This document shows, in pieces, positions 1 through 64,000 of a stretch of DNA of 64,000 nt (position 1 is the stretch's first letter; each line of letters opens with the position of its first letter). The DNA is from Schistosoma haematobium (taxonomy: Eukaryota; Platyhelminthes; Trematoda; Strigeidida; Schistosomatidae). The stretch is from assembly GCF_000699445.3 (NCBI RefSeq), contig NC_067196.1:38708616-38772615 (forward strand), written 5' to 3'. Below the pieces are notes generated by a model. That model was given only the letters and a program-made list of their open reading frames with translations, was not told the origin of the DNA and searched no databases. The position numbers were made by a program, and so were the translations under genes.

Positions 1-3000
1 GCTTGTTCCGTGGAACTTTCACTACCTGAAGTACATGTTTACCAAAAATGTGAAATTGAAATATGTTTACATGAGGCAGAGTGCAAAGGTATGTAACAAG
101 GAATTCTGAAATCCGGGACCGAGAAGATAAAGAGTGCGTCTGCAACGCTGTGAACGAATCGAAGCAATATCGCGTAAAATCCCAAAACACTGATTGCGGT
201 TATCTCGTGTTCCTCAACTAGGTAATCAGTGACTTCATAAACTAATATTGTGTGGTGATTAAGACGTTCCTAGCTTTCTTCTAACCTACTATTATGCCAG
301 CAAGCATCCCCTGTCGAGGTTGACGGTGGTTAAACATACGTAACACATGTCTTAACTACTTCAGTCGGTGAGGATTTGCAAAGTCGTCAACAGATTCGCC
401 ACCTCTGCCCAATCCCCCAAGCTTGACTTCACTCATTCACTGGTTGTCACGCGAAACGCAAACAATGCTTTGTATATACTCATAATAAAAAACTACAGCT
501 GACGTGTTTCCTAATTCACAGCCATCAATAAATACAGACCGTACTGCGGCGCAGTAAACAAATTAATGACTACTGGAATAAACGACTAGGAGTTAAAAAG
601 AAACTAAGCAGCATTCCTCAAATTCATTCATTGTAATACATAATCTTAAAAAGATTTCAGCAACTGTACCATTACAAAAATAGACAACTGACTAAATTTT
701 CTGACAAACTCTTTGAACTTAAAATATATTACTCATTACATAAGTTTATACCTGATATAATTCGACATTTCCCCAAAAAGCGGTTTATCAACTAGTAATC
801 AATTATAAGATGAGAGTATATACGAACAAAAAATTACCTGAAGATTCAGAGATTTTACCACGAATATTTACTTCACCATTGTTCTCGTCCGAACTTGATA
901 TGTCACTTGCTTTTTGTATTAGAGAACCACGGCTTTCCCAAAAAGGAGATCCTCTTAGCTTTAATTCAGTTTTACTCCGAAAATTTACATTTTGTTCATC
1001 TTGACAGATAGCAAGAGACTCAGTCTTTGATGTGGAAGCTACTGTGTTTGAACTTATGGGTTCAGGACTAGGTGGACGAGGTTTGCGTTTAATTTTTGGC
1101 AAAGCAGATCTTAAGGTTGTAAACATACCCAAACCAAAAAGTTTAAAGTTTGAAGATACACAATTATTGTCAGACATAGTTGATACAGGAATACTAGAAG
1201 AAACTGAAGTAGGAGCAAATGAAAAGTTAGACATATTCCCACTAGCACTTTGGTTCTGATGTGATGGAACGGTAGAATCATGAGATGTGGTTGGATGGTC
1301 TACATAATTACTACCCACACTCTCCTCTTTAGTATTGTGATGACTACTGACATGATTTTGCTATCAAAATAAAAGTAAATAAACGAAATTAATGAATTGT
1401 CAAATAAATTTTGTACGCATACAGTTTTCATGAAAAGTTGTAAACGGAAAACGAAAAATTATGATCCACGAAAGCTGCCTGATTATTACAATTCTGATAT
1501 AGATTAATTAGAATGAAATTCCAATTCCGACTAAGTCATATTTTCATCAGCATCGTGCAAGTGTCCAGTGGAGTAAGTAATGAAATAAAAGAGCCAGAGC
1601 TCATTCACCAAGTGCAGTTTACATACTAGGTTTCATGTCATACTAAGTGAAAGTTATCACTAAACTGCCTAAACCAAAGTAGATAGGATAGGGTCCTAAT
1701 CCGTAACCAAACGACTGAAAATCAGGTAGTTTAGCCGCTAACCCACTGACCCAAGGCACAACCTATTTCAGTTGCACAGAATTTTACTGAGTATAACAAT
1801 TTTAATGGTTAACTGACAAAAACCCAGTTTATATAAACTTTCCCTTAATCTACAAAGGTCTAGATCACTTTTGACGGTTGCTTCAATAACTAGCTATTCC
1901 TGGCTGATAAAGATATTTCTATGTCAGATGATGACAATATAATATACTTACTCTGTAGTCTTGTTCTCTCGAATCCCACCAATCGGAAAATAATTTAAAT
2001 GCCTGACCTTCAACAAGCTTTCGGGTTATATCCCGATGTATGATTCCTCGTAACTCATCCACAAAAATCATATGAACGTCATCGATTATTTTTATCACTT
2101 CTTGAACATCCACTGGTTTGTAAGGAGTTTTTAGGAGGGGCGGACGATGAAGGTTGAACAAAGAAGTCTTGGTATTCTCAAGTGACCCATCAGGAGTAGG
2201 TAAAAGTGTGCGACGGTTAGATGACGGGCTTGTTACTACTCGTATATTTTTCGATGAATCAGAAGGCGTGCTTCCCTTCTGAACCACTTGATTTGAAGGG
2301 CTTTCAAACCGTTTTAAATCATCCGACTTGATACGTACATTGGTCGAAATACATGCTTCTGAAGATACTGGAAGATTGCAAGTGACTTTCGAGTTATGAT
2401 CTGAAACGACTGGGGTATTCTGAGTATGTTTTAACTCAGGAACTGGTTTTACACAATTCAGTTTAAGCAATTTTTGTATGCGAGCTTCAAGAGACTCTTC
2501 GCAATAACGGGACACATGAAGTTTTGCATCATCTTGTTGGCTAGAAAGCTTTTTAGAAACACATGTATTGGCTTCAAGTCCCATTGTATGTTGGTCTACT
2601 AAAAAACCTGAAGTACTTTTGCCAATATTTGAATTAGACGGAGCTTTTCGATGCCAGTGGGTCGCGGCACAAGATATTTCTGAAATATCATCGTTGTTCA
2701 GAACACATGCCGACTTTTCAGGACGTAAATGTGTTTTTAAGTCCGATTCCTGTTTATCAGATGCTTTGAAAAACAGGTGAGACTTGAACGTTGTCATGCA
2801 ATGCGGTTGTGGCAAAGTTTCAACCGCTTTGTGATCGCTAAGATTTGCGGATGTATGAGACTGACGTGGAGTGGGATTGTGTGGACAAACTTCACAATTT
2901 GAGGAACCTTGTGATGAGAAATCAGAAGGTATGTGGCTGTGTATCTGATTAGCAAAAGGTTTTTCTGGAAGTTGGAATTGATCACAAGAGTTTGAAGGCA

Positions 3001-3682
3001 GGAGATCAGCCATTTGTTCAGCAATCAACCGGACTCTAATTTTACCTAAAGTAAGATTAATTAGAGCAAATCATTTTTTACCAAAAGGATCCACCTGTAC
3101 GGTCATTATATTCCCCATCTTTGATGTCTGGTTAAGATGTTCCACACAAGCTCTTGCACTTTTAGAGGATGTAAATACAACCTGAAAAGTTGAATAGCAA
3201 ATCCAATTCTAACATACGGTTCCGATACCAAGGTGGCATTGTGATTTTGGATGATAGTAGATTTTAGCTTCTATAATCGTACCGAATTTACGACACATGT
3301 CTTCTAGGTTCTTAAATGTGATGTTATCATTAAGATTCGAGAAAGTGACCTCTTTTTCTGGTTTTTCACCCACGTAATATAAGTCAATCTGTCACATATT
3401 GCTCCTAAAGTAAATCGCGAAATACCTTGAAACTCGGGATCGGAAGATCGACAACCGCTTTCTTGCAAAAATTTCTAAAGTCCAAAGGGCGTCTGGGATC
3501 AACTACTGGATCTGGATCTGGTTCGTTTCGCTTCAAAGCATAATTATTGTTAAGATCGAGCTTACCCCCTCTACAATGCCATCAACTCGATACAAAGGAG
3601 TTCGACAAGATGGATTTAGTTCTGGGTCCCATAGCAATTTTGCAGCTGTGAAAGAGATCGGTCGAACACTGCTCATAATGGG
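1..3682 (-). CDS. SETD1: SETD1/Set1-type histone H3K4 methyltransferase, N-terminal part (partial, multi-exon)
   Basis: By family, this is the nuclear catalytic subunit of Set1/COMPASS, which methylates histone H3 lysine 4. Exons that join in phase are 3682-3566 (ATG at 3676), 3530-3426, 3388-3218, 3181-3082, 3045-1952 and 1360-838, giving about 701 codons. A possible next exon starts at 25 and runs off the left edge; it joins in frame (reads GSESSTEQ) but is weakly supported. An RRM spans about residues 85-160, with EVTFSNLNDN and MCRKFG, preceded by the family's N-terminal block (LLWDPELNPSCR). A Ser-rich linker follows. Near residues 475-527 is the conserved block DELRGIIHRDITRKLVEG...WWDSRE. 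The SET domain is outside the window. The first four introns are only 35-37 bp. A splice acceptor (TTTTTCAG) lies just 5' of the ATG and the frame stays open to it, so the true start could be in an upstream exon. Confidence 0.85.
1680..1770 (-). repeat. tRNA-derived SINE remnant in SETD1 intron
   Basis: On the minus strand there is a tRNA-like segment with an A-box-like GGGTCAGTGGGTTAGC followed after tRNA spacing by a decayed B-box (GGTTACGGATTAGG). It sits in the 591-bp intron 1951-1361. The identification rests on the promoter-box layout only. Confidence 0.4.
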
Positions 3683-3689
3683 CTGAAAA

Positions 3690-6600
3690 ACAAAATAAAA
3701 AGTAGTAATTTAAGAAATAGAACTGTATTACTTCTGTACAGCTGGTAATTATGATGGAAAGATAATAATCGAAAACGTTCATACTCAATATTAATCAAGA
3801 AAATGTAAAAGACATACACCCTAGCTGTAACAAAAACAAGCATGTGCCAAAGATTTCAAGTTCCTAAAAACCCCATTCCAAGCAAAAGCCAAACGAACCG
3901 TGAAGAGAACAGTAATAAAACACCTGAGACTAAAATTATGATTCATGAATACATCTACAGCATATTGACTAATTTTTCGTTGTGGCACCGAGCTTCCGAT
4001 ATATTGAACTGTTTTAAGGATACCGCTAAAATGCCTAACTTACATATGCAAACCTAAACCCACTTAATTTAAGGCATGATGAAACGACGAGACACTAATG
4101 CTATAACTCTGGTTACTTGAAGATAGAAATAAGTCACTCTAAAATTAGACAACTTCGAATATCATTTAGGGATTACAATGGTAAAACCTGAGTAGAGTTC
4201 TATATTCATCAATTTAGTTGTTCACTAATGCTGAACATGAAAAAGTCGTACAAAAGTCGACGGGTATGGTTTGATAACCTTCGGATTCCAAAGGGTAAAC
4301 TCAGTTTTATGCAGAAGACACAAACTTGTTACGAGCCACACACACGGGTCAATGTTTATACAAATGCCATAATAAAACTAAACCTCATTAAAATTCAGGA
4401 ACACTTTGAAATTAAAGTTCGGAGTTTTCATACATTCATATGGGTATACTTACAAGCAGACGACCTCTTTCAAAATGTGGTTCAAAGGTCCATAGATTAC
4501 CATCTAACCAACAAAAACAAAATATACAGATTCCGTAGTCAAAACGAATAACGCGCACTGAGGGGTCAACCAAATTCAGCGGCAAATGTCCAAAATTTAG
4601 TAAACACACTGAAAATTTTACCTTGTTTAGAGATAACAAATTATGACCTCTATTTAAAAGATCAAACTGAAAGGAGGTCTTCCAGTACTTGCCATCACTT
4701 GTTCCTCACCGCTCAATTTTTGCACACCATTTACATAGCCTTCTCATGTTAACGATCTGGTCTCAGTCATTTTCATGCAAAAGGCTTCGAAGTTTGTTCA
4801 GACCACAACGATTCCTTATTTTAAGACAGATTACTGTTCTTCAAATAGTGCGAATGTTTCTGAACGAAATAAATCGTTACATAACGGGCTTTCGTGTCTA
4901 GAAACGGTGGATCACCGATGCCGTCAGAAAGGAATTAAGTTATATCTAGTGGTAGAAAAACAATTATCAGAACGTTCTGGTGCGAGACTGTCCTCAGTTC
5001 CTAAGTAAATGTCAAGTTTTATTTTAAAGGGTTTCTGGGAAGTCGCTAGTACTAGATAAGCCGGTAGCGTAATTCAGAATTCGACAAGCTGTAAGGAGTA
5101 AAAGATATGCCTATGGTCCCTACTGTCATGTCGCGTCCGTATTTTTTAAATGGTAACCCCAAGGTTTGCGTTGGGACTGAGTTTAAGTAGATATTTAAAG
5201 GAAAACCTAGAAATGTTTGGAGTGCTGAAAGTCATTAAAATGTCACCCTTTTTCTCAGGGTTTTACTCCGAGTCCCCGAACTGATTTCGTGGCTCTCCGT
5301 TTGAGTACATTCCAGTGTGCCGTCGAAATGGCCAACAATGTGCCTAAACGCTTTCCAGACGTACAACCATCATAAATGATTCAAGGCTGTGATGAGAGTG
5401 GGGAATTCTTAATTTAAATAATAGATAACAATGGAGAAAGTTCGAGATTCTAATGTTCCAATTTACTGGACAGTTTCTGAAGTCCAAATTGTTTTCAACA
5501 GATACCAGCCATCTGAATACAGTACATAACATCTAATGTACGTGACGTTACATAGATCTCGCAGTCTATTCGGGAGGATGTTCTTACACCCTTCAGAGCC
5601 ATTATTTGAATGTGTATCTTGATGTCTTTTTCTTGGCCTACGAAAATCTACAAATTATGACAGTTGTTTGTTATCACGTCTGTTTGGTGGATATACTCAG
5701 ATCATTCAGTATGAATTTACTCGCCTATTTTTGAACAATCTAAACCATAATGTACTTGAAAACAATAATTTACAATTGCCAAGTGTCGAAAACCTCTAAT
5801 AGTTCATTTGGATCTTGATGAACCTCTGTAACGTCCTTCCCGCCTGTTATCACTTTATGTATCATGACCTATTAGCTATGGATTAATATCTGGCGGTATT
5901 AGAAGATCAAAGAAGTCATCAACGCTAGAAGTAAATAACTCTGCACCTAAGACTGTGCCCTATGTAACTTCGCCAAGCACTGTATTAGAGCTAGAAATTT
6001 TTGACGCTAAATTCCGTTGTGTATTCATACTTAACCACGTGTAATTTTCCATCGGCATCGTGTCACACGTGACCTCGGTTTTGCTATAGTCTGGACGCTA
6101 ATTGAAACTAAAAAATTTGTTGAAAGTCTTATTGAAGAAAAATATAAAATGTACTTGCTTAATAAAACTTACCAGCAGTGGTACAACTAGGCACCAAAAA
6201 ATGTGGTAGTTTCAAGTATATTGTCTTTACTGGGAGGTATAATGTAAGCTTCATAAATTTGTCACTGACTTTATAGGGTTAGAAAAATAACAGAACCCCA
6301 TCGATGTTATCCGCTAAATTCATATCTGCTCAACAACACTGATAATTGGACGTTGGACAGTTTACCACAATGTCTTGAGGTCACAAGAGGCCTACGCTTG
6401 TAGTTAATTTGTTAAGTGGGTTAACCTTAGTCGTTTGATCATAATTTGTAAGCGTTTTCATTGCTTTCATCTGCACTACCAAGTATAACTTACATTACTG
6501 AGACCTTATTTTCCCAGGTTAAAAAGAACTTCACTTGTAAGACAATCATTTTATATATCGTTTGAATAGGTACTTCATTATCAACGTTGATGGTTTACTT

Positions 6601-8915
6601 CGAAGGACTGGGGGCCTACCCGAGGTAGACGGTAATGGCGTGACCAACAGTTAACGCCGGAATCATACCTCGCAGTCAGCACCTAATGTGAACTACCCCT
6701 TCGTAATACCAAGTTACTATGAATGCTTTGAAGGCCGCACGAAACAAAGGACGTAATCACGGGAATATATTAGTAAGAATGGATACAGAGAATATAGTAA
6801 GACCACTACCACAAGGCATACGTTTGGCAAATCCGCGTTGGTTGTACTTGGTCCTGACGAGGATCGACGATCATTCGATCTTCAGTGACCCAACTGTTGG
6901 ATCCTTAAGCTGTAGTTCAGTGGCTTTATAACAATGCCTCACCAGATTCGACGGCCGTTTAAGTCGGTTCTAAAAATGTTGAGAGTAGTCGCGCGCCAAA
7001 CAAATAATATGAATCCTCCGAGTGTAGCCGAGCTGTAAGACAAATGAAGAGGAGGCAGGAGCAACTGATCGGGAAACACCGAGTTCCAACATGTCAGTAG
7101 GAGGTTGGTTGAATTTCAAGCGACTAACCATAGAAACAATTTCCAAAATTATTCAAAACCTGTTTTTCGGACCTTCGGTGTTATGGATACTTCTTTGGTT
7201 TTTGTTTACGTATCTGTATTTGATTATCAGTCTTAACGAAACTTTTGACATTTGCGATGTGTTGTAGAATGACTGGCCACTCGGCGACTCTACACTTTGT
7301 TTGAGAAAGATAATAAACGATCTCGTGCAGAGGATATCTTACCGTAATTGCCGTAAATGTGTTTCAACCAAGGTGTAATGGTACCCGATACACGAGAGTT
7401 CAAATAATGCCAAACATAACATGATACGGCTTTAATAATAGTTTTAATATGCAATGTAGCCAAATAAATCTATGAATCTGCCTAGTTTAACAAATATGAT
7501 GTTAAAATAATATTACTCAATAACCTTTCATTAAACAGAATCTGATGACTAGAGTATACTTGTCGAATAATGGTCTACTATAATATTGGTGCTGCTCTGA
7601 TAATAGACCTAATCCTAAGTTTGTAGATTTGTCATGATATAACTGCCTAATTTATAAGATCTTACGTGGAAGTCACACTATCGACTACGCCAACTCACTG
7701 TATCGTATCAATTACCAATACATGATGTAGAACAAGGTTAGGCTAGAGAAAGAAGAATATATTTAATGTGAATAGAAGATATAATGTAACATTCAACAGA
7801 GACCACGCCTGCATGGCCGAGCCATGCCATCCGATCAACTCCGATTCATTCAATTCCTTGTTCCCGCCTACTCCATCGTTAGGTATTTCTCCGTGTTAAA
7901 TATTGAATATCTATTTTCCGAGTATTTTCGTATTCAGCTTTGAGGATTGTGTGGTTATGGTCCAACGCCACTACATACTTGTTCACTGACGTAACTCGAA
8001 GTGCTAGCAGTCTTATGATGAGAGGACGAATTCACATGGACAAAGTGTAAGAAGAATATCAAGGACAAATCTGACGCATGTGACTCGTTTTCTTAAAACA
8101 CTTGTAGTTTATGGTGCTATTCAGATGCGTCACGTTAATACGCTACCCAGTTTCACGTTCCGTACAAATGTGACTGAAAACGTTGTCATGTATTAGATAA
8201 ATCAAGTTACGTTATTCTATCTACATGTTCATTTAGATCATTATTTTACCTAACAACATGACTAGAGTTCACATGTATGTTTACCATATGCATCGAATGC
8301 ATTCGTCGATATCAAGTCGAACTTACGTAAATAAGATGTAGCGGTAAATAAATCCCCAAAATAAATAGCTCTGTAAATTTTTGACATTGGATGCTGACCA
8401 CATTAGTTTTAATGGACTCACCTAGCTGAAGGCGCTCGTTCGTGTGTCTGCACCAGATCACGAATGGGGACGCCGATCTCAAAAAACCTTGCAATCGCTA
8501 GACAGATTAGATTAGATGATTCTCGATATATTGGTAGCCTATCAAATATATCTTCGAACCTCCTCGATTCTGTCTTCTGATTTCACTTGGTGGGTACGCT
8601 TCATATGAGGTGTTACTGGTTAAGGCGTTGTCAAACTCCGAATACCTGTGGCGTCTTCTAAGAGAACCAGCCCTGTCATTTTGTTCCTGTTCTGAGAATT
8701 ATATAGTAGTATGCTCTCAGATGTGAGAGACGATCCATGCATTTTTGTAATATTTAAGGCAAAGTATTTATCGTCGATATCGCCAAGGAATAATTTCATA
8801 AGCTTTTTTAGTTAAATCCTGTTGTATTTGTTTTTGGTCGGTACTAGTGCGTTTATCTGATGATATTAGACTAACAGACATTGTATATTATAGTTGAATC
8901 TCAATGATGTGACGG
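3690..8915. other. Intergenic stretch with no recognised gene
   Basis: Both strands are broken by frequent stops and the longest frames (60-107 codons) show no family motif. Some segments around 4.7-5.0 kb and 6.6-7.0 kb are less AT-rich and may be old repeat fragments, but none could be assigned. The 5' untranslated exon or promoter of SETD1 should lie in the first part of this stretch; it could not be placed. Confidence 0.6.
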
Positions 8916-8916
8916 C

Positions 8917-8918
<2 letters not shown>

Positions 8919-8955
<37 letters not shown>
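8919..8955. repeat. (TA)n microsatellite
   Basis: An uninterrupted alternating TA run of about 35 bp. Confidence 0.95.
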
Positions 8956-8958
<3 letters not shown>

Positions 8959-9439
8959 CTTACTTCAAAGTAACACCATCGTCTATGTTTATTTGCTTTA
9001 TCATTACACTTGTGAGTAGTGTTTATCAAAAATCTTTCGGAAACAAACTCAAGCTAACCGACGAGATAGTGTAAGTAATATAAAGACGAGAGAATTTCAC
9101 GGAGTGGATACACTGGCATTACCGAGTCACGCAGTTCTGATAGTGTTCTCGAGTCAGTATTTATTGACCTCCACCGTTTCACATCATATATTCAACGTCG
9201 TACAAGTCTCCTGATGTAGTGTTCATCCACCTTCAAATATTGTGTGGTTAAAAGCAAGTACTGTTCCAGTGTTAAAAAAGGCCCAACACCAATTAATTTG
9301 TCGAATTGGGTGAACTATGATAGTAATTAAGACAAATCCATAGGAGCTCAGGAGGTCGGACAACTCCTGTACTTTACTAGAAATGAACGTTTGTTAAACT
9401 TTTGGACTCAAAAAGCGAGTCCTTGTTTCATGTAAGAGG

Positions 9440-9800
9440 CAGATATTCTAGAACGAGTTCGGCGGTGAGGGATTAGAATTGAGAACGGTTTCTCTGGCCT
9501 GCCATATGAAGACAGACTGAGACAATTCAATCTATTTCTGTTATCTTACAGCAGGCTACGGGTGATATAATACGGACTTACCGTATACTGAATGATGATT
9601 TTGGTATTATCCCGTCTTATCTTTTTCTTCCACCAGGGACTGATAATCTGAGAGGACATTCTAAGGAATTTCAAAATTCGATATCAAATCGCTTACACCT
9701 CGTGTTCAGTCTCTATCACTGAGTAGTGAATTACTGCAATTCTCTGACGGAACACATAATATCAGCACATTCTCTTGATAAATGAAGAGCAGTCTTCAGT
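9440..9800 (+). pseudogene. CR1-type LINE reverse transcriptase, decayed C-terminal fragment
   Basis: Across several frames the conceptual translation keeps the hallmark of the region after the RT palm in CR1-like LINEs: FSGLPYEDRLRQFNLF, then a leucine/arginine-rich segment, a long DFGIIPSYLFLPPGTDN-like stretch, and NLRGHSKEF-like residues. There are many stops and frameshifts. It is an old 3' fragment of a non-LTR element. Confidence 0.6.
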
Positions 9801-9829
9801 AATAAGGAGAGTAGGTTGATGAACCTGTA

Positions 9830-10027
9830 TTAATCCTGACACACTGCTTTCCAGTGAAGGTCCAGCTTCTCCTTGAAAGTATTCAATGATGGGGCTGATA
9901 CCACTGGTCCGGGTAAGGCGTTCCAATGATTAACTACTCGATGAGAAAAACGGGACATCACTTTAAGTTTATTAGATTGTAGTGACTCATATTTATCACG
10001 AGAACACGACTGGTTTAATAAAAACAA
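9830..10027 (-). pseudogene. CR1-type LINE RT extreme C-terminus, fragment
   Basis: A 65-codon minus-strand frame carries RFSHRVVNHWNALP followed by VVSAPSLNTFKEKLD, the typical last 40 residues of CR1/Jockey-type reverse transcriptases. Its 5' part from about 9978 is the start of the gypsy LTR, so the first residues of the frame (MFLLNQSCSRDKYESLQ) are probably LTR sequence read by chance. It faces the fragment at 9440-9800 in inverted orientation. Confidence 0.65.
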
Positions 10028-10385
10028 ATATTATTATAACCAACTGTACCAGTGTTTGTTTTAACGTGCTTTTGTTTGACTGTGCTAATGACAGCTATTT
10101 TGTGCTTCCATTCTTATACCTACACTTTTGATTGTAACTTCGCGCGAATTCGGTTACGTTCTGTAACCAAGCTTGTATCCTGGCACGATCTCGGTATCCT
10201 TTCGATGCCACGAGATCGCCAGCAAATAAGCATCGACTTGGTCCATTAATTGCCTTCTGGTATTTGGCTTCTCGGAGATTTTACGGGTTTCTTTGGTTAC
10301 GTCCAACCTTCGCCTTCTGATTCGCTTGGCACGTGTTTCTTGGTAGCGGTGTTCATAGTTAATCTCAATTCGACACCACGCTACA
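9978..10385 (+). repeat. Gypsy array LTR, copy 1
   Basis: A 408-bp LTR inferred from the TGTAG...CTACA ends, followed by AT and TGGTGATCC as primer-binding site. An AATAAA lies inside at about 10017. The left flank is a CR1 fragment. Confidence 0.65.
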
Positions 10386-10519
10386 ATTGGTGATCCGAAA
10401 GTTTGGAACACGCCTCAAACTCTGGTCAAATCTTCCAAAGAAGCCAATTCGGTGAGTCTGATTTATCTATCCACGTCTGTCGTATATTTTCATATTTTTA
10501 AATATATAATATACTCGAC

Positions 10520-10650
10520 ATGACGGATAACGATAAGAATAGTATTAATATAATAGACTCACATGTATGTGTACCGAATCCTTGTCACTTATTATTCGCG
10601 TGACGATGAATTCCACGCTTTATTCGAGAAATTTTCCCCTATGAACTATT
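10520..10650 (+). pseudogene. Gypsy gag start, truncated (copies at 12597 and 14673)
   Basis: An ATG after the leader opens a frame MTDNDKNSINIIDSH that stops after about 27 codons. A gag-like DDEFHALFEKFSP continues in another frame before the sequence jumps to integrase. The same lesions are present in all three copies. A function as Gag is inferred from position only. Confidence 0.4.
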
Positions 10651-11497
10651 CTCCTCGCTGACCCGGCTGCTTGGTACGGAATGCATTCGCATAAGCATTA
10701 ACGTCTACCTCCCAGCATCAAATGGTTAAGTTGAACGGTTTCACTGCCAACTTAAAAGTGCTCTACGAGCACACGAGAACGACAACTGGTACGAAACCTT
10801 ATCGCTCGTCCTCTTAGGTATTTGAACGAGCTTGAAGGCAGATATACAATGTTCCGCCGCTGAACTGATATACGGCACGACATTGCGTCTGCCCGGAGAA
10901 TTCTTCACACCACGGAGCAGACCTGATTTCGGTAAATCAGACTACGTCCATCAACTGTCTGCATTTATGCGAACGCTGTCTCCGGTGTCAACTCGAATAC
11001 AACATCGACAGGTCGCTCTCCCTCGAGAGTTATCTACCTGTCCACATGTTTTCATACGAGTAGATTCGGTACGCAAACCTTGGCAACAACCATACGAAGG
11101 CCGTTTTCACGTGATCGCTCGTCACGAAAAGACCTTCAAGGTTGATCGACATGGCCGCGTCGAGATCGTCAGCATTGATCGTCTCAAACCAGCACACGTC
11201 GATGACAGTGCCCTATCTGACAACCTGCGATTCAATGCTAGACCTATTTAACCTAGCGGGATCCTCAAACCATCTTCAGGTCCCACGCTAGATACACCTG
11301 AGACCTCATTCTCACGTCCCGGTCAACAGCACTCGTCATCTGCACCGTCTACGGATGAGACGACAGTCTCACGTCCAGATCAGCAGACCACGCCTCCCTT
11401 GACTTCGGATGAGATTGCAGGCTCACGCGACGCGAACGAGACTGCTGTCTCACGTTCCGGTCGCCGAGTACGGTTGCCCGTACGCTTCCGCGATTAG
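10651..11497 (+). pseudogene. Gypsy integrase C-terminal remnant, copy 1
   Basis: It begins with an LTRLLGTE-like integrase segment, then a disrupted version of the HPxxNGxxERFHRQLK motif around the third catalytic residue. The open part 10832-11251 includes AAELIYGTTLRLPGEF and a GPY/F-like tail (KPWQQPYEGRFHVIARHEKT, SIDRLKPAHVD). After a stop at 11249-11251 a shifted frame continues through Ser/Thr-rich repeats to GRRVRLPVRFRD and the pol stop at 11495-11497. At least three frame breaks make it non-functional. Confidence 0.75.
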
Positions 11498-12054
11498 TCG
11501 CACAGTCAACAACCGATACGGTGTAGGATTCCTCCTATACTACACGCACGCTACACTCTTCTCTTTTTTGCTTTTCTTTTTGTTTCCTGAGCCCACGCCT
11601 TCGACCATCTCTGTTTGGTACCGTCGACTTCAGTCAACTTTGGCGAAAGCTGGCCTGATCACACACGCTCTTGTCAACGTACGCAGTCGATATATTGGTT
11701 TCGAATGCTTGGCATACGCTTGGTCTCGAACTTTGTCGTTTTGGTCGCTTTTGGTTCATCGGCTCAACGTGGTTTCGTCCTACGTCTGCAGCGTTCCTGG
11801 TGCGGACCCCTACGAACGCCATCTTCAGATTCTGGATACAAACCACTCTGGTGTAGCATGCCAACTCAAGCAACAAATACAGCACATCGCTCCTGGTACC
11901 GTTCTCCGAAAACGACCTTCGTTGGCAACTCGACGATCAACGATCGCTTTCCTGTTCGCCAATTTTTCCGTTCTACAATCGCTCGTCAGCCGATCAGTCC
12001 CACGATTTAAACCGCTATTTATCGAAAGTGTAAACCCTTTCTAGCGGGGGCTCC

Positions 12055-12462
12055 TGTAGTGACTCACATTTATCACGAGAACACGACTGGTTTAATAAAA
12101 ACAATTATTATTATAACCAACTGTACCAGTGTTTGTTTTAACGTGCTTTTGTTTGACTGTGCTAATGACAGCTATTTTGTGCTTCCATTCTTATACCTAC
12201 ACTTTTGATTGTAACTTCGCGCGAATTCGGTTACGTTCTGTAACCAAGCTTGTATCCTGGCACGATCTCGGTATCCTTTCGATGCCACGAGATCGCCAGC
12301 AAATAAGCATCGACTTGGTCCATTAATTGCCTTCTGGTATTTGGCTTCTCGGAGATTTTACGGGTTTCTTTGGTTACGTCCAACCTTCGCCTTCTGATTC
12401 GCTTGGCACGTGTTTCTTGGTAGCGGTGTTCATAGTTAATCTCAATTCGACACCACGCTACA
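12055..12462 (+). repeat. Gypsy array LTR, copy 2 (shared between units)
   Basis: Same TGTAG...CTACA boundaries as copy 1. It is preceded by a polypurine-like tract (GCGGGGGC at about 12044-12051), as expected at an internal/3' LTR boundary, and followed by the next primer-binding site. Confidence 0.7.
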
Positions 12463-12727
12463 ATTGGTGATCCGAAAGTTTGGAACACGCCTCAAACTCT
12501 GGTCAAATCTTCCAAAGAAGCCAATTCGGTGAGTCTGATTTATCTATCCACGTCTGTCGTATATTTTCATATTTTTAAATATATAATATACTCGACATGA
12601 CGGATAACGATAAGAATAGTATTAATATAATAGACTCACATGTATGTGTACCGAATCCTTGTCACTTATTATTCGCGTGACGATGAATTCCACGCTTTAT
12701 TCGAGAAATTTTCCCCTATGAACTATT

Positions 12728-13574
12728 CTCCTCGCTGACCCGGCTGCTTGGTACGGAATGCATTCGCATAAGCATTAACGTCTACCTCCCAGCATCAAAT
12801 GGTTAAGTTGAACGGTTTCACTGCCAACTTAAAAGTGCTCTACGAGCACACGAGAACGACAACTGGTACGAAACCTTATCGCTCGTCCTCTTAGGTATTT
12901 GAACGAGCTTGAAGGCAGATATACAATGTTCCGCCGCTGAACTGATATACGGCACGACATTGCGTCTGCCCGGAGAATTCTTCACACCACGGAGCAGACC
13001 TGATTTCGGTAAATCAGACTACGTCCATCAACTGTCTGCATTTATGCGAACGCTGTCTCCGGTGTCAACTCGAATACAACATCGACAGGTCGCTCTCCCT
13101 CGAGAGTTATCTACCTGTCCACATGTTTTCATACGAGTAGATTCGGTACGCAAACCTTGGCAACAACCATACGAAGGCCGTTTTCACGTGATCGCTCGTC
13201 ACGAAAAGACCTTCAAGGTTGATCGACATGGCCGCGTCGAGATCGTCAGCATTGATCGTCTCAAACCAGCACACGTCGATGACAGTGCCCTATCTGACAA
13301 CCTGCGATTCAATGCTAGACCTATTTAACCTAGCGGGATCCTCAAACCATCTTCAGGTCCCACGCTAGATACACCTGAGACCTCATTCTCACGTCCCGGT
13401 CAACAGCACTCGTCATCTGCACCGTCTACGGATGAGACGACAGTCTCACGTCCAGATCAGCAGACCACGCCTCCCTTGACTTCGGATGAGATTGCAGGCT
13501 CACGCGACGCGAACGAGACTGCTGTCTCACGTTCCGGTCGCCGAGTACGGTTGCCCGTACGCTTCCGCGATTAG
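12728..13574 (+). pseudogene. Gypsy integrase C-terminal remnant, copy 2
   Basis: Repeats the copy at 10651-11497, including the same frame breaks and internal stop; the longest open part is 12909-13328. Confidence 0.75.
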
Positions 13575-14130
13575 TCGCACAGTCAACAACCGATACGGTG
13601 TAGGATTCCTCCTATACTACACGCACGCTACACTCTTCTCTTTTTGCTTTTCTTTTTGTTTCCTGAGCCCACGCCTTCGACCATCTCTGTTTGGTACCGT
13701 CGACTTCAGTCAACTTTGGCGAAAGCTGGCCTGATCACACACGCTCTTGTCAACGTACGCAGTCGATATATTGGTTTCGAATGCTTGGCATACGCTTGGT
13801 CTCGAACTTTGTCGTTTTGGTCGCTTTTGGTTCATCGGCTCAACGTGGTTTCGTCCTACGTCTGCAGCGTTCCTGGTGCGGACCCCTACGAACGCCATCT
13901 TCAGATTCTGGATACAAACCACTCTGGTGTAGCATGCCAACTCAAGCAACAAATACAGCACATCGCTCCTGGTACCGTTCTCCGAAAACGACCTTCGTTG
14001 GCAACTCGACGATCAACGATCGCTTTCCTGTTCGCCAATTTTTCCGTTCTACAATCGCTCGTCAGCCGATCAGTCCCACGATTTAAACCGCTATTTATCG
14101 AAAGTGTAAACCCTTTCTAGCGGGGGCTCC

Positions 14131-14538
14131 TGTAGTGACTCACATTTATCACGAGAACACGACTGGTTTAATAAAAACAATAATTATTATAACCAACTGT
14201 ACCAGTGTTTGTTTTAACGTGCTTTTGTTTGACTGTGCTAATGACAGCTATTTTGTGCTTCCATTCTTATACCTACACTTTTGATTGTAACTTCGCGCGA
14301 ATTCGGTTACGTTCTGTAACCAAGCTTGTATCCTGGCACGATCTCGGTATCCTTTCGATGCCACGAGATCGCCAGCAAATAAGCATCGACTTGGTCCATT
14401 AATTGCCTTCTGGTATTTGGCTTCTCGGAGATTTTACGGGTTTCTTTGGTTACGTCCAACCTTCGCCTTCTGATTCGCTTGGCACGTGTTTCTTGGTAGC
14501 GGTGTTCATAGTTAATCTCAATTCGACACCACGCTACA
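14131..14538 (+). repeat. Gypsy array LTR, copy 3 (shared between units)
   Basis: Identical boundaries and flanks to the LTR at 12055, with the G-rich tract directly upstream. Confidence 0.7.
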
Positions 14539-14803
14539 ATTGGTGATCCGAAAGTTTGGAACACGCCTCAAACTCTGGTCAAATCTTCCAAAGAAGCCAA
14601 TTCGGTGAGTCTGATTTATCTATCCACGTCTGTCGTATATTTTCATATTTTTAAATATATAATATACTCGACATGACGGATAACGATAAGAATAGTATTA
14701 ATATAATAGACTCACATGTATGTGTACCGAATCCTTGTCACTTATTATTCGCGTGACGATGAATTCCACGCTTTATTCGAGAAATTTTCCCCTATGAACT
14801 ATT

Positions 14804-15650
14804 CTCCTCGCTGACCCGGCTGCTTGGTACGGAATGCATTCGCATAAGCATTAACGTCTACCTCCCAGCATCAAATGGTTAAGTTGAACGGTTTCACTGC
14901 CAACTTAAAAGTGCTCTACGAGCACACGAGAACGACAACTGGTACGAAACCTTATCGCTCGTCCTCTTAGGTATTTGAACGAGCTTGAAGGCAGATATAC
15001 AATGTTCCGCCGCTGAACTGATATACGGCACGACATTGCGTCTGCCCGGAGAATTCTTCACACCACGGAGCAGACCTGATTTCGGTAAATCAGACTACGT
15101 CCATCAACTGTCTGCATTTATGCGAACGCTGTCTCCGGTGTCAACTCGAATACAACATCGACAGGTCGCTCTCCCTCGAGAGTTATCTACCTGTCCACAT
15201 GTTTTCATACGAGTAGATTCGGTACGCAAACCTTGGCAACAACCATACGAAGGCCGTTTTCACGTGATCGCTCGTCACGAAAAGACCTTCAAGGTTGATC
15301 GACATGGCCGCGTCGAGATCGTCAGCATTGATCGTCTCAAACCAGCACACGTCGATGACAGTGCCCTATCTGACAACCTGCGATTCAATGCTAGACCTAT
15401 TTAACCTAGCGGGATCCTCAAACCATCTTCAGGTCCCACGCTAGATACACCTGAGACCTCATTCTCACGTCCCGGTCAACAGCACTCGTCATCTGCACCG
15501 TCTACGGATGAGACGACAGTCTCACGTCCAGATCAGCAGACCACGCCTCCCTTGACTTCGGATGAGATTGCAGGCTCACGCGACGCGAACGAGACTGCTG
15601 TCTCACGTTCCGGTCGCCGAGTACGGTTGCCCGTACGCTTCCGCGATTAG
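14804..15650 (+). pseudogene. Gypsy integrase C-terminal remnant, copy 3
   Basis: Third repeat of the same remnant with the same lesions; open part 14985-15404. Its 3' sequence ends at about 15819, where LINE sequence begins. Confidence 0.75.
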
Positions 15651-15819
15651 TCGCACAGTCAACAACCGATACGGTGTAGGATTCCTCCTATACTACACGC
15701 ACGCTACACTCTTCTCTTTTTTGCTTTTCTTTTTGTTTCCTGAGCCCACGCCTTCGACCATCTCTGTTTGGTACCGTCGACTTCAGTCAACTTTGGCGAA
15801 AGCTGGCCTGATCACACAA

Positions 15820-16823
15820 GAATAAGACGATCTAGCAATGCAATTGTGTTTAATATACCGGATACACATGCCCTTAAAAATATCAAATCTTGTCTGCTTA
15901 GAGCCAGCAATATGACACCCATACCATGTGTATGCACAAGATTAAAAAGAAGTCATCCTGGTATGCACTCACCGATCTTGTTCAAATTCAACTCATCTGT
16001 AGACGCCAGTGAATTTTTAAATTCCTCCAATTCATTGAGACAAAAACAGATTTTCAAGGATATTAAGACTCTTCCGGATAAAACACCATGCCAGCGAAAA
16101 GCAGGAAGAGATAACTACAGACCATCAGCTTCAAACTCTCAAATGCATCATAATCCTAATGGTTGTAACGTTAAGTCCGATTCTAAGAGGACGTCTAGCT
16201 TAACAACTTTGCCGCCACCAAAAAACTCTTCTGAATCTCATAAAGTTCAAAACCCAGAAGAAAGTAATCCCGATGTAGGTGGTGTCCATCCTCTTAAGAA
16301 TGTTGACTTAGATTCAACCCGAAGTAGTTGTGCTGATGAAGAATGGGATAACACAATCCAAACCGCTGTTAGTGCAACACCCAGTTACAGTAACTGTGCA
16401 ACGGATAACAGGAAAACTAATCATTACATTCATATAACTGACCACGCACTTAACGTTGATATATTCGAACCTCGCAAACCATCGCAAGTATGTTTAACAG
16501 TACACAATCCTCTCCAACTTATGAAGAAGCCGAAATCAACCACAAACCTTGGAAATAAACGTCTTAAACACGTTACCCATACGTCAGGTATAAATAGTTA
16601 TCTGAATTGTAATTGGCCACTTGGTCACAACCATAGACCTGATAGCCTTCTTGGTCCGGCTCCCAATATGTACAGTATGCCCTTATCAGATGTTATATCC
16701 AATAGCAATGAGAAGACTTTTTTTGTAATTCCGCCGGCTTTCCTGCCGGCAACGGTAAACATATTTCACATGATGACAAAGTGGTTGAATCTATTTCCCC
16801 TCGCAACACGACTCTTACCTTAG
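15820..16823 (+). pseudogene. LINE ORF1 protein, 5'-truncated
   Basis: An open frame without internal stops. Its early part (SSNAIVFNIPDTHALKNIKS, then an ILFKF strand) resembles the RNA-binding ORF1 domain of CR1/Jockey-like LINEs. It is followed by a long low-complexity, Asn/Ser/Pro-rich tail. The longer 351-codon frame beginning at 15768 takes its first 18 residues from the gypsy repeat, so its ATG is not native. The end overlaps ORF2 by 43 bp. ORF1 proteins bind LINE RNA; this copy lacks its original start. Confidence 0.6.
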
Positions 16824-19741
16824 CTAATCCTATGAGTATTCATGGAACTACCAATTGCGATTTATACTCTAACCTGCTTCACTATGATGATTCTGAGTTT
16901 CTTATTCTTTCGTTCAATGCCCGCTCTCTGTCTAATAAAATTATTCATCTTAAAACTCTTTTATTCCTTGTTAATCCAACCATTGTACTTATTACGGAAA
17001 CGTGGTGTAATTCATTTATATCCGATCATTCCTTGAATGTAGATAACTACGTTTTCTTTAGAACCGATAGATGTTATGGAATAGGAGGCGGTACAATTAT
17101 CTATGTCCGTTCAGACATTCAAGCGTGCAAATTTGAGGATAAATCCCTTGATGCTATAGACGACTCCACTTGGGTTACTGTAAACTGTGGATCCCAAAAT
17201 TATTTACTTGTGGGATGCATATATAGACCTCCTCATGCGGATACTAAGTTTGACAAATTACTAACAAACATATTTTCCATTGCTTCGCACCAACCGCATA
17301 CTTTTAAAATCATTGGAGGCGATTTTAACCTGCCAAAAATTAAATGGGGCTTGACTCCGGTACCAGGTCGATATAACAAGCTAGTTGAAACATTAGAAAT
17401 TTGTGGATGGGTTCAACAGGTCCGAAAACCAACCAGGGGGAATAATACACTTGATTTAATGTTCACAATCAACATAGACTCTATCTCAGTACATACCAGT
17501 CATGAGTTTTTTATGAGTGACCATAGAGTTGTATTGGGTATTATTCACTCTTTAAACGCCATACAATTGAACTCTAAAGCTTCATTGATGTACCAAAGCA
17601 GACATTTTGATCAACAAACATGGAAACGGACTGGAACTCTCATTCAATGTTTACCATGGGAAACTTATTTTACCACAAACAATGTTGACATTGCGCTTTC
17701 CAATCTATACCACAACCTGATATATTGTCTTGACTGCACTGCTCCAGTTATTGGCCGTGTGGCTTATAATGCTAATAGGGGCCAAAACACTTTTAAAAGA
17801 AAGCTGAGGAAATTAAAATGCCGCTACTACGAGCAGAATGATGTGTATGCACTTCAGAGTATACTTAAATTAATCAACAGAAATGCTTCATCTAAACGTA
17901 AGTATTTTATGAATATAGAAAATAAAGCTCTACGTAGTAAAAGCCCAGAATTATCAATACTTCGGCTTTTTAAATCCCGTGTAAAGTCGAATTCCCTTGG
18001 CACGACTAAATTCTTCATAGTTAACGGAAGCATTGTTAACGACCCGAATACTATATGTGAACAATTCAGCAAGCACTTCTCGCAGTGCTACAAAACTGGA
18101 ACTGGAAACTCCATCATTACATTTCCAATGCTGACCTCCAGACATCTGTCGAAAATTGATTTTACACCCTCCAACATCAAGCAGGCCATAGGTGCCCTGA
18201 AAAAGTCTTATGATGGTGGACCTGACGGGATACCTTCATCATTTGTGAAATATGGAAGTAGAGAATTTCCACTATTTTGTTTGAAACTTTTCAATCTATC
18301 TATGGAATATGGGACCTATCCATCTGTATAGAAAACATCCCTTATCACCCCTAGATTCAAAACAGGACCACGTAGTGATATTATTAACTATAGGCCAATT
18401 AATTTGACATCCGTGCTATCAAGAACCATGGAAAAAATCATCCACAAACAGCTACTATCATTTTTACTTTCGGCTAGTATGATCAGCCCATCCCAACACG
18501 GGTTTATGACTAAACGCTCATGTTTCACATCGCACCTGGAGTTTTTTGATCAAATTACCCAGAAAAGAGATGTTGGTCAGTCAGTGATAATTCTTTACTT
18601 CGATTTTAGTAAGGCTTTCGACAGTGTCTCACACAAACTTCTTCTTTTAAAACTCTCTTCATTTGGCATACAGAATCCCCTTTTATCTTGGCTCAAATCT
18701 TTTTTAGAAGAACGTAACCAAATCGTTCGCTTTGGATCATGCTACTCTAAACCTGTGAATGTAACCAGCGGGGTTATACAAGGAAGTGTGGTTGGTCCAT
18801 TACTCTTTCTCCTTTTTATCAATGATGTGTGTTCCCTCTTTCAGTATGGCAAGCCTTTTCTTTTTGCTGATGACCTGAAAGTAGTTTATTCGTTCTCTTC
18901 TCCCATGAAAGAAAGCTATATTTCAGCGGTAATCCAAGAGGAAATAAACAAGTTGTACGAATGGACTATTTCGTGGAATATGCCACTTAATGTTGACAAA
19001 AGTGGATTTATTCACATTGGTCGCTGTCTTAACTTAAATCTGACTGTACAGACACATACACTCAAACCTCTTAACACTGTTCGTGACCTGGGTTTAAGAT
19101 ATAGCAACAGTCTGAACTTTTCTGAACACATTATATCTCAAGTATCCAAAGCTAGAAAGCTCATCGGATTGATAATGCTAAACTTCAATAATATCGAATC
19201 GAGATTGTTACTATACAGAAAATGTATCTTACCCATTCTTGAATATGGTATTTTAGTTTACAGTAATTGTAGACATACTGATCTGATTAGAATTGAAGGT
19301 GTTCAAAGAAGGTTCACTAAAGCTGTTCTGCGGTATTCCGATAACAAAGACTATTACCAAAGATGTCAACAACTCAACTTAGAGCCTCTTTGGATCAGAC
19401 GTATCAAATTAAATCTTGTCTTTATCTACCGGCTTATTAACGGTATTTCCTACTCTTCGGTATCCACCCCTTCATACCTTATGATATCATCCCACAATCT
19501 ACGCAATAGGGAGAATATTCTAGCGATTCCAAGGACCCACACAAACTTACGCCAGAATTTTTTCCTTATTCGCTACTCAACCATGTGGAATAGACTGCCA
19601 GTGAACCTCCGTTGCAGTGAAACTACAACCCGGTTCAAAAGTCTCCTTGACGATTTTCTTTCCGAAAGTGGATTATGTCACTTATTGAATATCAATGTAT
19701 TCAATAATGATTTATACAAACAAGGTCCGTCATCCATTTAA
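16781..19741 (+). pseudogene. LINE ORF2: AP endonuclease plus reverse transcriptase, one in-frame stop
   Basis: The N-terminal apurinic-type endonuclease shows SFNARSLSNK, ITETW, GGGTIIYVR, GCIYRPPH, GGDFNLPKIKW and MSDHRVV in order. The reverse transcriptase follows in the same frame with NYRPINLTS, QHGFMTKRSC, LYFDFSKAFDSVSH (motif A), GVIQGSVVGPLLFLLFIND (motif B) and FADDLK (motif C), ending in the CR1-type distal motif MWNRLPVNLR. The only defect seen is a TAG at 18329-18331 between the two domains, where no frame shift is needed to continue. All catalytic motifs read intact, so this is a very recent casualty or possibly a sequencing or assembly error. Confidence 0.85.
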
Positions 19742-20720
19742 TTGCTTGAAAAGCAAAATAAAACCTTTAAATCTTTCCACATCTATTTTATTTTATTTCT
19801 ATTTATCTTAATATATGAAATCTGATTATGTTCGTGTTTATCATTATTTCCGTTATTAATATCATTATTAGTTCCCTGACACATTAGATATTCTTTTTGT
19901 ATCTTCTTATCCTTCTAAACATATTTAACTCCAGATTGTCCTTTAAAATCAATTTTGACTTTCATAGCATCAATCTTAATTATTATTGCACAAATATTTA
20001 TACTAATATCCGGTTTCACTCTGTATACTATTACATAAATCTAAATGTATTCATCCGAGTGCATTAAAAGATTTTTATTTTATTTTCCTAAATTGTTGGT
20101 TTCCTTCTGAGGTTGATATTTATTACACATTTATTATTCTTATCATGAATCAAAACTTTTCACTAGGTGTTCACTTCTTTTCACTCCATTCTTTCCCTCT
20201 AAATAAATATTATTCTTAAGATTACGAAGTTTGTAATTAAAACAATAACTTGTGTTACACTTAAATTTAATTCTGAGACCCGTTTTATCTTCACTATGCA
20301 TATATGACTACTCATACATATTGATATTTTATTATCCTTTTCATTTAATTGAGACTTTCATAGCATCACTCCAAACTATGTGACTGCACAAACATTTATA
20401 TTCTAGCGTCATATCTTACTGCAATTATAAGTTATTTTTTCTTAATTATTTTTTCTTACTAATTTGACGATACACACATAGTCGTTTGTTCTTGTTTTAT
20501 GTTCATAAACACGCCTATTAAACTGTTTGTGTACTTCACGTCTCCTTTATTTCTATTCCCTTATTTTCCGCATTTCCTTCTTTAGACTCAATTCAATATT
20601 CTTCTCAATTGCACAGACCCGATTTATTATTATTAATATTCTACTATTATTGCTCAAAATATTTTTTTAATGGCCAGTAGAATGCTGACATTATTGAAAA
20701 TTGTGTATTATTGCATTTTT
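19742..20720. other. AT-rich spacer between two LINEs
   Basis: Strongly AT-rich with many short TTATT/ATTATT runs and no long frame. It may be the 3' untranslated tail of the upstream LINE plus old spacer. Nothing else is recognised. Confidence 0.6.
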
Positions 20721-20722
20721 TT

Positions 20723-20782
20723 GAAGAAACCCGAAATGGTTTCTTCACAACACTTATGTACCCATAAGATGTTTGTGAAGAA
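20723..20782. repeat. Two overlapping inverted repeats (competing hairpins)
   Basis: GAAGAAACC (20723-20731) pairs with GGTTTCTTC (20738-20746). The block TTCTTCACAACACTTATG (20741-20758) also pairs, with two bulged bases, with CATAAGATGTTTGTGAAGAA (20763-20782). The TTCTTC at 20741-20746 is shared, so the two stems exclude each other. Confidence 0.75.
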
Positions 20783-22697
20783 TAATAATAATAATAACCC
20801 TCACTCTCTGTCTGCGGTCACATAAGAAATTTCCTATCCACTCGTGTACAGTACCTATTATTCCGAAGCTCGTGAGCTTCTGCATAAGACCTACGTGTGA
20901 AACCTTATCAAATGCTTTGATAAAATATATGAATATCACATCGACAGACAGACCGTTATCTAGGGCTGCTGTCCAATCCTTCCTCGCAATAAGCAATTTA
21001 GTCAAGCATGAACGCTTGTTACGAAATCCGTGTTGCTCAGGAGCTAACAGATTGTGTAAATCTATGTGGCTTAGCAACCTAACCCGAATTATCTTTTCGA
21101 GTAACTTAACGACTATGCTAGTTAGACTGACAGGCCGGTAGTTAGATACTATCTGTCGCTGACCGTCCTTAAATATAGGACTAACTATAGCGTCCTTCCA
21201 ATCTCTAGGGAGTTGAGCGAGTGAGAGGGACATGTTGAAGAGTGTCGCAAGCGGTTTTGAAATAATGTCCGCAAGAGATGACAGCGACCGTGGATGTAAC
21301 CCGTCAGAGCCCGGTATCTTACCAGGTTTGAGGTTAGTTATCAACGGAAGGACAGTTTCCTCAGTCACCTGTACAGATTCAATGGTTGGTATCTCGGTGT
21401 GAGTGGGACAAGTATTTGTTACAATAAACGTAGAGAAGACTTCGCTAAAATATTCTGAAAAAGTCTCAGCTTTTGCCCGATCTGATTCAGCTAGTAATTC
21501 TGAATTTTCGTGTAACAGTAACGGGGGAATACCATCACTACGTTTCATTCGCCAATTAACATGCGAAAACAATCGTTTCGGACAAGTACGGCTATCATAT
21601 ACTAACTGTTGTTCGTAAGTGGTATGGGATTTGGCTATGGTTTTCTTACAGTTATTACGGAATTTTTGGTACTCACGCTTAAATGATGCATGACCTGTCA
21701 ACAAGAACAAGTCCCAGAAGTGTTTCCTACGCTTTAACAGCTTCCGGGGTTCCTTATTAATCCGTGGAGGGTAATGTGATAGCTTACGTGCTGACCATGG
21801 GATAAACGGCGACGTTACGGACTCGAATGTAGCCTTGAACTTATTCCATTCATCTTCGATCAATCCATCCGCGTCGACCGACCAATCAGTCGAGATAGCA
21901 CAGTTCCTGATTTCCGGAATATTGGCTCGCCAGATATTGGGACGGTGTGGAGCAGATACGAATTGTATACCATGTGTCCTAAACTTAAAGTGAAGTACAA
22001 CGTGATCACTGTTCGCTAGTGGGGGAAGGTGCTGAATATCGAAGACATTCTCACAGTGGTGGGTGAGGGCGAGGTCCAGCAGTGACGGATCATGTTGCAA
22101 ATCAATATGTGTCGGTTTTGTGATACATTGTACAAGTACACACTGAATAACGGTAGATAAACGGTCGCTATCGAAACCACTACCTGGAACTGTAAGCTCT
22201 ATCCAGTTGAGATGCGGTGCGTTGAAGTCCCCAATGATGAGACAACATTCTGCCATACTCCAAGAACAGATGTGTCTTAGGATAAAGTCGTCAGCAAGAC
22301 AAAACAGACTACTGTATATTCCCCCTATAGTCATTAACGCATTTCTGGATTTAATCTTACAACATGCAACCTCACATGTGCCACTTATATAAGCCTCCGA
22401 TATGGTTGATTGTATACGAAAGTGATCCCTAACGTATAATATTATACCTCCCCCTTTGCGACTTGAAACTCTATCACTTCTAATACAGATATAACCTGCA
22501 ATGAAAGGAGAACAGTCTATATCTACTGTGAACCAAGTTTCTGTAACAACGATTATATCGGGACATAATTCTTCCACCATCAGACTTAGCTCGGACGTTT
22601 TATTTCTAAGACTACGAGCGTTCGTGTAGCACACACTTAAAGTGTTTTGGCAATCAATCGTTCTACCCATACAGGCCTCGGAAGCATTGGCTTCCAA
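20754..22697 (-). pseudogene. LINE ORF2: AP endonuclease plus truncated reverse transcriptase
   Basis: The endonuclease motifs are CYTNARSLRNK, VVTETW, GGGIILYVRD, IGDFNAPHLNW and NSDHVVLHF. Reverse transcriptase begins with LKPGKIPGSDGLHP, NYRPVSLTS and QHGFRNKRSC. Motif A reads IYFIKAFDKVSH, so the catalytic aspartate normally found before S/xKAFD is missing. The protein ends before motifs B and C, and the last 13 residues come from a TTATT repeat and hairpin. It cannot encode an active polymerase. Confidence 0.8.
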
Positions 22698-23797
22698 GAC
22701 CTGACTACCCGAAAACCCTTAATGGTAAGGTTATTTTCGCCATTTAACTTGCGAGTCCTCAACTCCGTAAGAGCATTCTTCCACTTGATTCGATCCTCAA
22801 GCGGCCAATCTGGTCGAATACGGATATTTGAGGCACGAGTTTTTGGTGCGCTTTTCAATAATATGTCTCTTTCTTCGAAACTCCCGAGAACCAGCTTCAG
22901 GATTCTCCTTGGTTGGGTCTCGCCTCCAACCCATTTACCGAGTCGTATTACTTTTGTAATATGTACCCCTGAAACCTCTTCAGGTAGCATATTTCTTACC
23001 ACAGACTCCACTAACTGCAGGTCATGTGCATGTCTTCTAGCAGGATCATTATCTATCGACTCCTCTAGATTCCAAATAATTAAACTAGGAAGGGGTTTAG
23101 CTTCCTTTGAAATTGCGTTAACAGCTTTGGACCGTGACGATAGATCCTGTATATTAACTACAGGTATCTTACGATTAGCTTTTATTGTAACAGAGTCCTG
23201 TGAGTGACTCACAACAGTGTTAGACGAAGCTTTACTTTGGAGCTTTGGCGGATTGGTCTGAGAGTCCACCAAGGACTTATTAAGTAAACAGTCATTAGTT
23301 TTAGCTGTCATTTGATTTTTCTTCTCAGTCACGCCAGGATGGGTTTCACTCTTACCATCAGATTTTGGTAGTGCAGTATGTGACTCACAATGAGAGTCCA
23401 TCAGTGAGTTACTAACTACCTGTGTACTGCCTACAGCTGTTTTCCTTTCGTTTCGTTTCCTACGTACCGTATTCCATTTTTCATCCCTCAAGACATTGGG
23501 ACTATTTGAAACAGTGATGGTTTTATCCAGTTCGTCGGTTCCCACTAAAGGTGCATTGTTATCAATGTCAGTACCAGGTGGTATTACTCCCCTTGTTAAT
23601 GCTAACGGCGATCTCACTTTTGCGTCGGTCAGAGTCGGTTGTTTGAGGCGTCGCGTGACGGCAGGTACTACACTGACACAATCGTCACTGTCATTGCCGG
23701 TGTTGTCAGCGCATGTGTCATCGTTTTTCTTGCAGGCCAAAGCCAATAGGCCCATAGCCTCCTGAATTAGTACCTTTTTATCTGTACAGCAGAACAT
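22637..23797 (-). CDS. LINE ORF1 protein (386 aa)
   Basis: An uninterrupted frame. The first 220 residues are low-complexity, Ser/Thr/Asn- and Lys-rich. A folded C-terminal domain (about 230-386) has PSLIIWNLEES, HDLQLVESVVRNML, VHITKVIRLG and RRILKLVLGSFEERDILLKS, the RRM-like layout of LINE ORF1 proteins that bind element RNA. The end overlaps ORF2. The start at 23797 is the first ATG of the frame. Retroelement, not a host gene. Confidence 0.65.
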   Translation of the reverse strand: MFCCTDKKVLIQEAMGLLALACKKNDDTCADNTGNDSDDCVSVVPAVTRRLKQPTLTDAKVRSPLALTRGVIPPGTDIDNNAPLVGTDELDKTITVSNSPNVLRDEKWNTVRRKRNERKTAVGSTQVVSNSLMDSHCESHTALPKSDGKSETHPGVTEKKNQMTAKTNDCLLNKSLVDSQTNPPKLQSKASSNTVVSHSQDSVTIKANRKIPVVNIQDLSSRSKAVNAISKEAKPLPSLIIWNLEESIDNDPARRHAHDLQLVESVVRNMLPEEVSGVHITKVIRLGKWVGGETQPRRILKLVLGSFEERDILLKSAPKTRASNIRIRPDWPLEDRIKWKNALTELRTRKLNGENNLTIKGFRVVRSWKPMLPRPVWVERLIAKTL

Positions 23798-24099
23798 ACG
23801 AAGCCAATGCGAGTTAGGCTTCGAGCATCCTCAACGGGGAACGAACAATTTGGTTGCTCACATTTGTGAGTCTTACCAACCACTGTAATTAGATTTAAAA
23901 GGTTTGAAAACACACAATGATCACAATGTGAACACAAGTGTTAGTCTAGGAGAAAAAAAAGGTACCTAGGAGAAAATTTAGCAAAAATTTCAAACTTTAA
24001 GCAAAGTACTTTTAGTTAAAGTAGACCAAGAATGCTTTTTGGTGCAATATGTACCCAAGGCAAGTATAATCACAAGTACAAAAATCATTGCCCTTTTTG

Positions 24100-24303
24100 A
24101 AACGAGCGCGTAGCGTGATTGGTTCTTCATAGTAATAAAAGTTTCATGGATTAACATAAGTCGATTGACTCATCATTACTACTGAAGACTGAACAGTTTC
24201 GTTGGTCTATAGAGTATTGAAACATTTGGGCGGGACTTGTTTTAGTGTTCACGAGTTAGATCGCTGATTATTCTTGTTATCGCGTGTGCACTTTTGTCGT
24301 AAT
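24100..24303 (+). promoter_or_regulatory. Putative DDX3 promoter
   Basis: Immediately upstream of the proposed first ATG are an inverted CCAAT box (ATTGG, 24118-24122) and a GC-box core (GGGCGGG, 24228-24234). There is no clear TATA element. Assigned by position and motifs only. Confidence 0.35.
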
Positions 24304-35326
<11,023 letters not shown>

Positions 35327-35673
35327 CAGTCATAATTAACTACCATGAACAATACACTTTTTGATCCTGTCGTTTTTTATAATTTAAATCATTTTCGACA
35401 ATTTTTACATCAGCGGAAACTTGCTTTCATAATTTACTTTGGAATTCACTCCACCAAATAGGTGCAGTTGTTGTCCCTTCCCAAATTTAGTTTTGATTAC
35501 CAATTCAGTATGTGCATCCATGTGGGCATAATAGCGGTTATTCTCCATAGATATCATTTGTGAATTGCCGCTGTTCTTTCCAAAACCTGCATTTATTTTT
35601 GTCAAGGTGTGATTTTCCCAGTGAATTAAGATGAGTTGGACCGCTTTTTGGTATTTGGAAAAAGCTTGTATTG

Positions 35674-35679
35674 AATAAA
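35674..35679 (+). terminator. DDX3 polyadenylation signal
   Basis: AATAAA 348 bp after the DDX3 stop codon, and only about 40 bp before the photolyase stop on the other strand. A nearer alternative was not found. Confidence 0.5.
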
Positions 35680-35703
35680 AAACTAGATTTAAAAATATGG
35701 ATT

Positions 35704-35709
35704 TTTATT
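35704..35709 (-). terminator. Photolyase polyadenylation signal candidate
   Basis: AATAAA on the minus strand 10 bp after the photolyase stop. Another lies near 35593. Use of either one makes the two convergent transcripts meet or overlap. Confidence 0.4.
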
Positions 35710-35718
35710 TGTATATAA

Positions 35719-38700
35719 CTACTTGGGGTATCGCGCTACAAACGTAGGTACTGAGAACTTTCCTAAACATCCTTTATAGGTCATGCATCTGATTTTTCCA
35801 AAAACGGGCCTTTCCGCCCAACCTTGATCATGCACACCGCATATGGACCACATAACACCTGGAACACAGAATATAACAACAAACTATTCAAGTCTTACCA
35901 ACAAACCCATTCGGGTCGGAACCGTCCAGTGCATAACGGTCGTTGAGATAAAGTGCCAACTTGAGAGCGGCCGACGGACCGGATCCATGCCACTCCAATA
36001 TTTTCTTAGCCCAGTACATACGTAGAAACCCATGAAGTTTGCCTGACCGTACTAGCTGACGCTGTGCTGCATTCCATAGATCGTCTTTAGTTTCAGCTGC
36101 AATCATGATTTCTTCGCTATATGAAGGGTTGCGCTTGTCATGAGCATGTTGCGCGAGAGTGTCTTGAGCCCACTTCCACGCTCCTAGTAATAAAAAAGCC
36201 GTTTGGTCATTTAGTGCTTGTTAAGTACAGTTGCACCATATACTTGACTGGATATAGGGCATTTAGTCTGCTTTAGAAATTAAAAGTGTTTTTGCGTTAA
36301 ATCTGCTTTGTCCTTGTTGACACAGTCTTAGTCAAAATACCAATCCTCCCAACCCACCTTATACTATCATTGGTCACGTGTAACAATCATATAGCGATGG
36401 GGGAAAATTGCTGTGTCATATACTGATTTTGCTTACCAAACAGATGCATCATATGCTAATGTATGTAATGACTGTAAGCAGTAATAGTTATGAAATTTGC
36501 ATCTAGAAAGCTACGTGGTCTACCTGAGTTTTTCTCAAGAGTCAAACAGATTGTGAGCATTGCTCCCCAGTTTCTTTCAGATCAACTAAAGATTAAGTAT
36601 ACACTTCAAGACACTAGGTTTTTTAGCACGAATACACTAGCGTTTCTTATTTTACTGTGCAAGCAGGCACGTGGTTAAGGGTTTTTGATTGTCAGCATGG
36701 CTGGAAATAATATTTATTTTGACAGCCGTACTGATTACACTCACCTTCAATTGAATCATATTTCGGGTTGTAATAACAGAAATTATCCGAGAGTTCCCTT
36801 CGAATAAAGGCTTCCTCCACGAAGGCATCTACGGAATCCTTGTACTTATGGCGCCAAAGTTTTACCTCCATGATCGCTCGTTGTGGTGCAATTTGACCTG
36901 ATTTAACAAAGTATAGAAATATAGTTAGCAACAGACTTTCCAAATACGCTTGCAATCAGCTGAAAAAATGTGGTCAGGGAATCTACGGCTTCTGCAAACC
37001 TGTATTACAAGCAAACAGAGTGATGCCCTTCCCTAAAGTAAAGAGCAGTTAAAGAAATACTGAGCTTCAATCACGAAGATTCAAGTGCCATAATTTCACA
37101 TCATATACAAACGGGATGCGGTTTTAAGAAAAAAGGTAGCTTGGCGAGACTCATGAACGAACCAATCAGATTTACAATAACAGATCTTGGATGTTAGAGC
37201 GCAATTCATTCACTCATTGGGCTAAATACTATTTCGGTATTATAGTTGATGCAAATTTGTGGTGAAAATCCTAAGCATAATTCCTAACCCAAACCATGAA
37301 CTGTAAATCATAATTTTAGCGTTGCTCAAAGGTTGTCCATAAATTATAGTCTCACCAGTTGCCTACTTGTATGGTTTACGTCAAAGGTGCAGCGGATGCT
37401 CGTAAGGACAATCCGTCCATTGAGATGCGATTTACTGTCAAGTTTTTAACAGAAAATTTTAATTCACCTTATATACTAGTCCTAAAATGTGCAGGTTAAT
37501 AAAATTAGTTGAGTATGAAAACACGAAGTCTCCAAATGGTTACAGTATTCTGAATAGCGGAGCCAAAGGCCTGATTTTGAAAATTCATTTCCATAAATAT
37601 TTCTGAATAATTGAATCATTGTACCATCTAGGAAGTTAGTGATGTCTATCATCAAGTTATTCGACACTAACTAAAATAGTTTATCCACTTCTGAGAAACT
37701 GCTTCACGAAACGTAGCCCAGCCTAAGTAAAAACAAAACACATATCCATTTAATCTGAAAGCCTAAAGATATCGATAAAACTGAAATCATTGGTAGAAGA
37801 GTCCGCGTAACTATCTAAAGTGTGTACTTCCAACAGTACGTAACTTCTGTGGTGGTGAAGTATGCTAAGTGTGTGTCTTCGACGAACATCATCTTGGTGA
37901 GTCAAAATTGCACTGAAATACAATGGCGCATATTCATCATAATAGGAATTGTGACAAATCAAATAACAATTACCATAATGAAACCATGGTGACAAGTCGC
38001 TCAAACAATTTTTCGTGGGGTCGTTACGGCAATCAGCGTATTTAGACAGTTTTTCATAGATAAACGTGTGTAACGTTGTAAGACCTCCACTAGTTCCTGG
38101 GATTGCCCAATCAATTGGTTTAACTGATGAATCGACCGAAAATTTTGATGTCCAATAATTCCAATCTATTGGCTGTATAGGAAAGGGCAGATTACACATG
38201 AAAATGAAATAATTTCGAAGCAAAATCTTAGATATCTCAAAAATGATTATAGACAGTACTTTGAATTCTGATTAAAGCTTGCACACATTAGGATGATTTG
38301 CTGTCATCTTCAAAAACCATAAAAACCAACATCATTCATGATCTATATGTACTGGGCTTCTCTTTTTCACGTTCTTTGTTTTAAGAAGTGGCAACCACCT
38401 TTGGTGATACATGTTGCAGTAACAGATACAAAAAATACTCCGCCTGTAGCTCTTCTGGAGTTACTGGCGGTCCCAAGCCCGGGTAAAGGAGGAGGGTTGG
38501 GCATGGGGTTAGCGACCCCATCCCGTAGAAAACTAACTCGCTAAAAAAACGCTTACCAGAAAAAATAATTCAAACCATTTAAACTCTGCCCTTCATTTAC
38601 AAGAACTATGACGCCTCATGATGAAAGCCGAGTTCCTTCGGAAGCCACGAGGCCGATGCCCCTTCTAACAACCAGAGCAACAATTTTAATAGGTACATGG

Positions 38701-41700
38701 AACGTACGGACAATGTAAGAGACCGGGAAGGCTAGTCAAATAGTAACGGAAATGAGGATATACAACTTGGCAGTACTGGGAATCAGCGGAACCCATGTCA
38801 ATCCACCAAACGACGGAAGAAATCAGGATGCCCATCAGACAAATCAAGAGCGGGAAAGCAGCAGGACACGACAACATACCACCTGAAGCACTGAGGTCAG
38901 ACATCGAAGCAACCACAAGCATGCTTTATCTTCTATTCAAAAAGATTTGGGAGGAGGAACAAGTGCCGATGGACTGGAAAGAAGGACACCTCGTCAAGAT
39001 TCCAAAGAAAGGAGATCTGAGCAAATGTGAAAACTACAGAGTCATTACACTACTGTCGGTACCAGGGAAAGTCTTTAACAGAGTGTTGCTGAACCGGATG
39101 AAAGACGCATAGACGCCCAACTTCGAGATCAACAAGCTGGATTCTGTAAGGATCAGTCGTGCACAGACCAAACTGCGACACTACGGATCATCGTCGAACA
39201 ATCAGTTGAGTGGAACTCATCACTGTACATCAACTTCATTGATTATGAAAAAGCATTTGACAGTGTAGATAGGAGGACTTCATAGAAACTTTTTCGACAC
39301 TATGGAGTTCATGAGAAGATTGTCAACATTATCCGGAACTCATACGACGGACTACAGTGCAAGGTTGGGCATGGAGGACATCTGACAGACATATTCCAAG
39401 TAAGGACCCGAGTCAGACAAGGCTGTCTACTCTTCCCCTTCCTCTTTCTTCTGGTGGTCGACTGGATTATGAAGACCTCGACATCTGAGGGAAAACGCGG
39501 AATACAATGGACAGCTCAGAATCGATTAGACGATTTGGACTTCGCAGATGACCTAGCCCTCCTATCGCAGCAGTTTCTGCATCAGTAGGTCTCAAAATAC
39601 ACAAAGGGAAAACCAAGGTCCTCAAATACAACACGGAGAACAGCAATCCAATCACTCTTGATGGCGAAACTCTGGAAGATGTGGAATCTTTCACGTACCT
39701 GGGAAGCATCATAAATAATGATAATCGAATGCAGACGTAAAGGCGAGGATTGGCAAAGCAAGGGCCGTATTCCTCCATTTGAAGAACATATGGAACTCAA
39801 AACAACTTTCAACCAATATCAAAGTGAGAATCTTCAATACCAACGTCAAGACTGTTCTAGTGTACGGAGCTGGAACTTGGAGAACTACAACAACCACCAA
39901 TCAAGAAGGTACAAGTATCTATAAATAGCTGTCTACGCAAGATACTCAACATCCATTGGCCGGATACCATCAGCAACAGCCTTTTGTGGGAGAGAACAAA
40001 CCAACTTCCAGCTGAAGAAGAAATTAGGAAAAGACGATGGAAATGGATAGGACATACATTGCGCAAATCATCAAACTGCATCACGAGACAAGCCCTAACT
40101 TGGAATCCTGAAGGGAAGCGGAAAAGAGGAAGGCCAAAGAACACGTTACGTCAGGAAATAGGAGCAGATATGGAAAGGATTGCCCAGGACAGGGTTGGTC
40201 GGAGAATGCTAGTGAGCGGCCTATGCTCCTTCATGAGGAGTAAGAGGTGTAAGTAAGTAAGTAATTTAGTTTAACTGAAGGAGGCAATATACATTGCCTT
40301 TTTCCTGTTCGTGAGAAGAACTGAAATATACAGAAAATAGGCTTTTTACTCTGTGGATACCCATAAAATTATCACTTAAACTAGTGTCTACAGGTTGCAA
40401 TTTGACTGTCTTTCGTAAACATAGTGGATAATTTAAGTTGGATCTTTTTGATGTCAAGGAAAAAAAGCACTACGTGTATTGTAATTTACAGACAAGATGT
40501 TATTTGAAATTACTGTTTTCCTATAGACAAGTAATCTCTGGTCTAATGAACATAATAGTAAGTTACAAAACTGGATAACCGGTTTTCCTTTTAATAAAAT
40601 TCATCACGGTAATTTCAGAACGATTTACTTTACTACGAAAGATTGTCTAGCTTAGTGCAGAACAATATTTCTAAAGAAATATTGAACAATGTGTGTCTTT
40701 ACCTACAAATCTCTGCAAAAACTACTTTTGAAGCAACCGAGGTTGAGAAGATATTGGAATATTCAAGAGATTCGTATCAAATTTAAACCGTTAGGTTAAG
40801 ACACATTGACCAATTTATAGCATATACTCTATCATGATTTTCATATTGGTTAAGACTGGAAACAATTATTATTATTACTTTACATTGTTCTGCTAAATGT
40901 GACGGGTAATTTGTAGCTAGTGTACATCACATGAAAAACTATGACTGTATGTACTTGATAATCATGTTTCATTCAATCCACGTTGATGTAATGAAATAGT
41001 AGTCTTTATTTTAAAATGTGTTTTGTTATACAGTAGACAATCAATTCACTTAGTCATTAAGATTTCTATATTTTATCATATCAAGTATAAGTGAACACTT
41101 GGATTCCTTAATTATGTGATTAGCATTTGATAAATAGATATAATGTTTCATTTGAGTTTGATATCAAGTTTTTATTACATTTTCATCAGAAAATGAGGTA
41201 AACAACTGAATAAGTAAAAATAATACTTAGATACTTACTGATAAGCTTGATTGATGACAATAGGGATGTTTAGTCAATGGTGGAAACTCGGTCATTAAGT
41301 TATTTGCTTTTTGATGTAATTTAGGTCTAATTGTACGAGCCGCATATTCTAAGTGATCTGATGCATGCCAAACAGGAACAACATTATGTGCATCAACCTT
41401 ATAGAAAAAAACACGACAAGGTTTCAGAAAAAAAGCATCAAAATGAATTATTACGTGACAGCATCAAAAACTAATTATATATATACTACCCATAGTGAGT
41501 GTAGAACGACGGTTCTGCCAGTCTTGTAAAAATACTTTGAACTTAGAAGGTGCAAAGCACATAACATACCTACGGACACTATTTGCCAACTGATTAAGTG
41601 TGGATTGCGTGGCTTGGGTATTATCGCACAATAAGACAATATCATCCGCATACTCAAGGTCGAGAAGTCTTTCTCCATACAACGGATCCACACCGCCACT

Positions 41701-44700
41701 ATTTACATCCATCAGAGCTGTTTTCAGAACATCGTCGATAGAAAAGTTGAAGAGGAATGGTGAGATTGCGTAACCCTCTCTAACCTCACTGCTTCAATGG
41801 AACAATGCAGAGAGGTGGTTGTATACCCTCACTCTACCTGAGGTGTTTGTATATAGGGCCTTTAGGATGTTAATGAACTTCTCAGGCACACCCTTCTTCA
41901 GTAGACAATCCCAGAGAACAGTCCTATCCAACAAATAGAAAGTAGCCCTGATGTCAAGAAACACTACGATTTTTGGCCTATGATAAGTACGACGGTGTTC
42001 TAACATTCGGCGAGATTCTTTCAATTGATAAGGGCAATCTTTTTTCAAGATATAAGTTTAAGAGCCCAAATTTCAAATGCTCAACTCTAAAAAAGTATAC
42101 AATCGGTTAATGAATCAGAAAAGCAACATCTTATAAAAAAAACTTGATTCGATATACATTTCAATTAACTGTGAACAAGATCATGTTCATAATAGGAATA
42201 AACAATCCTATGGAGTGAAACAAACTTATTTTAAAACTGTTAATACGCGCAAAAACTATTGGAAAATACTCCTTGGTGTACAAAAGCTAGACGATGTGAA
42301 TAGATACATTTTAAAAACCGAATGGTCACCGATAAAAATCAAGTAAAAGTAAATATAATAATGAAACATAAAAGAAAAATTACAGAATGAATAGGAATAG
42401 TAAGGATATGCATTAAAAGAAAAAAACAGATACATGGAAGTACAATGTTTAAGGGTGGTAATATTATAACAGCATAGGTTGGTTGGTTAAGAGTTGACTC
42501 CAAACAACCAAGCATATGCCGAAACAGTATTGTTCAAGTATTCATTCACTTCCTTATTTTGTATAGGCGTTATATTTCCTTAAGGCACGAAAATATTACT
42601 GGAAACTTGGTATTGGTAATGGTACCGAGGTTCTCTTAAATCCCCAACAAAGATAAATAATTTGTAAGTGTTTGCATCTTCCCGTTGATATCAAGGACTG
42701 GAATTGATTAGTCATATTTGGCATATGCGCATAATACTAGATATTCACAAGTATTCTAGTAGGTAGCAGTGAGATCTAGGATGCTCACTTCGTCCGATCT
42801 GAGATCAGTCGATTGATTGTCCCTACAATATCGAGGCGATCCATTCAGGGTGCATATATGTCGAGTAACTGATCACAGTCCTTAATATTAACGGGAAGAT
42901 GCAAACACCCACATGTTCATTTCATCCCCGTTGCACAGGCTATTCGCTATCTGGACTCAGGAACACAGTAGATGAAGCGCCCGGCAGTTGAAACGAAAAG
43001 TACTAGATTCGATTGCTATACACGACAAAATCTGCATCATGAATCCTACTGTTAGATACCATCCAAATTTACTAATAGACAAATTATGATATAAGTTAAA
43101 CCATTCTATTGGTGTTTGACAAAGATGCTTAATAATTTCTTTGAACGCAAATTAATGAACAGTTGGTGCGAAATCCGATAACTTTGATCTGCTGGAGAAA
43201 AACATCCAACTAACTATTCTGTTCAACTCACTGAAACTGTAATACGCGAACATTTTCAACTGTCCATATCAATAATGGCCAAGTAATGATACTATATCAA
43301 CACACTTTGTCAACACGACAAATTAAGAGCATTTTAGACATTTCTAAATATTGAAATCACGAACCAACGTAAGTTAGACAATCATTAAAAACCTGTAATC
43401 ACTGGACGACTGTTTCGTTCTAGCACGGGACTTTTTAGCATTGTGCATCCAGGACTGTCACTAAATAATGAAAGATGGTGACGCAAGATCGTGAATTGTT
43501 TGAAGTTAGACCTGTACACCATTGGATCTCGATTCCGTGGTTAAGGGTTTAAGCACTCGCACAAGAGACCAGAAGTCTTTGGTTTGATTCTCAATGACGG
43601 CTTCCTGGATGCACAATACTGAAAATTCCCGTACTGGGACGAAACACACGTTCAGTGACTCCAGGTTTTTATTGATAGTCTGACTTAGATCGGTTAGTGA
43701 TTTCAAGAAAATTCTACAATCTCAAACTGATAATACCCATACATGTTGTCGAACATAGTAATCTTACTGTGTGAGAATATGACATCTCAACATTTTGTAT
43801 CTACGTGGAAGTAAACACATTAAAGGCCTGAAAATACGACAAACTAACGTTACATTGAAAAAAACACAGACTTTTACTATGCTTACTTTGTACCATTATT
43901 CCAATTAGGTTACATGAAATGATCTTTTATAAGGACGGAATTTATCGCTTCGATTATTACTTCACTTAACAAGAATGTAGAATGTATATATGGAAGAATA
44001 TGGACGATAAATATTCGTGAACTTCCTACTAACAATCAATGGAATTACAATTGTACATGTTTATTATATACTCTTTGCAACAGTATGACATTAAACAACT
44101 CCACAAATCATATAGAAATAAAGAAAGGACCAAATACTTATTTACTCCAAATCATTGTTGAAAAAGAAAATAAACCTGTTTTAATAGCTTTTTGAATCAA
44201 GTGAACTAGAGGAAAAGTATTGTAGTTAAATACTTTTGAATAGGATTTATTGAGTCTATTTTGTTTTAATTGGAATTGGCAGGAATTCATGAATGCCATC
44301 AAAAACATTATGTATAATATTTATCAAATAGAGGCTACTAATGAAAATTTTTGTATTATTGTGACAATATTATTTTCAATTTACTCATATATCAATTTGT
44401 TTAGCTATTGGATTAAATGTTGCATAAAAGTGTGTGGAAAATTCTGTCATATTTTTCTTTTATAAAATATAAATGATAAACTGACACTTAATGAAATGAA
44501 GTGACTAACAAAAAAATATTGGTAAATTGCTTAATTTAAGCGGTGAAGAATTCATTCATCGGTTTAGTGTATGTAGTAGTGAACAAATGTCACATTATTA
44601 TTCAGTGGATAGGTCTAGAGGATTTAAATAGAGGGAATACACTTTAAGTGTTGTATGATTATAATGATAATAAGGAGCTAATAGGATCCTTTAGACTACG

Positions 44701-47700
44701 ACTGTAAAAATGTGATTCCCAGTCAGAGCTGTTATCTAAACATGGAGGTAATGTGTAGATTCAATTTGCCGTATTTTATATCAGTCAGCGATAAAGGAAA
44801 GTAAGAACATGAGAGCATGAAATGCATCAACTGAAACGGTAGACAAAGACAGATAGTGGCTAGCAGTGGAATCCAAGATGTGCGTTTCGTCGTATTTGGG
44901 ACTCGTCATCTGGATGTACCTGCATCCGAGAGTTGATGTTCACTCAGGGACTCGAAGATACAAACAAACAATACCAAGTGAATGCGACAGTAGACGTCTA
45001 ATTGATATGTGGTTGATGATAATGATTGGTTGTTTGCTTTGTCAGACTAGTAGATAGTCTGACAGGTGTTAGATAAGTTGTATGTTCTCCCACGCTTATT
45101 ATTGTTGGGATTTTTGTCGGTTTTCGATGTGGAAATATACTTACGTCCTAGTCAGGCTATTCACATGTTCTTGATCTGAGTTGTGTTGATGTCCTGTAGG
45201 ATACACACTGGAAGGGTATTTAGTGTAGATATTCGTCTAAGGCAAATTAGCGTTTCATTCGTGTAGACGAGGAAAACCGAACGTTCTAACACTAATAATG
45301 AGATACAATTTTAAGAAAAACTAATGAAATTGAAAAGTAAAAATTAAGAATGATAGAGAAGGGACGAAACTGTTCCACTGCTACCTACTTCGTACCAAGT
45401 CACTTAATCCCTTCAATCAAAGACTTCTAATACGACACAGACAACGGTCAGAAAGTCTATATATTCCGAAATGACTTAGATTGGGAATCGATGAAATATA
45501 CTTGTGTCATGCCTTGATCTATCTACTCATAGCTTAAGTTCAAGTTACTCTTTGTTATCCAGTATTGTACGTCATGGTAGATAGCAACTAGACAGAACAA
45601 GTGATATTTATATGAAGTGTATTAAAAACTGTGTCAATTCCAAATCATCAACTAACAAAAGCTTAAACAATATGAGTATTTAGTATTCAAAGGAGCATAT
45701 GATCTTCAGATATCATTATTGATATAGATTAAATAATTCTAAACAATTACAATCTTCCATTAGGCAATCAATATGCGCAAATATATGCATGCATAACACA
45801 TGACCTAGTTGAGCATATAAATACAAGAACATTTTTTAATGAGTGGTTCTATGATAAATATTGCGGTAATCAATAAAATTGGTAAACATTTCCTGAACAC
45901 TCCCAATTCACTTTGAAACTATGTGTTAAAGATATTTCATCGCTACTCAATAAATACACTTGTAGAATAGTAGATTATCTGTATATTGTAAATTAGATGC
46001 AATCAAATGTTAGTAAAATTATAAAACTGGTAAAATATATACGAACAGTTGTAAGACGCGTTTGACTTGAAACTACTGAATGTTAAGTCTCAAATTCACT
46101 TTACCTACCTTAATTTGGGCAGCTGTATCTAGGAATATCATTAGCTTTCACACAAAGTATGACGAAGTCTAATATGCATATATACAATAGTGTTTTTGTC
46201 TACTCGATTCACACTATTAATAGCCCTTAAACCTTTTGCTACGGGATTGTAAATTATATATATATATATAATAGAGATAAATTAATGTCTCTATAAACAT
46301 TGACGCTTTCCTCATGCACTCCAGAATGTTACCAGTCAGTCAGTCAGTAACAACGTAGAACTTCGTACGTACGTACATCAGTTCGAGTTGCCATACCACA
46401 TGAGCACAGAGATGCAGTTGTCGATTCAAATTCCATAGTGGTAGAGGTAGTAAGAGCATAAACAGTAATCAATAGTATTAGCTATCTGAGTACATTAATG
46501 AACAACATTCACTTGACTTGTCTACTATTAAACTTTCCAACGGATTTATAAGGAATATAAATAATTCAAAATGTATCATGTAAATTTAATAGCGATTCAC
46601 ACTGACTTTGTAAGAAATGAATGAATGCTACAACTTACCAGCTATTCACAGCAGTTATGTATCTGACTTTCAATTACATTCCTAGTATTCAGATTAGAGA
46701 TACTAAACAGCTATTCAGACTGAAAGCAAGAGTATTCGAACCTTCAGAATGATAGTTGAGAGCCGAATGTTGTAATTACTATGAAACCAGACAACGGTGG
46801 GATTATTTACGGACGAACTGATCAGATTCAAGAGGGAACTCTCAGATTTCGGCGTGAAATTCACTCACTCGAATGACGACACAGAATTTTCGGCATTATA
46901 GTTGATGCAGTTTGGTAATGAAAACACTAACTCTACTTTTCAACCCTAACTTCTAACACTAAATTCTAATCCTAATCACTCACACTAACTTATACCCTCT
47001 TTTGTCCATAGGTAGTTGGAATTTCTTAAAATCGCTTTCGTGTCGCTCAAAGCTCGACCGTAAATTAGTGTCATCCAAATAACGACTAAACTACTGGTTC
47101 CTGACTCATTTTTTCAACAGAACAGAGTTAAACTACATTTTTTGAATACTTTACTCCTTTGGAAAACAAAAAGATAATTTATTATCTTTTGTCAAATATT
47201 CGGAATTATTGATTAAACTAATCACCTACAAGCTAACATGTAGAAACCATTGAAATACAAAAGGTTACATATTTTCAAGAATATGATTGAAGATTATGAC
47301 CAATAAAAACTTTACAATGAATATAAATTTATGAAATATGAAGAGTTCTTCCTACCAGAAGTTGAGATATGCTGTAAAAATAAATAAAAAAAGGGGTTGG
47401 AATCTCTATTTCATTACAACTGATGAGATTTTTCAGTTCTAAACAAAGAACGAACTGATTCGGCTACAAGCCTAAATGCCTCAGTGAAATTCGGTCGAAA
47501 GGTCTTAAATGTTAAACTCTAAGCCATGAACAATTAGAAATTTTAAGTTCAATCCACGGACTGTTTACTAAAGCACAATTTTAGGTAAAAAGTACACTTG
47601 CTCACTTCTCCAAGACCTAAAAAATATTTTTTCATTGGCATCAACTTTTAAAAAGGAATTACTCCCAGCTTCTAATTTCCATTTTTATACAAAGATGTTC

Positions 47701-50700
47701 AGTGAACTTGCTGGAAGTTGAAATAATTGACGATTTGTTAACAATAGTCATAAAACTACTTGTAAGTAATATGTATCAAGTTGAAATAATTGACTTGTCA
47801 ACATTAGTCACAAAACTGCTTGTAAGTAATATGTATCAAGTTGAAATAATTGACTTGTCAACATTAGTCACAAAACTGCTTGTAAGTAATAAGTATCAAA
47901 ACGTGGCTGAGAAGACGTCGCAGTCATCAGGAGAGAAAAGCTTCAGTACGTCAAAGCACAACATTTGAATACTGGATCAAAAGACATTTCAGACCGTAGA
48001 ACACACCGCAAGATACAAACAGATGATCCAAGGCTACGTATATGTATTATATAAACACTGTGATTTCTCACAACAAACATTGATTGCTTCTGCCTATTGC
48101 TCTGTTCTACACAATCACCACAGATAAAATAGTCAAATTATAAGCACAGAATAATCATTAATCTTTATCAATTATTACCTGACAAAACGGAATATTTTCT
48201 GGAAGCAGTTCAGCCAACTGTTTTATCCAAGCTGTAGGTTCACGCAAAGGAAAAAAATCTGTTACGATACAGCTGATATTAACATTTTGTATCAAACTTA
48301 AAACGGACTGAGCGACTGTATCAGCATAACAACAATTATTTACTGATTCCGGTAATTTACGCTTGATGCCCGTTTTGACTGACTGATTGGTCGGTGAGCT
48401 GTTATTGGCAACTGATGTAATATGAAATGGTATGCAAAGTTCACGACATTCCTAAATAAAAAAGGAGGCCAAACTTTACTATGTTAAATGTTACACATAT
48501 TAACACGATAAAATCTTACAAATGCAACTCATATACGAAATGCTTATATATATACCATTTAAACACAGCACTCAATAAAACAGAAACTAAAATATGCATC
48601 ATACAAAGGCGTTGTACAGACACAAATAAAAAGAGAAATAAACGATAATAAAAAAATAACAGAAGCAGATTTCAAAAAGATCTTGGAATTCTCTTCTTTA
48701 TACACATGAAATAAAAACAACAGCGCAATTGTCACGTGTAAGTATTATGAGTTTCACCTGGTAACGATAACTCAGAATATCCAGGACCAGAAACAGGGTG
48801 GGCCCAAAGTCGCCAATCTTAGAGATTACGTTTGTCTCTCAAACATTAGTTAATAGGAAACATATATATTTTTAGTAACTGAAACTAACGTTCAAATATT
48901 TCATTTTACTAAGACAATGACTTGCTGTGATCTCCCATAGGTCTTCACCAACTCACTGATGTATTGTGAGTCAGGTTTGTGTTAAGGAACGGAAACAACT
49001 GAATAAGTTATCTGATAAGAAGTTGGATTAAATAACACATATTATACGAATAACATGGAATCCTTATTTTTGTGAGGATAGTGAATTTTAACAATACTGT
49101 AGCAGAGCTCCTAAGCTTTAATAAACAGATGGAATTAATTCAATCAGTAAGTCTACAACTAACTTTCTATAACATAGCGGTTCCTCTTCTTCTAAGTGAA
49201 GCTTCTAGTAAAGCCTAACTAAATGGCAGTACATAGTTAGCAAAATCCTTTGATAGCAAACAGTCAGTGAGTGAACTTGTGATGTCTAGTATCATGTTAA
49301 GTACAAATGGGTTATTCTAGCCTCCAGACAGATCAGTTTATTCATTCTTCTTGAGTCATGTTTTGACCTTGTCAATTATTAGTTTATTAACCTCGACTGT
49401 TCTTGTATGAGTATAGGTGTGTGTACTGCCTACCCTATTAATTACATGTCTTTGGCTTATTTTGTTTCGCTTTATCAAAACCAGTTGGCTCATTCGCCTT
49501 CTCCGCTTCCCTTTCCCTTTTAATTCTGAATATCTATTTGGATAAACAAGTGCTTAAAATAAATTAATTCAACGCAAACCGTATTTACATTCTCATTACC
49601 GCCGTCGCACGAACGGGGTTAGCCTAGGTAGTATACGGATTAGAATGGCAGATTTATTTTTATAGTACGTCTAAACGTCCATTCAAATCGGAGTCAGATC
49701 AGGACGCAGCACAATAACTAACATAACCTACAATGATAAATTATATAAATACGAATTATTTTTAAGTAGAACAACCTAATTATTGCTTTGTAACATTATA
49801 AAGTACTAGATAATAGAAACATGTCAGATTACCAAGTAATTCATACAATATATAAAATTGTCTTAAGTTAGACCACCACTGAGAAACTGAAAGCACTGGA
49901 CGACCATTTCGTTCTAGTATGGGACTCCTCGGCAGTTCATGATCTCAAGAAAAGTGAGCAGTCTTCACAACCACTTGATGACAAATATAACATTGTGATT
50001 TTTTACTGAGTAGTTGGTAACCATGATTTCTTTAAAAGTAACATCATTATTCATTAATGTCCCACTCATGGAGACTCCAGAATATACTTGTGAACAACTT
50101 GCAAAAAAGGGATGGAAAGTGAAGTTCCAATTAATATCATAAAACGATTGTTACTGAAATGCACTTTGAGTGCGAATTTCAAGTTTAACGGAGACGTCGA
50201 TAGACGAATATATGGAGTTGTAATGGGTTTGCTATTAAGTCCCATACTAGCTGACATTTTTCTGACTAAACTAGAAAATGGTCCACAATTTATCAGAAAA
50301 TTCACACTTTATTGTCGGTGTATAAATGAGACGTTCATCCTCTGTAAAGATAGTACACTCAGTCATTAGGTTAACTTCCAAAGAAAGTGAAAGTAGAACA
50401 GTTTTTCCGAACACTTTGTTAACAAAAAGAGCTGGTGCGTTTATGTTATGACCTTGGATCGCTTTTACCCCGTGATACTTGTTATGACTTGACCTTGGTC
50501 TGTGTAGTCTAAATTATGACCTTGACGCGTTAGGCTGAGTGGCTTAACCTTGAGTCTAATATGCGTGAGTTCGAGATGGGGTAGAGAGAACTATTCTAAA
50601 TCCTGATTGGTTGGCAAGCACGCGAGTGAAAGAAGACAAGACAGTTGGAACACTAAACTCTGGATTCTCTGAATTCGGATTACTACAAAAATGTACATGA

Positions 50701-53700
50701 ATAAATAAGTGCATATCTTGACCACGACGTACGATAATTTGGAAAAATACAGTTATGCCCGAACAGGGAATTAGGGTAGAAATTATAGTGCAAAATATAA
50801 TGTTTAAATTACAATATTTTTGGAACAAAAAAGGGTATGCTAGTGAATGATACATAGAACGAAAGCTCGTGTTATGTAGAATAAGATAGGGACAAAAATA
50901 AATATAAGTGTTTTACAGGTTTTGAATGAAATGCAATAACGTCCCAAGAAAATAGCTTTCGTAATTGTCTGGGCTTCTTAGTTCCCCGTTCATAACACCT
51001 TCCCCCTTTAAAAAAAAAGAAAAAAAAATGGTTAGTTACTATATACAGGTAAGTGCTGAGATATCATCATTGATATCTTCCTTCGGAAACGTATGTTCTC
51101 CTCTTTGGGTCTACCTGTAGAATATCTGGTCTTCTGCGTTTCCGTGATGCTTTCCTAATAGGACTTTGTTCAGGTTGCGTGGTCTTCTGAGTCGCTGAGC
51201 ATTTTATGTCAAAACTGTCCAGAATGATTCTCCACATTGAGTCTAATTTCTCGGTTTTCTGTGAAGTGCCAGCATTTTCCAGTATGTGGTTGACATGGCG
51301 TGTCCACTTCTGTCCTTCAACTTCCACCACATACATTACGTTCCCTTGTCTCTTAAGTATGCGTCCACTGGTCCATTGTGGAGGTGAATATCGGAAATCG
51401 CGGACGTATACCTTCTGATTTTTCTGGAAAATTCTGCGTTTCGCCCCATGATGGCGATCAAATTGGTTTTCCATCTTTCTGTTTCTTTTTCCGATGTCTC
51501 TTTGCTGTGGTTTCATGGCATCGAGGGCAGTTCTTACTTTTCTACCAAACATAATTTCTGCTGGGGACATTTGATTTGGTGTTGATGGGTTTGGAGTTGT
51601 TCTACAGACCAAGAGAAAGTCATCAAGAATCTCCTCTATCTTTCCCTCCCCTTTTGCCTTCAGTAGCGCTCTTTTGAAGGTATCTACAAACCTTTCGGCC
51701 TGACCATTCGATTGTGGATGGTACGGAGGTGAACGGACATGTTTGACTCCAAACCTCTTGCAGAAATCTGAGAAGATGGAAGAAATAAACTGAGTGCCGT
51801 TATCTGTCACGAGAACATCTGGAACTCCAAAACGGGAGAATAACTGCCGTAGCTTCATGATAGTCTGTTGCGAAGTGATTTGATTTATAGGAAAAATCTC
51901 CGGCCATTTTGAATAAGCATCAACACAAACGAGGAAGTACGTACCCTGGAATGGGCCAGCAAAATCAACATGTATACGCGACCAAGGTTCTTCTGGAGAT
52001 GGCCAGGAATGTAGTTCAGCTTTTCGTGGACACTTAGAAACCTCAGCACATTTTCTGCACGCACGCACGAAATCTTCGATGTGTTCATCGATATTAGGCC
52101 AATATACATAACTTCGAGCAATAGCTTTCATTCTTCCAGTACCTGGATGGGCTGTATGCAGTTGTTTCAGGACGAGTGAGCGTAAGTTATACGGAACCAC
52201 TACGCGATCAGCAACCATTATACAGTCATTGACGATGGATAAAGATTGGCGTCGTTGATAATACTGTTTCAGTTCATGAGATGTTATACGTGGGGGCCAA
52301 CCACGCTGGATAAATGTAGATAATCGTCTTAAGATAGGATCGCGGCGAGTGTGTTCAGCGATTCGAGCAGCTGTCACTGGAAGAATTTGTCGAAGATGGT
52401 TTATGTAAGATACGGACGACAATTGAGAGGAAGCAGAAGACTTTGATGTAGACATAACATTAGAAAGAAGTACATGAGATTCCGAAGTTTCACCAGCGCA
52501 TACTTTGTCTGAAGTATTCGATTTGGAAATTTTATGAGAAGGCAATGAATCGGCGGTATTTGATTTGACATGGTGAGAACACATAACATTTGAATTGTTT
52601 GATTCAGAAAGATCATAAGAACATGTTTCATCAGAAGCATTTAATTCGTTAATATCCAGAGAGGATGATTCGTCGGAGGCATTTGATTTAGAAATATCAT
52701 TAGGGATTTGGATAGAATCATAGGAAACATTTTGAGAACATACCTCATCTAATAATTTATTCAAAGTATCAACATGTGCAATCCAATCTAATCCCAATAG
52801 ATCTAAATCGTGTCGATTTGTTAGATAACAAACATCTGTAAATTTACTTCCCATAAGTTGAACATTGCATAGGACCTCTCCTGTCAACTTTACTATGTCT
52901 CCTGACGCATTTCGGGTGACATGTTCTGTCGGTCGGATGGATGGGCATCCTAACTTGTGCCATGTGTTCTTTGAAATCAACGTGACATCAGAAGCAGTGT
53001 CTAACTGAAGTCGTATAAGTTTTCCATTTACTAATAAATTTACAAATTTCCGCCTATTTTTAAATCCAACTTTAAAGGTTGCAAACGTGGTTTTAATCTG
53101 ACTATTTGATTGTTGCTTTGAATTTTCACTACGATGTTTAGTCTTGCGTTTATTTAACGAACAATGACCTTCTTTGTGGCCAATGCGATGACATTTGCGG
53201 CATTTATGATTCTTAAACGGACAGAATTTTGCAAAATGCCATGCTCCGCAGAACCAGCATGGTGATGGGGGGTTGGCAGGTTTTTTCATGCTTGTACAGT
53301 TTTGTTTCGATGATTTTATGGATCGGAGCGCATTAATTGAATCAGAACCGGAAGGTTTACCCTTCTGTTGCACCATCGCAGTGTCATGCTTGAGATTAAG
53401 TAACCGCTGACATTCGGTTGTGACCATTTGTAATGTCATATTTGGTTCTTGTTCAATGCGTACCAACATTCTGGTACGGACATCTGCATCTTCTTCATTC
53501 TTTAGACCACATATGAAAATCAAGCATTTAAATTGGTCCGCTGTGATTTCGTTTATTTTGAAGCGTTCGCACTGTCGATTTACCTTCCCGGCATACGTGA
53601 GATAATCGTCCTCTGGAGATTTCGTTATTTGGAAGCATTTATAGCGAGTATTAAATAATGAGGACTGTTCATCGAAAATATCAGATAAAATCTGGACTGT

Positions 53701-56700
53701 ATCTTTGAATGATACATCTCGTGGATTTTGCGGCAAGATAAAATTCACATATTTATTATATTCCTGTGTTCCCAGTCTTCTTAAGAGTAAGCGGACTTTT
53801 GCTGCGTCATCAAGATGCGAGCATTCAACGCGGAAAATATCTTCACAGCGGTGAAACCACGAACTGAAAATGACATTAGCTTCAGGATCATACTGGAATT
53901 CAGAAATAGAATTTATGATGCTTTCATGCTTATCTGATTGACAAGCTGAGGACGACTGTAATGAGAACATTCGTGCGAATGCATCCAAAAGCTTCGTCTG
54001 ATTTGCATCATTTTGTGCTTGCTGCATTTGAAGAATAGTTTTAAGGTCATCCAATGAAACAGGCATTTTGTACTGGATCAATCAATATAGGAAAGAAAAA
54101 ACAAAATTCTCCGTCGCCAGTTGTTATGACCTTGAATCGCTTTTACCCCGTGATACTTGTTATGAATTGACCTTGGTCGGTGTAGTCTAAATTATGACCT
54201 TGACGCGTTAGGCTGAGTGGCTTAACCTTGAGTCTAATATGCGTGAGTTCGAGATGGGGTAGAGAGAACTATTCTAAATCCTGATTGGTTGGCAAGCACA
54301 CACGTGAAAGAAGACAAGACAGTTGGAACACTAAACTCTGGATTCTCTGAATTCGGATTACTACAAAAATGTACATGAATAAATAAGTGCATATCTTGAC
54401 CACGACGTACGATAATTTGGAAAAATACAGTTATGCCCGAACAGGGAATTAGGGTAGAAATTATAGTGCAAAATATAATGTTTAAATTACAATATTTTTG
54501 GAACAAAAAAGGGTATGCTAGTGAATGATACATAGAACGAAAGCTCGTGTTATGTAGAATAAGATAGGGACAAAAATAAATATAAGTGTTTTACAGGTTT
54601 TGAATGAAATGCAATAACGTCCCAAGAAAATAGCTTTCGTAATTGTCTGGGCTTCTTAGTTCCCCGTTCATAACAGTTTATAAGAAAGAACTTAAACGAG
54701 GAAAGTACCTGGAAAGGTCAGTACACATTTCCTTAGTTTTTACCTCTACAGTACAAAAGAAACTTGATGAACACTTAGTTCTATATGTTCTGCTGATATA
54801 GTTGAAAAGCTAAACGGCATGCGTATTACTTGTAGGGATACAGACACTCTAGAAAGTTTATAAACAAATATACGACCACAAAGATTAGAATAGGCGAAAT
54901 ACAAACAGTGAATAAGAAATCCCTGTTCATATGCCTACAATTCAGAGGTGATGCAGCCAGTGAAATACTAATCTAGAAATTACGTAGGACAATTCAGAGA
55001 ACGTTAAACGCCAGAAAACTGAGACTAGTGTTTCCTACCCACCAAGGCTAAAAGACGACTTACCTACAACCTCATTTGTATTTCACAATTCGACTTCTCT
55101 TGTGGAGCAAGTTATATTAAACGAAGTTCTAGGGATTTACATTTTCGTGATCCTAAACATCTCTCAGAGTGACTAAGAAAAGGTGTAATCAAGAAAGAAA
55201 ACAGCTTAATACTAGCCCATTTAGTCCAAACCGGTTACAGCGCCAGTATAAATCAATCTTAATAATTTATCAGGTTAGTAATTTTTTGCCAAAATCCGTC
55301 TTACTCAAAGTCCTTCAAACAGCAGAAGCGATAGCCATTCAGATTAAAAAACTGGGACTAGGTGTACAGAGAAGTATATTCAATCCATTATTTTACCTTG
55401 GCTCCAACCTCAGGACCAATAAATCAATAGTAATTTTAACAACAGAATGGCCCAACTTGACCAATGTACATTGAACTTTTCTTAGATATTATTGTCTTTG
55501 TTATTCTTATTTGTATATCCTTGTATTATCATTACCAATATTATTATTATCACTATTATTATTATTATCATTAATTAATAAGTAATCTGAAAAGAATACG
55601 AAGATTTTGATTTTATCCGGTACTGATATAGCATTGTGCGCTTTAATTTTCTTAAATAATACAAGCTGCTCCACGATGTCACCTATCATCTGCAACATAA
55701 GACGGAACGATCCAAGTAAGATAAACTAACGGATAAGTGACTAAATATATGAGGATGGCATTGCTGGAAGAGATAAAATTTAACTTTAGTTAGCAACTAA
55801 ACATCGACAGAAACCCTGACAGGTAATTGTGACATCTCATTAACAGGGCCTCTCACTCGAACATTAGGACTAATCACTTAATTAAATACGAATATAACAC
55901 TTACTTTCTCTACTTCTTTCAATCCTTCAACCATAAAGGTATAATGTCGTAACGTTTCGGCTTGAAATTTCGGAACCAAACAGAAACAAACGTGTAGTGG
56001 GACTTTAAATTTCAATGCTAAACGTTGAGCAAACAAGAAAGCCCAATTATCTAAAGGAAACATTTCATTTTTAAACAAGTAATAAAAAAATAGTTAAAAT
56101 GATGGGGATAATACTAATAAAGTTAATGCAAAATTAATATATTGAAACAAATTAGCATAATTGATAGAATGGCATAGGGTAATAAGTAATTAGTTTTATC
56201 ATCCCAAAAAATTACCAAAGTATTGATTTGGTACTGAATTATACTGAATTAACATGATTAGCTTTTTAAAAACAGAATCTAGCCAGAGAAACGACTAACA
56301 CAAATGTCATAGTGTTCAGGTAGCATTTAGAAGTAAACTTTTGCCATTTATAATTATATTTGATTGAAAATGGACCAACTTATTGACTCTATTGTTCATG
56401 AAGTCAATACAATAGAAAGTGACGGAATTAAGCCTTCGATGGTTTTTCACCCAGCGAACAATCTGATAGTCGTAGTCATCTTTATTGTGTATGAATTATA
56501 CTTTAGTACCATTATTCGATTTGCAACGACAAGTATGTATGTTCATTTTCTCTGCCTCTGAGCACAAACATATAAGACAGTTTCCATCGGATTTGAAATT
56601 TTTCAACCTAGCACAAACATCAGTTTTAACAGACGCATTTTAAAAGAATTCCAAAGCAAACCCCGTAGATATAAAGTGGTTATGATTTCGTCTAGCTTGC

Positions 56701-59153
56701 ATAGTTTACTCAAACAGATATGCAACCCAACTACAGATGACAATAAACATCTATCTAAAATAAAACTTCCTCCACTAATTATTGGTAGTTAATGTGAAGA
56801 CAAAGCATTAGTGTTTATAACTCATTTACCTCATTTACTTGACTCTGTACCGTACTCCAAGTGCGGAAAACAGTGATACTACACCACATAATTCCCGGTG
56901 GGGAGGATTTCGAACTGTTGACTTAGTGACCGAAAGACAGATGGTTTACCTACTGAGCCAATGCTTTCGACAAAACTATAAGATGGTTCGTAAAACGTTT
57001 CAAGGAAATAATGCTAACAATAATTAATTCGTCCAACTTGTCAGAAAATAAATACAGAAGAAAACTCATAAAAATTTCTTTCTGGAAGCGAATTGATACT
57101 AAATGTGATATGCATACCGACCAACTTTATTATAATTTTCTATACACTGGAGAACCACTTGGCCTAAAATAATTTTTTTAAGACAATAAACAAAAAACAA
57201 CAACAAAATGTCGTTGAACGTAACATGAAAAATAGACACACTGAATGAGTGCAAAACACTGAAGGAATTAAAATACAACCAAAATACTAACAGCACATTT
57301 CAGATTTAAAAAATGGGACAACGAACAAAGTACACAAACAAACCGATGAGGGGAAAAACACTGACAAACAAGGAACTAAAGTTGTCTTAATAGCAGAAAA
57401 TGGCACAAACAAGGGTAAGGAAAATTATGGATCATATTTGGTATATAACACATCCATTCACTAACGAAACTAACTCGTATAGAACGGTTAGATATGGTTA
57501 TGTCTAAATACAAAAAAATAAAGGAAAAATACAACGAAAAGGTGATCATAAACTTCGGTCAGATAAGCTCTGTTATTTGAGTAGATACCATATCCTATCT
57601 TTTAAGAAAATATAGACCAAAATGAAATGCCAAAATAAACAGTGAATAAAGTAAAAAAATAAGTGACTGAATGTATAAATGCCTTGAACAAAATGAATAC
57701 ATTGAGAGCTGTCATGTAAAGCTTATAAATACCGGTTTCAATGAGTACTGTCGTGATATTTCAGTTTTTCATATCGTTCAAGAACACGAGCGCATGCATA
57801 ATGCCCAATTGGTCCTATTGTTTAAATGAACAATCAGTTCCATATCAACTAAATGGTCACTTGTAAAAGTATATCTTGACAGTATCGGAATTCGACTAGG
57901 AGTGACTGGTTTATAATTTCAAACTTTTCACGTGTCGAAACTGGAGCAATCAAACAACCGTGGCAATATGTGAGAATCAAATAAATACACGGACTTGTAC
58001 ACAATAAATATTATACACAACTATGACAAGCAGGTGCTTCCAAATTTAAAATAAATGGAGAAATTATAACTATACTACTTAAATAAAATAAATTCTTAGT
58101 AATCTGTCCAAAACCGGTCACAGATTTGACGCTAATGTGCATGAGCCCAAAAATTTAAAAAACTTGGATAATTTAATTCAATTATTAATGAGTTTATAGG
58201 TATCAATACCAAGGTTGGACTTGATAGTTTCAAACAAATTGAGCATTTGGTAGATAATTAATAATGAATATATTTTTGTTATATCCCGATGAGTAGAAAT
58301 ACAATTTTTCTACTCATTGGGATTTACTTAGTCAAAGAAGGCATGTTTAACGTGTTTGCTTGACAACAGGCATATCGAACCCGTGAAAAACCCTTAAAAA
58401 TGATCTGAAATAAAAGTTTTGAAGTAGACTGACCAATATGCGACCCCCCATGCTGCTAAGACAAACTACGTAAAATAATTTCCTGCAGTTTTTTTCAAAC
58501 CAGTTTTATGTTGCTGAATTTTTGCGTTTGTTTGGCAGCAGGTTGTATGCGCTCACTGACAAAAGAAATAGAATCTATGTAACTTGGAAAAGCTCGGCAT
58601 TTTAGAAAACATAAACATCATAGGTTACAATCTTACGGAGCGATGCATTAAACTCACAGATAGATGACAGCTAAAACTCGCTCATGTACTTTAGACCTTT
58701 TCATCTAACCCAAACTTCTAACGTTTAAAAAGAACTGACTACCAGAACACAAAATAGTTGAGAGATGATTTGTAGTCACTACCTTAGTTTCGCAAGTAAC
58801 TACGACTCACTCTCCCGATTGTAACCACCATATATACATCAACTTTGTCAATCCATTGAATCGGTATGTAAACATTTCATCTTACTTAAAAGAATGCATA
58901 GTTTACCTTGTACTCTTTGGTCACGTATCATCCAATAAAGAACTCCCATTTTATTGTCAGACTTTAGAATTGTTTCATGAGTTTTCTCTTCAAAATTTTC
59001 ATCCAGTGAAGGAAAATGATTAGGTCCTTTTAACTGACGTACGCGACACTTTGCATATTTGAATTCCGAAACAGTATTTGCAACAGTCAGACGCTTTTTA
59101 GCAATATCTTGGATCCATTGTAAAACATCATATCTCCCTACTTGTGAAGTCAT
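35719..59153 (-). CDS. PHR: Class II CPD photolyase (complete, eight exons over 23 kb)
   Basis: Light-driven repair of UV-induced cyclobutane pyrimidine dimers in DNA, using FAD. Exons are 59153-58907, 56050-55905, 48451-48179, 41397-41239, 38172-37974, 36897-36745, 36183-35899 and 35858-35719. All joins are GT-AG and phase-consistent, giving about 533 aa, normal for class II. In order: [14 protein letters not shown] and [13 protein letters not shown] (N-terminal photolyase domain), [59 protein letters not shown], class II signature 1 ([15 protein letters not shown]), [42 protein letters not shown] and signature 2 ([17 protein letters not shown]). The residues after FGKIR read CMTY rather than the usual YMN. 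A Glu/Asn-rich insertion sits in exon 1. The start is the first ATG upstream in frame. Introns of 2-7 kb are filled with transposons; the last is 40 bp. Confidence 0.93.
37140..37390. repeat. Dispersed repeat, copy A (in photolyase intron 5)
   Basis: Shares with 46840-47090 the segments TTCATTCACTCA, TATTTCGG-TATTATAGTTGATGCA, a degenerate CCTAAC-rich stretch, and CTCAAAG-TTG/CG-TCCATAAATTATAGTC. Not assigned to a named family. Confidence 0.55.
38795..39112 (+). pseudogene. SR2-like reverse transcriptase, fingers region
   Basis: A 105-codon open segment with [20 protein letters not shown] and [14 protein letters not shown]; stops at 39110 in the motif where MKDAVDAQL is expected. Downstream RT parts lie in other frames. 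Confidence 0.75.
39984..40256 (+). pseudogene. SR2-like LINE C-terminal domain
   Basis: A 90-codon frame: [40 protein letters not shown] and [14 protein letters not shown], matching the basic C-terminus of RTE-type ORF2. The last residues come from the GTAAG tail region. Confidence 0.75.
41460..42060 (-). mobile_element. Perere-3-like LINE reverse transcriptase fragment
   Basis: Two adjacent minus-strand frames: [20 protein letters not shown] (motif A, with key residues altered: normally DxxxAFDS), [20 protein letters not shown], then [20 protein letters not shown] (motif C, YADD intact) and [18 protein letters not shown]. Frameshifts separate them. It lies in photolyase intron 3, same strand as the gene, just upstream of exon 4. 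Confidence 0.75.
42755..42990 (-). repeat. Degenerate hammerhead-SINE (Sm-alpha-like) copy
   Basis: GTAGCAGTGAGATCTAGGAT and TTCGTCCGATCTGAGATCAG align with the better copy at 44860-45060 (GCAGTGGAATCCAAGAT, TTTCGTCGTATTTGGGACTC). The ribozyme core is lost. Confidence 0.45.
43381..43475 (-). repeat. SINE 3' part with decayed hammerhead motif
   Basis: Minus strand reads AGTCCCGTGCTAGAACGAAA, then CAGTCGTCCAGTG and a tail like that of the 49860-49945 copy. Stem II and GAAAC are present, but the CUGANGA core is mutated (CTAAAAA). Confidence 0.55.
43506..43695 (+). repeat. tRNA-derived SINE with hammerhead-like motif
   Basis: Plus strand: A-box-like GTGGTTAAGGGTTTAAGC, B-box-like GGTTTGATTCTC, then CTGAAAATTCCCGTACTGGG followed by ACGAAAC and CCAGGTTTTT. 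It combines a tRNA-like promoter with a hammerhead-type core (CUGA/GAAAC; the G after CUGAA is altered). It is inverted relative to the neighbour at 43381. Confidence 0.6.
44860..45060 (-). repeat. Sm-alpha-like SINE fragment with hammerhead ribozyme motif
   Basis: Minus strand, 44935-44860: GATGACGAGTCCCAAATA, CGACGAAACGC, ATCTTGGATTCC. It matches the layout of the schistosome Sm-alpha hammerhead: core CUGACGA, stem II GUCC...GGAC, GAAAC, and cleavage triplet AUC. Two changes are seen: the first core C is A, and one stem II pair is broken. By hammerhead rules this copy should cleave poorly or not at all. Confidence 0.65.
46254..46271. repeat. (TA)n microsatellite
   Basis: Alternating TA run of about 18 bp; a short CAGT repeat follows at 46332-46349. 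Confidence 0.85.
46840..47095. repeat. Dispersed repeat, copy B (in photolyase intron 3)
   Basis: Partner of the copy at 37140-37390. Contains TTCGGCATTATAGTTGATGC and a degenerate stretch of CCTAAC-like units. Confidence 0.55.
47711..47900. repeat. 60-bp tandem repeat, about three copies
   Basis: The blocks at 47761-47820 and 47821-47880 are identical over nearly the whole 60 bp, with a partial, more diverged unit on each side. The 88-codon frame across it only reflects the repeat (20-residue period). Confidence 0.9.
49860..49945 (-). repeat. SINE 3' part with hammerhead-like motif
   Basis: Minus strand: CCGAGGAGTCCCATACTAGA followed by ACGAAATGGTCGTCCAGTGC. Stem II and the GTC cleavage triplet are visible, but the core CUGAGGA reads CCGAGGA and GAAAC reads GAAAT. 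Confidence 0.6.
50030..50443 (+). pseudogene. Penelope-like element RT fragment, left part
   Basis: Contains [51 protein letters not shown] and [13 protein letters not shown]: the palm of Penelope-like RTs, in which GVAMGSPLxPxLADIF and YVDDT are usual. Here the YxDD-equivalent reads CINET, so the catalytic aspartates are lost. It is cut at 50443 by the LTR element and resumes at 54681. Confidence 0.7.
50444..50997 (-). repeat. 3' LTR of the Gag-PR-IN element
   Basis: 554 bp, identical in layout to 54122-54675 (offset 3678). Differences cluster at the outer end, e.g. GGATCGC versus GAATCGC and CACGCGAGTG versus CACACACGTG. It contains a 99-codon frame that is only an LTR by-product. Confidence 0.95.
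51067..54081 (-). CDS. Gag-protease-integrase polyprotein lacking RT and RNase H (1004 aa)
   Basis: One uninterrupted frame; an alternative start is the Met at residue 6. Gag is about 1-250. A zinc-binding region at about 275-307 includes [14 protein letters not shown] (CCHC knuckle). The aspartic protease at about 340-437 has [12 protein letters not shown] (DTA instead of DTG, as in K02A2.6-like gypsy elements) and LLGLDW. Residues 450-560 are Ser/Asn/Asp-rich with about five 14-residue repeats. Integrase covers about 560-935: HHCC zinc finger (H642/H645, C674/C677 region), core with VDFAGP, TDNGTQF and [11 protein letters not shown] (D706, D760, E796 approximate) and a GPY/F-like SH3 tail ([12 protein letters not shown]). 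No RT (YxDD) or RNase H motif exists anywhere in the frame or between the LTRs. Integrase and protease look intact, so the element would need RT from a relative. Confidence 0.93.
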   Translation of the reverse strand: MIQYKMPVSLDDLKTILQMQQAQNDANQTKLLDAFARMFSLQSSSACQSDKHESIINSISEFQYDPEANVIFSSWFHRCEDIFRVECSHLDDAAKVRLLLRRLGTQEYNKYVNFILPQNPRDVSFKDTVQILSDIFDEQSSLFNTRYKCFQITKSPEDDYLTYAGKVNRQCERFKINEITADQFKCLIFICGLKNEEDADVRTRMLVRIEQEPNMTLQMVTTECQRLLNLKHDTAMVQQKGKPSGSDSINALRSIKSSKQNCTSMKKPANPPSPCWFCGAWHFAKFCPFKNHKCRKCHRIGHKEGHCSLNKRKTKHRSENSKQQSNSQIKTTFATFKVGFKNRRKFVNLLVNGKLIRLQLDTASDVTLISKNTWHKLGCPSIRPTEHVTRNASGDIVKLTGEVLCNVQLMGSKFTDVCYLTNRHDLDLLGLDWIAHVDTLNKLLDEVCSQNVSYDSIQIPNDISKSNASDESSSLDINELNASDETCSYDLSESNNSNVMCSHHVKSNTADSLPSHKISKSNTSDKVCAGETSESHVLLSNVMSTSKSSASSQLSSVSYINHLRQILPVTAARIAEHTRRDPILRRLSTFIQRGWPPRITSHELKQYYQRRQSLSIVNDCIMVADRVVVPYNLRSLVLKQLHTAHPGTGRMKAIARSYVYWPNIDEHIEDFVRACRKCAEVSKCPRKAELHSWPSPEEPWSRIHVDFAGPFQGTYFLVCVDAYSKWPEIFPINQITSQQTIMKLRQLFSRFGVPDVLVTDNGTQFISSIFSDFCKRFGVKHVRSPPYHPQSNGQAERFVDTFKRALLKAKGEGKIEEILDDFLLVCRTTPNPSTPNQMSPAEIMFGRKVRTALDAMKPQQRDIGKRNRKMENQFDRHHGAKRRIFQKNQKVYVRDFRYSPPQWTSGRILKRQGNVMYVVEVEGQKWTRHVNHILENAGTSQKTEKLDSMWRIILDSFDIKCSATQKTTQPEQSPIRKASRKRRRPDILQVDPKRRTYVSEGRYQ
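52486..52695 (-). repeat. In-frame minisatellite: about five 42-bp (14-residue) repeats
   Basis: Residues about 463-532 read as [69 protein letters not shown]. The shared pattern is xSxSNxSDxxCSxx. It lies exactly where RT-RNase H would be. Confidence 0.8.
54122..54675 (-). repeat. 5' LTR of the Gag-PR-IN element
   Basis: 554 bp with perfect 8-bp terminal inverted ends, followed inward by the primer-binding site at 54119 and outward by the GTTTA duplication. Confidence 0.95.
54681..55480 (+). pseudogene. Penelope-like element, right part with GIY-YIG endonuclease
   Basis: It continues the fragment interrupted at 50443: WKGQYTFP and LPLQYKRNL (post-RT), then [20 protein letters not shown] (the CxCGASYIGRTSR-type core of the GIY-YIG nuclease), KHLSE, HLVQTGY and [20 protein letters not shown]. 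Many stops and frameshifts. Confidence 0.7.
55531..55580. repeat. ATT-rich microsatellite
   Basis: Imperfect (ATT)n run near the 3' end of the Penelope remnant, just before photolyase exon 2. Confidence 0.7.
56051..58906. other. Photolyase intron 1 (2856 bp)
   Basis: AT-rich, with a minus-strand tRNA-derived SINE at about 56850-57000. Nothing else is recognised. Confidence 0.6.
56850..57000 (-). repeat. tRNA-derived SINE in photolyase intron 1
   Basis: Minus strand: TTGGCTCAGTAGGTAAACC (good A box) and CAACAGTTCGAAATCCTCC (good B box) at tRNA spacing, followed by a non-tRNA tail. Not a functional tRNA: anticodon and acceptor arms do not fold well. Confidence 0.6.
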
Positions 59154-62100
59154 GAATCTTCAACAGTGGAGATCTGTCAAATAAAGCATCAACAATACTT
59201 CAGCTTCTTAATCAAGTACGGACTTATATGTTGAGGTTTAAGGAGCGTTTTTTATTTTATTAGGGCTAGTGACATTACTCTGGTGCCCTGGCCAGAATAA
59301 GTTGGGTAGGGTTAGAACCTTTGAATACTACCGGTAGCAAATCAGGTATCTAAGTGCTGAATAATTACTACAAACCCTTTGGCTGCAACAAGATAATGAG
59401 AAATCAAAAACTGGCACTTACGGACAGAACAGTAATAGTGAAGTGAGTAAAGTTGACAAAAGTTAATTGTCTTAGTTAGTTATAATCTGGCTTGGTAATT
59501 AAGAATGAATCCATGATAAACGTATACTATATTTAATACGTCAAGATTAACGACGCTGAAACGGTCGTTCCCTGGAGTTTAATCATGTTGAAAAATAAGG
59601 CTGGTGTAGTCTCAAAACTGTTACTCCCAGAACGAGTTTGTGACGCTGATCGAACAGGAATATGACAGAGACAGAGTATTTCTGCCAGCTGATCAGCATA
59701 TGAAAATATGCTACCTTCCACTTTAAGAAGCAGACACTAATTCAAAAACAACACACAGTGTCTCCAATCTGTCAGTCATAAGCCATGTAGAACCTGGGAC
59801 ATATATGCATTGGACCTAATTGCGAAACCACATCATCACAGGCGGGATTGGTACAGAAGTGATAAAGACTAGCAATAAAAAAATATTTGGGAAAAAACAA
59901 TCACAGTATCGGTGCCAGTACGACCTATTCTGAAACATTGTATAATATAGTCCAGTACGAAAGTTAATGACTTCATGGACTGATGTTGCGTTTTGTTTTG
60001 ACCGTCCTTAGCCTTCTATCCTTATACACAAGCTAGCATTTCCAGTTGACGTAGATAGTGGTTGGATAAATATAATACTTATCCCAGTTAAATCCTTAGA
60101 CGAAGATTCACTTCAACCAATTTCGCATATTTGATTGTCCCGCGGCAAATGAACAGTGCTTGGGAGAAATCGATGACCAAAGGCCTGTGGCCTACATACA
60201 TCTACTTTCACAAGCTATACATCCAGGCTATAGGGTAGAACAAAGAAGAACACAGCGTACATCTCCCTTGGTTGACAAACAAACACCACACCTATGCTGA
60301 AAGGCTAAACAAACTTCCTGGAGCTATGCAGAGAATTTTTTAAGGCATCAATGCATTGAACTTGTCACTTCCAAAATGAGTGGATTGGTTGACAAACTCA
60401 ACTACATCTCTCTATATTTAGTTTAATCGTTAATGCAAATAATTCCCGAAGCAACATTTCGCATGCAGAGGGGGGAGGAAAAAATCCTGTCTAGAACATA
60501 CTGGTGTCGCTGTTTAAGGCGACCGAAAGAATTTTTATTTTCTCAGCCTTTGTCCTGGGACCAAAGGAAAGATGAATACTTGATTAATATACCTAAGTCC
60601 ACATCTGAAATAAGCCCGGTTTCCCCACATTTGCTGCTCAAAAGCTTTGTTCAACCACCTAATGACAAGTGACGTCAGTACTCGGGGTACTATGTAAGCT
60701 AAAGAAATTTTTCTGTGGCTACCACGAAAAGACTTAAACTTCCGTATAAATGATGAGACAGCCAGATATCGAGACTAGTCAGATGGAATTACACCTAGTG
60801 CCGAAAACCCAGATAAAATTCGTCACTAGAGCATTTAGAACTTAGATATCACTCGTAAGGATCTCCGGAGTCCTATTGCTCTATCTCTCTAGCTACAGCC
60901 TTTTTAACTTCGTTGAATGTTGGGTGCGGATCGGTAGACATACACGAAAAGGATAGGAAGTCAAGCACCAACCCTGGGCGAACCACAGAATTTCTGACCT
61001 GAAATTGGATGTTCTAAAAGTTATTAATTTCATATATTTTGTGTGAGTAATGTTTTACATAATTCGAAAATAGTTCTCGAGCTCTCAATTTCGAGGGAAA
61101 TTTGACCCATTTCAAGGAAGCCGCAATAGTAAACTCTAGGGAAATGGCACCGAAAACCAAAAAATTCCTCAGACCTGGGGAGATTCCCCAATGTCTTCTT
61201 TTAACCTTGGTGAAGGTCACTATACTTTGTTGGTTCCCCCAAAATTCCGCCAAACTAAGGAACCACGGACACCATACAGGCGGTTTTTAAAATACGTCTA
61301 ATTCGGAATACGGACAATACGATAAAATACAGAGTGACTCACAAACGAAAGGAAAACGTATGAATTGACGAACTTAAAACTTAGTCGTACATACCAGTTT
61401 TAAGTGTGCCGCTGTTTGAACACAAAGGCTATCGTGATCAGTTTCAAGACTGTAGTCTCTACTATTAACGAAATACCCGGAGAAATATCCTTATTTATAA
61501 ATGGAATTGATAGAGCTGTGCTACGCGGTTGAGCGAATGGTAAACGTGAAGATGACCTCAAGCTCTTGGTGCATGTAAAATAAAACAGGATTAGAAATTT
61601 GTGTTTCCGTGGACTTTATCGATGTGCTTGTTAAAATCACTATAACTAAGCGGTTATGTTAATTTACTCACTAGAATTCTTGACAATTGATGCACTCTTA
61701 AAACCGTTTCTTTGGCTAATTACTGAACTTAATGGTAGAATGGCAGTATTATCGAAGAGGTGAATGCTTGATGAGTACGTTCTGGCTTATACGTGGAAAA
61801 CTGTGAAATTGCTTGGAATTTCTTGTTAAATTCTGCGTTGTTAAACAAGAATAGATGACAATCTATCAGACGCTAGTTTATCATTAAGTAATTTAAGTAC
61901 TGTGATTAAGTGACCTCTTGTCTTTCCTTATGGTGAGGGGAGGCGCAGTTGTAGTTAACCCATACCTTTTTCTGAGGCCGAACTAGGAAGGTCTTTAACC
62001 ACATCTGTGAGGTTATCTCAGTGGGGCCGTAACTTTTAATTTATGCCAAGGAGTCGGACAATGATTTAAATTAGGAGTTTGGGTGAAGTTCATATCACTA

Positions 62101-63230
62101 GCTCGCATTGACTGAATTGAAAGATTCCTAAAGTCTACGTCCTATTAATAAGCCAGGGTTCGAAAATAATTAATTACTCTTTACTTTCTCTCGAATGACT
62201 AAAACTCTCCAGGTCTAAAACTCACTAGATGGCGTGGTAAAGTTTAACCACAAATGACATTCACTTACCAGATAAACTGGAAAGCAACCTAATAGTCTAG
62301 CTGTGGCTCACATATTATCCACGGAGAACGTTGAGGACAATCCAAACCCTGAAAATATATGTAGATGAATCAGTGATAATATCCCGCTACCCGTCAATCT
62401 GTAGAAAAATCTCAGGTGATAATTGACTTCGGATGATCGATAACGCTCCCGGCGCTTTTTTGTAGCATTTCAACACACAAGATATTTGGAGCAAAAAGTG
62501 AAGATTACTTTAAGATCACATTTGTGAATGTAATGTGAAGAAATTTTTTTGATAATATATCTCTGGAATAATGAATTCGGATGAGATCAGAAAAATTTAC
62601 AAATGTTATGATTCACACATATCACAGCATAGATTGAATGAATATAAGCAAACATATAAGTTTCTATGTCATTGTGTTGATCAAGCTAATTGTTCGTCAC
62701 ATATTCAAATAAACCAACCGATTATGACATATGGGAATAGTCATAGTTGTTCGTATAAAAAACGATGAGTTGTCAGGGCTAGCGAAATAATCACTTGCCC
62801 CTAGCCAAATCAACTACCATTTAGGTCACTGAATATCGAGCAGTTTACCGACGCTTATCAAGCCCAAGAAACGGACGTGAATCAATGAACTCTACACCAT
62901 GGATAGGCGCATCCAGCAGTGGTCAGACCCTGCCCTCGTACCTACTCTGACTAGTGCATTTCTGTCGTACGTATGTCATACAGTCGTAGAAGTTACCATT
63001 GTACCTAAATACGACAAAAAGGAAATCTATGTTATGTATCGGCCGCTAGGCGTGATTTTGACACTAGATGAGGGCCATGCCATTTCCACCCAACTTAAGT
63101 GGGCCGCAGTCATTGATATAACCCACCTACGTTATATAAGCATTAATACAGGAACTGCAATTAACACTGTGAAATCCTCACATCAACTTAGGAAACAGAT
63201 CATGAAGACGAATTAATTTCTGAATCTTTC
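59154..63230. other. Region upstream of photolyase, no gene recognised
   Basis: Frames of 60-105 codons occur (60433-60672, 62571-62768, 62899-63216) but none carries a recognisable motif or plausible splice partners. The photolyase promoter should be in the first few hundred bases; no clear core element was found. Confidence 0.5.
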
Positions 63231-63243
63231 AAAATGGGAGAAA

Positions 63244-63270
63244 CTATTATTATTATTATTATTTTTGTTA
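63244..63270. repeat. (ATT)n microsatellite
   Basis: ATTATTATT run; such runs often mark the 3' ends of CR1-type LINEs, but no LINE coding sequence was identified beside it. Confidence 0.8.
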
Positions 63271-63816
63271 TTATAAGCTTTATTCAACATTATATTTTTG
63301 GTACAACATAGAATTCTCAGCATAAAGTATTTCAACAAGTTTCCTTTTCTTATACCTTGATCGATTGTGACGATAAATTTTGAATGATGATCAGTTAGAT
63401 GTTAGAAGTTCGGTAATCCACATTTGATTACTGTTCATTCGTTTCAATGCATATTGCCAGCCACCATGATGTCGCTGATTGTACCTTTTTGTATCCCGTA
63501 TAGCGAAAGGTTGTAAACTTTCCATAAACGCGCCTGAATAGGTTGTGCGCACAATAGACATAGTGATGTGCTAAAACAAACAACAAAACAGATAACTTGA
63601 TGAAATATCTAGATCGGAGGAACAGGTAGCCCAGATATTCAAGCAGGCCACCGGAACTAGCTATTGGCTTTTCGTGACTAGCAAGATGTCTTCCCATTGG
63701 AGTACCAAAAGTTTGAGCAAGAGCATTAAATGGCCAGACCAAAGAGCGAAACCAAGCATCATCGACATGCACTCCATGGGTTTAACATAAATGAAGTTAA
63801 ATGGGATTATTAATTA

Positions 63817-64000
63817 TTAACCGCTATTGGTTTGCGAACTGCAATACATCTCTCTTAATAATGGTGTTTGATTTCTCCATGTGTTCAAAGCTTCGGCTTT
63901 TATTCTTTTGTTGTTGGATCTAAAACCTTTTTTGAGGATTCTGGTGTCAGCGAAATCGATTGTATGGCCACACTCTGTGAGTTCGATGCAGTCACTGACA
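63817..64000 (-). pseudogene. Penelope-like element C-terminus (partial at right edge)
   Basis: An open minus-strand frame of 60 codons plus stop (63999-63817): CIELTECGHTIDFADTRILK, then RSNNKRIKAEALNTW. This is the segment after the GIY-YIG core in Penelope-like elements (usually EHCxxxxHxIDWxxTxIL...R..REAxxI). No lesion is visible in the part seen; the rest lies off the right edge. Confidence 0.65.

What the first reader, a model, noticed from the sequence alone, without database searches (positions are those of the whole stretch)
50444..54675. Young, structurally complete LTR retrotransposon that encodes Gag, protease and integrase but no reverse transcriptase
LTRs, 5-bp target duplication, PBS and PPT are all present and the LTRs are almost identical, so the element moved recently. 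Its 1004-codon frame is uninterrupted yet skips RT and RNase H: protease (LLGLDW) leads into a repeat linker and then the integrase zinc finger. Most RT-less LTR elements (LARDs, TRIMs, TR-GAG) lose coding capacity or keep only Gag. Keeping Gag, PR and IN open suggests a defined non-autonomous lineage that supplies its own capsid and integrase and borrows RT in trans.
Basis: partly seen in the sequence, partly recalled or inferred. Interest (0 to 1): 0.78.

Follow-up and report, generated by a model that had tools for sequence, protein, structure and literature searches.

The report
RT-less retrotransposon family with autonomous partner
A jumping gene in the blood fluke Schistosoma haematobium has cleanly lost its copying enzyme but kept its shell, protease and insertion-enzyme genes, and it has still spread to many places, most likely by borrowing the missing enzyme from a nearly identical complete sister element.

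Summary
Window 50444-54675 is a complete LTR retrotransposon (554-bp LTRs with 6 differences, TSD GTTTA, PBS, PPT) whose open frame carries Gag, protease and integrase but no RT/RNase H. It is no lone freak: the same junction occurs 70 times in the S. haematobium assembly, at about 28 sites; 13 of 13 dispersed copies read whole have their own TSD. A 5.67-kb partner with nearly the same LTRs carries 480 codons of RT-RNase H at that point; 37 copies were counted. Both breakpoints share ACAAA, so the short form (J1) is a microhomology deletion of the long one. The repeat linker is ancestral. At least two further RT-removing junctions exist (J2, J3). Protease, integrase and RT signatures occur 150, 144 and 39 times. 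Marker linkage to the deletion is strongest beside it, which fits recombination with long copies. By spacing, most units lie in tandem arrays; two arrays checked are each bounded by one TSD. That J1 uses its own Gag and integrase is unproven. Closest precedent: mouse IAP 1-delta-1. New variant of a known kind.

The parts
50439..50443 (.). target-site duplication GTTTA, left copy
50444..50997 (-). 3' LTR of the element (sense is minus), 554 bp
50998..51009 (-). polypurine tract AAAGGGGGAAGG next to the 3' LTR
   Evidence: sequence
51067..54066 (-). open reading frame, 999 codons from the first ATG: Gag-protease-linker-integrase (1,004 codons stop to stop, to 54081)
51715..51885 (-). integrase core (rve, matched part; the core begins further upstream)
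   Evidence: PF00665 5.2e-10
52039..52197 (-). integrase H2C2 zinc finger
   Evidence: PF17921 2.3e-14
52386..52390 (-). deletion junction J1: 5-nt microhomology ACAAA where the RT-bearing partner has 1,440 bp (480 codons) of RT-RNase H
52391..52776 (-). repeat linker (roughly 14-residue Ser/Asn/Asp units), also present in the RT-bearing form
   Evidence: repeat unit by eye
52777..53040 (-). aspartic protease
   Evidence: PF13975 2.6e-6
53161..53259 (-). two zinc knuckles of Gag
   Evidence: motif read by eye in the translation
53665..53925 (-). Gag domain DUF7083
   Evidence: PF23309 4.6e-24
54108..54119 (-). primer binding site TGGCGACGGAGA, 2 nt after the 5' LTR, by position and TGG start (primer tRNA gene not identified)
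   Evidence: tRNA patterns negative
54122..54675 (-). 5' LTR of the element, 554 bp, 6 differences from the 3' LTR
54676..54680 (.). target-site duplication GTTTA, right copy

Best explanation
The element is one copy of J1, a single-origin internal-deletion derivative of a Ty3/Gypsy-type element of S. haematobium. A switch between two ACAAA motifs removed 480 codons holding RT and RNase H, in frame (breakpoints shown; that it happened during reverse transcription is inferred). LTRs, PBS and PPT stayed as in the parent, so J1 RNA can be packaged with RNA of the RT-bearing partner, copied by the partner's RT and inserted by integrase, leaving 5-bp TSDs (dispersal and TSDs shown; supply of RT in trans inferred, as J1 has none). 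Co-packaging also explains recombination between J1 and long copies (marker pattern shown, route inferred). J1 can still encode Gag, protease and integrase; whether these help it, the partner or nobody is open. Some insertions then became tandem arrays.
For: Same junction in 70 places, 69 perfect and 1 with one mismatch, and in 15 of 15 whole short units (window plus 14 fetched, picked by LTR likeness and short spacing). 13 of 13 dispersed whole J1 elements have perfect and mutually different TSDs (one, L039, lies in a short ATAAT-type repeat and says little), 9 of 13 with identical LTRs. Partner: 37 copies by left-junction pattern, the same 37 loci plus 2 outliers by RT catalytic pattern; of 3 read whole, 2 have an open frame of 1,484 codons and all 3 have TSDs and identical LTRs; its RT piece matches RVT_1 and RNase H in 2 of 2 copies given and Ty3 RT best among solved structures. 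Deletion 1,440 bp with 5-nt microhomology. Between 3 whole long and 14 J1 units (window left out) 2 sites are fixed, 9 and 43 nt from the junction; in the larger sample (31 J1, 23 long) neither stays fully fixed, but r2 with the deletion is 0.57, 0.55 and 0.39 at -9, -43 and -76 and at most 0.32 at the other sites tested; 22 sites carry both alleles at two or more copies in both classes. P0001 (999 aa, 28 member sequences) is the J1 form on a 48.97-Mb contig; none of the eight large contigs here has that length.
Against: No expression, particle or mobilisation data. J1-private changes show no purifying selection (40 N: 19 S, binomial P 0.57). 5 of 15 whole J1 units and 1 of 3 long units have a broken frame, all by single-base length differences, which may be real or assembly errors. 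47 of 70 J1 units lie in 5 arrays by spacing, so much of the copy number may be DNA-level expansion. Gene conversion at DNA level could mimic RNA recombination. The Spearman test of linkage decay is not significant (P 0.098); near versus far is (P 0.004), but sites are not independent.
Confidence: 0.87

Rival explanations
1. Pure passenger: J1's Gag-protease-integrase frame is only open because the copies are young; the long partner supplies every protein and J1 contributes nothing.
For: Private changes look neutral (40 N: 19 S); J1 copies with a broken frame also have TSDs and LTRs with 0 or 1 difference (L035, L037, L042, L045).
Against: No stop among 59 private changes (P about 0.08); 4 of 5 deletion classes keep frame (P about 0.045; two classes judged by distance only); variants present in several J1 copies, those shared with long copies included, lean to synonymous (30 N: 26 S against 35: 15 for singletons, Fisher P 0.11). 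None is decisive.
Confidence: 0.5
2. Copy number is mostly DNA-level: a few insertions expanded by unequal exchange between LTRs or by insertion of concatemers, and J1 moves rarely.
For: 47 of 70 J1 units in 5 arrays, 29 of 29 J2 units in 2 arrays, by spacing; two arrays whose two ends were read are bounded by one TSD each (ATTGT, TAATT).
Against: 23 J1 units are dispersed; all 13 of them that were read whole have different TSDs.
Confidence: 0.35
3. The identical junction arose many times independently at the microhomology.
For: ACAAA stands at the left breakpoint in the long copies found by pattern and at both in L032, and other junctions did arise independently (J2, J3).
Against: 31 of 31 J1 units share the allele at -9 and 30 of 31 that at -43, while 16 of 23 and 17 of 23 long units carry the other allele.
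Confidence: 0.05
4. Assembly artefact: RT-RNase H collapsed or dropped.
For: Repeats in long-read assemblies can be misassembled; single-base frame breaks occur in runs of one base.
Against: 70 junction matches next to 37 RT-bearing copies in one assembly; J1 protein from another record.
Confidence: 0.02

Closest known systems
Mouse IAP 1-delta-1 elements (PMC6466679, PMC7411935, passages read)
   Same: An internal deletion gives an open fused gag-pol frame; not autonomous; needs full-length partners in trans; responsible for most new IAP insertions.
   Different: There 1.9 kb of gag and pol is removed; here RT-RNase H alone, with Gag, protease and integrase kept. There a cis effect of the fusion protein is reported; here nothing is tested. 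Vertebrate ERV against a flatworm Ty3/Gypsy-type element.
Wheat semi-autonomous pairs: RLG_Sabrina_SA (Gag-Pro), RLG_Quinta with RLG_Cereba (PMC9744471 passages, PMC11302176 abstract and section 5)
   Same: Non-autonomous partner keeps an open gag or gag-pro frame; RLG_Quinta shares LTR ends and PBS with its autonomous partner.
   Different: Those lack RT and integrase; RLG_Quinta split off 28-35 million years ago by the authors' estimate. J1 keeps integrase and is about 99% identical to its partner.
LARD, TRIM and TR-GAG elements (PMC4558846 passages; TR-GAG recalled)
   Same: LTR, PBS and PPT kept, proteins borrowed.
   Different: They lack most or all coding sequence (LARD, TRIM) or keep gag only (TR-GAG, recalled).
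Schistosoma mansoni Nonaut LTR families (named in PMC8293314, passage read)
   Same: Listed among LTR elements of the same genus, non-autonomous by name.
   Different: Their structure was not available to me, so the relation is untested.
Tandem LTR-retrotransposon arrays in plants (PMC11899658, abstract and passages)
   Same: Units share LTRs and the array is flanked by one 5-bp TSD.
   Different: One rice locus in the passages has two internal regions and three LTRs; here up to 22 units by pattern spacing, in an animal and mostly of RT-less forms.

Membership tests
Ty3/Gypsy-type LTR retrotransposon | LTRs, PBS, PPT and short TSD | tested here: met
   the primer tRNA was not identified
Ty3/Gypsy-type LTR retrotransposon | gene order protease-RT-RNase H-integrase, RT of the Ty3 kind | tested here: met
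   for the partner only: (Ty3 RT chains 4ol8 and 7q5b best); the window copy lacks RT-RNase H
Ty3/Gypsy-type LTR retrotransposon | clade placement by an RT tree | not tested
   no tree was built
Non-autonomous element with an autonomous partner | LTR sequence and ends as in the partner, same PBS region | tested here: met
   99% LTR identity to partner copies and whole-element alignment
Non-autonomous element with an autonomous partner | active in the same period | tested here: met
   identical LTRs in 9 of 13 J1 and 3 of 3 long elements, (copies picked by LTR likeness to the window)
Non-autonomous element with an autonomous partner | co-expression and mobilisation in trans | not testable with these tools
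   no expression data
LARD / TRIM / TR-GAG | no coding capacity, or gag only | tested here: not met
   protease and integrase present and open
IAP 1-delta-1-like deletion element | internal deletion with fused open frame | tested here: met
   1,440 bp, frame kept
IAP 1-delta-1-like deletion element | fusion protein helps its own RNA in cis | not testable with these tools
   selection counts inconclusive

The most novel reading that the evidence does not exclude
Losing RT while keeping Gag, protease and an integrase part in frame is a recurrent and successful strategy in this family: at least three independent microhomology-bounded deletions (J1, J2, J3) each multiplied, one of them (J2) is present in two Schistosoma species, and together they outnumber RT-bearing copies 107 to 37 by units. 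The shortened polyprotein would be useful in cis, and the RT-less forms would behave like defective interfering genomes that feed on, and perhaps limit, the autonomous form.
Probability: 0.28. Interest if true: 0.75.

Novelty: new variant of a known kind. Interest (0 to 1): 0.55.

Why it matters
It gives a young, nearly identical pair of RT-bearing and RT-less elements in an animal, with the deletion placed around RT-RNase H. That makes an old question testable: which proteins of an LTR element act in cis and which in trans, and why non-autonomous forms overtake their helpers. The repeated RT losses and the long tandem arrays also matter to annotators, since such arrays look like satellites and their polyproteins appear in databases as unnamed proteins.

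Tried and rejected
Primer tRNA: two patterns for a tRNA gene with the acceptor stem implied by the PBS found nothing; primer left open. Selection on J1: polymorphism counts were inconclusive. Array ends: 2 of 5 J1 arrays could be checked at both ends; none of the long, J2 or J3 arrays. Two further places with a protease-integrase spacing unlike J1, J2, J3 or the long form (C1:88.76 Mb, spacing 1074; C2:76.15 Mb, spacing 973) were not read; their frame status is by distance only, and the long form's own spacing varies from 2440 to 2446 in the loci I compared. The listings show the first 100 of 150 and of 144 places, so spacing was not checked for all; 144 of the 150 protease places are accounted for by adding the J1, long, J2 and J3 counts, 6 are not. 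In one search the automatic measure worked for J1 only; for J2 and J3 it failed because the long copy used differs in the linker, and I read their microhomology by eye from window stretches. Literature: no description of RT-less Gag-protease-integrase elements of this family was seen in the listings or in the passages read; one search returned no paper, for the IAP precedent, gave nothing useful. The library is open-access only. Rejected: assembly collapse, recurrent identical deletion, LARD/TRIM/TR-GAG membership.

Rows left out: the linkage analysis used 31 of 70 J1 units (all 23 dispersed, 8 from arrays) and 23 of 37 long units (all 20 dispersed, 3 from arrays); the right-flank fragments of two long loci (L097, L103) gave no match and were left out. 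The fixed-difference count left out the window copy.

Changed on checking: confidence in the main reading from 0.88 to 0.87 and in the novel case from 0.30 to 0.28, because the J3 record ends inside the integrase core and the J2 records are partial or begin inside Gag, so whole frames are shown for J1 only.
Full report
What is there. The window lies in contig C2 of a 400,267,458-base, 163-contig genome. The contig length 93,306,550 equals the longest scaffold of the S. haematobium assembly Shae.V3, which has 163 scaffolds and 400,271,889 bases in the paper's table, 4,431 more than here (PMC8846543, passages). At 50444-54675 stands an LTR element on the minus strand with 554-bp LTRs (6 differences), TSD GTTTA, PBS and PPT. 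Its frame is 999 codons from the first ATG. Four pieces of it match a Gag domain (DUF7083), an aspartic protease, the integrase zinc finger and the integrase core, with no RT or RNase H.

The partner. A search with the LTR scored 40 of 791 candidate places, 99-100% identical; the spacing of neighbouring hits falls into two groups, about 3,674 (once 3,728) and about 5,114 bases. Twenty stretches were fetched. Fifteen J1 units (window included; two of them in one array) share the same junction to the base; three long elements carry 1,440 bp more at that place. Both breakpoints in the long form read ACAAA. The extra piece is 480 codons, holds RVT_1 and RNase H and is closest to Ty3 RT among solved structures. 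Two of the three long elements have an open frame of 1,484 codons; the third is broken by single-base differences. The repeat linker is present in long copies and in relatives from other schistosomes.

Mobility. Thirteen dispersed J1 elements were read whole; 13 of 13 have perfect and mutually different 5-bp TSDs (that of L039 lies in a short repeat), and nine have identical LTRs (the others 1, 1, 2 and, in the window, 6 differences). Three of three long elements have TSDs and identical LTRs. The copies were picked by LTR likeness to the window.

Census. Patterns of 30 bases with up to 3 mismatches, read against the whole genome (backward-read controls zero in each): J1 junction 70, long left junction 37, protease 150, integrase 144, RT catalytic site 39, of which 37 fall in the long loci and two are outliers with 2 and 3 mismatches. 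Counted by hand from the listings, J1 has 23 dispersed copies and 5 arrays (12, 7, 16, 3 and 9 units), the long form 20 dispersed copies and 5 arrays (3, 3, 2, 5 and 4 units; the last two on unplaced contigs C51 and C65), so about 28 sites against at most 25. By sites the two forms are nearly level; by units J1 leads 70 to 37.

Other RT-less forms. A protein search with the stretch around the junction found 12 proteins. P0001 is the J1 form, 999 aa, from an S. haematobium record on a 48.97-Mb contig, a length that none of the eight large contigs here has. P0005 (S. mattheei, partial) and P0006 (S. haematobium, beginning inside Gag) join the linker to the integrase core at another point (J2), and P0004 (S. 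haematobium, ending inside the integrase core) at a third (J3); both junctions also remove the zinc finger. In the window genome J2 occurs 29 times, all in two arrays (22 and 7 units), and J3 8 times, three of them in one array. Microhomologies are 5 nt (J1, measured), 7 nt (J2) and 4 nt (J3), the last two read by eye from window stretches located, where the automatic measure failed for them; the chance of three junctions at least this long is about 3e-8 under a simple random model. Judged by protease-integrase spacing against the usual 2,445, J1, J2, J3 and the C1:88.76 Mb place keep frame and the C2:76.15 Mb place does not. Thus 107 of 144 classified units lack RT; 6 of 150 protease places are unclassified.

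History. Between 14 J1 units and 3 long units two sites are fixed, 9 and 43 nt from the junction. With 31 J1 and 23 long units they are no longer fully fixed, but association with the deletion is strongest there, and 22 sites are shared polymorphisms. One origin followed by recombination with long copies explains this best; template switching in shared particles is one route, DNA gene conversion the alternative. The near-versus-far contrast is significant (P 0.004), the rank correlation with distance is not (P 0.098), and sites are not independent.

Does J1 use its own proteins? Not shown. J1-private changes are 40 nonsynonymous, 19 synonymous and no stop, against a neutral expectation near 68: 28: 4 per cent; the long sample has 145, 83 and 4. 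Ten of 15 whole J1 units keep the frame; the breaks are single-base length differences in short runs of one base, some shared between loci, so either they are assembly errors or copies with a broken frame have moved. The weak signs for use are the missing stops and the in-frame deletions.

Arrays. In the one array stretch read through (L034) neighbouring units share one LTR; for the others this is inferred from the period. The 3-unit array on C5 is bounded by ATTGT and the 12-unit array on C1 by TAATT, as described for rice tandems (PMC11899658). By spacing, 96 of 144 classified units lie in arrays. Units of different arrays can share a marker haplotype (L085 with L086 and L087; L034a and L034b with L083 and L084), which is unexplained.

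Relation to what is known. The way it works is closest to mouse IAP 1-delta-1: internal deletion, fused frame, help in trans, success in new insertions (PMC6466679, PMC7411935, passages). Wheat has semi-autonomous Gag or Gag-Pro elements (PMC9744471 passages, PMC11302176 abstract and one section). I saw no precedent for removal of RT-RNase H alone with Gag, protease and integrase kept, within the searches named under Tried and rejected. I file it as a new variant of a known kind.

Noticed in passing
G000 C3:41544885-41616781 and C8:2009903-2029741: Two arrays of the J2 form, 22 and 7 units, periods about 3.25 and 3.30 kb by pattern spacing, with one wider gap in the first; all J2 units found lie in them.
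   Followed up: partly
G000 C1:88759794 and C2:76151707: Two protease-integrase pairs with spacings (1074 and 973) that fit none of the read forms; perhaps further RT-removing deletions.
   Followed up: no
L034, L083-L087: Arrays on different chromosomes, or far apart on one, share the same marker haplotype, as if array units had a common source.
   Followed up: no
window 9978-15818: Repeat with a spacing of about 2,076 bp, three copies, stretches compared 99-100% identical; one of its open frames has no Pfam match.
   Followed up: partly
window 16712-19741 and 20754-22718: Non-LTR retrotransposon frames with endonuclease and RT domains.
   Followed up: partly
window 31233-31778: Frame with the start of a DEAD-box helicase domain, perhaps an exon or gene fragment.
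   Followed up: partly
window 50112-50369: Frame beside the element that resembles a Penelope-like RT by eye; Pfam found nothing.
   Followed up: partly
P0009 (S. rodhaini, 717 aa): A relative with Gag and protease that keeps only the start of RT and then jumps to a C-terminal piece, perhaps another RT-less derivative in a different species.
   Followed up: no
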